The translations under genes were made by a program, and so were the position numbers. Of a stretch of 64,000 nt of DNA, positions 1 to 64,000 are shown piece by piece (position 1 is the first letter of the stretch; every line of letters starts with the position of its first letter). This DNA comes from Bacteroidia bacterium (GTDB taxonomy: Bacteria > Bacteroidota > Bacteroidia > M30B66): positions 1 to 64,000 of the forward strand of contig JAGYKL010000012.1 of the NCBI GenBank assembly GCA_018401705.1. Reading direction: 5' to 3'. A model generated the notes under the pieces. It ran no database searches. It was not told the DNA's origin and saw nothing but the letters and a program-made list of their open reading frames with translations.

Positions 1-3000
1 AATTTTACTTGTCCTAAGTCGACTCCAAAATCAATTTTTCCTTCGCCTGTCATATCGCAATTCTCTTTTTTCATTGCGATGTAGTCATCAGGAAGTGTAG
101 CATTATCAAATTTTTCCTTGGTAGTTATCTGATATTCCTGCTTTCCTTGATCAAATCGCAGGAAGCCTCTAGAGGTTATGATTTCTTCATCCCCGGTTTT
201 TTTCTTAGGAGCAAGAAAAACGGGATTAACATGTGTAGAGTCTTTTATTAAAACTAAACCTGCAATTAGCTTCTCATTCTCAGTGCTCTTCGGAAAGGAG
301 TCAACAGGTATCATAATGTTTTTAGGGTCAATTTGAGTTTTAAATTTCAACCACGATTTTCTAATATCACTGCATTCATGACCAATCATAACACCTCCTT
401 CGAAGGTTAATCCCTTGTTAGGTGCGAATAAATAAGCTTTTCCTTTAAATGCGAAATTCGGACTGAAAGAAAAGCTTTGAGATTCTTCAATCTCACCGCT
501 GGCAATAGTATTTCCAAGAGAATCTTGTTTGATGTTGTTGAACCTGATTTTCTGAATATCGCCGGTAGCATCTTCAAAGTCATAATTACCACTTGCTGTG
601 TATTTTCTTTTAGCAGTAATATCAATGCTGGCTTCATAGATATCATGATACTTGGTGTCATTATTAGCAGATATCCTTGAATTTTGAAGGGTGGTTATTA
701 CAGCATTTCTCTCAACATTAATTTTTTCATCTGCAGGATAAATCGTTGCATCAGCAACTCTGATTAACTTCACACCATCAGTTCTAATGGTTCTATCCTC
801 CAAGGCATATTTTGCCTTGGGAGCAACGAAAGTAATTGAATCCTGGTCGGGTCGGGTGGAGACAAATCGAGATCCAATCAAGTCAATTTCATTCATCGAA
901 GAATTCATATCAACTTCGTCTTTATCCATATACCAGCGAAGCTCATCCATGTAAGCGATGTATTTGTTCACAGGAAACTCAATAAATGATTCAGCTGAAT
1001 TAGACTTAAACTGACCCATTCGTCCCTTAAAACTCACATCTGCTTTTACGTTATCTGTCTTAATTGCAACTTCCTTAGTTCCATCAGGATTAACTTCATC
1101 CCTTGCCGTAAAGGCAAAGGAGGCAGTATCAGACTTAAAATCTTCTTTTCTGAAACGGAATTCCTTGGATGCTACTTCAGCTGCGGCAAATTCCATTGTT
1201 CCGCTACCGGTCATTCCATTTTCACCAATAGCTATTTTCCCTTTTAGCTTAGATTCTCCGGCATACATAACCATTGCCTGGTCTGTTTGAGCAACTTCAA
1301 ATTTATTTGGAAGATAAGGTTCCCAATGCAAGCGCACATCGGCAGCTTCAACATCCGGAAATTCTACATCGCCCTCACTTGCAGCTCTAACATTTAAGCT
1401 TCTGCACATGGCATTAACTGAATCGGGGAAAAAGACAAAATCATTTGATTTAGCAGTAGTTGTGAGGTAGTTTATTTCACCATTCCCGCGTAAACCGCGG
1501 TGACTCATTTGAATATCATTTACAAACTGACCTTTGCCTTGATAAATTTGCAAGCCTTCGTCACCCGTATTTCGCTTAAAACCAAGAGAATAATCTTCTT
1601 GCAACTTAAGTTGCTCTCGTAAATCCGGGAAAATATTAGCTGAAACAAAAGTCCCATCGAAAATCAAACCTTCATTACTGAAATTATCCAAACTATCAAC
1701 CTGATAAGGATCTAACTGAAAATAGAAGGCATTTCTTGGGTAAACGCCATTAAGGATAGACCCTCGTTGATAATATGCATAAGAGTTTTGAACGCAATTA
1801 AATATTGGATATTGAGCCAATCCCCGAACCCCCGATTTATTATTGGGGTGATCAATTAGCAGGTCTCCAATTACATTTTCAATTACCGTTTTAACTTTAG
1901 TAAGAGGATTACGACCGAATTCATTTTTCTCTCCAGCTTCAACATACAATCTAAGTGAATCAACGTTTGATAAATTCACTTTGAACTTATCGTATTGAAA
2001 ATCGAACTTTTTACCGAAGAATTCAAAACGTCCGGCTCGAATTACTCCAGCAAAATCAAAGTCTCGATTCTTATGAACAACGAGTTCTTGATTTTTAGGG
2101 AAAATGACCACGTTTTGCGAATCGCTCAAGAAAATCTGATCAACACCATACATTCGTAAATCGTAATTGAGCAAACTCAGCTCAGCATTGTTTGTTGCAC
2201 CGCTTACGCGGGAATAAAACTGAATTACGTCATAATCGGCTCTTCCATTTAAAGCCAAGAGATATTTTCTGAGTCGAGGCTTAAGAGTTACCATTTCTGA
2301 CTCTTCATCATAAAGTACAAAGCCCATGTTCGAAAGGCGCCTTAAAATATGTCTTACATTGGTGATGTCAATCCGGTAATAATTTGCTACTTCAGAAGCA
2401 CTAAAAATTTCCCTTTGTCCGTTTGCATCCGAAAGTTTTCTTAACACAGTAAGTGGACTTTCTTCATCAATTCCTTTGATTTCGATGTAGCGTTCTTCTC
2501 TGAAATAATCAGAAGACTCAAACATTGATTTACTTTCAACGGCTCCTGGAATTGCTTTTAATTTAATTGTGGGTTCATCAACTTTCCATTCAAGGAGTTC
2601 TGCATCCATATCAATTTGATGATAGGAGTTGAAGAAAGGTGTTTTTGCTGTTCCTTCATTGTTTCTCAATAGATAAAGCTCTCTCTTATCATCCAGATAT
2701 CGAAATACAAGGCCTGGATGCACAATTGAATCTTCTTCTATTGTAATATGTATAGCAGCTCTCGACGATTGCAGGCTGTTATCTTCAATCAGGAAATTTT
2801 TTGATGAAGCCTTAATAAACGGTTTCCCTTCACGTTTAAAGGTAAAGCTAGCAGGAGATTCAGCAGTTCCAGAGCCAAGTAATTTAGCTCCTTGAACTGT
2901 TAGTCCGCCAAGGTAATCAATGCCTTTAAAAATTTCAGGAATAACAAATTCAGTATTGTACGAAGTAAAGCGCGGGTAGGTAACATCTCTGGAAGCTGGA

Positions 3001-3807
3001 TTATCAGTGAGTTTCTCACTCACCTGTCCTAGAATTGGATTTTTGAAGTATTTAGGAAAGTAGAATATGGCTGAATCAGCATCAGAATTTTGTTGATTTT
3101 GTGGTTGTCTGTAGTTTTCTAGCTGCACATTAGCTTCATTTTTCCTTAAAGCCGGCTCTCGACCAAAGCAATTTGCCTTTCATACCTTTAAAGGTATAAT
3201 CTACAGGATATAGCCTTCCCAGAGGTACCTGCAATTTCGGTAGAATCAGCACAGTTATACCTAAAATATTACAGAATGGCACATCAATGATAGGTTCTTT
3301 TGTCGAATTTAAATTCAAACGATGAGATACTAGCTTTCAAGTTATTGCTGAGGTTGTGTAAAGTGCATTTGAGCAATAATTCAACACGTGTTGAGCAATT
3401 GGTCAAACTCGCTTGTAAGCGTAGGTATAGACTTTTCAAGCATATCATGCAAATCATCAAACTGAGTTTTAGGTTTTATCGCTGCTAGAAAATGCAATAA
3501 GGATTTGATAATAATCTCTGAAGTGGGTATCCGCATTCATCCTACTACAACGAGCATTAGAATTGGATAATGAAACTACCTTATTTTGCTGTGCAGAGTT
3601 AAGAATTTGGTCAACCAGATTTCTTCAAACTCCTCACTCATTTCTTTACCTTTTTCTTATCAGCGGCTTCCATTAAAGATTTCATTTCTTTAAAATAAGC
3701 CTCAGGGTCGGTCGGGAAGGATTTTAAAGGTTGAGATAGAATGATGCCGGAAATTGGCAAGTAATACTAGGTGATTAATCTTTCAAGGGATAGAAAATTC
3801 TCTCCAT
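1..3807 (-). CDS. Large conserved Bacteroidota envelope protein, C-terminus beyond left edge
   Basis: The minus strand is open from about 3150 to the window edge and the stop lies outside, so at least 1,050 residues are intact. The upstream part, about 3150-3807, continues the same protein only after several one-base frame changes: a hydrophobic leader, then a helical segment (PTDPEAYFKEMKSLMEAADK), then STTWKSS-like and EFKFD segments. The ATG proposed at 3807 is therefore uncertain. Much of the body is beta-rich and repetitive, for example SLLNYDLRMYGVDQIFLSDS and FAGVIRAGRFEFFGKKF. From memory this resembles a long uncharacterised family found across Bacteroidota; no enzymatic motif was seen. 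A short stretch near 2300-2425 looks like a winged helix, which is odd in an exported protein. Function unknown; probably envelope-located. Confidence 0.7.
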
Positions 3808-3996
3808 AAATTCAGGGCAAGTTAATGCAAAGAACTACTCACCCTGAAGTACTGTCAGAGCATTTTGCACAAGTTTTTCAATGCAGTTCACAATTTCAAG
3901 TGTTTAGCTAATCTTGAAGTATTTTGATAATTGCTTATTACCTGTATGTTTGTGCAATAAGATATAACCATTTAGAATTTTAAAATTCAGAACCCT
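3808..3996. other. Divergent intergenic stretch between two frame-shifted genes
   Basis: This gap lies between the presumed start of the large minus-strand envelope gene and the plus-strand lipoprotein gene. It should hold both promoters, but no convincing TTG/TAnnTTTG pair was found. Its base quality is doubtful because both flanking genes have missing bases. A short open stretch on the minus strand near 3840-3900 was not convincing as a gene. Confidence 0.35.
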
Positions 3997-4867
3997 ATGA
4001 AAAATCAGGTTCATTCGTTTACTACACTTGTTTTGATGGTCTCAGTTGTTTTGCTACCAAACTAGTTGTGGCGGAGGTGATCATGAGTTCACATGATTCT
4101 ATGAGCGACACAATGTCAGTTTCTGAACAAGAATTAGTTGTTGAAGAGTTTTACCAGTTACCCCTGCGGAATATTTCTCAAGTCTGAGAGACTTGGAATT
4201 TCAATCAAAACCTAATCTTTTAAAATCCTGCAGAATATTACTAATTATATTACTACTGCTGATAAGGCGGTTAATTTCGGTATTTATTCATCTGATTTAT
4301 TCTACTGCAGCACATTCAATCTAAAGACAGATATGTAAAATATTTTGATAATTTGGAAAAGCGTCTTACGGATGATTTAGGGATAAGTTCAGTTGTTACT
4401 CAGAGACAATTAACAGCATCGAGAGAAATCTTAAATCAGGATTCTCCCCAAAGCTATTACTTCAAAGTATTTTATGATGATGCTTCTTCAGCTCTTAATA
4501 GTGGACAAGGTGCAACGCTAGCTTTAGTTGTGCCGGAGGTTTAACTGAAAGTATTTATTTAAGTACAAAATTAGTTAGCAGCTACAAAGATGGAAGTGCT
4601 GCAATTGGTTAATTGCTGATCAAAAATTCCCATTAGACAATCTTAACTCATATTTCGGGAAATTTCCTGATGATGCTAATGTTAGTCAAGTTTCAGCAAA
4701 ACTTGCTCCTCTAAATACAGCATACAGCAGCCTTTCAGAAACGGCAAAAGATAGTATGGCTAACTCTGATGGACGAAAAATTATGGAAGTGAAACACCTC
4801 ATGATGGGCAGAGGATTATAAGAAGCTAAGCGACAAAGCCGAAATGGTCAGGAATTCTCTAATCTAA
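3997..4867 (+). pseudogene. Frame-shifted conserved lipoprotein gene
   Basis: It starts at an ATG with a signal peptide and lipobox (MKNQVHSFTTLVL, then TSCGGGDHE after a frame change). The translation then hops between frames: a Ser/Glu-rich spacer (SMSDTMSVSEQELVVEEF), TPAEYFSSLRDLEF, ITTADKAVNFGIYSSDLFY, an intact 63-residue run at 4353-4544 (LTDDLGISSVVTQRQL), then AGGLTESIYLSTKLVSSYKD and DQKFPLDNLNSYFGKFPDD, ending RNSLI-stop at 4865-4867. About 285 residues when rejoined. It looks like a conserved mostly helical lipoprotein family of Bacteroidota with no known role, recalled from memory. I see at least five frame changes and no in-frame stops within segments, so sequence errors are more likely than decay. 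Confidence 0.6.
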
Positions 4868-4907
4868 AAACATCTAATTAATTAAAGTATTTTATCTCTA
4901 CACGATC

Positions 4908-5416
4908 ATGAATCAATTACGTCATATAGCTTTTAGCTTGGTTTTCATGTCTTTTTGCTTTTACTTCTCAGGCTCAGGTTAAAATGTCAAAAGCTGAATC
5001 GGCCAGTTCAATGTGTGCTGATTATCACAAATCGGCCTGCAAGGTTTCTAAAGAAGATATACTTTACAAATACAATTCTCAGTCGCGTGATGCACTATTT
5101 AGATAGGTCAAACATCAAAGCTAACCTTCACAGCAACCAAGGGTTTTGATTACAGATTCACTTTGCTGCAGAAGATAAAATTCTTCAAGGAGGAACAATC
5201 GACTTCAAAATCTTTGATGCCAAGACCAAGGGGAACTCTACAACAGTGCTGATGATGGCGGAACTGAGTTTGAATTTATTTGTGATAGTAGCATTAACCT
5301 TACGGTTGAAAATTTCCATGCACCCCTGAAGCTGCTGCCAGGCAAAATCCTAAAGTGCTTTATGGCTGTGTAGGTTTTGCTTCCAAAACAGACAAACTCT
5401 TAATACTGGCTTCTAA
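4908..5416 (+). pseudogene. Frame-shifted small secreted protein gene
   Basis: The ATG at 4908 opens a signal peptide (MNQLRHIAFSLVFMSF, then after one frame change AFTSQAQVKMSK). The mature part reads SSMCADYHKSACKVSKED, YNSQSRDALF, GQTSKLTFTATKGFDYRF, KIFDAKTKG, SADDGGTEFEFICDSSINL, then PEAAARQNPK and LYGCVG, and probably ends at the TAA at 5414. About 170 residues. The Cys pair near the start and the GCVG segment near the end recall a small exported beta-rich family common in Bacteroidota; no function is known to me. It lies just upstream of the SiaB-like gene on the same strand, so co-transcription is likely. At least five frame changes are needed. Confidence 0.55.
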
Positions 5417-5427
5417 ATTACTCCGGG

Positions 5428-5965
5428 ATGTTCGATATTTATGATTTCTATGAGAAAATGGAAGACGGCAAATTATGCTGTCTTTCAAAGGAGAAATCAC
5501 ATCAGAACTGCTTACTTCAATTTTAAAAATTCTCGAATCCAGCTCGATAATATTGGTGATGAACCTAAACTGAAGAAGGTTTACAATGTTTTGGTTGAAT
5601 GCTTGCAAAACTTGTATCATCACAATGATGGAAACAATTCAATATCATCTGAAGAGCAAAGTCGGCCATCTTTTTAATCGGTCATAATGACCAAAGCACC
5701 TACAGAATAATTACAGGTAATTACATTCTTAATGAGAATGTTGATGCATTTAAAGAGAATTGATAAAATTAACGATTTCTCGAAGAAGAATTGAGTATTA
5801 TATCGCCACACTCAACAATGCTGAATATTCGGGTAAGAGGTGGAGGAGGATTAGGAATTATTGATTGATATAGCACGCAAATCAGGTCACAAAATAGGAT
5901 ATACTTTCAATGAAATTTGATGAGCAATTCTCATTTTTAGTTTAATTATTACCGTTACAATTTAA
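5428..5965 (+). pseudogene. Frame-shifted SiaB-family (DUF6272) kinase-like gene
   Basis: Rejoined frames give MFDIYDFYEKMEDGKL, SFKGEITSELLTSILKI, LDNIGDEPKLKKVYNV, VECLQNLYHHNDG, GHNDQSTYRIITGNY, ENVDAFKE, YSGKGGGGLGIIDIARKSGH and GYTFNEID, ending at 5963-5965; about 180 residues. The ECLQNLYHHN helix is the N-box and the glycine-rich GGGGLGIID is the ATP-lid region of a GHKL-type fold. This fits the SiaB/DUF6272 family, whose Pseudomonas member is a kinase that phosphorylates the small protein SiaC. The next gene, three bases on, is a SiaC homologue, which supports the call. Frame changes are mostly one missing base, for example in the T-run at 5933-5938 and in A-runs near 5755-5790. The intact protein is probably functional. 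Confidence 0.72.
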
Positions 5966-5967
5966 TT

Positions 5968-6345
5968 ATGGAGCCAATTCATATTCCAATGAGCCTAAAA
6001 CGCCTCTGGTTAATTTTAATTCAGATGCAGGAAAATTAGAGCTTAAGGGCAGATCAATTCCAGAAAACTCAATTGAATTTTATAATCCCTGTATTTAAAT
6101 GGATTGATGATTATTCTATAAGCCCAAAAGAAAGAAGAAACATTACATATACAACTAGAGTATTTCAATACAAGTTCATCTAAATGTGTATTGGATATAT
6201 TAAAAAAGCTTCAAACTCTTCACCAAAATAACAGAACAAAGGCTAAAGTTTATTGGTATTACGAAGAAGATGACGAAGATATACTTGAAGCTGGTGACGA
6301 TTATCAGGCAATTATTCGTGTGCCTTTTGAGATAGACTCGACGTT
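5968..6345 (+). pseudogene. Frame-shifted SiaC-family (DUF1987) regulatory phosphoprotein gene
   Basis: It starts with MEPIHIP, changes frame, then reads EPKTPLVNFNSDAGKLELKG, RSIPENSIEFYNPV, FKWIDDYSISPK and an intact run LDILKKLQTLHQNN, AKVYWYYEEDDEDILEAGDD, YQAIIRVPFEI. This is the full DUF1987/SiaC fold of about 125 residues. In Pseudomonas, SiaC is phosphorylated by SiaB and, when unphosphorylated, activates the diguanylate cyclase SiaD. No cyclase or SiaA-like phosphatase gene lies in the window. The true stop is obscured: the present frame runs on to 6424, but that tail (LIVLLISLTIF) is the antisense of the convergent transporter gene, so the protein should end near 6345. Confidence 0.72.
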
Positions 6346-6754
6346 AATCGTCTTACTTATAAGTTTAACCATTTTTCTGGGTCTTGAGATAATCCAGCTT
6401 AATCCATTAAATACAATAAAATAAACATCATAAAGGTCATTATCCATAGCATGATAATATTGGCGTGAGGTTTTCAATAGCCCAAACCTGCGAACTTTAA
6501 AGCACCGTAAAAAGGGCCACTGAAAAAACCTTCATTTTTAGGGATTTGATATACAGGCTCAAAGTTTCTAACGAGTCGCTGCGCTCGGATGTTTCGAATT
6601 TTATTAAACTGATCTTGTCTTAAAATCAGTCGGCTCAATTGCTGTTGAATAATTGCTGATATATTTTGCATAGTCATTGCCAAGTTCTTTAATAACAGAA
6701 TCCTTCAATACCCGAGCTTTCATCTCACGTTTTAGGCAATTACCCTTACTTCGT
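6340..6754 (-). pseudogene. Frame-shifted C-terminal tail of the ABCG-like transporter gene
   Basis: Past the present stop at 6755 the minus strand continues the protein in shifted frames: KREMKARVLKDSVIKELG, DYAKYISNYSTAIEPTDF, QRLVRNFEPVYQIPKNEGF, SGPFYGALKFAGLGY, PHANIIMLWIMTFMMFILLY and KLISKTINVE. The second-to-last segment is a clear final transmembrane helix, as expected for an ABC-2 membrane domain. About 135 residues are cut off from the main reading frame. The end is uncertain and abuts or overlaps the convergent SiaC-like gene. Confidence 0.65.
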
Positions 6755-9334
6755 CTAAATGATTTTCAGTTCAGCTTTTGTGCTTTCATCCCAACTTATG
6801 ATGCGTTCAGGGTTTTTAAATGTTCTAAACTGCTTGGTTTTATTTAACCCTGAAATTTCATTGAATACAATTAAACTTGCATTTGATTCCTCTTCTGAAG
6901 CTATAGAACTTTGCATTGAAGGAATCCAATAATTGTGAAGGAAATTGGCATTTGAAATAGCTCTATCATACTCAAAGACCTGTTTCTCTGCTTTATTATT
7001 TGAATATCGATTTACTGCCATTGCTTCGTAAGCCCAACGTGATGCCATTAGATTAGCAGAAAAGGGTACTTTGTCGGCATCCTCCCGCAAAGCGGGATTT
7101 AATTGATCAAATCTTACCAAAACACCACTTAACAGCAGCTGCGGAATGATTAAAATTGGAATTAGTATGTAAATAGTTACTGCACTGTTAAAGCTGGAAG
7201 AAATATTTAAGCCTAAAACATTGGCAAAACAGGACACAGAAAATAAAATCGCCCAATCAGATAAATACAAATCAGAAATGCCAATAGTAACATGGCCTAT
7301 TGCGACAAACGTGCCTGTTTGAATAGCTGATAACAAGAACAATAGACACATTTTAGCTAGTAAATAACTCCCTTTGCTAAGATTTAGAAATTTCTCCCTT
7401 CGTAAAATTCCACGGTCTCTAAAGATCTCTTCTGCACTTACTGTTAAACCAAAAAACAGGGAAGCAATAACACATACCAGCAAATAGGCCGGAATGTTAA
7501 GGTTATTGTAAAGCAAATATTCTTCACCGTTCGAATACCTTAGCAAATAGCCCATGATTAAAGCGAGTAGAGGAGCTTCAAGTAAATTTATAGCCATATA
7601 CTGAGTATTGCTCAGCTTGGCTAGGAAATCTCTTTTAAAGAAAATCTTCAATTGGCCTAATCTACCCGGTTTCTTGAAACCTGGTTTGGGTATTTCTCTT
7701 TGAGTTGTATCTAGTTGGTCTACTGGTGGTTGGCTTCTTTTAAAGAAAATGTTCCATTCTTTTGGAGAGATTCTTCGCTTGGAAGTTATTTTACCATATT
7801 CATCAACATGCTTGCTCTCAAGGATATCAAATATTTGCTCAGGTGTAATATTGCCGCATTCTATGCATTCACCTTGACTTGAATGCACATATTCTGCAAG
7901 CTCTTTAACATATTCAATTGCCTCAACCGGATTGCCATAATATACTGGATATCCACCTGTATCGAGCATGATAAGCCTGTCGAACATTTTATAAATATCT
8001 GACGATGGCTGATGTATAACCACAAAAACAAGTTTGCCTTTTAAACTTAGCTCCTTCAGCAAATCCATGATGTGTTCTGAATCCAGAGAACTTAAGCCTG
8101 AAGTTGGCTCATCTACAAACAGCACGGCAGGCTCTCTGATTAGTTCCAATGCAATATTTAGTCTCTTCCTTTGTCCTCCGCTAATTGTTTTGTTTAAGGC
8201 ATCGCCAACTTTTAAATCTCTGATTTCTAATAATCCAAGTTCAGATAATGATTGATGAACTCGCCTGAGCACTTCTCGCTTGCTTGCTCCACTGAAACAT
8301 AGTAAGGCATTAAACCAAAGATTTTCAAAGACAGTTAATTCCCCGATTAGCAAATCATCTTGAGAAACATAACCAATCAATCCTTCTTTCTTAGTATCGG
8401 GACTATGCAAGTCTTGGCCATTAATCAGAACCTTTCCGGCCGTAGGCCTTTCATTACCATTAAGCAGGTTCAGAAGAGTAGATTTCCCAGCTCCGCTGGA
8501 GCCCATAATGCCGATAAGGTTTCCACTTTGTTCACTAAAACTAAATTTATGTAAACCTTTATTTCCGTTGGGGAATTTGTACTCAATCTGCCTTGCAGTA
8601 AATACTATTTTTTCTTTGGTATCCTGCTTTAGAAACAATGAAGCAATGTCACCAAAGTAGATATTTTTGATTTTAGAACCTCTAAGAACAGTACCTGATG
8701 GAAATGCGTGTATTTCGCCACTTTTGATTTGCCTGCCGTTGAGTAAGAAATCTGATGGCTTATCAGTTTTGATAAAGTATATTGGTGCCTGAGGGAATTT
8801 TAAGATATGAATTTCTGTTTCAAGTCCTTCCCACTCAAGATATTTATCACCTGCTTTAGTGTTAGGCGGGATTATTTCGGCTCTTAAAGTATGACTTTGG
8901 GTTTTGCTTTTTCCTTCAACAAATGCAATAGTTTCAGCAATTTGTGCTTCTGGTAGGAAAAAGCTTGATGCCACAGTGAGCATAAAGTCATAATCCTTAT
9001 CGCTTAGAGAGTTTTCGGAGGCAAGAAACTCGACCAAACGGAGAAATACAACTCCTTTTTGAGCCTGTGTAAGTTCTTCATTAAGGGTGCTACAGATTCT
9101 CAATACTTTAACCGATGAAGACGAGCGTTTTTTGTTAGCCTGAGTGTTGTCCCCCTTAATTACTCTTAATTCAGCAAGCTCATCAAATTCAAGCATGAAG
9201 TCGCTAAGCAACTCTCTATTGATGAATCTTAGTAAGAATTGTTCGACGATAATACGTCCTCTTCGATTAGTTTCAGAGTTTCCCGAAACTAATGCAAACA
9301 ACTGCAAAAGGGCCTTGAGGACATTTCTATTCAT
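6755..9334 (-). CDS. ABCG-like transporter: ATPase fused to ABC-2 membrane domain (C-terminus lost to frame shift)
   Basis: The open frame has 859 residues. Residues 1-150 are helical and look TerB-like (LLRFINRELLSDFMLEFDEL). Residues about 165-235 form a beta-rich stretch that could be a degenerate FHA-type domain. The ATPase follows: Walker A GSSGAGKST near 278, signature SGGQRKR near 384, Walker B VLFVDEPTSGL near 403, and H-loop VVIHQPSSD near 438. From about 570 there are several membrane helices (LLALIMGYLL, YLLVCVIASLFFGL, VTIYILIPILIIPQLLLSGV). The half-transporter order ATPase-then-membrane is that of the ABCG group. Family members of this kind occur in Bacteroidota, with substrates unknown. 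The last approximately 135 residues, including the final membrane helix, are out of frame downstream. Confidence 0.85.
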   Translation of the reverse strand: MNRNVLKALLQLFALVSGNSETNRRGRIIVEQFLLRFINRELLSDFMLEFDELAELRVIKGDNTQANKKRSSSSVKVLRICSTLNEELTQAQKGVVFLRLVEFLASENSLSDKDYDFMLTVASSFFLPEAQIAETIAFVEGKSKTQSHTLRAEIIPPNTKAGDKYLEWEGLETEIHILKFPQAPIYFIKTDKPSDFLLNGRQIKSGEIHAFPSGTVLRGSKIKNIYFGDIASLFLKQDTKEKIVFTARQIEYKFPNGNKGLHKFSFSEQSGNLIGIMGSSGAGKSTLLNLLNGNERPTAGKVLINGQDLHSPDTKKEGLIGYVSQDDLLIGELTVFENLWFNALLCFSGASKREVLRRVHQSLSELGLLEIRDLKVGDALNKTISGGQRKRLNIALELIREPAVLFVDEPTSGLSSLDSEHIMDLLKELSLKGKLVFVVIHQPSSDIYKMFDRLIMLDTGGYPVYYGNPVEAIEYVKELAEYVHSSQGECIECGNITPEQIFDILESKHVDEYGKITSKRRISPKEWNIFFKRSQPPVDQLDTTQREIPKPGFKKPGRLGQLKIFFKRDFLAKLSNTQYMAINLLEAPLLALIMGYLLRYSNGEEYLLYNNLNIPAYLLVCVIASLFFGLTVSAEEIFRDRGILRREKFLNLSKGSYLLAKMCLLFLLSAIQTGTFVAIGHVTIGISDLYLSDWAILFSVSCFANVLGLNISSSFNSAVTIYILIPILIIPQLLLSGVLVRFDQLNPALREDADKVPFSANLMASRWAYEAMAVNRYSNNKAEKQVFEYDRAISNANFLHNYWIPSMQSSIASEEESNASLIVFNEISGLNKTKQFRTFKNPERIISWDESTKAELKII

Positions 9335-9407
9335 AGTAGGTAGTAAATCTATAAAAACATATCAAAGCTTCGCAAATAGGTTGACTATAAGGCTTTAATG
9401 AATTTGA

Positions 9408-9923
9408 TTAAGGATAAATTTCTTGTAGACGGCTAACTATAGATTGAACTGCGGGGCAGACAAAAGTATTTTCATAGGTTAAATCAAGCAATTGATGAAA
9501 CTTCTTTCTGTTGGTGTGCGGATAAGTGCGACAAGCTGCAGGACGATCGTGATAAACCTCGCATGTGTTGTCAAATAGTAGAAAAGGGCAAGGTGCTGAT
9601 TTTAAAACCCAATCATCATCTTCATCTCTTTTAAGATACTGTTCAATAAATTTAACTGGGCGTAATTTTAATTTTTTAGATAACCTTTCAATATCATGCT
9701 CGTAAAAAATGGGACTTGTTGTTTTGCAGCAATTAGCGCATGCCAAACAATCGGTATTTTCAAAAACTTCATCATGAATTTCTTGGGTTCTTACATCCAA
9801 GTCATGAGGTGGTTTTCTTTTTAATTGTTGTATGAATTTTTTGTTTTCCTTCTTACGTTCTTCAGCCAGGTTTCTGATAGAGTCACTTAATTCAGTTGGA
9901 TTTGTTGACAATTTTTCTTGCAA
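9408..9923 (-). CDS. YkgJ-type cysteine-cluster (putative zinc/iron-binding) protein
   Basis: A 171-residue cytoplasmic protein with the family cysteine pattern: CLACANCCKTTSPIF near 60-74, then APCPFLLFDNTCEVYHDRP near 111-129 and AACRTYPH near 130-137. The CxxCxxCC and later CxxxxxxxxC/C pattern is the metal-chelating cluster of the YkgJ family (UPF0153), presumed to bind zinc or an iron-sulfur centre; the biological role is not settled. The N-terminal 45 residues are charged and helical (RKKENKKFIQQLKRK). It is divergent from the M23 peptidase gene, with start codons about 80 bases apart if that gene starts at 10002. Confidence 0.85.
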   Translation of the reverse strand: MQEKLSTNPTELSDSIRNLAEERKKENKKFIQQLKRKPPHDLDVRTQEIHDEVFENTDCLACANCCKTTSPIFYEHDIERLSKKLKLRPVKFIEQYLKRDEDDDWVLKSAPCPFLLFDNTCEVYHDRPAACRTYPHTNRKKFHQLLDLTYENTFVCPAVQSIVSRLQEIYP

Positions 9924-10001
9924 GGGGGGATTTTTAATAAAATGATGAATGTATTTTTGGCAATTGATACAAAAATAGGCACTTTCGCGTTAGCATTGAT
10001 T

Positions 10002-10955
10002 ATGAATCGAATACTTGTAATTTTCTTTTTCTTTTGTTCATTACTTCCCACAGAAGCTAAAGAATTCTATAAGACTATTGAGGATTCAATAGAAATAAAA
10101 AACGCTGTTGCTCCTCCAGATACAATTCCACCTCGCCAAGGCATTTTTGATGAATTTGCCGATATAGAAGAGGAAGATGATACTTCATCAGAGGAATCTT
10201 ACGAGGAGATATTTGATGAAGACTTCTGCGCACTTATTCAGTGCGAACTTTATGATTCAGTTTGGGATACACTTAAAATTAACCCTTACGGAGTTAATCT
10301 TAAGGAGAAATCAGATACTACAGTTCTTCAGTTAATTCATGATTCATCATGTGATTACGTGCATCCTGTTTGTGGCTTAATAACATCTGATTTCGGCTTT
10401 CGTCGTTCACGTTATCACTACGGAATAGATATAGACCTAGAAACAGGTGATGAAGTATATGCTGCGTTTGAAGGCACGGTTAGAATATCTAAATACAGTA
10501 CTTCCTATGGTAATTATGTAATCATAAGACATCTAAACGGGCTTGAAACATTGTATGCTCACTTGTCTTCGAGAAATGTTTTGCCGGGACAGTACCTTCA
10601 AGCTGGAGATGTTATCGGATTAGGAGGCAATACTGGAAAATCGCGTGGCTCGCATTTGCACTTTGAAATTAGATTTTTAGGTCAACAGATTAATCCCCGC
10701 GATGTAATTGCTTTTGATGAATATGCTTGTGCTTCGGAAGAGCTTAGCATATCACCAAAGAGCTTCGAATATCTAAAAGCAATTGATAAGCACAAAGCTA
10801 ATTTGGCAGCAGCCAAATACCATAAGGTAAAACAAGGCGACACTCTTGGCAGAATAGCTCGTAAATATCATACAAGCGTTTCCAAGCTTTGTAAACTTAA
10901 TCGCATTAGCACAAGAACAGTTCTTCGAATTGGAAGAAGAATTAGAGTGGCTTAA
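10002..10955 (+). CDS. M23-family metallopeptidase with C-terminal LysM domain
   Basis: I choose the ATG at 10002 because it gives a proper signal peptide (MNRILVIFFFFCSLLPTEA). An upstream ATG at 9918 would overlap the divergent YkgJ-type gene. The protein has about 317 residues. A 70-residue acidic linker (EEEDDTSSEESYEE) precedes the LytM/M23 fold from about residue 120: SDFGFRRSRYHYGIDIDL holds the first zinc ligands (H, then D), YAHLS near 187, and HLHFEIR near 217 completes the site. A LysM repeat covers about 273-316 (YHKVKQGDTLGRIARKYHTS). This is a periplasmic peptidoglycan endopeptidase, likely active since all ligands are present. Such proteins cut peptide crosslinks during growth or division. 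Confidence 0.9.
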   Translation: MNRILVIFFFFCSLLPTEAKEFYKTIEDSIEIKNAVAPPDTIPPRQGIFDEFADIEEEDDTSSEESYEEIFDEDFCALIQCELYDSVWDTLKINPYGVNLKEKSDTTVLQLIHDSSCDYVHPVCGLITSDFGFRRSRYHYGIDIDLETGDEVYAAFEGTVRISKYSTSYGNYVIIRHLNGLETLYAHLSSRNVLPGQYLQAGDVIGLGGNTGKSRGSHLHFEIRFLGQQINPRDVIAFDEYACASEELSISPKSFEYLKAIDKHKANLAAAKYHKVKQGDTLGRIARKYHTSVSKLCKLNRISTRTVLRIGRRIRVA

Positions 10956-10986
10956 GATTTTGTTTATCAATTCATTCATTAATTTC

Positions 10987-11015
10987 TTGCTTAACATATA
11001 AGTTTCTTAACTTTG
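10987..11015 (+). promoter_or_regulatory. Bacteroidota-type sigma promoter for the T9SS cargo gene at 11034
   Basis: TTG at 10987-10989, an 18-base spacer, then TAACTTTG at 11008-11015 match the Bacteroidota -33/-7 consensus (TTG and TAnnTTTG). The ATG lies 18 bases after the -7 box, leaving a very short leader. Confidence 0.6.
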
Positions 11016-11033
11016 GGTTGACAATCTCTTTAT

Positions 11034-12443
11034 ATGAAGCAGATTTATACCTCTATGTTTTGGATGTCTTTTCTTGTATTGCCTGTTTTTACAGGTTTTC
11101 AGGGAGCATGTGCCCAAAACTTAATTCAAAATGGAGGTTTTGAGAACTTTACTTCATGTCCCAATTTTGCAAGTCAGCTAGGTCTGGCAACACCTTGGTT
11201 TAATCCTAACGCAGGAACTCCGGAGTATTTTAACAGTTGTGCAGATTTTAATTCATGGGTTTCTGTTCCTGCTCAGCCTTCTGGCGGCTATCAAGAGCCT
11301 CATGGCGGGGAAGGTTATGCAGGCATCTTCACCTATCGTTTTGATGTGCAAAATATGCGTGAATATTTGCAAGTGCCCTTAATTTCTCAGCTTGAAGCTG
11401 GAGAATGCTATTATTTTGAAATGTTTGTTAATCTGGCAAATGATCATCGTTATGCCTGTGATAGAATAGGTGCTTTTGCCTCTGTAGGTCCGCTTAACTC
11501 ACCCGGAGTTACATATATTGATGTAGATCCTGATATTGAAAATACTCAAGGAGTGGTTATTTCAGATACTGCTCGCTGGACGAGAATCAATGGTTATTTC
11601 ACCGCAAGCGGTGGAGAAGATCACATAACCATTGGTAATTTTCGAAGTGATGAAGAAAGCCTTACAGTTGATGTGAATCCTAGTGCATGGTATACTACCA
11701 GTTCTTACTTTTTAATTGATGATGTTTCTTTGGTTAAAGCATCTTTCCAAACTGAATTAAGCAACCAAACTCATTGTAATCTAGAAGAACTTTTAATTGA
11801 TGTATCTGAAGCAGATGCATCCTACCTTTGGCAGGATGGTTCAACAGCATCGAGTTTTGTTGTTTCACAATCAGGTAATTATGGGGTTACCATCACTCGA
11901 GGTTCATGTGTTAATGTTTTGAATGCAGATATTTTAATGTTGGTTACTCCCAATCCCAATTTGCTTGATTCTACGATTTGTGAGGGCTATGATTTAAAGC
12001 TGGAAGTACAAAATTTTAATGGCGATTACATTTGGAACACTGGTTCAACTGAAAGAGCCATTAATGTTTTAGAGCCTGGAACATATTGGGTTGAAGTTTC
12101 AAATGTTTGCGGCATTTCCAGAGACTCAATGGAACTTGCAACATTTGATTGTGGTTGCGAAGTTTTTCTTCCTTCGGCTTTTACCCCTAATAGAGATGCA
12201 ATTAACGACGATTTCTACATTGCAGTTGACTGCCCCAAAATGGTAGACTTTAGAATATTGATTTACAACCGGGGAGGAGAGCTTATTTACGAAACCAACG
12301 ATCCATATCGTAGGTGGGATGGCACATATTCGGGAAGAGAATGCCCATCCGGAGTTTATACTTATTCCTTATCTTATTATACCTTGAACGATGGTCAGCT
12401 AGTTCAGGAAGATTATTCAGGCAGTATCAGGCTTGTTAGATAA
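11034..12443 (+). CDS. Secreted protein with T9SS type B (gliding-motility-associated) sorting domain
   Basis: 469 residues. A signal peptide (first approximately 27 residues, ending GACAQ) leads into a jelly-roll-like domain typical of Bacteroidota surface proteins (LIQNGGFENFTSCP, then YAGIFTYRF, EYLQVPL, YFLIDDVSLVKA), which resembles carbohydrate-binding modules. Ig-like segments follow, around 265-360 (SYLWQDGSTASSF, NYIWNTGSTER). The last 90 residues are the type B sorting domain: VFLPSAFTPNRDAINDDF, then IYNRGGELIYET, RWDGTYSG, CPSGVYTYSL and the terminal IRLVR. The domain directs export through T9SS and attachment to the cell surface. Ligand unknown. It is convergent with the ABC exporter, two bases apart, with no terminator seen between. 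Confidence 0.88.
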   Translation: MKQIYTSMFWMSFLVLPVFTGFQGACAQNLIQNGGFENFTSCPNFASQLGLATPWFNPNAGTPEYFNSCADFNSWVSVPAQPSGGYQEPHGGEGYAGIFTYRFDVQNMREYLQVPLISQLEAGECYYFEMFVNLANDHRYACDRIGAFASVGPLNSPGVTYIDVDPDIENTQGVVISDTARWTRINGYFTASGGEDHITIGNFRSDEESLTVDVNPSAWYTTSSYFLIDDVSLVKASFQTELSNQTHCNLEELLIDVSEADASYLWQDGSTASSFVVSQSGNYGVTITRGSCVNVLNADILMLVTPNPNLLDSTICEGYDLKLEVQNFNGDYIWNTGSTERAINVLEPGTYWVEVSNVCGISRDSMELATFDCGCEVFLPSAFTPNRDAINDDFYIAVDCPKMVDFRILIYNRGGELIYETNDPYRRWDGTYSGRECPSGVYTYSLSYYTLNDGQLVQEDYSGSIRLVR

Positions 12444-12445
12444 GT

Positions 12446-14293
12446 CTATTGGTATCCTTTTGCCTGTAAGGCAAATAAATCGGCATACAAACCTTTGCTC
12501 TGAATAAGCTCAGCGTGATTTCCTTCTTCAATTAGCTTTCCGTGCTTTAGCACGATGATTCTGTCGGCCATTCTAACTGTTGAGAATCTGTGTGAAATAA
12601 TCACAGCCATTTTGCCTTCCGACAAAGATGCAAACCTCTCAAAAACTTCATGTTCAGCTCTGGCATCCAGCGCAGCTGTGGGTTCATCTAAGATAACAAT
12701 TTGAGAATCTCTCATATAAGCTCTGCCTAAAGCAATCTTTTGCCATTGTCCACCGCTCAAATCCACACCCTTAGAAAATCGCCTTCCAATCATCTGTTCA
12801 TATCCCGCCGGCAGGCGTTCCACAACATCAGAAGCTAAGCTTAATTCCGCCGCCCTTTCTATTTTACCCTGATTATCTCTCTCATCGATTTTTCCTGTGG
12901 CTATATTCATTCCTGCAGTAAACTGGAATTTCACAAAGTCCTGAAAGATCACTCCAATTGAATCTCGCAATGACTGAAGATCATATTGGTTGAGAGGCAG
13001 ATTGTCAAGGTAAATAATACCCTCGCTTGGGTCATAAAGTCGGGAAAGCAGCTTTACCAGAGTAGTTTTCCCTGAGCCATTTTCTCCAACCAAGGCAATT
13101 TTCTCACCTGGCTTTAGCTCGAAACTGATATTTCGCAAGGCCCAGATATCTGTATTTGGGTACTTAAACCCAACATTCTCAAAGCGAAAGCCAGCTTTAA
13201 TTTGCTTAGGAAAAGGAATAGAATTTTGCTCTGTTTTAATACTAGGCTCAATTTCGAAGAATCTATAAAAGTCTTCAAGATACATTGCTCCTTGAGCAAT
13301 AGAAGCTAGACGGCTTAAAATGCCCTCCATCAATCCGCGCATACGTGCAAATGAGCCCGACAAGAAAGTTAATTCACCTAATGAAATGTCACCGGCAACA
13401 GTCTTGAAAATTATAAGAACATAGGCAGAATAATAGCCAGCTGTGCTTATGATAGATAATGCCATACCTACACTAGCTCTTTTAACCGAAAGAGATTTAT
13501 TGGCTTCATAATATTCATCAGAGAGCTTTTTAAAGCGTTTGCTTAAGAATTCTGATAACCCAAATAGTTTTACTTCTTTAGCTGTTTCATCGCTTGCCGC
13601 TGTATGCCTCAAATAGTCAAGTTCGCGGCGTTCTGGGGTATAGCCTTGCACAAGCGAATAAGATCTTGAATTAAAATGAGATTCTCCCAAAAATGAAGGT
13701 ATTACACTGATAATCAATAATAGTATCAACCAAGGGTTAAAGAAAATTAGACCGGCAGCAAGAGAAATAAGTGAAACACTGTCTTGTAATACCGAAAGTA
13801 CTTGGGTCATCAAAACAGTGCGTTGCAAGGTTTGTCTCCTTGCTTTTTCGAGCTTATCGTAAAAATCTGATTGCTCAAACTGCTCCAAGTCAAGGGTTGC
13901 AGCGTGCTCCATCAATCTTATCGATGAAGTATTTGCAAATAAATCTCCCAACAAGGCATCCAGCAATGATATGCCTCTAGAAAGCAACTCATTAAAAAGA
14001 GTGGCTAATAACTCCAGTCCAATAAATATCCAAAGTCTTGTGAAATCAGCTTGTTCACCAATTGCAATAAGCTGAATGATTTCATCAATTATCTCTTTGC
14101 CAATAAAAAGGATGAGCAAAGGCATAAGCGACTTAATGAACCTAAGCGCCACATTGGCAGCGGTCATTCCACGGTGTGTTTCCCAAATGAGTTTGAGGAA
14201 TGGAGGTATTTGCTTGAGTGAGTTCCAGCCAGAACCTTTATCACCTTCGTCGAGCCAAGGTCGCTTTTTGCTGTTTAGTAGTCTTTTTAGCAT
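12446..14293 (-). CDS. ABC exporter, fused transmembrane and ATPase half-transporter
   Basis: 615 residues. Residues about 45-330 form six membrane helices (LLILFIGKEIIDEI, IGLELLATLFNELL, SLAAGLIFFNPWLILL, YSAYVLIIFKTVAG) and about 360-600 the ATPase: ALVGENGSGKTT Walker A near 399-410, DLSGGQWQKIALGRA signature near 505, VILDEPTAALD Walker B near 530, and ISHRFSTVR near 560. The layout is that of B-type exporters (lipid, peptide or drug export), acting as a dimer in the inner membrane. Nothing nearby identifies the substrate: the genes on both sides are unrelated T9SS cargo. Confidence 0.88.
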   Translation of the reverse strand: MLKRLLNSKKRPWLDEGDKGSGWNSLKQIPPFLKLIWETHRGMTAANVALRFIKSLMPLLILFIGKEIIDEIIQLIAIGEQADFTRLWIFIGLELLATLFNELLSRGISLLDALLGDLFANTSSIRLMEHAATLDLEQFEQSDFYDKLEKARRQTLQRTVLMTQVLSVLQDSVSLISLAAGLIFFNPWLILLLIISVIPSFLGESHFNSRSYSLVQGYTPERRELDYLRHTAASDETAKEVKLFGLSEFLSKRFKKLSDEYYEANKSLSVKRASVGMALSIISTAGYYSAYVLIIFKTVAGDISLGELTFLSGSFARMRGLMEGILSRLASIAQGAMYLEDFYRFFEIEPSIKTEQNSIPFPKQIKAGFRFENVGFKYPNTDIWALRNISFELKPGEKIALVGENGSGKTTLVKLLSRLYDPSEGIIYLDNLPLNQYDLQSLRDSIGVIFQDFVKFQFTAGMNIATGKIDERDNQGKIERAAELSLASDVVERLPAGYEQMIGRRFSKGVDLSGGQWQKIALGRAYMRDSQIVILDEPTAALDARAEHEVFERFASLSEGKMAVIISHRFSTVRMADRIIVLKHGKLIEEGNHAELIQSKGLYADLFALQAKGYQ

Positions 14294-14435
14294 TTAGTGC
14301 AGGTAGTCAATCAGTATGCCTTGAATTTTTTAGGTCGATTTGACAGATTATTGCTCATTTTGTTCCCGAATTTTTCAAATCAAGCTCAACACTTTTATGC
14401 TTTTTCTGTTACTTTGTAAACTTACTGTGCTAATT

Positions 14436-16508
14436 ATGAATAGATTATTTACGTGTTTGGGTCTGACAGTTCTTTTTGCATTTAACAATAGTGCATATGC
14501 ACAATGTGGTGCTAATGAGGCGGCTGTTAGTTTGGAAGTTGAAACAGATGATTACGGCTATGAAGGCTATTGGGAGTTGACTCCCGGAAATGGTACATGT
14601 GGCGTAAATACTATTGCCTGGGGAGGGAATCAAGTGGTTGGATGCGACATGATTGCTGAGCAGCAGAATCCAGGAGGGTATGCAAATAATCAAACATTTG
14701 AAGAAGGGCCTTGGTGTTTAATTCTTGGCAATCAATACACACTTCATTATCGAGATGACTGGGGAGATGGTGGATTTGTCTTCAAAATTAAAGTCGACGG
14801 TGTTATTCTTCAAGAGATTAATGGCACGGGGCTAGGTGATGATTTCACCTTTACGGTGGAAACTCCTCCTGCTTATAATGTCACTTTGGCTTCTTTTATT
14901 AATTCAACCAGAACAATGGGATATTACCAAACCGTAGGTGATGTCTTTCTTTCAGCTACTCTTACAAACTTAGGTTCTGAAACAATTACCTCCATGGAGT
15001 TGAATTATAGAGTTGACGGCGGTGAAACAATTACCGAAACAGTAAGTGGTCTTTCTATTGAAAACTATGAAGTACTAAAGTTTACTTACCCAACACCATG
15101 GAATGCTACAGAAATTGGAATTCACTCTTTAGAAATGTGGGTTTCTCTTATTAATGGAGAAGCTGATCAGGTACCTGAAAATGACCTTCTTACTCAGGAA
15201 ATCGAAATTGGTCCGGCTAAGCTTAACTTGATTGATAATTATCAAATAGGAAATTACTCCTTCAATGTGATTGCTAATTCTAGCGATGAGATTGATCATC
15301 CTACAGATTTAGATTATCATTCAACTTGGAGTTTGAACCAACTTTGGGTAATTAATAAGGAAACTGCTAATACAGGAGGAACTACGATAGTTATTGATAA
15401 TGCTGGGCAGAGTAATCAATCATCTGAATTCTTTCAAGATGGGAATGCATGGCATTTTATGTCGCTTCCAACAGGAATTGCTTTCAGTAATAATGGCAAC
15501 TTTGCCACTTCCCCGGGAGTCTTTGATGCAAATCACCAGGGTACGGCTAGCGCCTTTACGGGGCCAACTCTTTGGTCTGGCGACTTAGACATCTTTGCGC
15601 AGCCTTCCGGCGGAAATGGATCTCACTTAGATATGCTTCATGAGAGTCCTTATAGCCAAGGCGTAGCTTGGGAAATAGACAACGTATTTTGGATTTTTGA
15701 TGGCTACAACAATGATATCGTTAGATATGATTTTGTTGATGACCATAATCCTGGAAATAGTTACCACGGAGATGCAATTGTCAGACGCTATAGCGATGAA
15801 AGTGTTGCTAAAGATCCTGCAGGAATTGTTCCCTCACACATGATTCTTGATGAGGAAAAGAAATGGCTTTATGTTGTTGATAACGGCAATAGAAGAATTA
15901 TAAGAATCGATATTACAACTGGAACACAATCTCCAACTGAGCCTTCATATGGTCCACACGAATCAATGGAGGAGTATGTTACAATCACAGATTACACTTG
16001 GGAAGTTGTTGTAAATCAAGGCTTGAACAAACCTGCAGGTATTGAGATTATGGGAGAGAGGTTAATGGTGAGTGATTATGAAACTGGAAAGATTCATGTT
16101 TATGATATCAGTTCAATGCCAGCTTCTCAATTGTTTGAAATCCAAACTCCAGCTCAAGGTATTATGGGAATTGTAACTGCTCCTAATGGCGAAATAGTAT
16201 ATGCAGATCATGATGCAAGCGAGATAGTAAGTATTTCACCTGCTGTGTTGTCAATTGATGATACCGAATTGAATCTATCTATTTACCCTAATCCATCATC
16301 CAATGGTTTCACCATTGGTAATAGCAATTCGAATCAAGTTTTGGATATTGACATTTTTGATGTGGCTGGCAGAAGAATAGAAAGCTTTAGTAATGTAAAA
16401 TCAGGCACATTCATGAATCCTAAACTGAGTGCCGGAGCATATATTATTAATTGCTATGAAGTAAATCAAAATAAAAAATCCACTTTGAGATTCATTCAAT
16501 CTAAATAA
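14436..16508 (+). CDS. Secreted beta-propeller-like protein with T9SS type A sorting domain
   Basis: The start is placed at the ATG at 14436, giving a clean signal peptide (MNRLFTCLGLTVLFAF, SAYAQ); an in-frame ATG at 14340 would add 32 residues with no leader logic. About 690 residues. After an N-terminal beta domain comes a CARDB-like section (TLTNLGSETITSMELNYRVD), then a probable NHL-type propeller (LWVINKE, GIAFSNNG, VFWIFDGYNNDIVRYDF, KKWLYVVDNGNRRIIRID, KPAGIEIMGERLMVSD, GIMGIVTAPNGEIVYAD). The C-terminal 75 residues are the type A signal: NLSIYPNPSSNGFTI, IFDVAGRRIES, LSAGAYIINCYE. It would be secreted and possibly surface-bound. Ligand or enzymatic activity unknown. Confidence 0.85.
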   Translation: MNRLFTCLGLTVLFAFNNSAYAQCGANEAAVSLEVETDDYGYEGYWELTPGNGTCGVNTIAWGGNQVVGCDMIAEQQNPGGYANNQTFEEGPWCLILGNQYTLHYRDDWGDGGFVFKIKVDGVILQEINGTGLGDDFTFTVETPPAYNVTLASFINSTRTMGYYQTVGDVFLSATLTNLGSETITSMELNYRVDGGETITETVSGLSIENYEVLKFTYPTPWNATEIGIHSLEMWVSLINGEADQVPENDLLTQEIEIGPAKLNLIDNYQIGNYSFNVIANSSDEIDHPTDLDYHSTWSLNQLWVINKETANTGGTTIVIDNAGQSNQSSEFFQDGNAWHFMSLPTGIAFSNNGNFATSPGVFDANHQGTASAFTGPTLWSGDLDIFAQPSGGNGSHLDMLHESPYSQGVAWEIDNVFWIFDGYNNDIVRYDFVDDHNPGNSYHGDAIVRRYSDESVAKDPAGIVPSHMILDEEKKWLYVVDNGNRRIIRIDITTGTQSPTEPSYGPHESMEEYVTITDYTWEVVVNQGLNKPAGIEIMGERLMVSDYETGKIHVYDISSMPASQLFEIQTPAQGIMGIVTAPNGEIVYADHDASEIVSISPAVLSIDDTELNLSIYPNPSSNGFTIGNSNSNQVLDIDIFDVAGRRIESFSNVKSGTFMNPKLSAGAYIINCYEVNQNKKSTLRFIQSK

Positions 16509-16536
16509 TCTTTGGTTTTTATTTAAATACTATGTC

Positions 16537-16884
16537 ATGCTGAAAACAGGTCTTTACGTTTCATTCCTTTCTATATTATTCATTGCTTGTTCTGGAAGTG
16601 GTATTCCTGAAACAGCTGCTAAAGCTGAGTTCAAAGTTTGGGGTAATTGCGGAATGTGCAAGAAAACTATAGAAAAGTCTCTGGCTGAGGTAGAGGGCTT
16701 CTACAACATTGATTGGAACAAAGATTCCAAAATGATGAGTTTGCATTACGATACATTAAAAACAAGTGTTGCTGAGGCTCAAAAGTTAATTGCAGCTGCG
16801 GGTTATGATAATGAGGCATTTATGGGCAGTGACGAAGCTTACGCTAACTTGCATGAATGCTGCCAATACGATCGTAAAGATTAA
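16537..16884 (+). CDS. Lipoprotein with heavy-metal-associated (HMA) domain
   Basis: 115 residues. The lipobox is LFIACSGSG, with the Cys at about 18. The HMA fold follows, with the metal motif GNCGMCKKTIEKSL near 36-49 (CxxC) and the typical VEGFYNIDWN and YDTLKTSVAEAQKLIAAAGYD elements. The C-terminus has an extra Cys pair (HECCQYDRK). HMA domains bind Cu(I) or other soft metals. As a membrane-anchored periplasmic form it could be a copper chaperone or sensor, but no copper ATPase or efflux gene is adjacent. It lies 29 bases behind the T9SS cargo gene, and a small membrane protein gene follows. Confidence 0.85.
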   Translation: MLKTGLYVSFLSILFIACSGSGIPETAAKAEFKVWGNCGMCKKTIEKSLAEVEGFYNIDWNKDSKMMSLHYDTLKTSVAEAQKLIAAAGYDNEAFMGSDEAYANLHECCQYDRKD

Positions 16885-16916
16885 TTTATAATGTTTCTGT
16901 AATATTTATTCACATG

Positions 16917-16940
16917 AAGGTACTTATCAATAAATACCTT
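16917..16940. promoter_or_regulatory. Imperfect 24-base inverted repeat just before the small membrane protein gene
   Basis: The arms AAGGTA and TACCTT (outer) and TTAT and ATAA (inner) pair across a two-base centre with one mismatch between them. The repeat ends four bases before the ATG at 16945. It could be a repressor site or an RNA hairpin covering the start region. No T-run follows, so it is not a terminator. Confidence 0.4.
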
Positions 16941-16944
16941 GAAT

Positions 16945-17208
16945 ATGGAAATCACAGAAACAAATTCAAAAGACACTTCAAATAAAGTTAATCGTATTGC
17001 TTACGCAGCATTTGTAATTCTAGCTGCTTATTTTCTTATTATGGGAGATTTGTCTTCCTTCTGTATTCAATTTGGAATAGCATTAGTTTTTGATCCCTTC
17101 AATGCTAAGGTTTCGTGGAAAGATAGACCAAGGTACCAAAGGCTGTGGATGATTATTCATTTGGTTATTCTGCTTTCAGCCTTTATCACTTTAATTTTTG
17201 GTTCTTAA
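16945..17208 (+). CDS. Small conserved membrane protein
   Basis: The ATG at 16945 is preferred over an in-frame TTG at 16939. 87 residues with two hydrophobic segments (IAYAAFVILAAYFLIMGDLSSF and MIIHLVILLSAFITLIFG) around a charged loop VFDPFNAKVSWKDRPRYQ. The loop motif DPF...W.DRP.YQR..W resembles a small membrane family seen often in Bacteroidota, recalled from memory; its role is unknown. It is convergent with adenine deaminase, nine bases apart. Confidence 0.7.
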   Translation: MEITETNSKDTSNKVNRIAYAAFVILAAYFLIMGDLSSFCIQFGIALVFDPFNAKVSWKDRPRYQRLWMIIHLVILLSAFITLIFGS

Positions 17209-17217
17209 TATTTCTTA

Positions 17218-18861
17218 TTAGGAATTCCAAATTGAAGTAAATTTAAAGCTCTCTCCATCAAAAATGCCTTTATCGCTTAGCTTAAGCGAAGGAATAACAA
17301 GCAGCGCCATAAAACTTAATGTCATAAATGGTGATTTGAGCGTGCTTCCTAGTGAGTCTTTTACGAAATGGTCAAGATGAGTATAAGCTTCAGCAATTTC
17401 AAACCCATCACTTGTACTCATTAATCCAGCTACAGGAAGAGCAAGTAAATGATGTTTTTCTGCATCAACAGCACAAAGTCCTCCTTTAGCACGCATAATT
17501 AAATTACTTGCCTCTTGCATATCTTCATCAGTGCAACCAACCACAACAATATTATGTGAATCGTGAGCTACTGATGATGCAATTGCTCCTCTTTTCAAAC
17601 CGAAGTTTTTAATAAAACCAAGAGCTGGTTTAGATTCCTTATACCTGTTTATGACAGCAATTTTTAGAATGTCATTTTGAGTGTTGCTAAGGCAATTACC
17701 TTCCTGGTCAGCATAAACATCAAGAATCAATTTGTTGGTGATTAGCTGTCCTTCGAGAGCCTCGATGACCTTAATCTTGTCTGATTCTTTCTTTATTCTA
17801 AATTCATCGATATCAACATTTCTGCTATGAAACCTATTTTCAGGAGATTCTGCAAACGAATGAATTTTAGTTTTTCCTTTATCAGAAACACACATCCCTC
17901 GAATGTAAGTTTCAAGAATATTGAAGTCCTTAGTATTGTCAATTCTAATAAAGTCTGCCGAATCCCCAATTCTTAGCATCCCAACCGGAAGGTTGTAATG
18001 AGTTTTGATATTCCAAGAAGAGGCTCTTAAAACATCAAAAAGATTATATCCAAGGTTTAATGCTCTCTTCACAAGCAAATTAATGTGGCCTTCTAATAAA
18101 CTGTCGGGGTGTTTGTCATCAGAGCAAAACATAACTTTTTCAGGGTGGGTAGCTAAAAGCGGGTGCAAAGCATCAAAATTCTTAGCCGCACTTCCTTCCC
18201 GAATCTGAATTTTCATTCCTGCATTGATTTTATCCAGGGCTTCTTCCAATGTGAAACATTCATGATCTGTGCTGATACCCGCATTTGCATAAGCAATAGC
18301 ATCTTTGCCTCTCAATCCGGGCGCATGCCCGTCAATAGGTTTATTAGCTTTCTTGGCTGCTTCAATTTTAGCAAGCATATCAGGGTCTTTGTTCAAGACA
18401 CCCGGAAAATTCATTACTTCTGCCAAATACCAAATGTCTTCACGGGCAAGTAAATATTCTACTCCCGTCAAGCTTATTTCATCTCCGGCTGTTTCAAATA
18501 TTGTTGCTGGAACGCAGGACGGAGCTCCGAAATGAAAGTGAAAAGGGACTTTTTGTGCATTATTTAGCATGTATTCTACCCCGAAAACTCCCATAACATT
18601 TGCAATTTCATGAGGGTCTGAAATAGTACCTACGGTACCATGATTTACAGCCATTCTTGCAAATTCTGAAGGAATTAAAAGACTACTTTCAATATGAACA
18701 TGAGCATCAATAAAGCCCGGTAAATAAAATGAATCACAGTCTTTTGGGTCTGCATCTTTTATATCTGCTATTACACCATCCTTAACCGTAAAAGTTTTAG
18801 GCGAAATTTCTCGTCTCTCTAAATCTATGCAAAAACCTGTGTAGTTTTTATTCTCATTCAT
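17218..18861 (-). CDS. ade: Adenine deaminase
   Basis: 547 residues, close to the usual length. It converts adenine to hypoxanthine and ammonia in purine salvage, in the cytoplasm. Metal-site motifs of the amidohydrolase family are present: YLPGFIDAHVHIESSLL near 44-60, GTVGTISDPHEIANVMG near 75-91, PIDGHAPGL near 175, and FCSDDKHPDSLLEGHINL near 244-261 with the catalytic Asp pair. The C-terminal half has VVVGCTDEDMQEA and GGLCAVDAEKHHLLALPVAG. It is a single gene, with intergenic sequence upstream shared with the divergent T9SS cargo gene. No purine riboswitch was recognised in the short leader. Confidence 0.93.
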   Translation of the reverse strand: MNENKNYTGFCIDLERREISPKTFTVKDGVIADIKDADPKDCDSFYLPGFIDAHVHIESSLLIPSEFARMAVNHGTVGTISDPHEIANVMGVFGVEYMLNNAQKVPFHFHFGAPSCVPATIFETAGDEISLTGVEYLLAREDIWYLAEVMNFPGVLNKDPDMLAKIEAAKKANKPIDGHAPGLRGKDAIAYANAGISTDHECFTLEEALDKINAGMKIQIREGSAAKNFDALHPLLATHPEKVMFCSDDKHPDSLLEGHINLLVKRALNLGYNLFDVLRASSWNIKTHYNLPVGMLRIGDSADFIRIDNTKDFNILETYIRGMCVSDKGKTKIHSFAESPENRFHSRNVDIDEFRIKKESDKIKVIEALEGQLITNKLILDVYADQEGNCLSNTQNDILKIAVINRYKESKPALGFIKNFGLKRGAIASSVAHDSHNIVVVGCTDEDMQEASNLIMRAKGGLCAVDAEKHHLLALPVAGLMSTSDGFEIAEAYTHLDHFVKDSLGSTLKSPFMTLSFMALLVIPSLKLSDKGIFDGESFKFTSIWNS

Positions 18862-18945
18862 GAGGACAAAGCTAAGAATTCAAATTTCCTTTTCCTCTTT
18901 TGAGGCGCGAATCAAAATAGATGTTGCCACATTGTATCTAATTAA

Positions 18946-18959
18946 TAACTTGCAAGTTA
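18946..18959. promoter_or_regulatory. Perfect 14-base palindrome in a divergent intergenic region
   Basis: TAACTTGCAAGTTA reads the same on both strands. It lies 23 bases before the ATG of the T9SS cargo gene and 85 bases before the divergent adenine deaminase start. It could be a small operator; no other copy was noticed in the window. Confidence 0.3.
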
Positions 18960-18981
18960 AAACCACCTAAGCTAAACTACA

Positions 18982-21675
18982 ATGTACTCAAAACTAACAT
19001 CTTACCTGAATGGATATTTGTATTCGTTTATGGTAGTTTTTCTTTCTCTGCTTGCATTTCAAGCGGAAGCACAAAGCGACCTTACAATAACTTTTGTTGA
19101 TAGTGTTCAAACATCGTGTCAGGATGATGCGTCAGCAACAATTGCCGTTTCGGGAGGTCAGGCACCTTACACTGCTTATTGGATAATCTATAGTCAGACA
19201 ACGCCACCTGGACCAGGTACTGATGGTATTGATACTGTTGCTGTTGGATTAAGTGTAAGCGGTTTAGCTGCTGGGTATTATAGTATTGTCGTTGTTGACT
19301 CTTCAGAACCACAGGCACTGCAGGGATTTTCGGGGTTTTATGTTCAACCGGCATTCCAAACACAACAATCGGCAACTCCTGCAACATGTTCAAATGCAGA
19401 TGGTGTTTTAAGGATTAATATTTTTGGAGCCGATGGGCCTTTTAACATTGAATGGAGTAATGGTGAAATACGCAACGGTTTAGAAAATCCTTCTGATTCT
19501 ATCGTTAATATAGCAGCTGGAAGTTATTCTGTTCAAATTACTGATTTAGCAACAGGATGTTTTTCAAATGGTTCTCAATCGGGTACTCCAGGTTCAGGAC
19601 TTTTTGTTTGGGCCACATCACCAATTACAGCAACTTCTGCAGCTACACCATCTAATTGCTTCGATGGCACAGCCACTGTTACACCTGCAAATGGCACAGA
19701 GCCTTATACTTTTTTGTGGAACACCGAGCCGGCGCAACTTGGCGAAACAGCTTCAGGTCTAGCACCGGGAAATTATTCCTGCCTCATTACCGACTCTGAA
19801 GGCTGCACGCGAACACAGTTTGTGAATGTTCCGGCTGGACCAAATTATATTCAAGTTACATCTTCGGTTTCGGCCTCTCAATGCGGAGCTGCCGACGGTT
19901 CTATTAATGTAACCGTTACCGGTGGAGTTGGACCTTATTCTTTCAATTGGTCTAATGGCCAAACTACCGAAGATATCAGTGGGCTAACTCCTGGAGCATA
20001 TCAACTGCAAATCACCGACAATCAAGGCTGCCAAATTCAAGTTTATAAGTATGTTCAGAATAGCAGTCCTCTAAATGTGAATGCAAGTGGAAGTTTTTCT
20101 GGTTGTGCCCCTAATGGGGGAAGTGCATCTGTAGCTGTATCTGGAGGTTTAGCGCCTTATACTTACCAATGGAATAACGGTGAAACAACTAGTTCTGTCT
20201 CTACTCTTTCAAGTGGTTACTCATCTGTTTTTGTGGAAGATCAAAATGGATGTACTGGTTTTGATTATATCAACCTTCAGTTGGATGCATCCTGTTATGT
20301 GCACATAACAGGAAAAGTTTTTAATGATTTAAATGGCAATTGCATTCAGGATGCAGGGGAAGGTGGCTTACCAAATGTTTTGGTAAATGCAAGTCCGGGA
20401 TACCACTATGCTACAACAAATTCCTCTGGGAATTATCATATATCGGCAGAGCCTGGGCAGTATGATGTTCAAGTATATTCTCCGCAGAATTGGTCCTTAG
20501 TTTGTCCGGATTCTCCTCAGTCAATTTCTGTTGATGCTACCAATGCAGGAAGCAGTTATGGAGCAAACAACTTTTATCTTCAACCCGATTCTGTATTTAA
20601 CGACATTTCAGTTTATGTGTCAAGTGGACCTGTAAGACCTGGCTTTCCGGTGCATTGGTATGCAACTGTAAGAAATTTGGGAACAACCACCTTGTCCCCA
20701 ATTCTTGAATTTGAACATGACCCTTTGGCTACTTACACTGGTTCTAGTCCTGCAGTAACGTCTTATTCAGCAGCAGCAAATACAGCAAGCTGGCAAACTA
20801 GTCCAATTGCTCCACTATCAAATAGAACTTATTATTTATACTCAACTTTGAGCACGGGAGCAGTTTTAGGAGATTCTGTTAGAGCAACAGCTAATTTGAT
20901 TTTAAGCGATGCTGCATCAGACGTTAATCCTGATAATAATTCAGATTATTATGCTCGACTAATCACAGGTTCATATGATCCAAATGACAAGGCAGTATTG
21001 CCAAGAGGCTTAGGAGAAGAGGGCTATATTCTTTATGATGACACAACTTTTCATTATACAGTTAGGTTTCAGAATACAGGAACAGATACAGCATTTACCG
21101 TAGTAATTAGAGACACTTTAGATGCAGCTTTAGATGTTCCTAGCTTCAGGCTTGATCAAACTAGCCATGCAATGGAATATGATATCTCAGGACAAGGGGA
21201 AATCACCTTCACATTTAACAATATTTTATTACCTGATAGCTTTGTTAATGAACCAGCCAGCAACGGATTAGTAAGCTATTTCATTAACAGAAAACCAGAT
21301 CTTTCATTAGGTACTGAAATCAGAAATACAGCGGCTATTTATTTTGACTTTAACCTGCCCATATACACAAATACTACATTAAACACCTTGTTTGATCCAA
21401 CGGTAAGTATAAATGAAGTTGAAGATTTTGACTTTACATTAAAGCCCAATCCAGCAGTTTTGGGTAGTGTTGTTTCATTGCAAACTGTTAATGTTACTGA
21501 CCTAAGTTATTCTGTAAGCGATATTGCTGGAAGAATAATCGAACATAGGAATTTGGGTAAATTAAGTGCGGGTGATCATCAATGGAAAATTGAGGGATTA
21601 CAACCAGGGATTTATGTTGTTACAATGTATCGTGGCAATCAGAAACAAAGTAAACGTTTGATCATTGGTGAATAA
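18982..21675 (+). CDS. SprB-like repeat surface protein with T9SS type A sorting domain
   Basis: 897 residues. A signal peptide (to about residue 31, AEAQ) is followed by five SprB-type repeats to about residue 435, each with GGxxPYxxxWxNG and a GxYxxxxTDxxGC ending (GGVGPYSFNWSNGQTTEDIS and GLAPGNYSCLITDSEGC are good examples). Next is a CNA/SdrD-like module (ITGKVFNDLNGNCIQDAGE, about 440-520), then a C-terminal DUF7619-like domain (SYDPNDKAVLP, FHYTVRFQNTGTDTAF, IRNTAAIYFDFN), and last the type A sorting tail FTLKPNPA, VSDIAGRIIE, LQPGIYVVTMYRG. It is likely a secreted, surface-anchored adhesin. A hairpin terminator follows. Confidence 0.88.
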   Translation: MYSKLTSYLNGYLYSFMVVFLSLLAFQAEAQSDLTITFVDSVQTSCQDDASATIAVSGGQAPYTAYWIIYSQTTPPGPGTDGIDTVAVGLSVSGLAAGYYSIVVVDSSEPQALQGFSGFYVQPAFQTQQSATPATCSNADGVLRINIFGADGPFNIEWSNGEIRNGLENPSDSIVNIAAGSYSVQITDLATGCFSNGSQSGTPGSGLFVWATSPITATSAATPSNCFDGTATVTPANGTEPYTFLWNTEPAQLGETASGLAPGNYSCLITDSEGCTRTQFVNVPAGPNYIQVTSSVSASQCGAADGSINVTVTGGVGPYSFNWSNGQTTEDISGLTPGAYQLQITDNQGCQIQVYKYVQNSSPLNVNASGSFSGCAPNGGSASVAVSGGLAPYTYQWNNGETTSSVSTLSSGYSSVFVEDQNGCTGFDYINLQLDASCYVHITGKVFNDLNGNCIQDAGEGGLPNVLVNASPGYHYATTNSSGNYHISAEPGQYDVQVYSPQNWSLVCPDSPQSISVDATNAGSSYGANNFYLQPDSVFNDISVYVSSGPVRPGFPVHWYATVRNLGTTTLSPILEFEHDPLATYTGSSPAVTSYSAAANTASWQTSPIAPLSNRTYYLYSTLSTGAVLGDSVRATANLILSDAASDVNPDNNSDYYARLITGSYDPNDKAVLPRGLGEEGYILYDDTTFHYTVRFQNTGTDTAFTVVIRDTLDAALDVPSFRLDQTSHAMEYDISGQGEITFTFNNILLPDSFVNEPASNGLVSYFINRKPDLSLGTEIRNTAAIYFDFNLPIYTNTTLNTLFDPTVSINEVEDFDFTLKPNPAVLGSVVSLQTVNVTDLSYSVSDIAGRIIEHRNLGKLSAGDHQWKIEGLQPGIYVVTMYRGNQKQSKRLIIGE
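19110..20280 (+). repeat. Five SprB-like protein repeats
   Basis: Five diverged repeats of about 70-85 codons, each ending near a Gly-Cys pair after a D-rich turn. Repeats four and five are the best conserved (GGVGPYSFNWSNGQTTEDI against GGLAPYTYQWNNGETTSSV). In Flavobacterium johnsoniae, SprB repeats are part of a mobile gliding adhesin. Confidence 0.7.
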
Positions 21676-21693
21676 TTTTAAAATCAAAATAGA

Positions 21694-21728
21694 TGGGGCA
21701 TTTGGTTTTACTAAATGCCCCAATGTTT
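21694..21728 (+). terminator. Rho-independent-type hairpin after the SprB-like gene
   Basis: A 10-base-pair stem, TGGGGCATTT with AAATGCCCCA, around a nine-base loop, followed by a short T-rich stretch (TGTTTTTC). It lies 19 bases after the stop of the surface protein gene. Confidence 0.75.
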
Positions 21729-21784
21729 TTCAACCAATTTGAGTCTCTTTCGTTATAATTAAATCGATTTCCAAAAGGGAATTG

Positions 21785-21792
21785 TAATTTTG
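21785..21792 (+). promoter_or_regulatory. Bacteroidota -7 box directly before the start codon
   Basis: TAATTTTG matches TAnnTTTG. The ATG of the next gene begins at 21800, eight bases after the box, so a transcript started here would be leaderless or nearly so. No TTG was found at the ideal distance. Confidence 0.45.
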
Positions 21793-21799
21793 CCCGCGA

Positions 21800-23002
21800 A
21801 TGTTTGAGAATAGCAGTTTTGTAGAAGTAGAGGAGCTCAGAATTAAGTTTGGTTCAGATAAGGATTTAGATATTTCTAAACATGAATTTATTTATGGATC
21901 GGAGAACTATCTTGAAGCGCTTATTCAAGGTAGTGGGAAGAAGGGGAATTTTCTAAAGCCAGAAATATTTCTTGGTGAAAAGCTAATAGCTTGGGGCTGT
22001 TTTCAAGAATTAGTGCTTTACCGCGAAGATTTAAATGAATTGGGAAGACTTTTTGCATCCGACAGTAAGTTTTCTCTTAGGTTGGAATCACTTTTCAAGC
22101 TTCTTGTTCATATTGGCAATGGACGTAAAGGCATCCGGATTCTAATTGCTGGTAATGCTCAAGTTAGCGGACCATATGGTGTTTTCTTTAAGTCTGATGT
22201 AAACGAAGAAATGCAAGCAAAAGTTTGGTCTCAAGTTCTAAGAACCTGCGATGCTCTAAAAGGTCCATATTCAATTATTCTCGCCAAAGAATTCAAGGAG
22301 AGTCAATCTTTAATCTTTCAAAGCTTAAAGAAAATAGGGTATAGACAAATTCAATCTTTGCCGATAATGACAATGAATATAGATCAGCATTGGACTGATT
22401 TTGAACATTATTTAACTTCAATGTCTTCGAAATACCGAATAAGAACCAAGGCTGCTCGTAAGAAAGGTAAAAAAGTAAAGAGAGTGATTTGGGGTGTTGA
22501 AGAAATAAAAGCCAATAAGAATGAAATTTATGCTCTTTATGAAAATGTATATGAAAAAGCAAGGTTCAGGTTGTATAAAATGGAGGCCGAGTATTTTATT
22601 GCATTAAAGGAGAATTTGGGGGACTCAATGATTTTTCAGGCATACTTGATTGATGAAAAGTTAATAGGATTTAGCACTTTGGTTTTACATGAATCGCATG
22701 CTGATGCACATTTAATTGGGCTTGACTATGAAGCAAATAGACAGTACTCTCTTTATCAGAATGTATTATATGACTACGTAGAAGCTGCTATTAGCAAAGG
22801 GATTCAGAAGATTGATTTCGGAAGGACAGCAATGGAAATTAAAAGCACCGTAGGTGCTGTTCCTGAAGAGATGAGAGTTATGGTGAAGATTAGAAATACC
22901 TTGCTAGATGGTGTTACCTGCATCTTAATGGAAAATGCTTCTCCAAGAAAATGGGTTCAAAGACATCCTTTTAAAGAGGATAATATTGCTGAATTGGATT
23001 GA
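21800..23002 (+). CDS. GNAT/FemAB-fold protein, likely acyl- or aminoacyltransferase
   Basis: 400 residues, no signal peptide or membrane segment. The second half (about 195-390) carries a GNAT-like core: YLTSMSSKYRIRTKAARKKG (a basic helix seen in FemAB-like and DUF482-type proteins), YENVYEKARFRLYKM, MIFQAYLIDEKLIGFSTLVL, ADAHLIGLDYEANRQYSLYQ, VLYDYVEAAISKGIQKIDFG. The beta-alpha order and the substrate-loop YSLYQNVLYDYVEAA agree with peptidyl-transfer or acyl-transfer enzymes of this superfamily. The N-terminal half is not recognised. Substrate unknown; cytoplasmic. The response-regulator gene follows on the same strand about 50 bases downstream. Confidence 0.65.
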   Translation: MFENSSFVEVEELRIKFGSDKDLDISKHEFIYGSENYLEALIQGSGKKGNFLKPEIFLGEKLIAWGCFQELVLYREDLNELGRLFASDSKFSLRLESLFKLLVHIGNGRKGIRILIAGNAQVSGPYGVFFKSDVNEEMQAKVWSQVLRTCDALKGPYSIILAKEFKESQSLIFQSLKKIGYRQIQSLPIMTMNIDQHWTDFEHYLTSMSSKYRIRTKAARKKGKKVKRVIWGVEEIKANKNEIYALYENVYEKARFRLYKMEAEYFIALKENLGDSMIFQAYLIDEKLIGFSTLVLHESHADAHLIGLDYEANRQYSLYQNVLYDYVEAAISKGIQKIDFGRTAMEIKSTVGAVPEEMRVMVKIRNTLLDGVTCILMENASPRKWVQRHPFKEDNIAELD

Positions 23003-23054
23003 TTTGCTATATTTAAGGCTGATTTAGTATTCGATAAGTGAAATAATTCTCTGA

Positions 23055-23762
23055 GTGAGATTGTTTGATTTGCATCAGTCTATGGATAGTTATAATGTTT
23101 CTACAGAAAAGAAGTCACTTACTGCATTAATTGCTGATAGAATATCTCTTTTTAGCAGTGGGCTTCAGCATATGTTAATGGCTGAAGGTGGATTTGAAAG
23201 AATAGATGTTGCTGACACGAAAAGAGAATTATTGCAATATATTTCAGCGTTTACGTACGATGTTGTGATAATTGATACCTCGCTTGAGAATAGCGATGGA
23301 GTTGAGCTTTTGAGGCAGATTCGTATTCGAAAACTAGATCAAAAAGTGCTTTTTATTGGAGATTGGAAAAATGAGCTTTTTCTTCAGCAGTGTTTAATGA
23401 TAGGCATACAAGGTTATGTTTATAAGAATATAAGTTTGAAGGAGCTCTATAGAGCAATAAAATCTATTTCGGCAGGTAATGAATTTTTTACCAGAGAAAT
23501 ATCAAGTCGAGTTATTAAAATTGCTGCAAAACCTGGTTTGATTCAAAGCCTCGTTAATGATAAGCTAACTGAAAGAGAATTAGAAGTTCTAAAACGAGTA
23601 ACCAAGCAATATTCTAATATAGAAATTGCGAATGACTTAAATATCAGCCTGTCAATGGTGAAAAAGTATAAAGCAAGCCTCCTTGTAAAAACGAAAAGTA
23701 AAAATTCAGTGGGGCTTGCCCTATTTGCTGTAAAAACAGGCCTTTTGAACCCATCAGTTTAA
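23055..23762 (+). CDS. NarL/LuxR-type response regulator
   Basis: 235 residues if started at GTG 23055, or 226 from ATG 23082. Receiver domain about 22-150: phospho-acceptor Asp in VVIIDTSLENSDGVELL (residue about 74) and the conserved Lys in GYVYKN (about 124). The acidic pocket near the N-terminus is IADR, so one of the usual two acids appears missing. The DNA-binding domain covers about 170-232: LTERELEVLKRVTKQYSN, IEIANDLNISLSMVKKYKAS. It would act as a transcription factor controlled by a histidine kinase, none of which is encoded nearby, so it is probably an orphan. Confidence 0.85.
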   Translation: MRLFDLHQSMDSYNVSTEKKSLTALIADRISLFSSGLQHMLMAEGGFERIDVADTKRELLQYISAFTYDVVIIDTSLENSDGVELLRQIRIRKLDQKVLFIGDWKNELFLQQCLMIGIQGYVYKNISLKELYRAIKSISAGNEFFTREISSRVIKIAAKPGLIQSLVNDKLTERELEVLKRVTKQYSNIEIANDLNISLSMVKKYKASLLVKTKSKNSVGLALFAVKTGLLNPSV

Positions 23763-23999
23763 GATTTAGCTGCGTAGCTTGTTAATAATTGGTTGATAAA
23801 TTCCTCCAAATGTTAAAGCTCATTAAAACGACTGTACTTTAGTTACCATTATTTGTATACTAAAAGACACTTGTTTAGTATTACAAAAGTGAGCATTTTT
23901 GAGATGTTGGTATTTAGATCAATTATTATATCATTATTATTAAGTTAGTTATTATTTGTACCTGGGGTTTATTTTTTGTACAGTTTGCCAATTGGAATC
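23763..23999. other. Intergenic stretch without recognisable genes
   Basis: AT-rich sequence between the regulator gene and the FolE gene. It lacks an open frame of note and a clear promoter. A hairpin closes it at the right side (24000-24037). Confidence 0.5.
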
Positions 24000-24041
24000 G
24001 AAATTCCCCGATCTAAATCTTTAGGTTGGGGAATTTCTTTT
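24000..24041 (+). terminator. Strong hairpin between response regulator and folE
   Basis: A perfect 10-base-pair stem, GAAATTCCCC and GGGGAATTTC, with an 18-base loop. A short T-run follows on the plus strand only (TTCTTTT), so it best fits termination of plus-strand transcripts. It sits just past the folE stop, so it may also shape the 3' end of the folE mRNA. Confidence 0.5.
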
Positions 24042-24663
24042 AATGCAGCTTAGAGCCAATTAAGCTAATGAACTCGGCTCTGGTTTTTTCCTTTAAAAAT
24101 TCACCGGTAAATGCTGAAGTGGTTGTTACAGAGTTTTGCTTTTGAATCCCTCTCATTTGCATGCATAAATGGGATGCTTCAATAACAACTGCAACACCAA
24201 TTGGCTGAAGAGTACTTTCTATGCAATCTCTTATTTGAGTTGTAAGTCTTTCCTGCACCTGGAGTCGTCTTGCAAACGCATCTACAACTCTTGGTATTTT
24301 ACTTAATCCTACAATTTTCCCGTTAGGGATATATGCCACATGGGCTTTACCGAAGAAAGGAAGCAAATGGTGTTCGCAAAGACTGTAAAGCTCAATGTCT
24401 TTAACAATAACCATTTGACGGTATTCTTCTGAAAACATAGCTGATTTAATAATATCCGATGGATTTAAATCATAACCATGTGTTAGAAACTGCATAGCTT
24501 TAGCAACTCTTTCGGGCGTTTTAATCAGACCTTCTCTTTCTGGGTCCTCACCCAGTTTGTTGAGTATGTCGGTATAATGCTCCGCCATCTCGCTAATTTT
24601 CTCAGTATTGTATCGGTCTATCTTTTTATAGCCCTCCTCATGAAAATCTGTCTCATCAATCAT
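24040..24663 (-). CDS. folE: GTP cyclohydrolase I
   Basis: 207 residues. It converts GTP to 7,8-dihydroneopterin triphosphate, the first step of folate, biopterin and some deazapurine pathways. The zinc and active-site motifs are complete: [20 protein letters not shown] near 94-113 (Cys and His ligands), [20 protein letters not shown] near 118-137, and HLCMQMRGI with the third ligand near 166-174. The N-terminal 30 residues are variable. The gene lies 11 bases behind a 6-pyruvoyl-tetrahydropterin synthase-type gene in the same direction, so the two enzymes probably act in sequence on the same intermediate. Confidence 0.94.
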
Positions 24664-24674
24664 CCCCTTGGTTT

Positions 24675-25085
24675 TTATCCGTAGTATTCTACGTAATTAT
24701 TTTCAGTTTCAAATAACTTGATGGAATGCAATTCACAGTTATGTTGCTTAATGACATCAACTAGTTGCTCCCAAATTTTAATTGCTAAATTTTCTGTAGA
24801 AGGCATAACTCCTTTCATGAAATCAACATCTAGATTCAGGTTCTTATGATCTAGCTTTTCAACGACTAAGTCCTTGATTAAACTGCTTAATAACTTTAAA
24901 TCGATAACAAATCCTGTAAGTTCGTTGGGTTGCCCCTTTACAGTTACATGTAAGTTGAAATTGTGGCCATGCCAATTAACATTTGCACATTTTCCAAAAA
25001 CTTCTATGTTTTTTTCGTCTGACCATTCTGGTCTTGCCAGTTTATGGGCTGCATTGAAGTGTTCCTTCCTTGTGATATATATCAT
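24675..25085 (-). CDS. 6-pyruvoyl-tetrahydropterin synthase / 6-carboxy-tetrahydropterin synthase family
   Basis: 136 residues. Zinc ligands are in [10 protein letters not shown] (His14) and [11 protein letters not shown] (His39, His41). The likely catalytic Cys is Cys33 in [11 protein letters not shown], and LDHKNLN near 77-83 supplies the proton-relay His. The family uses dihydroneopterin triphosphate, the product of the next gene (folE), to make either 6-pyruvoyl-tetrahydropterin (biopterin) or 6-carboxy-tetrahydropterin (queuosine). No queC or queE gene lies in the window, so the choice cannot be made here. A 20-base perfect palindrome lies upstream. Confidence 0.88.
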
Positions 25086-25155
25086 TGCTCTTTAAATCGC
25101 TGCAAAGATAGTCAGACATTTTATGTTTTTGCAGCATAATTAAATTGGCAGTTTT

Positions 25156-25175
25156 ATCAATACAATTGTATTGAT
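25156..25175. promoter_or_regulatory. Perfect 20-base palindrome upstream of the PTPS-folE pair
   Basis: ATCAATACAATTGTATTGAT is perfectly self-complementary. It lies 71 bases before the start of the PTPS gene and 50 bases past the end of the glycosyltransferase gene, both on the minus strand. There is no T-run on either side, so an operator is more likely than a terminator. The regulator is unknown. Confidence 0.45.
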
Positions 25176-25224
25176 TTAACTTCTCTTTTCCCAGAGCTTG
25201 TAATCTGTCTTTGAATGCAATTAA

Positions 25225-26907
25225 TTATTCATTCTTTAATGAACGCTTCAAGAAAACGAAGCCATTCTTCTCATCAAGAAATTCAATACCTGCAATATTT
25301 AAGAATTTATCGGCATGAATATTTTTCACCACAAAATAAGCAGGCTTGTCTATTTGACCATGAATTAACCATTCGCGTAATGCATCAATATGGTATAATC
25401 CGTTTTCTGCTTTATTATTAAGCTTTTCAAGCTCTGATAAACCAGGTTTCTGGAAATAGAAATATTGAGCATAACTCTTAAAGCCAAGAGTCTCAACATA
25501 CACATCTTCTCCTTGATGCGATTTGTAAAAGTCAACAGCTGCCATTTGTGTATATCCTGCAATCCGCGAAGGAAAGCGTGCTAGAAATAGGCTTGTTGCA
25601 ATAACACAGCCTCCTATCATAAAGCTAAGCGTTGTTCTGTATGTGCCTTTTACTAAATAATATAAACCAATGAGGAAACTGGTAATCCAAATTGCACCAG
25701 GCAAATAATCGAAGATTGACCATTCTACATTTGCTTCCAAATTTCCAGCTGCAAACTCGTCTTTCAGTACAGACAAAATTAATTCCTTATGCATTCCAAT
25801 GTATGGAAGAGCCAGCATTGCAAGCCCTATAATTATTCCGGGAATGATTAATAATGAAGCTTGGAGTTTGGTCCATTTTTGTCTTCCTCGTAAGTACTCT
25901 TCAACACTCATTGCTGCAATAGCACTCAATGGCAAATATGCCATGGATGAATAATGAATGATTTTAGTTGTTACAATTGAGAAAAGAATCATAACTACCC
26001 AGAATAGAATCTTCATCCATAAGAGGAATTCAGGGTCTTCAACTCTAAATTGAGGTTTTCTAAAAAGCGCTTTTATTGCAAGCAGACTCATCGGGAAACA
26101 ACCAATGAGTACAACTACAAAGTGATAGTAAATTGGCTGCTTGTGGCCCGCATCGGGTGTTGAGAATAGTCTTATTTGATATTTAATAAATTCTTCAAGA
26201 AACCAAGGCCCGTTTTTAATTACTTCTGCCCCAAACCATAGTGAAGAAACAAAAAAGACACTTAAAGTTGTAAACAGGAGGTTTTTTAGACTGACGATTG
26301 GTTTAAACCTTCTGACTGCCCAGAAAATAACTGTAGTAAGTAAAGCTAAAAGCAACGCAACCGGGCCTTTAGTCAAAATTGCCAATCCAATAAAAATTCC
26401 CGCATACACAGAGTACTTACTGGCTGATCTTTCACCAAAAGACCTTACTGCATTTGAAATATTCCAAATTCCCGCAAAAATGAACGTGTTGAAAACGGGG
26501 TCAATGATGCCTGATTTGAAATAAACTAATGGTAAAAAACTGAAGCCCATCAGCACAGCCATAATGAATCCAAACCTTTCTGAACGCATTTTTTTGCCAA
26601 TCTCAAAAAGCATCAATAGGTTGATAATGCCGAAAATAGCATTCGGAAAACGAGCCGCGTATTCATTAATCCCAAAAAGTTTCATGCTGGCAGTCTGCAT
26701 CCAGAAAAATAATGGAGGCTTTTCCCAAAAGGGTTGAAAGTTAATCTGTACTCTAAAGTAATCGCCACTTAAAAGCATTTCGCGGGCTGATTCGGCAAAG
26801 TTTATTTCATCCCAGTCGAATAGGGGAGCTTCGCCCAGAAAAGGCAAGTAGATAGCAACTCCAACCAAAAAGAGAATCAGTCGATATTGGTTACTTATCG
26901 TTTTCAT
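25225..26907 (-). CDS. ArnT-like (GT39) lipid-linked-sugar glycosyltransferase
   Basis: 560 residues, with at least ten membrane helices and a large periplasmic C-terminal part. The N-terminal loop has the GT39/GT-C signature: LFDWDEINFAESAREML with the catalytic acidic DE near 32-37, and QPFWEKPPLFFWMQT near 58-72. Further motifs are YAARFPNAIFGI and TKIIHYSSMAYLPLSAI. The family transfers sugars from undecaprenyl phosphate to lipid A or other acceptors in the inner membrane. The start overlaps by 4 bases the stop of an upstream PAP2 phosphatase gene, so the pair is translationally coupled. Specific donor and acceptor unknown. Confidence 0.85.
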   Translation of the reverse strand: MKTISNQYRLILFLVGVAIYLPFLGEAPLFDWDEINFAESAREMLLSGDYFRVQINFQPFWEKPPLFFWMQTASMKLFGINEYAARFPNAIFGIINLLMLFEIGKKMRSERFGFIMAVLMGFSFLPLVYFKSGIIDPVFNTFIFAGIWNISNAVRSFGERSASKYSVYAGIFIGLAILTKGPVALLLALLTTVIFWAVRRFKPIVSLKNLLFTTLSVFFVSSLWFGAEVIKNGPWFLEEFIKYQIRLFSTPDAGHKQPIYYHFVVVLIGCFPMSLLAIKALFRKPQFRVEDPEFLLWMKILFWVVMILFSIVTTKIIHYSSMAYLPLSAIAAMSVEEYLRGRQKWTKLQASLLIIPGIIIGLAMLALPYIGMHKELILSVLKDEFAAGNLEANVEWSIFDYLPGAIWITSFLIGLYYLVKGTYRTTLSFMIGGCVIATSLFLARFPSRIAGYTQMAAVDFYKSHQGEDVYVETLGFKSYAQYFYFQKPGLSELEKLNNKAENGLYHIDALREWLIHGQIDKPAYFVVKNIHADKFLNIAGIEFLDEKNGFVFLKRSLKNE

Positions 26908-27572
26908 TTGGAGGGAAATAGTTTTAAAAGTCTTTCTCCTTGCAATTTATCTTTGTAATAAAGTTCAACTCCAATCTGCGTGAACAAGCCAATGCAGACT
27001 CCTATCAGCACATCAAAAGGAAAATGCTCAAACAGATAAATCCGTGTGTAAGCCACAGTAAACATAGCTATTGCAAGAATAACTTGAGTAGATGATTTCC
27101 TAAGTCTAAAAGCTAAAAACGCGAAAAGGCTGGCCGCTGATGCCGAGTGACCCGATGGGAAACTGTTTTTCATGTGAGGACTCAGATTCTCAGGAACTTC
27201 AAGTTCGTAATTTTGGTTTGCAAACCATTGAACCGGCCTTGGTTCGTTTTTGTAGATTGTGTTTTTAATTGTTTGTACAATAATGCCACTCAGGGCAAAG
27301 CCAACTAATAGGATGATTGACAGTCGAGCTTTTTGGACAACTGTTAGAAGCACTACGATTATCAGAATAAAGCTGCCGTGGGCTATATTTGTAAGCATTG
27401 CCATTAAAGAGTCAGAAACTACGGTATGACTAGTTTGCAGTAAAAGGAAGCTTCCCTTTTTATCGAAAGACAGAATTACAATTAGCAAAGCCAGGCAAAC
27501 GATTGAAGCAGTAATCAAAAAAGCTTTTGGCAACCTAAGTTTTTTCATGCGTGGCAAAGGTATTGAATTCAT
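26904..27572 (-). CDS. PAP2-family membrane phosphatase
   Basis: 222 residues from ATG 27572 or 214 from ATG 27548 (MKKLRLPKAF). The three phosphatase motifs are present: KNTIYKNEPRP (motif 1), NSFPSGHSASAASLFAF (motif 2) and YTRIYLFEHFPFDVLIG (motif 3, with catalytic His and Asp). Five or six membrane helices. The family hydrolyses lipid phosphates such as undecaprenyl diphosphate or lipid A phosphates. Coupling to the ArnT-like gene suggests joint work on lipid-linked sugar or lipid A, for example removal of a lipid A phosphate before or after sugar transfer, but this is inference. Confidence 0.87.
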   Translation of the reverse strand: MNSIPLPRMKKLRLPKAFLITASIVCLALLIVILSFDKKGSFLLLQTSHTVVSDSLMAMLTNIAHGSFILIIVVLLTVVQKARLSIILLVGFALSGIIVQTIKNTIYKNEPRPVQWFANQNYELEVPENLSPHMKNSFPSGHSASAASLFAFLAFRLRKSSTQVILAIAMFTVAYTRIYLFEHFPFDVLIGVCIGLFTQIGVELYYKDKLQGERLLKLFPSK

Positions 27573-27676
27573 AGGTTTATAGTAGAAACTGAAAATGTTG
27601 AATAAAAAGTTAATATCTGAGTTTGTATGTTGTAAATCTCAAAGCGTAGCTTTTAGATATTGAAAAAAAATATTTT

Positions 27677-27883
27677 ATGACAGACACCGTACTTAACACC
27701 CTTGAGGATCAGCTAAAAGCGATGGTTTCATCGGGGCAAATTCGCTACAAACAGATGTTAAATGTGATTGGATCTGTTCCTGCTGAGACTCCGTTGAATA
27801 GCCTTACTGCCGAGCAAGTGGCAATGATCAATTACAAACTAGCTGCACCTGAAGAAGATGATTGTGAATTTTGTTCAGGTTAG
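27677..27883 (+). CDS. Small protein of unknown function with Cys-rich end
   Basis: 68 residues, start ATG 27677. It is mostly helical and acidic (NTLEDQLKAMVSSGQIRYKQ, LTAEQVAMINYKL), ending in an unusual cysteine tail PEEDDCEFCSG (CxxC). No signal peptide or membrane segment. I do not recognise a family. It is plausible as a gene because of its coherent composition and its position in a gap between the divergent PAP2 gene and the tRNA. The CxxC could bind metal or take part in redox. Confidence 0.55.
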   Translation: MTDTVLNTLEDQLKAMVSSGQIRYKQMLNVIGSVPAETPLNSLTAEQVAMINYKLAAPEEDDCEFCSG

Positions 27884-27899
27884 ATTTTTAATATTCCTC

Positions 27900-27929
27900 T
27901 TGCGCGAAATTCCATTTAGATTATATTTG
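27900..27929 (+). promoter_or_regulatory. Bacteroidota promoter of the tRNA gene
   Basis: TTG at 27900-27902, a 19-base spacer and TATATTTG at 27922-27929 match the -33/-7 consensus exactly. The tRNA starts 12 bases after the -7 box. Confidence 0.8.
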
Positions 27930-27940
27930 CACCCCCATTT

Positions 27941-28014
27941 GGCGGGGTAGCTCAGATGGTTAGAGCGCAGGATTCATAACCCTGAGGTCACGGGTTCAAT
28001 TCCCGTCCCCGCTA
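27941..28014 (+). tRNA. tRNA with CAT anticodon (Met, elongator type)
   Basis: A complete cloverleaf: acceptor GGCGGGG pairs with CCCCGCT (one G-T at the end), D arm GCTCAGATGGTTAGAGC, anticodon loop TTCATAA with CAT at 27975-27977, variable loop AGGTC, and T arm CGGGTTCAATTCCCG. A C-A mismatch at position 1-72 is absent, so it is not the initiator. Elongator Met is most likely; an isoleucine tRNA with lysidine at C34 cannot be ruled out. CCA is not encoded. Confidence 0.95.
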
Positions 28015-28019
28015 CACAA

Positions 28020-28048
28020 AGGCCGTTAATCATTTGACGGTCTTTTTT
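28020..28048 (+). terminator. Rho-independent terminator after the tRNA
   Basis: AGGCCGT pairs with ACGGTCT (one G-T pair) across a 10-base loop, followed by six T at 28043-28048. It sits directly behind the tRNA. A GIY-YIG gene starts a few bases later. Confidence 0.8.
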
Positions 28049-28054
28049 GTTTCT

Positions 28055-28324
28055 ATGATTGTGTATTGCGTTTATATATTAATCAGTAAAGATTCTAGGC
28101 GTTATTATATTGGTCAAACAGCCGATTTGCAAGCAAGGTTAAAAAGACATAATGCAGGCTTGGTTTTATCTACCAAGGCATTTAAGCCTTGGGATTTGAT
28201 TTTGAGCATTGAAAAACCTACTCGTATTGAAGCTGTTGTTTTAGAAAAGAAAATAAAAAATCTTAATAGTGAGGATTTGAAGAAGTTTATTGAAAACAAG
28301 ATGGATTTGTATAAAGATTTTTAA
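28055..28324 (+). CDS. GIY-YIG domain protein, UvrC-like nuclease superfamily
   Basis: I take the ATG at 28055 (MIVYCVYILISKDSRRYYIG), since the earlier in-frame start (28034) lies inside the tRNA terminator. 89 residues. The fold shows the motifs YVYIL-type start and YYIGQTADLQARLKRHNAG, with the catalytic Tyr pair and Arg, followed by RIEAVVLEKKIKNLNSEDLKKFI with the conserved Glu. This is the single-domain GIY-YIG form (YhbQ-like), a predicted DNA endonuclease of unknown role. Small GIY-YIG genes are common beside tRNA and rRNA genes in Bacteroidota, in my recollection. Confidence 0.85.
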   Translation: MIVYCVYILISKDSRRYYIGQTADLQARLKRHNAGLVLSTKAFKPWDLILSIEKPTRIEAVVLEKKIKNLNSEDLKKFIENKMDLYKDF

Positions 28325-28357
28325 TTGCCTCTTCGAGTAGAAAAGGATGCACTCCAT

Positions 28358-29314
28358 TTATAAAACACTATCCCTTCCCAATTCAATAAAATAATCATTT
28401 CTTACTCTTTGTTCTTCCATAATCGTTGGAAGATATTTCTTAATGACTTTTTGCAAAGTATCTGACGATATCATTGCTGCTTCAGGGTTTATCGCCGCTT
28501 CAAACCAGGGTCTTGGTTTTCCAAATGGATATTCCCCGAAGATTATAACAGGAGTTCCTTCAACGAGAACTTTCCAACCTTTTGCATCAAGCTTCCATTG
28601 TTCTGCGAAGTAATAAATATATTCAGCGTCTGATAATCTTAACCTAATACATGAATGCGATGCCGGGAAACCAGGTAGCTCAAATTGATGAAGTGAAACT
28701 CCTGTGTGATTGACAAGATTAAAATACCATGGTAGAATCCAATCTGAATTATCGGTACTAATCTGACTTTTCGATTTCCAATTAGTATGAAATAAGCCTG
28801 TTGGTGTTTGAGTCTTTTTGGCTCCCATGCTCACTGGTCCCCATTTTTCTAATTCTCCTTTTGCATACAATGCAAAAGCTTGATATCTATATGATATGAG
28901 TATAAGTTTGTCAACAGAATCGGCTATTGACAAACTTTCAGGGTAGGGCGAATAAATATTTAAATCAGAATAAATAGAATCTGGAATTATCAAACTGTCG
29001 GCTCTATGCAGTCGGTCTGGGTCAATTCGGTTTATTGCACAAATTGATATTAGTTGTGAATCAGGAAATTGTTTTGGTAGTTGTTGAATCACCGAATCAT
29101 TCACTTGCAACATTTTATAGGATATTTTCGGTATTGATTTAATGACTATTTTTTCCGAATTAATTAAACTATCCTCATCTGCAATTAAGCTGTCTTTAAT
29201 TGCGAAATGTTCATTCGGAATTACATCATTTTCTTTATCAGCAGACGATTCACAAGAGAATAGCAAGCTGAATGCAAAGAATACAATAAGAAGGTAAATG
29301 TTTGCTTTTATCAT
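28358..29314 (-). CDS. L,D-transpeptidase-like lipoprotein
   Basis: Started at ATG 29314, which gives a lipoprotein leader (MIKANIYLLIVFFAFSLLFSC); an in-frame ATG at 29332 would add six residues. 318 residues. The YkuD fold lies in about 120-270: QAFALYAKGELEKWGPVSM, TPTGLFHTNWKSK, ending in the catalytic motif HQFELPGFPASHSCIRLRL with the His and nucleophilic Cys (SHSCIRL). It probably crosslinks peptidoglycan, or attaches protein to it, in the periplasm. The N-terminal part is a linker with an acidic stretch (PNEHFAIKDSLIADEDS). It is a single gene, converging on the GIY-YIG gene. Confidence 0.88.
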   Translation of the reverse strand: MIKANIYLLIVFFAFSLLFSCESSADKENDVIPNEHFAIKDSLIADEDSLINSEKIVIKSIPKISYKMLQVNDSVIQQLPKQFPDSQLISICAINRIDPDRLHRADSLIIPDSIYSDLNIYSPYPESLSIADSVDKLILISYRYQAFALYAKGELEKWGPVSMGAKKTQTPTGLFHTNWKSKSQISTDNSDWILPWYFNLVNHTGVSLHQFELPGFPASHSCIRLRLSDAEYIYYFAEQWKLDAKGWKVLVEGTPVIIFGEYPFGKPRPWFEAAINPEAAMISSDTLQKVIKKYLPTIMEEQRVRNDYFIELGRDSVL

Positions 29315-29474
29315 TAACAATTGAGACTGCATCTTAAACTTGAATATTGTTTTTTTAGTATCCCTTTAAAATTCTTAAGAGCAATTAATTGCTTATTAGG
29401 CACAAGATAAAGAATCTATAGAGTCAAAGCTCAGTTTTAACTTGCCTATATTCGCAGTCATTAAATAATTTCAA

Positions 29475-30278
29475 ATGAAGCAAATTTCACTTTTCGTTAT
29501 TTTACTTTTCTCTTTTAATTCGTTCAGTCAGATTAATTTTTATTCAGACGATTTTGAATCCTATCAGGGCTTTGGTGATATTCCCGCTGAATATGCTGGA
29601 GGAATGAGAGTGTATTCAAATCACGGTTTCATGTCTCAAAAGTCATTATGTATTAACTTCTCTCAGTTCAAATCTGTCGACTCCACTATGACTCCTCCAT
29701 CAGCGGTTCTTAGTGATGATGCTTTATTTAAGTTTCGGTATCGATATGCAAGCTATATAGCTGGAAACGCTTTCTCTGGGTATGAATTAAATTCAGATAT
29801 TCTTGAAATCTATGCTTCAATTGCTGGCTCTAATGATTTTGGCGCACCTTTATTAACAATAGATAATAGCACTCATGAAACATCGCTTGAGTTTGCGCCT
29901 ATTGAAATTGACTTAAGCGCTTTTAGTGGGCAGTCAGTACAAATAAAGGTTAAAGGAATTAGAGGAGCTGTTGAAGATTTCTGGCTAGATATGGATGATT
30001 TCATCATAGAGGGCTCAGAGCCAAATTCGCTTAGACCTCAATCAAATGAAGCTTTCAAATTCTGGCCAAATCCGGCAAAAGACATCATTAATATTATTGC
30101 TCTAGATTTTACTTCAGTAGTGAAGATTATTGGTATCGACGGAAAAACTTTAATACAAGAAACTTTAGCTCCTAAAAATAACTTGATTGATTTATCTGAA
30201 TTAAAAGCTGGAATCTATTTTATTCAATTAAGCAACTCAAATTTTTTAGAAAGTTCTCCATTGATTATTGCACATTAA
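29475..30278 (+). CDS. Secreted protein with T9SS type A sorting domain
   Basis: 267 residues. Signal peptide MKQISLFVILLFSFNSFSQ. The N-terminal domain is a jelly roll (FYSDDFESYQGFGDIPAEYA, LDMDDFIIEG), of the type seen in cleaved-adhesin and MAM-like proteins. The C-terminal 75 residues form the type A sorting domain: AFKFWPNPAKDIINI, IIGIDGKTLIQE, LSELKAGIYFIQL. Probably secreted via T9SS. Role unknown. It is convergent with the alpha/beta hydrolase gene. Confidence 0.82.
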   Translation: MKQISLFVILLFSFNSFSQINFYSDDFESYQGFGDIPAEYAGGMRVYSNHGFMSQKSLCINFSQFKSVDSTMTPPSAVLSDDALFKFRYRYASYIAGNAFSGYELNSDILEIYASIAGSNDFGAPLLTIDNSTHETSLEFAPIEIDLSAFSGQSVQIKVKGIRGAVEDFWLDMDDFIIEGSEPNSLRPQSNEAFKFWPNPAKDIINIIALDFTSVVKIIGIDGKTLIQETLAPKNNLIDLSELKAGIYFIQLSNSNFLESSPLIIAH

Positions 30279-30288
30279 TTTGTACTTC

Positions 30289-31179
30289 TTAATCCTTTAA
30301 AAGGAAGGCAGAAATTTCTTTTAAACTCTCTTTTGCTTCTGGCACAATGGTGTGCATTAGTTGGAAAACATGAACCATATTAGGAAATATCCTAATGCTG
30401 GCTTTAACACCTGAATCTACTGCTTTTGAGGCAAATTCAACAGACTCATCCAATAACATTTCTCTTTCACCAACGTGTATTAAAAAAGGAGGGAAGTTTT
30501 CCAAATCCCCATAAATAGGCGATGCCCAATGATGTTTGCTATCTGCACCATTTAGATATCTTTCTGCCCAAACTTCTACAGCTTCAGGATCTAACATAGG
30601 GTCATCATTCAAATGACCAATGCCTTTTTTTAAAGGCACACTTAAATCTAACCATGGAGAAAGTGCAAAAGCCTTTGCAGGTAAGGCAAAACCTTCATCT
30701 TTTAATGCATGAATTGCCGCGAAGCATAATCCTCCACCTGCTGAATCTCCGCCTACTGCAATATTATGAGCTCCATATTCTTCACACAATTGCTTAAGCA
30801 CCATTACTGTATCTTCAACTGCTCTTGGGAATGGAAACTCAGGAGCCATTCTGTAATTGATCGCAAGCGCTTTCATGCCGGTTAACCGGCTCAAATAACT
30901 TATCATCGAACGATGGGTTCTCCACGAACAAACTGAATATCCTCCACCATGTAAGTAGAGAATAACACGCTCTGAACTTATTGTTTTTGGAGTAAACCAA
31001 GCTGAATCAAGGCCAGCATACTTTAGTGGTTTAACTTGAACTTTCTTATCATCGGCTAAAGCAATTTTGGAAAGCATGTGAACTAATTTTAATCCACGCA
31101 AACGATGATTCTTTCCATCGTATACAATAGCCTTTAGTATCCTTGACCCTGGAACAACGAACTTCCCTATACCTGACAT
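30289..31179 (-). CDS. Alpha/beta hydrolase, hormone-sensitive-lipase family
   Basis: 296 residues, cytoplasmic, no leader. Oxyanion motif YLHGGGYSVCSWRTH near 74-88, nucleophile elbow GGDSAGGGLCFA near 143-154, catalytic Asp in LLDESVEFA near 242-250 and His in NMVHVFQLM near 266-274. The HGGG and GDSAGG pattern is that of the HSL/acetyl-esterase family. Natural substrate unknown: an ester or lipid. The UbiD gene lies upstream on the same strand, about 27 bases away. Confidence 0.88.
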   Translation of the reverse strand: MSGIGKFVVPGSRILKAIVYDGKNHRLRGLKLVHMLSKIALADDKKVQVKPLKYAGLDSAWFTPKTISSERVILYLHGGGYSVCSWRTHRSMISYLSRLTGMKALAINYRMAPEFPFPRAVEDTVMVLKQLCEEYGAHNIAVGGDSAGGGLCFAAIHALKDEGFALPAKAFALSPWLDLSVPLKKGIGHLNDDPMLDPEAVEVWAERYLNGADSKHHWASPIYGDLENFPPFLIHVGEREMLLDESVEFASKAVDSGVKASIRIFPNMVHVFQLMHTIVPEAKESLKEISAFLLKD

Positions 31180-31206
31180 ATTACGAATATCGTGTATTTC
31201 TGCTCA

Positions 31207-33021
31207 TCAAGTTGCTTTGTTTAAAATTTCTTTCGCCTTGCGGCGGATATCTCCTGGCATCTCTACCGCTGGTGCGTGATGAGGTTTAATTCGCGCATCA
31301 ACTACCATAGAGCCCAAACATCCCCAGTGTTTATTTTCGAATATGGATTTTACCCCATAAACATCATGGGAAGGATTGCTTCTTGTAAAGGTTACCCAAA
31401 GCCAGTTTTTTAAAGATTGCGACACAAAATCACTATCATCACAAACTGTTATCCAAGGAAATTTTTCCTGTAATTCAACAGGGAGGGCCTCTATAAGTAG
31501 GTTAATTGCATGTTCGCCAGCTTCAGAATACTTAGGACCTTCAATACTTAGTACTCCAGGCATTACTACATTAACTTTAGAGAAACTATCCGGTAAGACT
31601 AAATTTTGTGGCTTATCCGTTCCAAGTTCTCGAATAGGTTTGCCAACAGCCGCAAGTACTAGTTTCGAACCAGTATTTAACCCGTCTCCACTGTAATCTA
31701 AGGTGTCTATGCTAGTTTTGGTGTGAAAATGCAAATCTCTTTTTAAGTCGATTCTTTCAAGAACATGCTTGAAGAATTCTAATTCAATATGAGTACTTAG
31801 CTTTTCATTATCCTGCTTAGATGCAATAAAAAGCCACTTAGCAAGACTCAATTGACCTGTTCCCAGAATATGATTAGAAATGGTAAGTAATTCAGCTGGG
31901 CGTGGGTTTTCAAGAAATGGTGTGTAGCGCTCACTGCCAATAGCAAGTAGTAATGGATGAACTCCGGCAGCATCAACTGCATGTACTTCGTGCACTCCCG
32001 GTAATTCATCTTTAATTGCGCTTCCTGTAAGTTCATGAATTAAGGCTCCAAAGGCAGTGTCTTCTTGCGGTGGGCGACCTACAACTGTAAATGGCCAAAT
32101 TGCATCTTTCCGATGATATACATTTTTAACCTTCATTAAAGGGAACTGATGCTGCAAAGAATAATAGCCCAAATGATCACCAAATGGTCCTTCCGGTTTA
32201 TTCTCATTTGGATAAACTTCACCGGTGATAACAAAATCCGCATCAGAACTGATGCAAAACCCATCTGAATCATAGAAATACCTGAATCTCCTTTTGTTGA
32301 GTGCTCCTGCAAATGTCATTTCTGACATTCCTTCTGGTAAAGGCATCACGGCACTAAGAATATGTGACGGTGGTCCTCCTACAAAAATGCTCACTTTTAA
32401 GGGCAAGCCTTTAGCATTGCTTTTTGTTTGATGCACTCCAATCCCACGGTGCAATTGATAATGAAGTCCTATTTCTTTATTTTGAATATACTCATTACCT
32501 CCAAGTTGAATTCGATACATACCTAAATTAGCATTCATGATGCCCGGCTTATCAATATCTTCGGTATAAACTGCTGGTAAAGTAACGAATGGTCCACCGT
32601 CCTTAGGCCAATGAATAATTTGCGGCAAATCACTAATGCTGCATGTGAATGCTGCCACAGGTTTGTTAAATTGACTTTTCAATGGCAAAGCTTTCAGAGC
32701 TATGAAGGGCACATTCAAATGCTTTAATGGTTGCTTCAAGGCAACCATTGGATCACTTTTTAATGCAATCAATTGTTGTACATCTTTCCACGCATCGCGG
32801 AACATGAACTTGCTTCTTTCAACCGTTCCGAATAGATTCGAAACAGCAGGGAATTTACTTCCTTTAACATTTTCGAAAAACAATGCAGGTCCATCATTTT
32901 CAAATGCTTCCAGATGTATTGCCGACATCTCAAGATTTGGGTCTACTTCTTCCTTTATTCTCTTTAAATGCCCATGTTTTTCAAGGTCAATCACACACTC
33001 CCTCAAACTTCTATACCCCAT
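31207..33021 (-). CDS. UbiD-family decarboxylase
   Basis: 604 residues, cytoplasmic. UbiD family members use prenylated FMN to decarboxylate aromatic or unsaturated acids. The N-terminal motif YRSLRECVIDLEKHGHLKRI and the core MYRIQLGGNEYIQNKEIGLH, RGIGVHQTKSNAKG, IFVGGPPSHILSAVMPLPEG, ITGEVYPNENKPEGPFGDHLG (with the catalytic Glu) and TAFGALIHELTGSAIKDELPG are all present. In Bacteroidota this long form is generally assigned to ubiquinone- or menaquinone-type quinone biosynthesis, but the substrate here is not shown. No UbiX partner is in the window. Confidence 0.9.
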   Translation of the reverse strand: MGYRSLRECVIDLEKHGHLKRIKEEVDPNLEMSAIHLEAFENDGPALFFENVKGSKFPAVSNLFGTVERSKFMFRDAWKDVQQLIALKSDPMVALKQPLKHLNVPFIALKALPLKSQFNKPVAAFTCSISDLPQIIHWPKDGGPFVTLPAVYTEDIDKPGIMNANLGMYRIQLGGNEYIQNKEIGLHYQLHRGIGVHQTKSNAKGLPLKVSIFVGGPPSHILSAVMPLPEGMSEMTFAGALNKRRFRYFYDSDGFCISSDADFVITGEVYPNENKPEGPFGDHLGYYSLQHQFPLMKVKNVYHRKDAIWPFTVVGRPPQEDTAFGALIHELTGSAIKDELPGVHEVHAVDAAGVHPLLLAIGSERYTPFLENPRPAELLTISNHILGTGQLSLAKWLFIASKQDNEKLSTHIELEFFKHVLERIDLKRDLHFHTKTSIDTLDYSGDGLNTGSKLVLAAVGKPIRELGTDKPQNLVLPDSFSKVNVVMPGVLSIEGPKYSEAGEHAINLLIEALPVELQEKFPWITVCDDSDFVSQSLKNWLWVTFTRSNPSHDVYGVKSIFENKHWGCLGSMVVDARIKPHHAPAVEMPGDIRRKAKEILNKAT

Positions 33022-33213
33022 AATCTATTCAAGCAACATATTAAAATTGACTAATCAAAGCTAAATTATAAAGACTTGTGAGTTCTTCAATTCGCACATT
33101 CAAATTAACTCTAAAAAACAAGATTTTGTTCTATGTAATTTTCTCCTAATCAACAGAATTGTAATAGTTGACAATAATTGCTCTACTTTCGTTTCAAATC
33201 AAAACTATCTTAA

Positions 33214-33981
33214 ATGAAAATAATACAAACTATCGCATTGCTTTTTATAAGTTTTGCTGTGAATGCCCAATTGGAGAAAGTGGCTTTAATTTCAGTTTTT
33301 GGCGACAGAAACTTATCTGATAACCCTCTTGAAACTAAAATTTATGAAGCTTTAATGAAAGATTCATCCTTTAACTTAGTTCCAATTGTAAACAAGTTCG
33401 ATAAAACCATCCGTGAGGTTTTTCTTCCTCAGTTTCCTTTCCCATTTTTGGAAAAATCTGAGGTAGTTGGAGCTGAAGGATATCCTGAAATCAAGGAGTT
33501 AACTCGTTGGGCTAAAAACGATTGGTCAACAACTCCTGCAGATGATTATGTTTCAATTGCTGCTTACGGTATTGCAGATGATAATGAAGCAATTGCAAAA
33601 TCTTTTGAAATCGTTGGTAACGGTATCGACGGTGTTATGATTGCTTACATCAATTTCAACATCTATGATGCAGGTGGAGTAGGGCCTTTGGCTAAAAAGA
33701 AGGTTTATGCCTATGTAAATATTAAAATCTTCGATAAAGCAGGAAACCGTATTTTCAAACTTAAGGAAAGAGCCAGCTCTGACAAAGGAGTTTTATCTGT
33801 TTCAGGAATTATCACCGATTTAGATAAGGTGCTTCCGATGATTGAATCTGCTTCAGACAATTTGCTTGAAGATATGGTAAAGAAACTTCCTAAGTCATTA
33901 AATAAAATGGCTAAAAAACAAAATCCATTGAACAAAAAGAAAGCGATTCAATTATTACATCTTAAAAAAGGCAGCTATTGA
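33214..33981 (+). CDS. Secreted conserved hypothetical protein
   Basis: 255 residues. Signal peptide MKIIQTIALLFISFAVNAQ. The body is alpha/beta: KVALISVFGDRNLSDNPLET, FNLVPIVNKFDKTIREVF, DDYVSIAAYGIADDNEAIAK, ANAYVNIKIFDKAGNRIFKL-like strands, IESASDNLLEDMVKKLPK. Basic tail KNPLNKKKAIQLLHLKKG. I do not recognise a family and would place it in the periplasm. It is followed by a terminator that overlaps its stop codon. Confidence 0.72.
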   Translation: MKIIQTIALLFISFAVNAQLEKVALISVFGDRNLSDNPLETKIYEALMKDSSFNLVPIVNKFDKTIREVFLPQFPFPFLEKSEVVGAEGYPEIKELTRWAKNDWSTTPADDYVSIAAYGIADDNEAIAKSFEIVGNGIDGVMIAYINFNIYDAGGVGPLAKKKVYAYVNIKIFDKAGNRIFKLKERASSDKGVLSVSGIITDLDKVLPMIESASDNLLEDMVKKLPKSLNKMAKKQNPLNKKKAIQLLHLKKGSY

Positions 33982-34001
33982 ACAATAGCTGCCTTTTTTT
34001 T
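33968..34001. terminator. Terminator overlapping the stop codon at 33979-33981
   Basis: AAGGCAGCTATTG pairs with CAATAGCTGCCTT with almost no loop (effectively GAAC), followed by eight T at 33994-34001. The stop codon of the secreted protein lies inside the left arm. A-richness on the left side makes it bidirectional, so it may also serve the gene converging from 36273. Confidence 0.85.
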
Positions 34002-36273
34002 ATTCCTTATTTTTAATACACGAAGCTAGTCCGGGATTTTCGAACTGACAGAAATATCCGCATTCATTGATTACTGCTGTAATATTTTGTGTCAGAGAAA
34101 AGCTCTTTCATGGTGCGAAAATGCTCTCCTACAACAAAATCACGATTTTCTTGGTAGTTGTATTCTGTTGCTAACCAACTGTCTATGTTCCATTTCATGG
34201 CCATCCATAGGCATTTGGTTCCCTGAATTCTTTCGATTTGGAATGTTCCATTGCAATTAGATAATTCACTTCAGCCTTTTCACAGTCATAATAAGTTTCA
34301 CCTATTCCGCTTCCCGATAACACTTGAAGATACAACTCTGGCATTTCCATAATAGGTCATATTATAGAGACCTGTTGCATAAAGAAAATAATTTGTTGCT
34401 TTTTCAGTTGGGTCTGTGGAACTTTCGGCTTTAGTCGTTATTTCGAGCATTTTTCAACGAAAGATTTTTTTCGTATATATTTTGCTCTGCTTCATTTCAT
34501 GGTCACAATCATGACAATCTTTAATTCTGGAATTAAATGGATTTCCTAATAATTGCTCTTTTCCAGTTTGAGGTGCGAATTGTAAATTGCTAGAGCTCCT
34601 TTAAAATCATATTTGTAGATGCGTTTTATTGCTTTAATATCATACAAATCATTTAGACTTATTGATATCTGCCAATTAGGTATTTATTCCAAGCCGAATT
34701 ATTTTCATCCTCCATGAAATCAATCATTTCCTGAACCTGTTTATCGTCTTTATAATAATCATAAATGAATGGCATACTCAACTCGCTTTTGTTAGTTCTC
34801 CTTGCTGCTTATACATTTCTTGCATCTTTCCTAAAATGTACTTTCTCACATTTTCACTTCTTTTACACCCCTCGAGTTTCTGTCTAATTCATCGAATAAG
34901 CTCATTATTTTAGCTTCTGAAATCTGATCTAAGTTTGAGACCTCATTAAATCCAATAAGTAGTTTATTAATTGCAGCTTACGATAAAACAGCTTTATTGT
35001 TTTTAGTTTCAATTTAAGGCTTCTTGAGTCCATTTTAAACATTCTTCTGGTTTATTTTGAATCCAGTTTAAAAATGACAAAGAAATCATCAAACATCCTT
35101 TGTCGTAATCCGCTGCATGCTTATCTCTTCCAATGTTTTAATTAAACCTTCAATTTGTTCAAGTCTAACACTGCTCCAGGAAAATAATGGGTCTATGTAT
35201 AGTTTGAAAGATCTGAATAGTCCAGGGGACTGTAAGGCTGCATATTCTCCAATATTAAGTTGTGTTTCTACTATGTTTATAGTTCTAACTAAAAGTAAAG
35301 GAAGTGATTTGATTTGGGATTGATTTTGGCTATTTCACGCATTCCGCGAATAGGGTCAAATACAACTCCCAATAAATGCCAAAGCAATTCTTTTCGCGTG
35401 TGGTTTTGGCTATCGCTAAAGTGCTTTCCCATTCAATATCTGTCTGAGGATGAAAGCTTTCAAATGCTTGAATTTATAGCCTCATTAATTATAAATTTCG
35501 CATACCATAAATTGGCTTCAGAAAATCTCCTTGCTTTTTACATGGCAAGCAGCTTGTAACCATGAGTACGATAGAACATTTCTTCCATCTGTAGGAGCAA
35601 ACAAATAGTCATTTTCAACAAACTGAATTCCTTTCTCATAGTCTTCCAGAGCATAACATAGCCTAACATTTTGAAACCCATAGCGCATCTTAATAGACTT
35701 GTCATTTGTTTTCTTGAATTTATTGATGCATTCTTCTTGTAGGATGTTTAATTTGTCAATATCCTTAGCCTTTGGATTCCAATCCCAGGGATTTCTATAT
35801 AATTCTTCTTCAATTCTTTTAGCTAATTTAAATAATTAAGGCCATCAATAAATTACTTTTATTTTGGAAGAAACTAAATGGAGTATTTGATGAATTTAGA
35901 CTTCCTGAAGCACTTAGAATTATTGAATCAATATGTGTTTCAGGCTTTTGATAAACTATTTCAGATACAACAGTGCCATCAATACCTTTGAAGTAAGTCT
36001 TCCATTCTGATAAATTTAAATCCTCTTTTTGTAGGATACTCACAATTGTTCTTCCCTGAACCTGTTTGGACAAAGAAATTGTAATAATCCATGACACTTA
36101 AAAAGAAAGGATCATACTTAACATCTTGAATAACCTCAGGTATGAACAAAGATCTATCATAAATATCTTCTTCATCATAACCTCCGCAACCTTTAATCGT
36201 AGATGATTCTTGTGGTATAAGTATCAAACTAATTAAAACTACTGATAATATTTTGGAATTTGCTTAACGTCAT
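34000..36273 (-). pseudogene. Frame-shifted large secreted protein gene with CGGYDEED leader motif
   Basis: The minus strand reads as one protein of about 740 residues only after many frame changes. Near the start: LSVVLISLILIPQESS, then KGCGGYDEEDIYDRSLF, PEVIQDVKYDPFFLSVMDYY, and in the next frame GRTIVSILQKEDLNLSEW and KTYFKGIDGTVVSEIVYQK. Later come EELYRNPWDWNPKAKDIDKL, EECINKFKKTNDKS, NVRLCYALEDYEKGIQFVE and near the end WMAMKWNIDSWLATEYNYQE, GEHFRTMKELFSDTKYYS. The stop is at 34064 in one frame or at 34000-34002 in another (reading on to ECGYFCQFENPG). Frames often lack one A in a homopolymer (start codon region). The CGGxxEED motif and helical repeats recall an uncharacterised Bacteroidota secreted family. 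Sequence errors are likelier than decay. Confidence 0.6.
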
Positions 36274-37258
36274 AATTCTTCAATTCGCTTGAACCTAAAT
36301 GATATAATGAAACATTAAATTTACTCGAATTTAAATGCTTTGATAGCTGCTTAGCTGCTTTTTTACAAATGTTTACGTTGGCAACTTCTGGCTTTAAGCA
36401 AGTCGCCTTTTAAAATAACTTCCTTCATAAAACCTTCTTAAAGCATACATGAATATTTTTATGATGGAAGAAATATGGACTATCTATAATTACATTTAAA
36501 TTATTATCCGGTAGGATATCTGTCAATTTACCCAATCTGTATTTTAAGCCCCATGAGAAGGCAGGCAAAGCATAATCCAAAGGCAGAGGGTAAGTAGAAA
36601 GTTTGGCTAGATATTTCTCTGAAATTGATGAATTATATATTGATAATATATTTGAATAATTTTTAATTTCTCCCATATTATAAAACATAAGCATTCCTCT
36701 GTCAATTGAGGTATTCCTGTTTTATTTGAGTATTTTATTTGATGCAGCCTTATTGTAGCAGACAAGACTTTTTCTGGCCCTATTTCATTTTTAATAAGTT
36801 TAAAAATCAAAGTACCGATCTTTATTACTTGAAGTCCAGTCACAATCAATTTGAATCTCCTTCCAATTTACATTAGCAGCTTTGAGTATTTTATTTGTTA
36901 ATTCTATCAAGTTACTAGCTAGCTTCATTAATTCTATTTTTCAATACCATTAAAGCAACGTTGAGTAATATAAATTACTGAACAATTTCTACACCGCTTG
37001 GCCAACGAGAACTAGTAGCTAGCTTTGCTTTTGGTTGAAAAATCTTGTTTTTATGTCAACATCAAATAGATGTAAGTACAAACGTTTAGCTCAAGTTTCT
37101 TATTTTATTTAACTCTTTGATAGATTTAACTCGCTCTTCCAATGATAGAAAGTAATTGATACATCATTTGACCCTTTACTCAAAAAATACAATGCACTAA
37201 TTAACAATACAGAAATTGCTATAATTATTTTTAAACTATTTCTGAAATTAATTCTCAT
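36239..37258 (-). pseudogene. Frame-shifted secreted TIM-barrel-like protein gene
   Basis: From ATG 37258 the leader MRINFRNSLKIIIAISVLLI is followed by a frame-broken body: TFYHWKSELNLS, KRLYLHLFDVDI, ATSSRWPSGVEIV, YITQRCFNGIE, ASNLIELTNKILKAANVNWK, EIQIDCDWTSSNKDRYFDFL, LSATIRLHQIKYSNKTGIP, MLMFYNMGEIKNYSNIL, PLPLDYALPAFSWGLKYR, GDLLKPEVANVN and SSELKNYDVKQIPKYYQ. The order (W, D.D, QIDCDWT, LSATIRLHQIKY, FYNMG, DYALPAFSWG) suggests a TIM-barrel glycosidase-like fold, by general impression only. Its end overlaps the start of the next gene by about 35 bases, so the two are probably coupled. At least seven frame changes, most consistent with missing bases. Confidence 0.6.
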
Positions 37259-37277
37259 TTAGCCGGGAAACTAATAA

Positions 37278-39290
37278 TTAATTTAGTTCATTCCAACTGA
37301 AGCTGGACCTTGGAGCATCACATTGTGTTCCTCTACATAAGTAATAGGTTAATTCTACATTTTCTGTACGTCCATCAAATAATGCAATTCTTGATTTGCC
37401 CTCAGTTGCCGCTATCAATACATTGGGTTTGTATGTTTTTCTTAAATTTTTAGCTTTAATTATTGAATCTTTTCCAGTAATCACCAACTCATAGAAAGGT
37501 TCACTTTTTTCAAGTGCAAGCATAGCCCAATTTGAATACCCGGCTCCATATTTAACCAGCTCATCTTTTACTGTCATTAACATTTTATCTGCTTGATTCA
37601 TCCATTCATGCTTTCCGAAATAAATTCCCAAACGATTTAAATTTCTCGCCATCATTGAATTAGATGCAGGTTGAACATTGTCTGAAGTTTCTAATTGGCG
37701 AGCTACCCAAGTTTCTGTTTTGTTTGATGTGAAATAAAATAATCCCGAATCTGACCTGTCAAAATCGTCCATAACAGTAAACATTAATTCACGTGCTTCT
37801 AAAAGCCAATTTTCTTCATAGGTGGATTCATACAATCCGATAAAAGAATCAATTAAAAAGCAATAATCTTCTAAAAATCCGGGAATAGACTTAATGCCGT
37901 TTTTCCAGCTGTGGTATAGCTTGCCTGAGTCATCTTTTAGATTTAATAAAATAAATTCAGCTGCTTTTTTGGCTTGATTTAGCATTGTTTCATTTCCAAA
38001 TACTCTCGACGCATCTGCAAAGCCTCTTATCATCATTGCATTCCAACTGCAAAGCATCTTATCGTCTAAGCCTGGTTTTATTCTTTTTTCTCTGGCTTTA
38101 AGTAATTTTTCTGAAATGTTAACAATTTGTGATTCTAATTTATTTTCTGAAATCTCAAGTCTTTCAGCCACTATTCTGTTCTCATCCCTCCGAAGGAGTA
38201 TATAATTTTCATGTTCCCATAAACCGGCTGGATTAATTGAGAAATAATCTTCTGCAATTATATACTCTTCATTATTTAATATTGATTTAATTTCATCTTT
38301 TTTCCACACATAATATTTGCCTTCTTCTCCTTCACTATCAGCATCTAAGGCAGAATAAAAATATCCCTGCGGAGCAGTTAATTCTCTTGAAATAAAATTA
38401 GCTGTTTGTTCACAAATTCGTTTGTAATCTTCATCGGGTCTGTTTAAATAGCCTTCTGCATATAAACTTATTAATTGACCATTATCATAAAGCATTTTTT
38501 CAAAGTGTGGAGCTTTCCAATAAGGATCTGTAGAATACCTTGCAAATCCTCCTCCAATTTGGTCATAAATACCCCCGAATGCCATTTTTTTGAGGGTTAA
38601 ATGGGTATAAGCTAAAACATGATTCTGTTGTTTTATATGACTGTACCTAAGTAAAAATTGATAATTATTTGGTAGAGGGAATTTTGGAGCTCTGTTAGGT
38701 CCTCCTTCTTCATGATCAGAAATCCCCATCCAATTATTAACACTTTGCCTTAAGTCATCACTGTTAATTGCAGAATCACCTGATTTTATTTTAAACAGCT
38801 CTGTTTGTTCAATTCCTTTGGTTAAATTCTCAGCGTATTCTTTTACTTGTGCATAATCATTTGTAAATAGATTATGGATTTGTCGTAGTACTTGCTGCCA
38901 ATTAGCCTTTGGAAAATATGTACCTCCATAAATAGGTTTTCCGTCTGGAAGCGCAAAGCAATTTAATGGCCATCCACCCCTACTAGACATAAGCTGTACA
39001 GCCAACATATATAGCTGATCAATATCTGGCCTTTCTTCACGATCTACCTTTATACACACAAAGTATTCGTTCATAATTTCTGCCGTTTCTTCATCTTCGA
39101 AGCATTCGTGTTCCATTACATGGCACCAATGACAAGCCGAATATCCAATGCTAATTAGCAATGGTTTATTTTCTGATTTGGCTAAATTTAACGCTTCTAT
39201 ACCCCATGGATACCAATTAACAGGGTTATGAGCATGTTGAAGAAGATATGGACTACTTGAATTTATTAAAGCATTTGAGTGTTTATTCAT
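37278..39290 (-). CDS. DUF255 thioredoxin-like domain protein, YyaL/SSP411 type
   Basis: 670 residues. The N-terminal 170 residues are the DUF255 thioredoxin-like fold: [34 protein letters not shown] (CxWC motif in ACHWCHVM), [12 protein letters not shown]-type motif, [19 protein letters not shown]. The rest is an alpha/alpha barrel: [67 protein letters not shown]. This is the form usually annotated as a thioredoxin domain-containing protein, close to human SPATA20; the biochemical role is not established. No signal peptide, so probably cytoplasmic. Complete and intact, unlike its neighbour downstream on the same strand. Confidence 0.92.
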
Positions 39291-39377
39291 ACTATTTTAA
39301 CCCTTTGGGTTGATATGCCCGCAAGTTACCTCTGAATCATTAAAGTTCATTACTTTTAGCCTCCCAAAATTTTTATT

Positions 39378-40835
39378 ATGTCTCAGGAAGTACGCCAATT
39401 AGAACCAAAAGCAGTTTGGAATAATTTTGAAGATTTAAATGCTGTTCCCAGACCTTCGAAACATGAAGAAAGGGTAATTGAATTTATTATACAGTTTGGT
39501 AATTCTTTAGGATTGCCTGTTAAGAAAGATGATGTAGGTAATGTAGTTATTACTAAACCTGCTTCCGCAGGGATGGAAAATCGACCGGTGGTTGTGCTTC
39601 AATCTCACCTTGACATGGTTCACCAAAAAAATAATGATACTGACTTCGATTTTAATACTCAAGGAATTCAATCTTACATCGATGGAGAATGGGTTAAAGC
39701 GAAAGGAACAACGCTTGGTTCGGATAATGGAATGGGTGTTGCCGCTGCAATGTCTGTTTTGGCTTCCACTGACTTAAAACATCCGAAAATCGAAGCTTTG
39801 TTTACTATTGATGAAGAAACGGGCATGACAGGAGCAAAAGGCTTAATGCCAGGCTTCCTTTCAGGGAGCATCATGCTAAATTTAGATACCGAAGATGATG
39901 ATGAACTCTGCATTGGCTGTGCAGGTGGTATTGACACAAATGTTAGTTGGCAATATAGAGAAGAGGTTTCACCCGTTACATTAAGTGCCGTTCGTATTGA
40001 AGTCAAAGGATTGAAAGGCGGTCATTCTGGGGTAGATATTCATCTCGGTAGAGGTAATGCAAATAAAATCATGAACCGGATTTTATATTCTGTACCGGAG
40101 AACCTTGATTTAAGAATTTCACGCATCAATGGAGGAAGCTTAAGAAATGCTATTCCAAGAGAATCTGTGGCAACAGTTTTAGTGTCTAATCAATCTGAGT
40201 TTAAAGCGTTTGTTGAGAATATTTCTGCTCAGATTTCTGAGGAATTAGGAAGTGCCGATCCGGGTTTACAAGTATATGTTAGTCCTGTTGACAGCCCTGA
40301 GAGAGTTATGAATAAAGATGATCAGAAGAAACTTCTGAATGCAATTTATGCATTGCCAAATGGAGTTTATCGCATGAGTGTTGATATACCTGATTTGGTT
40401 GAAACTTCTTCTTCTTTAGCGAGAATTATAGTTGAGAACGGTTCCTTCATTTCTCAAAGCTTGCAGCGTAGTTCTGTAAATTCAGCTAAAACTGATATAG
40501 CTAATGCTATAAGAGCAACATTTGAACTAATCGGAGCTGAGGTACAGCAAGGTGGCGATTATCCCGGTTGGAAGCCATTGCCTGATGCCCCAATTCTTAA
40601 AACAATGCGCGAACTTTATACAGGAATGTTTAATGAAGAGCCTCATGTTAGAGCTTGTCACGCAGGTCTTGAATGTGGATTAATTGGCGAACATTATCCT
40701 GGAATGCACATGATTTCTTTTGGTCCAACTATCAAGAATCCCCATTCTCCTGATGAAAAAGTGAAAATTTCCTCAGTTCAGAAATTCTGGAGCTTCCTTG
40801 TTAAAACGCTGGAAGAAATTCCTCATATGAATTAA
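39378..40835 (+). CDS. pepD: Aminoacyl-histidine dipeptidase (M20/M28-fold)
   Basis: 485 residues. It hydrolyses Xaa-His and other dipeptides; cytoplasmic, uses two divalent metals. Metal-site motifs: VVLQSHLDMVHQ near 74-85, LGSDNGMGVAAAMS near 116-129, TIDEETGMTGAKGL near 144-157, LDTEDDDELCIGCAGG near 171-186 and near the end RACHAGLECGLIGEHYPGMH near 423-442. GGHSGVDIHLGRGNANK marks the lid domain. The start fits the family, ATG at 39378. A glycosyltransferase gene starts two bases after its stop, on the same strand, though functions seem unrelated. Confidence 0.93.
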   Translation: MSQEVRQLEPKAVWNNFEDLNAVPRPSKHEERVIEFIIQFGNSLGLPVKKDDVGNVVITKPASAGMENRPVVVLQSHLDMVHQKNNDTDFDFNTQGIQSYIDGEWVKAKGTTLGSDNGMGVAAAMSVLASTDLKHPKIEALFTIDEETGMTGAKGLMPGFLSGSIMLNLDTEDDDELCIGCAGGIDTNVSWQYREEVSPVTLSAVRIEVKGLKGGHSGVDIHLGRGNANKIMNRILYSVPENLDLRISRINGGSLRNAIPRESVATVLVSNQSEFKAFVENISAQISEELGSADPGLQVYVSPVDSPERVMNKDDQKKLLNAIYALPNGVYRMSVDIPDLVETSSSLARIIVENGSFISQSLQRSSVNSAKTDIANAIRATFELIGAEVQQGGDYPGWKPLPDAPILKTMRELYTGMFNEEPHVRACHAGLECGLIGEHYPGMHMISFGPTIKNPHSPDEKVKISSVQKFWSFLVKTLEEIPHMN

Positions 40836-40837
40836 TA

Positions 40838-42097
40838 GTGAATGTTATTCCTAACTGCTTGATAGGTAAAACGGTACTGTTTATTGGAGCTGTTTTTCCC
40901 GAACCTAAATCTTCAGCTGCAGGTGTTAGAATACTTCAATTGATAGATTTCTTTAAGTTACATGGATGCATCTTGCATTTTGTAACCGACGCTGAATTGT
41001 CTGATTTTTCAGCTCCTCTTGAAGATTTAGGAGTCTCTTTTTGTCAAGTTAAGCTTAATGACTCTTCTTTTAACGACTTTGTTGCGGGCTTGCAACCTGA
41101 TATTGTCATTTTTGATCGATTCATGACAGAGGAGAAATACGGTTGGAGAGTGAAAGATGTTTGTCCTCAAGCTATGCTAATTCTCGATATGGAGGATTTT
41201 CACGCTCTTCGAATAGCCCGCCAATATGCAGTTAAGAAGGGTTTGGATTCTAAATTGGCTAATCTTTATATTGAAGCCACATTCCGGGAGCTCGCCTCTA
41301 TCTTTAGATGTGATTTAACTTTGGTGATAAGTAGAGTTGAAATGGAAATTCTTACCCAGAAGATGGGTGTTTCAGAGAGCTTACTTCATTATTTGCCATT
41401 ATTTGTTAGCCCTTCGGGCGATGAGGAATCAAGACCGAAATTTTCTGCAAGAAAGCACTTCATGACAATTGGCAATTTTAAGCACCCTCCAAATTTAGAT
41501 GCAGTTCTTGTTTTGAAGAATCAATTGTGGTCAGAAATCAGAAGAGCTTTGCCTGAAGCAGAACTTCATATTTATGGAGCTTATTCAAATGATGCTGTTT
41601 CTAAATTGAATTCCGCCAAAGATGGCTTTATCATCAAGGGCAGGGCAGAGGATGTTCACGAAACACTCTCTCAATACCGAGTTTTATTAGCACCTCTGCG
41701 CTTCGGCGCTGGTCTTAAAGGAAAACTTCTCGATTCTATGAATGCTGGAACTCCTTCAATCACTACAGCCATCGGTGCAGAAGGGATTGCTTGTGCTGAA
41801 GAATGGTCTGGAGTGGTTACTGATAATAATGAAGATTTTATCCAAGCTGCTGTGCAGCTTTATCAAATAGAAAATAACTGGCAAGTTGCAGTTGCAAAAG
41901 GAGATATAATTCTGCAGAATGCTTTTAAGTCTTCCCTATTTGATAGAGATTTGTTAGAAAAGGTTTGTTTCCTTCAACAAAATTTAAATTCATCAAGACA
42001 AAGTAATTTTATTGGTGCAATGCTTCAGCAACAAGCATTTAATGCAACAAAATATATGTCAAAATGGATAGAGGAGAAAAATAAAAAGGTTACCTAA
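40838..42097 (+). CDS. GT4-like glycosyltransferase
   Basis: 419 residues, GTG start at 40838, two bases after the pepD stop. GT-B fold: N-terminal Rossmann domain (VLFIGAVFPEPKSSAAGVR, PDIVIFDRFMTEEKYGWRVK), C-terminal domain with GNFKHPPNLDAVLVLKN and AELHIYGAYSND near 215-255, then the donor-binding region YRVLLAPLRFGAGLKGKLLD near 285-305 with the Glu/Lys pattern of GT4, and SMNAGTPSITTAIGAEGIAC. Soluble. Donor sugar and acceptor unknown. No other glycan genes lie adjacent. Confidence 0.85.
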   Translation: MNVIPNCLIGKTVLFIGAVFPEPKSSAAGVRILQLIDFFKLHGCILHFVTDAELSDFSAPLEDLGVSFCQVKLNDSSFNDFVAGLQPDIVIFDRFMTEEKYGWRVKDVCPQAMLILDMEDFHALRIARQYAVKKGLDSKLANLYIEATFRELASIFRCDLTLVISRVEMEILTQKMGVSESLLHYLPLFVSPSGDEESRPKFSARKHFMTIGNFKHPPNLDAVLVLKNQLWSEIRRALPEAELHIYGAYSNDAVSKLNSAKDGFIIKGRAEDVHETLSQYRVLLAPLRFGAGLKGKLLDSMNAGTPSITTAIGAEGIACAEEWSGVVTDNNEDFIQAAVQLYQIENNWQVAVAKGDIILQNAFKSSLFDRDLLEKVCFLQQNLNSSRQSNFIGAMLQQQAFNATKYMSKWIEEKNKKVT

Positions 42098-42578
42098 AAG
42101 GAATCTCAACAGGTAATTTTAAAGTTACAGGTATAGTTCTTGTCCAAAACCACTTTCTTATTGTCATTGATCCGCTGACTTCAAAATTAACTCTACCGGT
42201 AAATAAAGTTCCTAATAATGCGCTGGGTTTCTTTAACATGGGTGCCAATTCTGCAGTAACATTCCAGTCCATTTCTGGCTGCAATTGTCTTCTGATTTTC
42301 ATAGTTCTGCCCGATTTTATCTGAGCTATACGAGTACCTGCCAACATCAAGTCTAAATCAACCCGCTTTACCTTAAACTTTAATTTATCTGGATTCTTTA
42401 GACGAGTCGTGAAGCTAAAAGGCAATTCACCATCATTCAATTTTCCAACTTTAAAATTTGAAATCCCATCCACCGTAGGTGCGGTTACATTTTTATAAGA
42501 ACTGCATGAACTTAATGCTCCCACGAAGAACAAGGCAATAATCAAAACGGCGCTAAACCTAAATATCTTGATATTCAT
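42090..42578 (-). CDS. LEA-type-2-like lipoprotein
   Basis: 162 residues. Lipobox at GALSSCSSYKN (Cys about residue 26). The body resembles the LEA14/WHy (LEA_2) beta-sandwich: KLNDGELPFSFTTRLKNPDK, KVKRVDLDLMLAGTRIAQIK, RTMKIRRQLQPEMDWNVTAE, GRVNFEVSGSMTIRKWF. Such domains occur in stress-related and outer-membrane lipoproteins. Exact role unknown. The 3' end overlaps the convergent glycosyltransferase gene by eight bases. Confidence 0.72.
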   Translation of the reverse strand: MNIKIFRFSAVLIIALFFVGALSSCSSYKNVTAPTVDGISNFKVGKLNDGELPFSFTTRLKNPDKLKFKVKRVDLDLMLAGTRIAQIKSGRTMKIRRQLQPEMDWNVTAELAPMLKKPSALLGTLFTGRVNFEVSGSMTIRKWFWTRTIPVTLKLPVEIPFR

Positions 42579-42658
42579 AATAGATTATTGTTTCTTCTCC
42601 CAAAACGGAGCAAGTTTAATTTTGTTGCTGTAAACTCAAGCTTTGCAAGAATCTTAAA

Positions 42659-43111
42659 TCAAGGGTTTACTGTTATTGCAGTAGATGTTATCTTATTACT
42701 TTGATGCCCCGCTCTATCAACAATATACACTTCAAAGCTCGCATTTTCAGAGGAACTTCCACCTTGGCTAAGTCCTACAGCTGGAATAATAAGGTTTAAT
42801 TTTCCTTTGATAATTATATTGGAATTGTCAGGCCCTAATTGCCTAATTCTTAATGCGTAAACTAAATTACTTCTTAAATCAGTAATAAATGCGTTTTCAA
42901 CGCCGGAAACATTTTCTCCTAAATCACCATCTCCGTCGGTATATTCAATTTGAATAACCAAAGAATCTGTATAGGCTTGAACACTTCCGGGCGAGATACT
43001 TACAAATGAAATTTGAGGTTCTACAGAATAGTCTTGTTCCTCCTTCTTACAACCAGAATAGCTAATTGCAAGCGCTGTTATTAATAGAAGAGCGATTGTT
43101 TTTTGAATCAT
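42659..43111 (-). CDS. Small lipoprotein, last gene of a five-gene operon
   Basis: I take the ATG at 43111 because it overlaps the TGA of the cytochrome-like gene by 4 bases (ATGA); an in-frame ATG at 43132 would overlap by more. 150 residues. Lipobox AISYSGCKKEEQ. One beta-sandwich-like domain: PQISFVSISPGSVQAYTDSL, IEYTDGDGDLGENVSGVE, FEVYIVDRAGHQSNKITS. The DGDGDLG stretch looks like a calcium-binding loop of cadherin or PKD type. Function unknown; probably translated together with the upstream genes. Confidence 0.75.
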   Translation of the reverse strand: MIQKTIALLLITALAISYSGCKKEEQDYSVEPQISFVSISPGSVQAYTDSLVIQIEYTDGDGDLGENVSGVENAFITDLRSNLVYALRIRQLGPDNSNIIIKGKLNLIIPAVGLSQGGSSSENASFEVYIVDRAGHQSNKITSTAITVNP

Positions 43112-44046
43112 GGCACTACAATAAAACTCCAATATGTCTTATAGGGATCAATGCTCGAATTCATAGGGAATTCAGCATTTTCAGAATGCGTTCCATCATT
43201 CACATAATACCTCATATAATAGGTTTCTCCAGTAACTAAGTTTGCTGTATTTACATTAACCAACCAAACTGGGTCCTGATTAGGTATATTAAAAAAGACA
43301 CCGTTAAAACTTTGAGCATTCGTGAAATCGTCTTTATCTGTGCTTATTTTAAGCTGATTAACTTGTAAATCTGCTATTGCAGTGATATCATCCTCAACAA
43401 TTGCTACAAAATAAAAGCTCTCTACATCAGAGCTTAATTTAAATGGGTTGTAAATCAAACTATCAATTCGATTCGTTATCTCTGAAAATTCAACATCAAA
43501 TGTAGAGCTTATAGCTGCATACAAAGCCAACACTGGCTGAAGGTCAGGCCTTAGAGGGCTTGAGCCATCAGGAGCCTTAGCTCCATTCATAATCCAGGAA
43601 GTAATATTATTAATGTCTTCTTGGGGTAAACCTGTGCCTATATTATCCTGAGGCATCCTATCGTCCTGATTTACAAAACAACAATTAGTAATTCTTTCAT
43701 GGAGCACAGACATGGCAGTGTCGCCAGGCACAACTCTAAAAGAAAAATCACCATCGATATTATTCTTGGTTATTTCAGAATAAACCAATGTAGAATATGA
43801 ACTTTGAACACTCCTAAAGTCGGGTTCGAAGTTTCCATCATGACAACCTGGAACTGCACATTTTGGCAGAAAAACATTTCTGTGTAAGCCAGTTATACTA
43901 GAAGCACTTAAAGTGTCTTCAGAATTTGTTGGGTCGCCATAATTTATTAAATCATAAGGATTATCAGGCTCTTCTGTCTCTTTCGTGCAAGAGCTTAGTT
44001 GAACAAATCCTAACAAAATGAATAAATAAAGGAGCTGCTTTTTCAT
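43108..44046 (-). CDS. Cytochrome-c-like lipoprotein with CX4CH motif
   Basis: 312 residues. Lipobox QLSSCTKETE. A helical domain with KCAVPGCHDG (CX4CH) near 62-71 could bind heme c; distal Met in DRMPQDNIGTG near 129-139, followed by EDINNITSWIMNGAKAPDG, the typical end of a cytochrome c domain. The CX4CH spacing is longer than the usual CXXCH but is known in some cytochromes. A beta-sandwich C-terminus follows (VEFSEITNRIDSL, YYMRYYVNDGTHSEN). Probably periplasmic or at the outer membrane, electron transfer or sensing. It shares 4-base overlaps with both neighbours in the operon. Confidence 0.75.
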   Translation of the reverse strand: MKKQLLYLFILLGFVQLSSCTKETEEPDNPYDLINYGDPTNSEDTLSASSITGLHRNVFLPKCAVPGCHDGNFEPDFRSVQSSYSTLVYSEITKNNIDGDFSFRVVPGDTAMSVLHERITNCCFVNQDDRMPQDNIGTGLPQEDINNITSWIMNGAKAPDGSSPLRPDLQPVLALYAAISSTFDVEFSEITNRIDSLIYNPFKLSSDVESFYFVAIVEDDITAIADLQVNQLKISTDKDDFTNAQSFNGVFFNIPNQDPVWLVNVNTANLVTGETYYMRYYVNDGTHSENAEFPMNSSIDPYKTYWSFIVVP

Positions 44047-45356
44047 ACAAGCGATTCTGTTAAAACTCTACCACTTAACATGCCACCCGGAATAGAATCT
44101 CTAAATCCAAGAATATGGCCTATCGTTGGAACTATGTCAATACTCTCGCCAGTAATATCATTTACCACCAAACCTTGGTTAACTTTACCAGCTGGGCCAA
44201 CAACCATGCAGAATATTTCTCTTGAAGTATTGTCGCTAGTATGATCAATTGCTGGCTGACCAAAAGAATCCAAAATTGTATTTGGTTCTAAATTTCTTCC
44301 ATGTTCAGGAGCAACAATTAAAATAGTATCGTTCGCCATACCAGGAGTGCTTTGTATGGTTTGCCATAACTTTCCAACAGCGTAGTCAGCTTTTCTTAGG
44401 TTGTTACAATACTCTGTAAAGTTAGAGTGACAGATATCTACGCCTTGCATATTTACTACAAGCAATTCGGGAGAAAACTCCTGAATAATTTGTTCAGCAT
44501 AATACACATTATACATATCGCCATTCATGCTTGCTCCAACACCCCAAGGATTTGTTGCTTGTCCAGCTTGTGCATTTATCAATTGTTGACGAATAAAACT
44601 CTGAAGTAAATCTGAGTCATTCATTGGGTTTCTCACAGTGGCATTATCCACTTGAGAATCAATAGAAAACGAGTCATTAAAGAAATTTCTAAGCTTATTT
44701 ATTTTTTCGCCTTCGGCGGAAGAAAATATGCGTGGATTAGAAAGTGCGCTTAAACCGTCTTCAGAGATTAAGGTAATAGGCTGCATATAGTTTGCACCGT
44801 ATGCAGCACCATATCCTGGGTAAGTGCTGTAGTTTAAAGACGGGTAGGGCCCCAGTGTATTTGAAACCCACCAAGCATTTAGTGCAGATTGATTTGGGTC
44901 GCTGTGCTTTCTGTAATATTCAAATACAGTAGGCATTTTTGGCGGCTCTTTAATATTTAAATCTTGCAAAGTGTAAGCGCCTGTGATTGCAGTAGAATGT
45001 CCGTTGAAATGTCCGGTTGGACCTTGAGCATATCTAAATTGGTTGTACAAAGTTCCTTGAGATTGAAGCGAGCTACCAGGAATTGTTGGAAGTGCATCCA
45101 TACCTGCAGCAATCATTGGGTCTACGCTGCCTCCTCCTGAAAGAATGCTCGGCATCAAATTGCCTCTTTGTTTTTGAACAGATTCAATATTTCTAATGCC
45201 TCCAGCGAATAAGCAAAAAACCACATGATTAGCAACTCGATTGCCGGTTGCTGCAAAAAGCCGACCCGAAGGTAAAATGTAAGGAGCTGCAATGGTCGCT
45301 GCTGCGGCCATTGCAGTCTTTTTTAAAAAACTTCTTCTTTTAATGTACTTCGACAT
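44043..45356 (-). CDS. Tat-exported alkaline-phosphatase-superfamily (DUF1501-like) protein
   Basis: 437 residues. A twin-arginine leader: KRRSFLKKTAMAAAATIAAPYILP. Alkaline-phosphatase-like fold: VVFCLFAGGIRNIESVQK near 44-61, HFNGHSTAITGAYTLQDLN, VNMQGVDICHSNFTEYC near 300, ILIVAPEHGRNLEPNT near 350, DHTSDNTSREIFCMVVGPAG, DIVPTIGHILGF near 415. Several metal-ligand-type residues (D, H, EH) persist, but the nucleophile Ser or Thr is not clear. The layout matches DUF1501 proteins, which often pair with DUF1800 or cytochrome-like partners in other phyla. Role unknown. The Tat signal suggests folding with a cofactor before export. Confidence 0.75.
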   Translation of the reverse strand: MSKYIKRRSFLKKTAMAAAATIAAPYILPSGRLFAATGNRVANHVVFCLFAGGIRNIESVQKQRGNLMPSILSGGGSVDPMIAAGMDALPTIPGSSLQSQGTLYNQFRYAQGPTGHFNGHSTAITGAYTLQDLNIKEPPKMPTVFEYYRKHSDPNQSALNAWWVSNTLGPYPSLNYSTYPGYGAAYGANYMQPITLISEDGLSALSNPRIFSSAEGEKINKLRNFFNDSFSIDSQVDNATVRNPMNDSDLLQSFIRQQLINAQAGQATNPWGVGASMNGDMYNVYYAEQIIQEFSPELLVVNMQGVDICHSNFTEYCNNLRKADYAVGKLWQTIQSTPGMANDTILIVAPEHGRNLEPNTILDSFGQPAIDHTSDNTSREIFCMVVGPAGKVNQGLVVNDITGESIDIVPTIGHILGFRDSIPGGMLSGRVLTESLV

Positions 45357-45361
45357 AGTTT

Positions 45362-45877
45362 CTAGTAGTATCTGTATTCATCCGATGTCATCATCGAATA
45401 GTAAATGAGCTCTGGAGTTAATTCAGGATCATCATTAATTGCCTTCTCTAAAGTAAATGCTTCTAATTCATTTGGGTCTCTATTGAATAATCTTGAGTAG
45501 ATTGCAGAGACGAATCCTGAAACGTTGCTTCTCATTTCACTGTTGGAGGTAATCTCTACATCAGGAGCGTTAAGCATATTCTTTATAAGCAAATCTTCTA
45601 TTAATCTTTTATCTCCAAAAGCTAGATATAATAGTGTAAGTCTGCTTAAGTTGTTTTGAGAAATTGTATTCCCAAAAACATCGGCATAGGCTATAGATAC
45701 AAATTCTACTGTGCTTTTGGGGATTCCTTTGTTTACATCGTCTTGTCTAGATGTAACGGTATCAACCTCGTAAACGTAGACAGTTTCTTTTTTGCACGCC
45801 GTTATGATGAGAAGGATTCCGAGCGTTAGCGAGAAACTTATTTTTAAAGAGGTATTATTCCAAACCTGCATATTCAT
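45362..45877 (-). CDS. DUF4214-like lipoprotein (second copy)
   Basis: 171 residues. Leader LGILLIITACKKETVYVYEV with lipobox Cys about 28. Helical body with ETPKST-type TVEFVSIAYADVFGNTISQN, FVSAIYSRLFNRDPNELEAF and the terminal MMTSDEYRYY. The phrase IYSRLFNRDPNELE...SDEY is typical of DUF4214 repeats. The upstream gene ends in the similar LSSDEYAGLE, so the two may derive from one domain. It overlaps that upstream gene by 23 bases. Presumably a partner of the Tat-exported protein encoded just downstream. Confidence 0.68.
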   Translation of the reverse strand: MNMQVWNNTSLKISFSLTLGILLIITACKKETVYVYEVDTVTSRQDDVNKGIPKSTVEFVSIAYADVFGNTISQNNLSRLTLLYLAFGDKRLIEDLLIKNMLNAPDVEITSNSEMRSNVSGFVSAIYSRLFNRDPNELEAFTLEKAINDDPELTPELIYYSMMTSDEYRYY

Positions 45878-46727
45878 CCGAGCTTAAAATTTCAGAAAGT
45901 AGAGCTTTATAATCTTGAGAATTTCTATATGAATCAGCATATCCACTCATCTCCTCTGAGTTTGGCAGCCTAAACAGAAATCTGTTAAATATTAATTGAA
46001 CCTGACCTTCAAAATAGTCGTCAGAACTAATGAAAATATCTTGAAAATCACGTTTGCTTTGTCCAGCCTGAAGAAATAAAATAGCATTGAAACCGTCAAT
46101 CATAGAGACTCCTTGTTCTGCTTCATAAGTTGTGGGGTTTCTTAAAAGGAGATTCTGAAAACAAGCAATAACGAAATTCAATGACCCCATATTTATCTGA
46201 TCATAAAAATTGTTGTCCAGGCATCTTCTGTGAACTTCAGCAATGTTTGCTGATCCGTTAAGTAAATCTATTTCACTGTTCTGCAGATTATAAGTTCTCG
46301 CTAGTTCAGTTTCAATTAAAGGCCATTGATCTTCGAAAGAAGGTAGAGTTAAAAGATACTCAAAGGTGTTAATGAAGTCCCTTATTTGCAAAGTATCGAG
46401 GCCATTTAGTAAATTTATTCGAGCTATTTCAAATTCTCTGGAGTAGAATTCATCTTTGCTGAGAATTTCATTAATAACTGACCTCCTTGAATTTGCATCG
46501 AAGTTTCCATTGTCAAGAATCGATTTCGCTGAATTAAACTCTTCGTCAGAAGATTCTCTCCCAATAAGACCAATGTAGGACTTTGTGATAAAGTTTCTTC
46601 TTAAGCTTTCAGGTTGGGTATAATCCGGAGGCGGAGTATTGCCGGGAATAATTTTTTCTTCTGTTTTCTTGCACGAAAACAAAACTAGCAATGAAAGAAT
46701 AAGAGAAAGGCACAGATATTTTTTCAT
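45855..46727 (-). CDS. DUF4214-like lipoprotein (first copy, operon leader)
   Basis: ATG 46727 gives a proper leader (MKKYLCLSLILSLLVLFSCKK); an in-frame ATG at 46754 would add nine residues. 290 residues. All-helical body: RRNFITKSYIGLIGRESSDE near 50-69, SRRSVINEILSKDEFYSREF, ACFQNLLLRNPTTYEAEQGV, VQLIFNRFLFRLPNSEEMSG near 240-260 and the end SEILSSDEYAGLE. Repeated xFLxRxPxxxE and SSDEYF motifs mark DUF4214- or DUF1549-like helical repeats. Probably outer-membrane-facing lipoprotein. First gene of the operon 46727-42659. The upstream dipeptidase gene is on the same strand, 43 bases away. Confidence 0.68.
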   Translation of the reverse strand: MKKYLCLSLILSLLVLFSCKKTEEKIIPGNTPPPDYTQPESLRRNFITKSYIGLIGRESSDEEFNSAKSILDNGNFDANSRRSVINEILSKDEFYSREFEIARINLLNGLDTLQIRDFINTFEYLLTLPSFEDQWPLIETELARTYNLQNSEIDLLNGSANIAEVHRRCLDNNFYDQINMGSLNFVIACFQNLLLRNPTTYEAEQGVSMIDGFNAILFLQAGQSKRDFQDIFISSDDYFEGQVQLIFNRFLFRLPNSEEMSGYADSYRNSQDYKALLSEILSSDEYAGLE

Positions 46728-46769
46728 AACAAATTGATATCCTGACAGGCGCAAATGCTAAAAGTTTAA

Positions 46770-48143
46770 TTAAGCGTTCTTAAGTTGTGCATAATTATGA
46801 TAAAAGTAAGGAATAGTTTCGATACCCTTCAAATAATTGAAAATTCCGTAATGCTCGTTTGGAGAATGGATAGCATCTGAATCAAGTCCGAATCCCATTA
46901 AAACAGTTTTTAGACCAAGGATTTTTTCAAAAGATGCTACAATAGGAATACTTCCTCCGCTTCTGGAGGGAATTGCAGGAATTCCAAAAGTTTGCTCCAT
47001 AGCCATTGACGCAGCTTTATACTCATCAGAATCAATTGGTGTAACAGCTGGGAATCCCCCGTGATGAGGAGTTACCTTAACTTTAACACTTTTAGGAGCA
47101 ATTGATTCAAAATGCTTTTTAAAGAGTTCAGTGATTTTTTCCGGATGCTGATTGGGCACAAGTCTCATTGAAATTTTTGCATATGCTTTTGAAGGTAGAA
47201 CGGTTTTAGCTCCTTCTCCAGTATATCCTCCCCAAATTCCATTCACATCAAGTGTCGGCCTAATGGAAGTCCTTTCAACAGTAGAGTAAGAATTTTCACC
47301 TTGAATGTCATTAATATCCAGCGCTGCTTTATATGCGTTTAAATCGAAAGGTGCTTTAGCAATTAAAGTCCTTTCTTCAGTGCTAAGTTCAATAACATCA
47401 TCATAAAAGCCCGGAATATTGATTTTATTGTCTTCATCTTGCAAACTAGCAATCATATCACACAAAACATTGATAGGATTGGCTACAGCCCCGCCATAAA
47501 CACCAGAGTGCAAGTCTCTGTTGGGACCAGTTACTTCAACTTCTACATAGCTCAAACCTCTCAAGCCTGTAGTTATTGAAGGAGTTTCATTACCAATCAT
47601 GGAGGTATCTGAAACAAGCACACAATCAGCTTTTAATTTTTCCTTGTTCGTTTTAAGAAATTGGTCAAGGTTGGATGAGCCAACTTCTTCTTCTCCTTCA
47701 ATCATGAATTTTATGTTGCAAGGCAGATTGTTTTCTTTCATCATTAATTCAAACGCTTTAATGTGCATAAACATTTGCCCCTTATCGTCTGCAGCTCCTC
47801 GAGCATAAATCTTATTATCTCTGATTACAGGCTCAAAAGCAGGCGATGTCCACAAATCAAGAGGGTCAGGTGGTTGAACATCGTAATGGCCATAAACCAA
47901 AACTGTAGGCAAAGAAACATCTACAATCTTTTCGCCGTAAACAATTGGATAACCAAGCGTTTGACAGATTTCAACTTGATTAGCTCCTGCTTTAATTAGT
48001 GAGTTCTTAATGGATTCAGCAGCCTTCAAAACATCACTTTTGTAAAGAGGATCAGCACTTACAGAAGGAATTCTTAATAATTCAAAGAGCTCATTAATGA
48101 ACTGTTCTTTGTGTTGTTCTACTTTTTCTTTGTAATTAATCAT
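46770..48143 (-). CDS. M20-family dipeptidase
   Basis: 457 residues, no leader. Metal motifs: VLVYGHYDVQPPDPLDLWTS near 85-104, YARGAADDKGQMFMH near 118-132, FMIEGEEEVGSSNLD near 151-165, VLVSDTSMIGN near 182, and the C-terminal His in SDAIHSPNEHYGIFN near 430-444. Lid domain marker HSGVYGGAVANPINVLCDM. The layout is that of M20 family peptidases related to carnosinase and ArgE/DapE-type enzymes. Substrate probably dipeptides. The start lies divergent from the choice-of-anchor L surface protein gene. Confidence 0.92.
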   Translation of the reverse strand: MINYKEKVEQHKEQFINELFELLRIPSVSADPLYKSDVLKAAESIKNSLIKAGANQVEICQTLGYPIVYGEKIVDVSLPTVLVYGHYDVQPPDPLDLWTSPAFEPVIRDNKIYARGAADDKGQMFMHIKAFELMMKENNLPCNIKFMIEGEEEVGSSNLDQFLKTNKEKLKADCVLVSDTSMIGNETPSITTGLRGLSYVEVEVTGPNRDLHSGVYGGAVANPINVLCDMIASLQDEDNKINIPGFYDDVIELSTEERTLIAKAPFDLNAYKAALDINDIQGENSYSTVERTSIRPTLDVNGIWGGYTGEGAKTVLPSKAYAKISMRLVPNQHPEKITELFKKHFESIAPKSVKVKVTPHHGGFPAVTPIDSDEYKAASMAMEQTFGIPAIPSRSGGSIPIVASFEKILGLKTVLMGFGLDSDAIHSPNEHYGIFNYLKGIETIPYFYHNYAQLKNA

Positions 48144-48281
48144 GTTTTATTCGATAAAGGGTAAAAATTGTGGTTGGAAAAAGCTTAATTTTACTTAAAA
48201 TTTGGCATGAATTTAGTTAATTGTTAAAAGAAAGTTTTTTAGATTTCAAACATACAATCGAATTCTGCGTTGAGCAATCAA

Positions 48282-50396
48282 ATGATTTATAAGTTTAATA
48301 AATATCGAATAGTTGTTTTCATCTTAACTTTGTTTATGATGTTGTCAAACTATTCGTTTTCTCAACTTATAGTATCTCAACAAAATGCAACGTCATTAGT
48401 TCAAGATGTTTTGGTTGGTTCAGGTGTTACCGTTTCGAACATTCAGTTTTCCGGAGCAGCTCAAATGATAGGTAGTTTTAATGGTGCAAACTCCAATATC
48501 GGATTATCATCCGGGATTGTGATGAGTACAGGAAGAATACAGGACGCAACCGGCCCCAATAATAGTCCAAGTAAAGGCGAAGATTTAAATCAGAATGGAT
48601 ATGGCCCTTTAGAAGCCATACTTGGAGGAGGAGAGCAAACTAAAGACGCCGCTGTATTAAGTTTCAATTTCTTTTGTGAAAGTGATTTGGTGCAATTCAA
48701 GTATGTTTTTGCATCTGAGGAATATCCTGAATATGTTGGGTCTGAATTCAATGATATTTTCGCTTTCTTCATTTCTGGGCCTGGAATACCAGGTACTCAA
48801 AACATTGGTCTTATTCCAAATACGAATCAACCTGTTGCAATAAACAATGTAAATGCTGGAAGCTTTCAGAATTTCTTTGTGAATAATGGTAATGGAATAT
48901 CAGGAGGAGGTAGTACGGTTCAGTTTGATGGTTTTACAAGACCTTTTATCGCCGAAGCAACAGTAGTGCCATGTCAGACCTATACAATAACAATGGCTAT
49001 TGCTGATGTAGGTGACGGTATTTATGATTCAGCTGTTTTTTTGGAGGCTCAAAGCTTTAGTTCGTCTGAAGTAACTATTGAACAGCAACCTAGTTATATT
49101 GAAGGCTCTGATGTAATTTATGAGGATTGTGGTTTTAATACCATCACGATTCGAAGGAGCGGTCAAACATCAACACCTTTAACCATTCTCTTGGAATCAG
49201 CAGGCTCTGCAACTTATGGCGTAGATTATTCATCTTTTCCTCTATCTGTTACTTTTCAGCCTGGACAAGAAACGATTTCTTTCGATATTGAAGCCTTTTC
49301 TGATGCGATAGTTGAAACTGGAGGAGAATCAGTTTCAGTTATTTACAGAGATAGTGGCTGCACTGGAGTTGAATTAAAAAGAGTTGACTTCTTTATTTAC
49401 GACCCGCCTCCTGTGCTAAGTATAAATCCTGGTGTAACTCAACAACTAATTTGTCCCAAGCAACCTGTGGTTTTAAACGCTTCTGTTGCAGGAGGAGTTT
49501 CTCCTTATGCTATTACTTGGTTGGGCGTTGGTTCTGGCAATCCAGTTACTGCATATCCTGATTCATCAACATGGTACGTTGTAAATGCCATAGATCAATG
49601 CGGCTCATTGATTAAGGATTCTGTTTTGGTTGATATACCTGGATATGTTCCCTTGAGGCTTTATGTTACAAATGACACACTTATCTGTAGAGGTGAAATT
49701 GCCAAAATTGGAGGCTCTGCAACTGGAGGTAAGCTTCCGTTAATTTATACTTGGGGAGATGTTATTGGACAACCTCCGATTAGATTTGTTCAACCGCAAA
49801 CTACAACATTATATACGTTATCTGTTACTGATTCATGTGGTATAACCGTACCTAAAGATATTGAGGTTGAAGTAAACGACGTACATGCCCTTTATACAGT
49901 GCGTTACATAACCAACTCAACAGTTCAGTTTCTGGATTTATCATACGAAGATATTGTATCATGGGATTGGGATTTTGGCGATGGTGTAGGTTTTTCTGAA
50001 GAATCTAATCCATTGTATGCATTTCCTGATACTGGTACTTTTCCTGTTCGATTAATTGTTTCGAATTCAGACCGCTGTAAAGACACAGTTGAAAATCCTA
50101 TTAAGTCATTCCCGCCATTTCACTTTTACATACCCAATGCTTTTACCCCTGATGGAGATGGTATAAATGATAGTTTTTCGGGAATTGGCGAGGGATTCTT
50201 GTCTTACGAAATGTATATTTATAACCGTTGGGGTGAAGAAATATTTTTCACAGATGATTACTCAGCCAAGTGGGGGAGAGGACCACGAGGAATTCTAGAC
50301 AGAATACCTATTGACGTTTACGCTTACAAAATTATCCTAACACTTCCAACCTTAGAAAAGGAAGAATATATAGGCAGAGTATCGGTTGTAAGGTAA
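48282..50396 (+). CDS. Choice-of-anchor L domain surface protein with T9SS type B sorting domain
   Basis: The ATG at 48282 is preferred to a TTG at 48270. About 704 residues. Leader MIYKFNKYRIVVFILTLFMM, then SNYSFSQ. The choice-of-anchor L domain covers about 27-270: VSGVTVSN-type start, LSSGIVMSTGRIQDATGPNN, FASEEYPEYVGSEFNDIFAF, GNGISGGGSTVQFDGFTRPF. Ig- and calx-beta-like segments follow (LILLESAGSATYGVDY), then a PKD domain WDWDFGDGVGFSEESNPLY near 560-585, and the type B tail FYIPNAFTPDGDGINDSFSG, MYIYNRWGEEIFFT, IGRVSVVR. A surface-displayed, probably adhesive protein. First of three tandem T9SS cargo genes. Confidence 0.9.
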   Translation: MIYKFNKYRIVVFILTLFMMLSNYSFSQLIVSQQNATSLVQDVLVGSGVTVSNIQFSGAAQMIGSFNGANSNIGLSSGIVMSTGRIQDATGPNNSPSKGEDLNQNGYGPLEAILGGGEQTKDAAVLSFNFFCESDLVQFKYVFASEEYPEYVGSEFNDIFAFFISGPGIPGTQNIGLIPNTNQPVAINNVNAGSFQNFFVNNGNGISGGGSTVQFDGFTRPFIAEATVVPCQTYTITMAIADVGDGIYDSAVFLEAQSFSSSEVTIEQQPSYIEGSDVIYEDCGFNTITIRRSGQTSTPLTILLESAGSATYGVDYSSFPLSVTFQPGQETISFDIEAFSDAIVETGGESVSVIYRDSGCTGVELKRVDFFIYDPPPVLSINPGVTQQLICPKQPVVLNASVAGGVSPYAITWLGVGSGNPVTAYPDSSTWYVVNAIDQCGSLIKDSVLVDIPGYVPLRLYVTNDTLICRGEIAKIGGSATGGKLPLIYTWGDVIGQPPIRFVQPQTTTLYTLSVTDSCGITVPKDIEVEVNDVHALYTVRYITNSTVQFLDLSYEDIVSWDWDFGDGVGFSEESNPLYAFPDTGTFPVRLIVSNSDRCKDTVENPIKSFPPFHFYIPNAFTPDGDGINDSFSGIGEGFLSYEMYIYNRWGEEIFFTDDYSAKWGRGPRGILDRIPIDVYAYKIILTLPTLEKEEYIGRVSVVR

Positions 50397-50456
50397 ATAA
50401 GCGTTGATTAAATATATTATTGTAATTTACATCGTTAATTTCTTTAATAGGCATTT

Positions 50457-52634
50457 GTGAGATTACGTCTACTTCTGATAATAACTTCTTTAGTTTTTCA
50501 GTGTCTTTCACTGAATGCTACTCATATTATTGGAGGTGAAATATATTATGACTGTTTGGGTAACAATCAGTTTAGAGTTGTTTTAAAACTTTACAGAGAC
50601 TGCTTATTAGGACAAGCACCTTATGATGACCCAGCAAATGTTGCTGTTTATAATAGTCAAGGTGCACTTATCCGTAACATAGAAATGGTTTTTCCAGGAA
50701 GCTCACTAGTCCCTCAAGGAAGCATTAATCCTTGCTATCAAGATGAAGCTAACTTGTGCGTTGAGGAAGCAATTTATGAAGAAATAGTTACACTTCCGCC
50801 TACAAGCGGAGGATATACGCTTGTTTATCAGAGATGTTGCAGAAACCAATCGATACTGAATATTAACGATCCAGGCGATACAGGAGCAACTTACATGATA
50901 AATATTCCTGAATCTGCGTTTACTGACTGTAACTCAAGTCCACGTTTCAACATTTTTCCACCAATTGTATTGTGCATTAATGATCCACTTCAATTCGATC
51001 ATTCAGCTACAGACCCAGACGGGGATTCCTTGGTTTATTCATTCTGCGATCCCTTCGAAGGAGCTTCTCCTGATGATCCAATGCCAATTCCCCCCGGTCC
51101 ACCGCCTTATAATTTTGTAAATTTTATAGCTCCATTTTCAGCAAATAACCCTTTGCCTTCAAATCCAATTCCAAATGTTGACCCATCTAGTGGACAATTA
51201 ACAGGTTTTCCAACGCAGATCGGGCAATATGTTGTTGCCGTGTGTGTTAGTGAATATAGAGATGGTATATTATTGAGCACTAATAAAAGAGACTTCCAAT
51301 TCAACGTAGTTAATTGCAGTGGAGAGTCAACAGCTTCCTTCGAAGCTCCAACAGCTGAGATAAATATTGACGGATCTGTTTTTTGTAATGGTTTATCTGT
51401 AAACTTTATTGATCAAAGTGAGAATGCTCTGTTTTATTTATGGGATTTTGGCGTTCCAGGAATTAATACTGATATAAGCACATCTCAAAACCCTGTTTAT
51501 GTTTATCCAGACACAGGCAGATATATTGCAACTCTTATTGTTAACCCCGGCTATTCTTGCGCTGACACAACATTTTTGCAAGTTGGAGTTTATGCTGAAC
51601 TCGTAGCTGACATCAATGGCATTGATGGGCAGTGCATAATTAATAATTCGTTTTCTTTTGGTGCTGAAGGAGATTTTGATGCTGATGCTAGTTTCTTCTG
51701 GGAGTTTTCAGGTCCTTCATCTTATTCAAGTTCAAGCCAGATGAATCCTCCAGCAGTTTCATATTCCGAAGCAGGAAGTTTTGAGGCTTACTTGAGCATA
51801 ACCACAACTCATTGCCTGGCTTTTGATACAATTGAGGTGATTGTTTATCCTGAATTGCAAATAGACCTTGATATCAGTGATGCTGATGCATGTGTTCCTG
51901 CTTCAATTGAGTTTGACAATTTATCGCCTGATTCCCCGGGAGCAATTTACTTGTGGAATTTTGGAGATGGTAACACTTCTAATCAATATGCACCTGTTCA
52001 CTTTTATGAAGAACCTGGCGTTTACGATATTCAATTGAGCGTTGAACACGTAATAGGTTGTGTAGGAACCGTATCAGAAACATTTCCACAATATATTAGA
52101 ATAAGGCCTAGACCTGATGCTGGCATTGATGCTGAACCATCTGAAGTAGACATTTTAGATCCAACGGTTGTTCTGTATGATATTTCATCAGGGCAAATTT
52201 CAAGTTGGATAAATCCGGGGACTGGAGAGGAGTTTTTTGAATCGTCCATTGAGTTTGTTTATTCAGATACCGGTAATTACACAGCTATGGTTGTTGCCTT
52301 GAACTCAGAGGGATGCTATGACACAGCTTCTGTAATTGTTAGAGTTAATCCTGTTTTTAATGTCTATATTCCTAACGCTTTTTCTCCCAATGGAGATGGC
52401 ATTAACGAAGTATTTATTGCTAAGGGAGAAGGTTTTGTAGAGTTCTCAATGGCAATTTTTGATAGGTGGGGCGACGAAATCTTCACCAGCAAAAGCGAGG
52501 AAGTTCCATGGGATGGAAGAGCCAACAGGGGTAGTGATATTGCGCAATCTGGAGTGTACAATTATAAGTTTTGGATTACAGATGTTTTCAACACTGAGCA
52601 TGTTTTTACAGGAAGAGTTCTCCTCATTCGCTAG
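50457..52634 (+). CDS. PKD-domain surface protein with T9SS type B sorting domain
   Basis: 725 residues, GTG start at 50457 (an in-frame TAG at 50448 leaves no alternative upstream). Leader MRLRLLLIITSLVFQCLSL ending NATH. The N-terminal domain THIIGGEIYYDCLGNNQFRV, LYRDCLLGQAPYDDPANVA, QRCCRNQSILNINDPGDTG is a recurrent Bacteroidota surface domain. PKD domains: LFYLWDFGVPGIN, IYLWNFGDGNTSN, and others. Type B tail VYIPNAFSPNGDGINEVFIA, IFDRWGDEIFTS, VPWDGRANRG, TGRVLLIR. Likely adhesin. It follows the preceding T9SS gene by 60 bases with no terminator, so the cluster may be co-transcribed. Confidence 0.9.
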   Translation: MRLRLLLIITSLVFQCLSLNATHIIGGEIYYDCLGNNQFRVVLKLYRDCLLGQAPYDDPANVAVYNSQGALIRNIEMVFPGSSLVPQGSINPCYQDEANLCVEEAIYEEIVTLPPTSGGYTLVYQRCCRNQSILNINDPGDTGATYMINIPESAFTDCNSSPRFNIFPPIVLCINDPLQFDHSATDPDGDSLVYSFCDPFEGASPDDPMPIPPGPPPYNFVNFIAPFSANNPLPSNPIPNVDPSSGQLTGFPTQIGQYVVAVCVSEYRDGILLSTNKRDFQFNVVNCSGESTASFEAPTAEINIDGSVFCNGLSVNFIDQSENALFYLWDFGVPGINTDISTSQNPVYVYPDTGRYIATLIVNPGYSCADTTFLQVGVYAELVADINGIDGQCIINNSFSFGAEGDFDADASFFWEFSGPSSYSSSSQMNPPAVSYSEAGSFEAYLSITTTHCLAFDTIEVIVYPELQIDLDISDADACVPASIEFDNLSPDSPGAIYLWNFGDGNTSNQYAPVHFYEEPGVYDIQLSVEHVIGCVGTVSETFPQYIRIRPRPDAGIDAEPSEVDILDPTVVLYDISSGQISSWINPGTGEEFFESSIEFVYSDTGNYTAMVVALNSEGCYDTASVIVRVNPVFNVYIPNAFSPNGDGINEVFIAKGEGFVEFSMAIFDRWGDEIFTSKSEEVPWDGRANRGSDIAQSGVYNYKFWITDVFNTEHVFTGRVLLIR

Positions 52635-52774
52635 TAAATTCAACTACTCGCTGAGTAGGTAAGATTAATTTCACATTTTGATAATTTAAGCATAGTATTT
52701 GGCAATTTGATTTTCATTGTGTCAACAAAACCTTATTTTTACATGTTTAGTAAATGTAAATAGGTCTTCGTAAT

Positions 52775-55700
52775 TTGAAAAAGCTATACAAATATAAATA
52801 TTTGATTTTCAGCTTTATTCTAGGATTTTTCTCCTTGAATATTGCTTCTGTTTCTTCTCAATCAGTAGAGATTGTTCCAGGGAATGATACCACACTTTGT
52901 ACCAATCAGACATTACCTTTGACTGCTGTGATAGATCCAGAATCAACAGCTGGAGGAAGTACTGCCTTTGTAGGTTACGATTATGAAGAAATTCCTATTT
53001 CAGCTGGACCTACGGTGGGAACAAATATCCCACTCACTGACGATGCCTATTCAAATGCAATTAACATAGGCTTCCCTTTCCAATTCTTCGGTACTGTTTA
53101 CAATCAACTTTATGTTAGTTCAAATGGTTGGATAGGTTTTACACCTCCATTAACTGGAGACTATACCCCAGAGCCATTTCCTATTTGTGGTGGCCCCAAC
53201 CTTGGCATTTTAGCTTGCTGGCAAGATTTTAATCCAGGTGCAGGAGGTACAGTTACTTACACTACTACCGGCGTTGCCCCAAATAGAAGAGTTGTTATAT
53301 CATGGAATAATGTTCCGTTTTTTGGAGGGACTTGTCCAGGGGTAACATCTACTTTTCAAATTCATTTATATGAAACGACTCATATTATTGAGATTCACAT
53401 CGTAAACAAACCCTCTTGCCCTGGATTATGGGGAACAGGTGCAGTTACTGGTGTGGTTGGAGCAAATACTGTTAATCCATGTAACTGCTATTACATAGAA
53501 AATCAATTTAATAATACTACTGGTGCAATTAATAATAGAGCATTCAGATATACTCCTATTCAAGGCACTTTAAATGGTGTAGATGCTGTACTTCAATCAC
53601 TTCAGTGGAGTGTTAATGGAACAAACGTAGGGTCTGCGAACAGCCCCAACTACACAGCATTCATGCTAAACACTACTGCTGATAGAGTTGTTGTTGTGAC
53701 TGCAACATTCAGTATTCCTTGTGTTGGGAATGTAGTTGTGAAAGATACTGTTGTTATTTCCCCGGCTCAGTATGATCCAAATTTCTCGATTACTTCACCA
53801 ATTTGTGCTGGGCAAGAAACATCGTTATTCACATTTACAGGTTCTCCTATCCCTCCAGCAAATGCTACTTTAACTTGGGATTTTGACGGAGGAGTTGCCT
53901 TGCCAGGCAATGGATTGGGTCCTCATGATGTTTCATGGGCTACTCCTGGAAATAAGAATGTAAGCCTTTCCATTACCGGAGGAGCATGTGCAGCAGCTGC
54001 GTTCGATACGATTGTTGAAGTTGTAGCTTCTCCAACATCAACTTTTACATCTACAGCCGAAGTATGTGGAGCAGCTTCTGCAACAATAACTTATACTGGA
54101 AATGCTCCAGCAAGCGCTAATTATACCTGGGATTTTGATGGCGGAGTTGCTGTTCCTGCAAGCGGCCAAGGTCCGTTCTCTGTAACGTGGGCTACGCCAG
54201 GGTTAAAAAACGTTAGTCTTAGTGTTGGAATTGGTTCTTGTGTTTCAAGTGAAACAGTTGCACAGGTTAATGTTTTACCCCCACCATCATCATCTTTTGT
54301 TGTTTCAAGTGCTTCAGTTTGTGCAGAAGCATCTGTAACTGTTACTTTTACTGGAACATCTCCTGCCAGTGCTAATTACACTTGGAATTTTGACGGTGGT
54401 GTTGCTGTCCCTGCTAATGGGCAAGGACCTTTTGATGTAACCTGGTCAAGTGGAGGTATTAAAAATATAAGCCTTCAAGTTAATGATAATGGGTGTATTT
54501 CTCCGTTAACATCTGTACCAGTTACTGTAAATTCTATTCCTACAGCTGATTTTACATCAAGTGCTGCAGTTTGTCCTGGAGGTAATGCAAGTATTACTTA
54601 TACAGGAACTGCTACTGCTGCTGCTTCATTTAATTGGTCATGGGATTCTGGAACTGCTTTGCCTGGTAATGGTATTGGTCCCCATTCAGTTAATTGGGCA
54701 ACTCAAGGAAATAAAAATATTAGTTTAACTGTAACTCAAAATGGGTGTGTTTCTGAACCATTCAATGCTGTTGTTACTGTCAATCCTATACCTACTTCTA
54801 CTTTTACAGCAAATCCTTCAGGAGTTTGTGTGGGAGCATCAACCACACTCTCTTATACAGGAACGGCCTCTGCAACTGCAACATACAATTGGAACTTTAA
54901 TTCAGGGACTTCAATCCCTGGAGGCACTTCTCAAGGTCCTCAATCAGTATCATGGAATGCAGAAGGACAAAAAAATATTACATTGACAGTAACTGAAAAT
55001 GGATGTGTTTCAACACAAACTTCTGTTTCAGTAGATGTATTCCCAACTCCTACAGGTAATTTTACTCTTACACCTGCAGTTTGTCCAGGTGATGATGCCA
55101 CTGCCACTTATACTGGAACTGGAACCGCAGCAGCAACTTATACTTGGTCATTTAACGGAGGAACGTCAACACCTGCGCCAGGGACATCTGGTCCATATGC
55201 TGTTAACTGGAACACTTCAGGAAATAAAACGGTATCTCTTGTAGTTACTGAAAATGGCTGTGCTTCTCAGCCATTTTCACAAAATGTTGAGGTTTATCAA
55301 ATACCATCTTCAGCTTTCACTGCTTCTAGCCCTATTTGTGCTGGAGAATCAACCACATTGAATTACGTGGGTGCAGCATCAGCTTCAGCAACCTACGATT
55401 GGACAATGGCTGCAGGCAATCCTTCTAGCGCAAGCGGCATTGGACCTCATTCTGTCAACTATAATACTGAAGGAACTTACTTTCTAGAGTTAAGGGTAAC
55501 TGAGAATGGCTGTGAATCAACTGTAACACAGGTGCAAGTTGTAGTAAACCCAATTCCAAGTTCTACTTTTGAATCAAACTCACCCATTTGTTTAGATGGT
55601 TTAGCAGAAGTAACTTACAACGGAGGAGCTCCGGCAAACGCTATTTACAATTGGTCTTTTGATGGTGGTTTAGCTACAAGTGATAATGGACCAGGTCCAA

Positions 55701-57112
55701 TTCTTATTAGATGGGATACACCAGGAGCTAAGACTGTATCCTTAAATGTAAATGCCTTAGGTTGTCAATCAACAAGTAGCACAGAAATGACAATAGATGT
55801 ATTGCCGCTTCCAGTTGTAAATGCAGGTCTTGATGTTGAGGTATGTTCTGGGGCAATTGCCCAATTAGGCGAGGCTGGTAACCCAAATTACACATATTCA
55901 TGGTTACCATTGCAAGGATTAAGTGATCCGAATGCTTCTGCAACATCGGCTCAATTAATGAATAATACCACAAACACAATAAATCAAGTATATATATTAA
56001 CTGCTAATGATGGCTTGTGTGAAGCTTCTGATTCTGTTATTTATTCAGTTACAGCTCCACCATTTGTTTCCTTTGTATCTCCTTCAGGACAGTGCTTTGA
56101 TGGACATTCTTTTGATTTTGTTGCAATTGGTGATTTTACACCAACAGCTGACTTTATTTGGAATTTTGGTCCCAACGCAATTACTCCTTCTAGTTCAGTA
56201 TTAAATCCTTCTAACATTACGTTTGATACTACGGGCTCCCAAACAATTAGCCTTCAGGTAGACGATGGTGGATGTTTCTCTAATTTGTATACGGCTGATG
56301 TTGTTATTTATAAAGAGCCTGAAGCTGATTTCTATGCTGAGTTTACTTCAGGATGCGATCCATTAGAAGTAAAATTTATTAATACATCAGAAGGGACTAC
56401 CAATATGCAATACGAATGGAATTTTGGTGCTGGGCAGCCTTCAGCCTCTGAGCAGCCTTCATATACCTATGATAAACCAGGTATTTATGATGTTTCCTTA
56501 AATATCATAACTCAAAATGGCTGTAGTTCTAGTAAAGACAGGAAAGAATACATAAATGTCTATCCTACGCCTACAGCTGGTTTTAAAATGAGTTCTCTAA
56601 CTGCTAATATCATTGAACCGATAATAAGTTTCAGTTCAATTGCAGTAAATGGAGACACTTCCTGGTATGTGATTGAGCCAATGGATACTTCTATTTTTGT
56701 AGATACTACTTTGTATGGTTCCTTCAACACTTTTGAATTTCCTGAAATTGGAGATTACTCCATTTATCAATATGTTGAAAATGAATTTGGATGTGTTGAT
56801 TCAGCCGATAACAGAGTTAATATAAATACAGGGTATCGTATCTATATTCCAAATAGCTTCTCACCAAATAATGATGGAATTAATGATTTCTTTCGTCCTT
56901 ATGGGGAAGGAATAGCAAGCTATGAAATCAAAGTTTGGAACAGGTGGGGACAACAAGTCTATTCATCTTTTGACATTGAAAATGGCTGGGATGGTAAAGC
57001 ATTTCTTTCAGACAAATTTGTTATCCCTGGCGTTTATCTTTATCGAATGGAGATATATGATGAACTTGGATATTCCTACAGCTATGAAGGCGTGGTGAAT
57101 GTTTTGCAATAA
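52775..57112 (+). CDS. Giant PKD-like-repeat adhesin with T9SS type B sorting domain
   Basis: 1,445 residues; start TTG at 52775, since an upstream in-frame stop at 52757 leaves only TTG or ATA. Leader MKKLYKYKYLIFSFILGFF to VSSQS. The N-terminal domain (about 60-260) is a beta-sandwich, with IGFPFQFFGTVYNQLYVSS and NGWIGFTPPLTGDYTP, of the nidogen-like/secreted lectin-like type. Eight tandem repeats of about 85 residues follow (about 335-1015), each with a CxxG start, an YTWxFDGGxAxPxxGxGP-like core and a GNKxxSLxVTxNGC end. Further PKD modules (FIWNFGPNAITPSSS, YEWNFGAGQPSASEQ) precede the tail IYIPNSFSPNNDGINDFF, VWNRWGQQVYSS, WDGKAF. A long surface stalk or adhesin. Confidence 0.92.
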   Translation: MKKLYKYKYLIFSFILGFFSLNIASVSSQSVEIVPGNDTTLCTNQTLPLTAVIDPESTAGGSTAFVGYDYEEIPISAGPTVGTNIPLTDDAYSNAINIGFPFQFFGTVYNQLYVSSNGWIGFTPPLTGDYTPEPFPICGGPNLGILACWQDFNPGAGGTVTYTTTGVAPNRRVVISWNNVPFFGGTCPGVTSTFQIHLYETTHIIEIHIVNKPSCPGLWGTGAVTGVVGANTVNPCNCYYIENQFNNTTGAINNRAFRYTPIQGTLNGVDAVLQSLQWSVNGTNVGSANSPNYTAFMLNTTADRVVVVTATFSIPCVGNVVVKDTVVISPAQYDPNFSITSPICAGQETSLFTFTGSPIPPANATLTWDFDGGVALPGNGLGPHDVSWATPGNKNVSLSITGGACAAAAFDTIVEVVASPTSTFTSTAEVCGAASATITYTGNAPASANYTWDFDGGVAVPASGQGPFSVTWATPGLKNVSLSVGIGSCVSSETVAQVNVLPPPSSSFVVSSASVCAEASVTVTFTGTSPASANYTWNFDGGVAVPANGQGPFDVTWSSGGIKNISLQVNDNGCISPLTSVPVTVNSIPTADFTSSAAVCPGGNASITYTGTATAAASFNWSWDSGTALPGNGIGPHSVNWATQGNKNISLTVTQNGCVSEPFNAVVTVNPIPTSTFTANPSGVCVGASTTLSYTGTASATATYNWNFNSGTSIPGGTSQGPQSVSWNAEGQKNITLTVTENGCVSTQTSVSVDVFPTPTGNFTLTPAVCPGDDATATYTGTGTAAATYTWSFNGGTSTPAPGTSGPYAVNWNTSGNKTVSLVVTENGCASQPFSQNVEVYQIPSSAFTASSPICAGESTTLNYVGAASASATYDWTMAAGNPSSASGIGPHSVNYNTEGTYFLELRVTENGCESTVTQVQVVVNPIPSSTFESNSPICLDGLAEVTYNGGAPANAIYNWSFDGGLATSDNGPGPILIRWDTPGAKTVSLNVNALGCQSTSSTEMTIDVLPLPVVNAGLDVEVCSGAIAQLGEAGNPNYTYSWLPLQGLSDPNASATSAQLMNNTTNTINQVYILTANDGLCEASDSVIYSVTAPPFVSFVSPSGQCFDGHSFDFVAIGDFTPTADFIWNFGPNAITPSSSVLNPSNITFDTTGSQTISLQVDDGGCFSNLYTADVVIYKEPEADFYAEFTSGCDPLEVKFINTSEGTTNMQYEWNFGAGQPSASEQPSYTYDKPGIYDVSLNIITQNGCSSSKDRKEYINVYPTPTAGFKMSSLTANIIEPIISFSSIAVNGDTSWYVIEPMDTSIFVDTTLYGSFNTFEFPEIGDYSIYQYVENEFGCVDSADNRVNINTGYRIYIPNSFSPNNDGINDFFRPYGEGIASYEIKVWNRWGQQVYSSFDIENGWDGKAFLSDKFVIPGVYLYRMEIYDELGYSYSYEGVVNVLQ
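53781..55815 (+). repeat. Eight tandem PKD-like coding repeats of about 255 bases
   Basis: Repeat starts lie near 53781, 54038, 54291, 54545, 54797, 55054, 55311 and 55561, so spacing is 250-257 bases. Each encodes the phrase P-V/I-C near its start, a WNFDGG-like centre and a xNGCxS end. The units have diverged enough to keep DNA distinct, apart from a few similar stretches (repeats 2 and 3 share YTWxFDGGVAVPAxGQGPF). Confidence 0.85.
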
Positions 57113-57121
57113 GTTTTTCTA

Positions 57122-58036
57122 TTATAAATGCTTCATTAAATAAGAATACAAATCAATCATTGATTTGATATCTGCCTTATTTACCCATTCGTCTGGAGAA
57201 TGAACATGTTTTTCAGGTGCTCCAATAAAACACCAGTCAATAGGGAATGGGGATTTTTGTATTTCAGTTCCGTCGCTACCTCCTGCACTTTCAACTTCTA
57301 GTTGGAAGTCAATGTTAGATTTTTTAGCTAACTCAATGATTCTGTTCAAGTAGGTTTTTCTTGGTATACCTGAGTCTCTCATTGAAATTGCTACTCCTTT
57401 TCCTGGTTTAACGCCCTCAGTAACCCAAGTGATATCAGATATTAATGCTTGGAATACATTGTATTTTTTAGTTATGAAATCTGATATAAAACCCACAGTT
57501 CCCCCTCCATGTTCCTCAAAGCATGAGAAGGCAATGATTCCATTCTCTAGACTTTTAGCAACCTCCAAAGCTGAATAAACACCTAGTCTGTTATCCATAT
57601 AGCAACATTGCACTGATTTGGAAGTTTCTCTAAATTCAGGCTTAAATGAAAGTGTTGTGCCTCTATCTATATTTCTATGGAAGTCCAGAAAAACCAATCC
57701 ATCGTTTTCAACGATTATAGATCCTTGAATTTCTCCTTTCGAATCGCTCCCTACTAAATCAATTCCGTGAGCGACCTTTGGGCCACCAATCCTAATCAGC
57801 TGATTATTATATCCAACTGTGAAGCCAATAGAATCGATATGAGCAAAAATCGCTGTAGTTGGCTTCCCAAACACCAGCACTAAACAATCCTGAAAGCCGG
57901 CGCCATGATATACTTTAGGCTTTGTAGTCCATTCACTAGAATGTTCATTGATATAATCCAATAAGAATCTTGTCATAGCACCTTCATCACCAGAAGTTGC
58001 TCTCACGGAACAGAGTTGTTTTAGCAGTTTCATCAC
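57122..58036 (-). CDS. M42-family glutamyl aminopeptidase-like metallopeptidase
   Basis: 304 residues, no leader. Two-metal site: IFAHIDSIGFTVGYNN near 76-91 (His, Asp), YMDNRLGVYSALEVAK near 149-164 (Asp), SCFEEHGGGTVGFISDF near 172-188 (Glu-Glu), SDITWVTEGVKPG near 200 (Asp), and PEKHVHSPDEWVNKAD with the final His near 275-290. This fits the M42/M18 peptidase superfamily, presumably an aminopeptidase on oligopeptides in the cytoplasm. The length is about 50 residues below typical M42 proteins. Two ATGs overlap at the start (58036 or 58033). Confidence 0.85.
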   Translation of the reverse strand: MMKLLKQLCSVRATSGDEGAMTRFLLDYINEHSSEWTTKPKVYHGAGFQDCLVLVFGKPTTAIFAHIDSIGFTVGYNNQLIRIGGPKVAHGIDLVGSDSKGEIQGSIIVENDGLVFLDFHRNIDRGTTLSFKPEFRETSKSVQCCYMDNRLGVYSALEVAKSLENGIIAFSCFEEHGGGTVGFISDFITKKYNVFQALISDITWVTEGVKPGKGVAISMRDSGIPRKTYLNRIIELAKKSNIDFQLEVESAGGSDGTEIQKSPFPIDWCFIGAPEKHVHSPDEWVNKADIKSMIDLYSYLMKHL

Positions 58037-58042
58037 GTCAAA

Positions 58043-58080
58043 GATGAAAAAAAGCCTGAGAAAATAATTCCCAGGCTTTA
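58043..58080 (-). terminator. Terminator of the PKD secreted protein gene
   Basis: On the minus strand AAAGCCTG pairs with CAGGCTTT across a 13-base loop, followed by a run of seven T. It lies between the PKD secreted protein gene and the M42-like gene start, so it separates the two transcripts. Confidence 0.8.
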
Positions 58081-58100
58081 ATTAGTGCGAAATGTGGTGG

Positions 58101-58808
58101 TTAATATTCACTTTCTTCAAATGCAACCGGACCGCTGATGCTTAATTCGTATACATTGCTTTTCTGACAATCCCAATTATTTGCAGTGAATTTCACAGCA
58201 AAAGAACCAGGAGAAGTAAAAACATGCTTTACAGAAGTGGAACCATAAACTAATGGACTACCATCACCAAAATCCCAAACAAATTCACTTGCTCCATTTG
58301 AAATTCCAGTAAATGTTAATTCTGTTCCAACATTGTATTTATTGTTAGGGTGTGGTTCGATTGAAACATTCATTCCATCGGCTTCACGAATCTTAAACTC
58401 ATCCAAAGCCGAAGTTCCATCAGGCATGGTGAACTGAACGAAATAAGCACCTGGGTCTAATTCGCCGATTCTTCGGTTATAACCAACTTGACCTTGTCCT
58501 ATAAGTCGTCCTTGTTTATCCATAACATTGTATTGCCAATCAGCACCTGATGGATTGATTAAGGCTAACACACCTTTTTGACCTTCACAAACAGGTTGCT
58601 CTATGGCAACTTTAACTGCAATGCCTTTCTTTTCTTCATCGAAAGAAAGAGATTCCATTGTTCTAAATGTGCCAAAGCCTTCATTAGCATTTGAGTTTGG
58701 CGAAATAACGCTTTGGTTAAGAGCCGCATAGTGCATTGCCATTTGAGCTTGAGACCCAGTAGCTAGCAGTGCAAATAAGAATGTACTAAAGTAAAATTTC
58801 GTCTTCAT
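58101..58808 (-). CDS. Secreted protein with C-terminal PKD domain
   Basis: 235 residues. Signal peptide MKTKFYFSTFLFALLATGSQAQ. An N-terminal beta domain (GVLALINPSGADWQYNVMD, GELDPGAYFVQFTMPDGTSA) is followed by a PKD domain (EFVWDFGDGSPLVYGSTSVK, SPGSFAVKFTANNWDCQKSN). No sorting tail of either T9SS type is seen, so it is probably released to the periplasm or exterior by Sec alone. Function unknown. Its transcript ends at the terminator at 58043-58080. The 5' flank carries a -7-like element (TATTTTTG on the minus strand, 58834-58841). Confidence 0.8.
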   Translation of the reverse strand: MKTKFYFSTFLFALLATGSQAQMAMHYAALNQSVISPNSNANEGFGTFRTMESLSFDEEKKGIAVKVAIEQPVCEGQKGVLALINPSGADWQYNVMDKQGRLIGQGQVGYNRRIGELDPGAYFVQFTMPDGTSALDEFKIREADGMNVSIEPHPNNKYNVGTELTFTGISNGASEFVWDFGDGSPLVYGSTSVKHVFTSPGSFAVKFTANNWDCQKSNVYELSISGPVAFEESEY

Positions 58809-59248
58809 GGTTAGGGTGAAAATTTTGATACCCCAAAAATATGGTCGTTAACTAAGTCCTAAAATTCAGGCTGAGTCAATATTTGACATATGTAAGGAAG
58901 TCGCACTTTAGCATAGTTTTTTACAATTTCTAATTCAGGATTTAAGTAGGCTGTATTTTCGCATAGAGGCGTAATAGCTTGATAATTTGATATATGAAAG
59001 TTATTGATTTTGTTTTGGAAGCAGTTGTGAATTGAGTCTTTACAAACCTTTGCTATTTAATCATTAACCTACTTTGATAGAAATAGAGGTATTCAACAGA
59101 ATTTATTCTTCAAATCTAGAATAACGATTAATGATCATTTTAGATTAAAAGTCCTTTTGCTCTTATACATGATTTTGTTTTGAAAATTGGATAGATAAAA
59201 GTTTAAAATGTCGAAATGCGATTTTAAATTTGATAAACCATTACCATA
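58809..59248. other. AT-rich intergenic region without genes
   Basis: About 440 bases between the divergent PKD-protein gene and the metal uptake operon. No open frame of substance. The left part has the promoter of the PKD gene; the right part leads into the operator at 59249. The middle is AT-rich with no recognisable repeat or RNA. Confidence 0.5.
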
Positions 59249-59264
59249 TTTAGGCTAGTCTAAA
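59249..59264. promoter_or_regulatory. DtxR/MntR-type operator of the metal uptake operon
   Basis: TTTAGGCTAGTCTAAA is palindromic except for one position pair (TTTAGACTAGCCTAAA on the other strand). It matches the DtxR-family consensus (TTAGGxTAGxCTAA class) and the TTTAGGCTAGCCTAAA boxes known for manganese regulators. It lies just upstream of the -7 box at 59292, where a bound repressor would block the polymerase. Confidence 0.72.
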
Positions 59265-59291
59265 AAAATATTTAGAATTGTATAAATGCTA

Positions 59292-59299
59292 TATCTTTG
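59292..59299 (+). promoter_or_regulatory. Bacteroidota -7 box of the metal uptake operon
   Basis: TATCTTTG matches TAnnTTTG exactly. The ATG at 59304 follows after four bases, so the transcript is probably leaderless. No TTG lies at the ideal spacing upstream; the DtxR-like operator ends 27 bases upstream. Confidence 0.6.
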
Positions 59300-59303
59300 C
59301 AGA

Positions 59304-60227
59304 ATGAAACGCATATATCTAAATGTAATCTCAGTATTTATTTTAGCAGTTTTCTTGACTTCCTGTGAAGAATCGGTCTCTTCATCAAGCAAGAAGCCTA
59401 TCGTGTTAACAACGACGGGAATGATAGGCGACATGGCTAAAAATCTTCTTGGAGACATTGCTGAAGTCAAAACAATGATGGGGCCAGGTGTTGATCCTCA
59501 TTTATACAAAGCCTCGCAGGGGGATATGCAGTTAATTTCTGATGCTGACATTATCGTTTACAACGGATTACATCTAGAGGGGAAATTGGTTGAAATATTT
59601 GAGAAGACAGCTAAATCGAAACCTACTATTGCATTAGGTGATTTCATTCCATCAGAAGATATTATGAAATCAGAAAATACAGGCGAAGCACCTGATCCAC
59701 ATATTTGGATGAATCCTAAGATTTGGAAAAAAGCTACAATTGGATTAACTGATACACTTAAGAGTTTATTTTCTAAAGAAAAAGGAAGCATTCAAAATGC
59801 ATGTAATTCATATTCAGAACAACTTACAGAATTAGACAATATGGTTGATAGCCTTGTTAATCTCATTCCAGAGAAAGGTCGTGTATTAATTACCTCTCAT
59901 GATGCATTTAGGTATTTTGGTAAAGAATATGGTTTGGAAGTTAAGGGTTTACAGGGTATCTCAACAGTGTCTGAATATGGTTTGCGAGATGTAAAGAATA
60001 TGGTAGACTTAATTAACTCTAGAGAAATTAAGGCTGTTTTTGTTGAAAGTTCGGTTTCTTCTAAGTCTCTGGAGTCTGTTGTTCAGGGTTGCAGAGATAA
60101 AGGCCATCTTGTAAATATTGGCGGAACCTTATTTTCTGATTCTATGGGAGATCCTAAAAGTTCTGAGGGTAGTTATTTAGGTATGATTCGTCACAATGCT
60201 ACAGTAATATCAAATTCATTAAGATGA
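59304..60227 (+). CDS. Metal-binding lipoprotein of an ABC uptake system (TroA/MntA-like)
   Basis: 307 residues from ATG 59304 (the in-frame ATG at 59286 lies upstream of the -7 box and is not used). Lipobox VFLTSCEES. The cluster A-I substrate-binding fold has the ligand set His66 (GVDPHLYKAS), His133 (PDPHIWMNP), His199 (LITSHDAFRYFG) and Asp279 (FSDSMG). The His-rich loop of ZnuA is absent, which favours manganese or iron over zinc. The mature protein captures the ion and hands it to the permeases encoded downstream. The stop overlaps the ATPase gene start by 4 bases. Likely repressed through the operator upstream when metal is plentiful. Confidence 0.88.
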   Translation: MKRIYLNVISVFILAVFLTSCEESVSSSSKKPIVLTTTGMIGDMAKNLLGDIAEVKTMMGPGVDPHLYKASQGDMQLISDADIIVYNGLHLEGKLVEIFEKTAKSKPTIALGDFIPSEDIMKSENTGEAPDPHIWMNPKIWKKATIGLTDTLKSLFSKEKGSIQNACNSYSEQLTELDNMVDSLVNLIPEKGRVLITSHDAFRYFGKEYGLEVKGLQGISTVSEYGLRDVKNMVDLINSREIKAVFVESSVSSKSLESVVQGCRDKGHLVNIGGTLFSDSMGDPKSSEGSYLGMIRHNATVISNSLR

Positions 60228-61009
60228 AGGAAGTGAAATCTAGCTCGGTTGAAGTGCACAATTTAACTGTTATCTATCATAGAAAGCCAGTGTTGTGGAA
60301 TATTGATTTTCAGTTGCCTGAAGGCAAGTTGATTGGTATAATGGGGCCTAATGGTGCTGGGAAATCAACTTTGATGAAAGCTATACTTGGACTCGTTCCC
60401 TTGAATTCTGGCTATGCGAAAATCTATGACCAAGATTTAAAAGATGTAAGAAGTAGGGTAAGTTACATTCCTCAAAGACAAACCGTTGATTGGGATTTCC
60501 CGGCAACTGTTAAGGATGTTGTGATGATGGGCCGCTATCAGCATAGAGGTTTATTTGGAAGGATTACAGCAAAGGATAAAGAAATAGTTGATGAAGCATT
60601 AGAGCAAGTTGCTATGCAATCATTTAAGAACAGGCAAATTGCTCAATTGTCGGGAGGCCAGCAGCAGCGTGTTTTTCTTGCTAGGGCTTTAGCTCAGCAA
60701 GCCGATTTGTATTTGCTTGATGAACCATTTGTTGGAGTAGACGCTTCTACAGAAGAGTCAATAGTATCAATGTTAAGATCATTGAGAGATCAGGGCAAAA
60801 CTTTAATTGTGGTTCACCATGATTTGCATACAGCTCGTGATTATTTTGATTGGATTGTGTTGCTCAATGCCTCATTAATAGGTGTTGGACCTTTGGATGA
60901 GATTTTTACTGATGAGAAATTGAGAACCACTTACAGTGGGAAGTTAACAGTTCTATCTCAGGTTGGAGATCGTTTGAGAGAAAAAAATTTCCCAGTTAGG
61001 GAAAAATAG
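60224..61009 (+). CDS. Metal ABC transporter ATPase
   Basis: 261 residues, cytoplasmic. Walker A GIMGPNGAGKSTLMKA (39-54), Q-loop YIPQRQTVDWDFP (81-93), signature QLSGGQQQRVFLARA (141-155), Walker B LYLLDEPFVGVD (162-173) and H-loop VVHHDLHTA (196-204). The VDWDFPATVKDVVMMGRY stretch is characteristic of the Mn/Zn/Fe chelate-type (MntA/ZnuC) ATPases. It drives both permeases encoded next. Two bases separate its stop from the fused permease start. Confidence 0.92.
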   Translation: MKEVKSSSVEVHNLTVIYHRKPVLWNIDFQLPEGKLIGIMGPNGAGKSTLMKAILGLVPLNSGYAKIYDQDLKDVRSRVSYIPQRQTVDWDFPATVKDVVMMGRYQHRGLFGRITAKDKEIVDEALEQVAMQSFKNRQIAQLSGGQQQRVFLARALAQQADLYLLDEPFVGVDASTEESIVSMLRSLRDQGKTLIVVHHDLHTARDYFDWIVLLNASLIGVGPLDEIFTDEKLRTTYSGKLTVLSQVGDRLREKNFPVREK

Positions 61010-61011
61010 AC

Positions 61012-62307
61012 ATGGGCTGGATTAGTGATTTTTTGCTTTTAAATGATCCAACTCTAAGAGTTGTTGTTCCTGGCGTTTTATTGCTTTGTGGAATGTCTGC
61101 TGCAGTTGGTTGTTTTACCTTCCTTAGAAAGAAATCGCTTATTGGGGACGCGGTTTCTCATAGTGTTTTACCTGGAATTTGCATTGCATTTATTCTAAAT
61201 GGAGAAAAGAACATATTTTACTTTTTGCTCGGAGCAATGATTTCAGGACTAGCAAGTGTGCTCATCATTGATTATCTAACCAAAAGCAGATTTGCTAGGA
61301 ATGATACTGCTATAGCACTTATGCTTTCCGTGTTTTTTGGATTAGGTATCGTCCTGCTAACTTATATACAACACCAAGGCAATGCTTCTCAAGCAGGTTT
61401 AGATAGCTTCTTATTTGGTAAAGCTGCATCACTGAACAAAGATGATTTAATGATTTTTGGAATATCGAGTTTATTGATTTTTTTACTCATTGCTTTTTTA
61501 CTTAGAGGTTTTTCCCTCGTGTCATTTGACGATAGCTTTGCTATGTCGATTGGTTTTCCGGTTGTTTGGTTAAAATCTTTACTTTCGGTTTTAACAGTTT
61601 GGTCTATTGCCACAGGCATTCAGGCGGTTGGTGTAGTCCTCATGGCTGCTCTCTTAATTGCTCCTGCTTTAGCTGCCAGAATGTGGACCAATTCAATTAT
61701 TAAAATGCTTCTTTTAGCAGGCATTTTTGGTATGCTTTCGGGGTATTCGGGAGCCTTCGTATCATACGCTCTTCCCCAAATGCCAACCGGTCCTTGGATA
61801 GTTGTTATGGCAAGTGTGATTGCTTTTGGTTCCTTGTTATTAGCTCCGAGAAAAGGTTTGTTCTCTCAGATTATAGAACGTAATAACAATGAAAAGAAAA
61901 TCCTCCAGGAAAACATCTTGAAAATATTCTACCATATAGATGAGAAAAGCGGGGAAACTCAAAAAGCCGTTTTGCAGGAGGATTTGTTGAATCAGCGTTC
62001 ATTTTCAAACCGCAATATGCGCAAAGGTTTGAGAATATTGGAGCGAAAGAACTACTTGTCAAATCATTTAGGAGCTTGGTCATTAACAAGCTCAGGCAGA
62101 GTTGAAGCAAAACGAATAGTGAGATTACATCGTTTGTGGGAGTTATATCTACAAGAGTATCTTCATTTAGATCCTGATCATGTGCATGATGATGCAGAGG
62201 CAATGGAGCATGTAATTACTCCTGAGATTGAAGCTCAATTAGATGTATTGTTGGGGAATCCAACTATTGACCCACATCAAACCCAAATACCTTCCAAAGA
62301 TGAATAG
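61012..62307 (+). CDS. Metal ABC permease fused to a DtxR/MntR-like sensor domain
   Basis: 431 residues. Residues 1-285 are an ABC-3 permease with about eight membrane helices (FLRKKSLIGDAVSHSVLPGI, QAVGVVLMAALLIAPALAAR, typical ZnuB/MntB motifs). Residues about 297-366 form a winged helix: RSFSNRNMRKGLRILERKNY (recognition helix) and GAWSLTSSGR (wing). Residues 367-431 are the dimerisation and metal-binding part: RLHRLWELYL (His373, Glu377), HVHDDAEAMEHVITPEIE (Glu396, Glu399, His400), matching MntR/DtxR ligands. The Asp8/Glu11 equivalents are unclear. The sensor faces the cytosol, so the protein may feel intracellular Mn or Fe and close the channel, and could also bind the operator at 59249. 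No separate DtxR gene lies nearby. Confidence 0.88.
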   Translation: MGWISDFLLLNDPTLRVVVPGVLLLCGMSAAVGCFTFLRKKSLIGDAVSHSVLPGICIAFILNGEKNIFYFLLGAMISGLASVLIIDYLTKSRFARNDTAIALMLSVFFGLGIVLLTYIQHQGNASQAGLDSFLFGKAASLNKDDLMIFGISSLLIFLLIAFLLRGFSLVSFDDSFAMSIGFPVVWLKSLLSVLTVWSIATGIQAVGVVLMAALLIAPALAARMWTNSIIKMLLLAGIFGMLSGYSGAFVSYALPQMPTGPWIVVMASVIAFGSLLLAPRKGLFSQIIERNNNEKKILQENILKIFYHIDEKSGETQKAVLQEDLLNQRSFSNRNMRKGLRILERKNYLSNHLGAWSLTSSGRVEAKRIVRLHRLWELYLQEYLHLDPDHVHDDAEAMEHVITPEIEAQLDVLLGNPTIDPHQTQIPSKDE

Positions 62308-63145
62308 TAATGACCTTTGGATAGTTTTTACCGCAATCGCAGTGGCATTAATTTGCGCTCTACCGGGATGCTTTTTGGTTTTACGACGTATGGCAATGGT
62401 TGGAGATGCTATTTCTCATGCGGTGCTTCCAGGTATTGTAATAGCTTACCTGCTCTCAGGAAGCAGAAATACCATGTATATTTTACCCGGTGCTGCCGCC
62501 GCAGGAATGCTCGTTACAGTGTTAATTGAATGGTTGCAGAAAAGATTAAGGGTTCAAAGTGATGCTTCAATAGGTTTGGTTTATACACTGCTTTTTGCAA
62601 TTGGAGTTATTCTGGTTACAGCTTTTACTGCTCAAACCGACCTTGATCAGGAGTGTGTTTTATATGGTGAAATTGCCTATGTGCCATTTGATATGATGAG
62701 CATCGTTGATGGAGGTTTTTCCGCACCCAGACAACTTTGGATAGCCAGCGGATTATTGACAGTGTTAATAATTGTAATTACATTAGGCTACAGAGGCTTG
62801 TATCTCAGCACATTTGACCCTGGATATGCCACAGCAATTGGTATTTCAGTAGTTTTTTGGCATTACATTCTAATGAGCATGGTTTCTTTAGCGGCAGTTG
62901 TGTCATTTGAATCAGTTGGGGCAGTTTTGGTAGTTGCATTACTAACTGGACCTCCAGCTATTGCTTCACTATTTGCCAAACGTTTGCCGTTAATGCTGCT
63001 GCTGGCTTGTGTATTTGGTGTTTTGGCCTGTGTTTTTGGTTACTTGATAGCGAGTTTCTTAAACGCATCAATATCAGGAAGTATCGCAGTTGTTATTGGC
63101 GTGCTTTACGCGTTTAGCTTAGTGATTAAGAAAATTTTCTTTTAA
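62300..63145 (+). CDS. Second metal ABC permease (ABC-3 family)
   Basis: 281 residues from ATG 62300, which overlaps the end of the fused permease gene (stop at 62307) by 8 bases. About eight helices: CFLVLRRMAMVGDAISHAVLPG (residues about 25-46), AFTAQTDLDQECVLYGEIAY loop, FEsVGAVLVVALLTGPPAIA-type motif near 215-235 and a final helix GVLYAFSLVIKKIF. It lacks any extra domain and so pairs with the fused permease to make a heterodimeric channel, as in MntB/MntC-type systems with two permease genes. Confidence 0.9.
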   Translation: MNSNDLWIVFTAIAVALICALPGCFLVLRRMAMVGDAISHAVLPGIVIAYLLSGSRNTMYILPGAAAAGMLVTVLIEWLQKRLRVQSDASIGLVYTLLFAIGVILVTAFTAQTDLDQECVLYGEIAYVPFDMMSIVDGGFSAPRQLWIASGLLTVLIIVITLGYRGLYLSTFDPGYATAIGISVVFWHYILMSMVSLAAVVSFESVGAVLVVALLTGPPAIASLFAKRLPLMLLLACVFGVLACVFGYLIASFLNASISGSIAVVIGVLYAFSLVIKKIFF

Positions 63146-63146
63146 T

Positions 63147-63371
63147 CTATTTGCACTCACCTTGCTTGAATTTTACAATTCCTTTGCATTTCGCCGCGCA
63201 TGCATTTGGGTAGGTTTTTCCATTGCAACCACAAACAGGATCATAATCCATGGGGCAAATACAATCAACTTTAGCTTTCTTTTCTACACATCTTTTTCCT
63301 GAACAAGCACAAATAAACATCAAAACCATAAATGATAGGATAATGTAGAGAATTGATTTTTGTAAATTCAT
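63147..63371 (-). CDS. Kazal-type protease-inhibitor-like lipoprotein
   Basis: 74 residues when started at ATG 63371 (MNLQKSILYIILSFMVLMFI, lipobox FICACSGKR). The C-terminal 40 residues are a Kazal-like fold: CICPMDYDPVCGCNGKTYPN, ACAAKCKGIVKFKQGEC, with six cysteines plus the signature CGCNGKTY. Kazal domains inhibit serine proteases. A bacterial lipoprotein form would be anchored in the envelope, and could guard the cell against proteases. An earlier in-frame ATG (63431) exists but gives no leader. It is convergent with the metal operon, one base apart. Confidence 0.82.
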   Translation of the reverse strand: MNLQKSILYIILSFMVLMFICACSGKRCVEKKAKVDCICPMDYDPVCGCNGKTYPNACAAKCKGIVKFKQGECK

Positions 63372-63444
63372 TTTTAAAGGTAATAAAATTAAAAGCCTCA
63401 TCTGTTGGATTAATGGTAAATTGCGAATCATTTAAAACCATCAC

Positions 63445-64000
63445 ATGTTAAAAATTGCCAGACTGATTTTTTCAGTTCTTTTTTTGTCACAGGGCTTAAT
63501 TGCTCAAGAAAATTACAATTTACAAGAAAGAAGTCATCTTACATTTCCAGGAAAAACCTGCGCTAATATTTGGGGATATGTTGACTCTTTAAATAATGAA
63601 TATGCACTTGTAGGAACTTCAACTGGTTTAAGTGTAGTTGATGTAACAAATCCAGATTTGCCAGTATTGAGATTCAATGTGAATGGAGTTAGCAATTTCT
63701 GGAGGGAAGTAAAAACATGGGAAGGGTTTGCATATGTTACAACAGAAGGTAATAATGGTGGACTAACCATAGTTGACTTAAGAGAATTGCCAGACACTGT
63801 TTATTCGCATATTTATAGAGGCGACGGAGACATTCAGAATCAACTTAGTACCATTCATGCCTTGCATATTGATAATGGATATGCTTATATCTATGGGTCA
63901 AACATTGGTGAAGGAGGAGCCGTTTTTCTTGATTTAACAGATCCATGGAATCCAACATATGCTGGAATCTATGATGAAAGATATGTCCATGATGGTATTG
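63445..64000 (+). CDS. LVIVD-repeat (choice-of-anchor B type) secreted protein, partial
   Basis: ATG 63445, cut off at the right edge after 185 residues. Signal peptide MLKIARLIFSVLFLSQGLIAQ. Repeats of the LVIVD type: CANIWGYVDSLNNEYALVG, TSTGLSVVDVTNPDLPVLRF, GFAYVTTEGNNGGLTIVDL, HIDNGYAYIYGSNIGEGGAV, DLTDPWNPTYAGIYDERYVH. Such repeats build a beta-propeller-like ladder found in surface proteins of Bacteroidota; the full protein often ends in a T9SS tail. Function unknown. Confidence 0.85.
   Translation, partial: MLKIARLIFSVLFLSQGLIAQENYNLQERSHLTFPGKTCANIWGYVDSLNNEYALVGTSTGLSVVDVTNPDLPVLRFNVNGVSNFWREVKTWEGFAYVTTEGNNGGLTIVDLRELPDTVYSHIYRGDGDIQNQLSTIHALHIDNGYAYIYGSNIGEGGAVFLDLTDPWNPTYAGIYDERYVHDGI

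Follow-up and report, generated by a model that had tools for sequence, protein, structure and literature searches.

An ABC-3 permease carrying a DtxR-type domain in Bacteroidota: conserved metal ligands, a drifting DNA-reading half and a possible role in metal sensing

An importer operon with a fused permease

The window, which is the whole 64,000-nucleotide stretch of a Bacteroidia bacterium contig (JAGYKL010000012.1) analyzed here, contains an operon encoding, in this order, a substrate-binding protein (SBP), an ABC ATPase, an ABC-3 permease extended by a DtxR-type domain and a second, plain permease (Table 1). Family matches suggest that this operon encodes an Mn/Fe-type ABC importer, whose metal would be either Mn or Fe. 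The best NCBIfam match of the ATPase, NF011630, is the model for manganese/iron ABC transporter ATP-binding proteins, and the score lies below the equivalog cut-off of that model. The true start of the substrate-binding lipoprotein may be the ATG at 59304. Directly after the operon, a small secreted-looking protein containing a Kazal-type inhibitor domain is encoded on the reverse strand (63147-63431).

Table 1. Features of the importer operon and of its promoter region, in window coordinates.
Feature	Position	Strand	Details
Palindrome TTTAGGCTAGTCTAAA, DtxR/MntR-type putative operator	59249..59264	.	exact TTTAGRCTAGYCTAAA once in genome
Second, imperfect copy TTTAGAATTGTATAAA	59271..59286	.	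22 bp downstream of first
Substrate-binding lipoprotein, ZnuA/TroA type	59286..60227	+	PF01297, E 5e-71
ABC ATPase, Mn/Fe type	60224..61009	+	best NCBIfam NF011630, E 6e-73
Permease::DtxR fusion	61012..62307	+	431 aa; AlphaFold2 mean pLDDT 94, pTM 0.87
ABC-3 permease part	61054..61839	+	residues 15-276; PF00950, E 1e-62
Single helix 283-313	61858..61950	+	AlphaFold2 helix, block pLDDT about 88-96; carries Asn301
Winged helix	61906..62085	+	residues 299-358; recognition helix 331-343 = FSNRNMRKGLRIL
Metal-binding/dimerisation domain	62086..62292	+	residues 359-427; PF02742, E 1e-24
Second, plain ABC-3 permease	62300..63145	+	281 aa; PF00950, E 7e-51

The permease::DtxR fusion is real and belongs to a known kind. 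Eleven relatives carry it, with an intact open frame in 10 of the 11, and a genome scan returned at least one fusion at 68 of 80 loci among the matches listed, which rules out a frame error as the origin of the fused ORF. An internal start yielding a free domain was also rejected: the nearest in-frame ATG, GTG or TTG upstream of helix 1 is a TTG at residue 283, a residue that is unconserved in the relatives. The permease part is complete, as originally predicted, and the plain permease said to follow it is indeed present. The former resembles PsaBC (7kyp, Foldseek TM score of 0.9 by target), and its residues D46 and H50 are invariant.

The DtxR-type portion spans residues 299-427. AlphaFold2 gives a full winged helix followed by the metal-binding/dimerisation domain (pLDDT of 91.6), for which the top PDB match is the Mn repressor DR2539 (E 2e-9), IdeR, DtxR and SloR matching as well; a FeoA/SH3-like third domain is absent from the fused protein. 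In the AlphaFold2 model built on 59 fused homologues (mean pLDDT 94), helix 283-313 starts just past the last transmembrane helix and becomes helix 1 of the winged helix, with no disordered or low-confidence linker between the two parts. Pfam searches of the fused protein recovered the permease family and Fe_dep_repr_C (PF02742), and gave no match to Fe_dep_repress (PF01325) even at E<1, whereas the latter profile matches the standalone MntR of the same genome (E 3e-16). Hence, of the complete DtxR-type winged helix and metal domain announced by the original prediction, the fold is upheld and the DNA-reading sequence is not. The architecture, a permease::DtxR within an SBP-ATPase-fusion-permease operon, is of the YtgCR type, and a conserved N-terminal DNA-reading helix is lacking.

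Conserved metal sites and a drifting DNA-reading half

The ligand set of the fused domain comprises H373, E377, H392, E396, E399 and H400. We take His373, Glu377 and His392 to be the DtxR ancillary site (H79, E83 and H98), and Glu396, Glu399 and His400 the primary site (C102, E105 and H106); Asn301 presumably occupies the position of DtxR M10 and MntR D8. The set is fuller than the four residues first reported (His373, Glu396, Glu399 and His400), as Glu377 and His392 complete the ancillary site. Those four residues are present, but not in the MntR spacing attributed to them: positions 373 and 396 are 23 residues apart, which we take to be the spacing of DtxR (79-102) and not that of MntR (22, 77-99). 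H373, E377, E399 and H400 occur in all 72 fused domains and H392 in 69 of them, and position 396 is Glu in 64 and Asp in 8. Glu in the place of Cys102 is common to the fused domain and to standalone Bacteroidota MntRs and, by analogy with the MntR and DtxR studies that underlie the distinction between Glu and Cys102, suggests Mn rather than Fe. Beside the metal site, His390 (DHVH) is a class-specific residue, found in 68 of 72 fused domains where most standalone proteins have Glu.

The DNA-reading half behaves differently. We compared seven fused and seven standalone proteins of the window's family, five genomes being represented in both sets. All seven standalone MntRs have the recognition helix TKASSVTDM(I/V)KKL, whereas the fused proteins have FSNRNMRKGLRIL, FSNRQLRRGLRLL, FDPSQLSKGLKIL, FGHDELRKGLKRL, FATEELQSGLKKL, FAPQALRRGLRTL and FNLQTLRTGLKRL. 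Identity over this helix is 48% in the fused versus 98% in the standalone proteins; at the DNA-contact positions, presumably the equivalents of DtxR S37, P39, T40, S42 and Q43, it falls to 19% versus 100%, and over the metal half it is 87% versus 81%. Across 39 loci with both kinds of protein, identity of the helix-turn-helix (HTH) is 0.22 for fused versus 0.44 for standalone domains, and that of the metal half 0.58 versus 0.65. In 12 pairs of close species, for which dN alone was compared because dS was saturated in most pairs, dN is 0.284 for the fused HTH, 0.070 for the fused metal half, 0.097 for the permease and 0.077 for the standalone HTH, the fused HTH exceeding the standalone one in 12 of 12 pairs. 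The hydrophobic core of the fused recognition helix (L336/M, L340 and L343) is mostly kept, so that the fold persists and the reading face does not. At some loci the fused winged helix is partly missing (L015 and L014) or partly deleted with the metal site kept and a canonical mntR adjoining (G036); in two further genomes (G258 and G274), in neither of which other PF02742 proteins were found, the metal site is kept and the recognition helix is unrecognisable. Altogether, these comparisons suggest that the metal ligands are under purifying selection and that the DNA-reading face is unselected. Rapid drift of the HTH part is what one would expect of a functionless relic of a past repressor fusion, yet we consider this explanation highly implausible given that the metal half is on average more constrained than the permease itself and that the fusion persists in many phyla.

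The promoter palindrome and its probable reader

The DtxR-like palindrome originally reported at the operon promoter is real, and its specific form has no other zero-mismatch copy in 3.74 Mb; counterparts precede the operon at three other loci (L064, L163 and L164). The bare pattern TTTAGRNNNNYCTAAA is not enriched genome-wide (5 occurrences versus 8 for the control); a genome-wide regulon drawn from it was therefore rejected, and only position and conservation were used as evidence. The exact form TTTAGRnnnnYCTAAA occurs in 19 copies at 18 of 48 Bacteroidota and Balneolota fusion loci, where 0.3 are expected, immediately preceding mntR, the SBP gene or a fabH-like gene that lies ahead of mntR (Pontibacter). 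This fabH-like gene, behind an MntR-type palindrome and ahead of both mntR and the importer operon, was seen around positions 80-390 at seven Pontibacter loci (L067, L073, L080, L083, L085, L087 and L113). Around standalone mntR genes we counted 25 exact copies at 20 of 47 loci, where about 0 are expected; these often separate mntR from a divergent gene of TonB-receptor-like or Nramp-like type, and several of the palindrome loci (L018, L019, L024 and L027-L031) belong to genomes where the search found no fusion. A TonB-dependent receptor gene of the window's genome (G000:C13:28045, L148) is preceded by the same palindrome with its second copy at 22-bp spacing. That receptor is likely the outer-membrane partner of the importer, within one regulon.

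The window's genome has a standalone MntR whose recognition helix is invariant in its family; standalone DtxR/MntR proteins are also encoded at 38 fusion loci, often heading the operon, and 18 of 20 Bacteroidota genomes with a full-length fusion have another PF02742 protein. Because this type of palindrome lies beside standalone mntR, also where there is no fusion, and before the TonB receptor gene, the site is best assigned to the standalone protein: the palindrome at 59249 is most likely a putative MntR operator. The fused domain in Bacteroidota is thus probably not the repressor of its operon, and we disfavour autorepression at 59249, which the original prediction had offered in the form of a membrane-bound repressor, given the drift of the fused HTH and the association of this operator type with standalone mntR.

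Repression could take two forms. The C-terminal domain could be cut off the permease and, once soluble, repress its own operon in a metal-dependent manner; this is reported for YtgC/YtgR of Chlamydia, where the gene order is the same, and the intact ligands and the operator-like palindrome at the promoter would fit such a scheme. We nevertheless regard it as improbable here, since the DNA-contact positions are unconserved even within the family and the Fe_dep_repress match is absent, the same operator type occurs in genomes without a fusion, MntR is also encoded as a standalone protein, frequently within the same operon, and the predicted structure has a continuous helix 283-313 in place of a disordered linker. 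Alternatively, the uncut domain could bind the operator from the membrane, a possibility raised for full-length YtgC in a review (PMC5599777) and compatible with the completeness of the fold. Facing the same unconserved contacts, fusion-free operators, resident MntR and missing disordered linker, a tethered repressor seems to us very improbable.

Distribution of the fusions and a possible metal sensor

Fusions occur in at least Bacteroidota, Balneolota, Verrucomicrobiota, Omnitrophota, Latescibacterota, Sumerlaeota, Planctomycetota and Myxococcota in our genome scan, and full-length ones in about 20 of the 247 Bacteroidota genomes sampled, including that of the window. Fused and standalone domains fall on opposite sides of one branch (SH-aLRT of 96) in a tree of few columns and long branches. 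This well-supported branch argues against recent local captures, and a recent local fusion of a resident MntR was rejected on the same basis. In Omnitrophota, Latescibacterota and Planctomycetota loci (L108, L115 and L119), both permeases carry the domain, and in one Bacteroidota locus (L166:2358-4121) an apparently single 588-aa ORF for SBP and ATPase is followed by a single permease::DtxR; these arrangements are what a pair of domains within one transporter would need. Winged-helix-like tails without the metal half are found on both subunits of the ABC-3 permease pairs of L171-L173, indicating that sensing is not universal, and the metal half of a Brevibacillus permease (L114) is degenerate and lacks the ligands. 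In four Feo operons (L170:4520-8456, L174, L175 and L176), a canonical standalone MntR is followed by a DtxR protein fused to two FeoA-like domains and by a FeoB encoded as separate G-domain and membrane parts. The DtxR proteins of L170, L175 and L176 have an N-terminal transmembrane helix resembling the last one of the permease, and may represent another type of transporter whose DtxR domain is anchored in the membrane.

We lean toward the view that the fused domain is a cytosolic metal sensor of the importer, transcription being left to the standalone MntR. The DtxR-fold tail would have kept both metal sites and lost selection for sequence-specific DNA reading. Metal binding would alter the angle at which the metal/dimerisation half meets the winged helix; helix 1 of the latter, continuing rigidly from the last transmembrane helix, would pass this change to the permease, so that plentiful cytosolic metal would damp transport (trans-inhibition) and the separate MntR would control transcription through the 59249 palindrome. 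Both the coupling to transport and the sign of the effect are inferred. Of the two functions originally proposed, gating of uptake thus fits the selected ligands, the rigid helical link and the unselected reading face, though gating itself is deduced, and repression of its own operon does not fare as well. Several observations sit less easily with a sensor: DtxR domains usually dimerise, whereas the window's transporter, presumably a heterodimer, has a single copy; the tails of several lineages are winged helices that lack the metal half; in Chlamydia the homologue does bind DNA as a repressor (PMC5599777); and unconserved contacts are still compatible with non-specific or rapidly re-tuned DNA binding. 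The domain could instead be a structural, assembly or metal-exit part that, with no feedback, accepts incoming metal at the cytosolic mouth or stabilises the permease. The winged-helix-only tails on both permeases imply that a tail can serve without a metal half, and the ligand-free Brevibacillus permease and the class-specific His390 point the same way; the complete, strongly constrained two-site ligand set nonetheless looks like a sensor and not a passive tail, and we hold this role to be unlikely, if credible.

For the fusions outside Chlamydia as a whole, we give an even chance to an old importer class with a sensor built into its transmembrane subunit, derived from a repressor that gave up DNA reading, and exerting feedback on transport, not on transcription. 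If the sensor interpretation is true, a repurposed transcription-factor domain provides direct allosteric control of Mn/Fe import. In the open-access literature searched, we found no treatment of a DtxR domain as a transport regulator. The fusion itself was known; what is new is the evidence that the Bacteroidota fused domain probably does not repress its operon. Chlamydia, the only studied member found, led to the suggestion of a self-releasing repressor for fusions across 11 phyla, and the Bacteroidota evidence points the opposite way.

The closest known system is YtgC-YtgR of Chlamydia trachomatis (CT069, YtgCR), and its existence makes the original statement that no mechanism study was known wrong: it was studied in Akers 2011 and Thompson 2012, as summarised in PMC5599777, and in PMC7755916. 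Like the window's protein, it joins an ABC-3 permease to a C-terminal DtxR domain, lies in an operon (ytgABCD) with the order SBP, ATPase, fusion and plain permease, and, by published description, keeps the metal-coordinating residues (PMC5599777, PMC7755916). In contrast to the window's protein, the Chlamydia domain is released by cleavage and reportedly acts as an Fe-dependent repressor (PMC5599777, PMC7755916), whereas here there is a separate MntR with an invariant recognition helix, and the DNA-reading helix of the fused domain is unconserved. Orthologous permease-DtxR fusions are reported in 11 phyla (PMC5599777), and transport by YtgC itself is left open in PMC7755916. Standalone MntR, DtxR, IdeR, SloR and Deinococcus DR2539 share the fold and metal ligands of the fused domain, which differs in being joined to a membrane permease, in lacking the FeoA/SH3-like third domain and the Fe_dep_repress match, and in the drift of its DNA-contact positions. 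The TroABCD, PsaBCA and MntABCD importers share the permease fold (PsaBC, 7kyp) and the SBP and ATPase families, but no such tail extends the permease chains of PsaBC, which are about 260-290 residues long. MetNI and ModBC are trans-inhibited importers with a cytosolic ligand-sensing domain on the ATPase. PMC10710835 cites trans-inhibition for a molybdate/tungstate ABC transporter. The window's importer would resemble MetNI and ModBC in having a cytosolic ligand-sensing domain built in, inhibition being proposed by analogy, and differs from them in that this domain sits on the permease and not on the ATPase.
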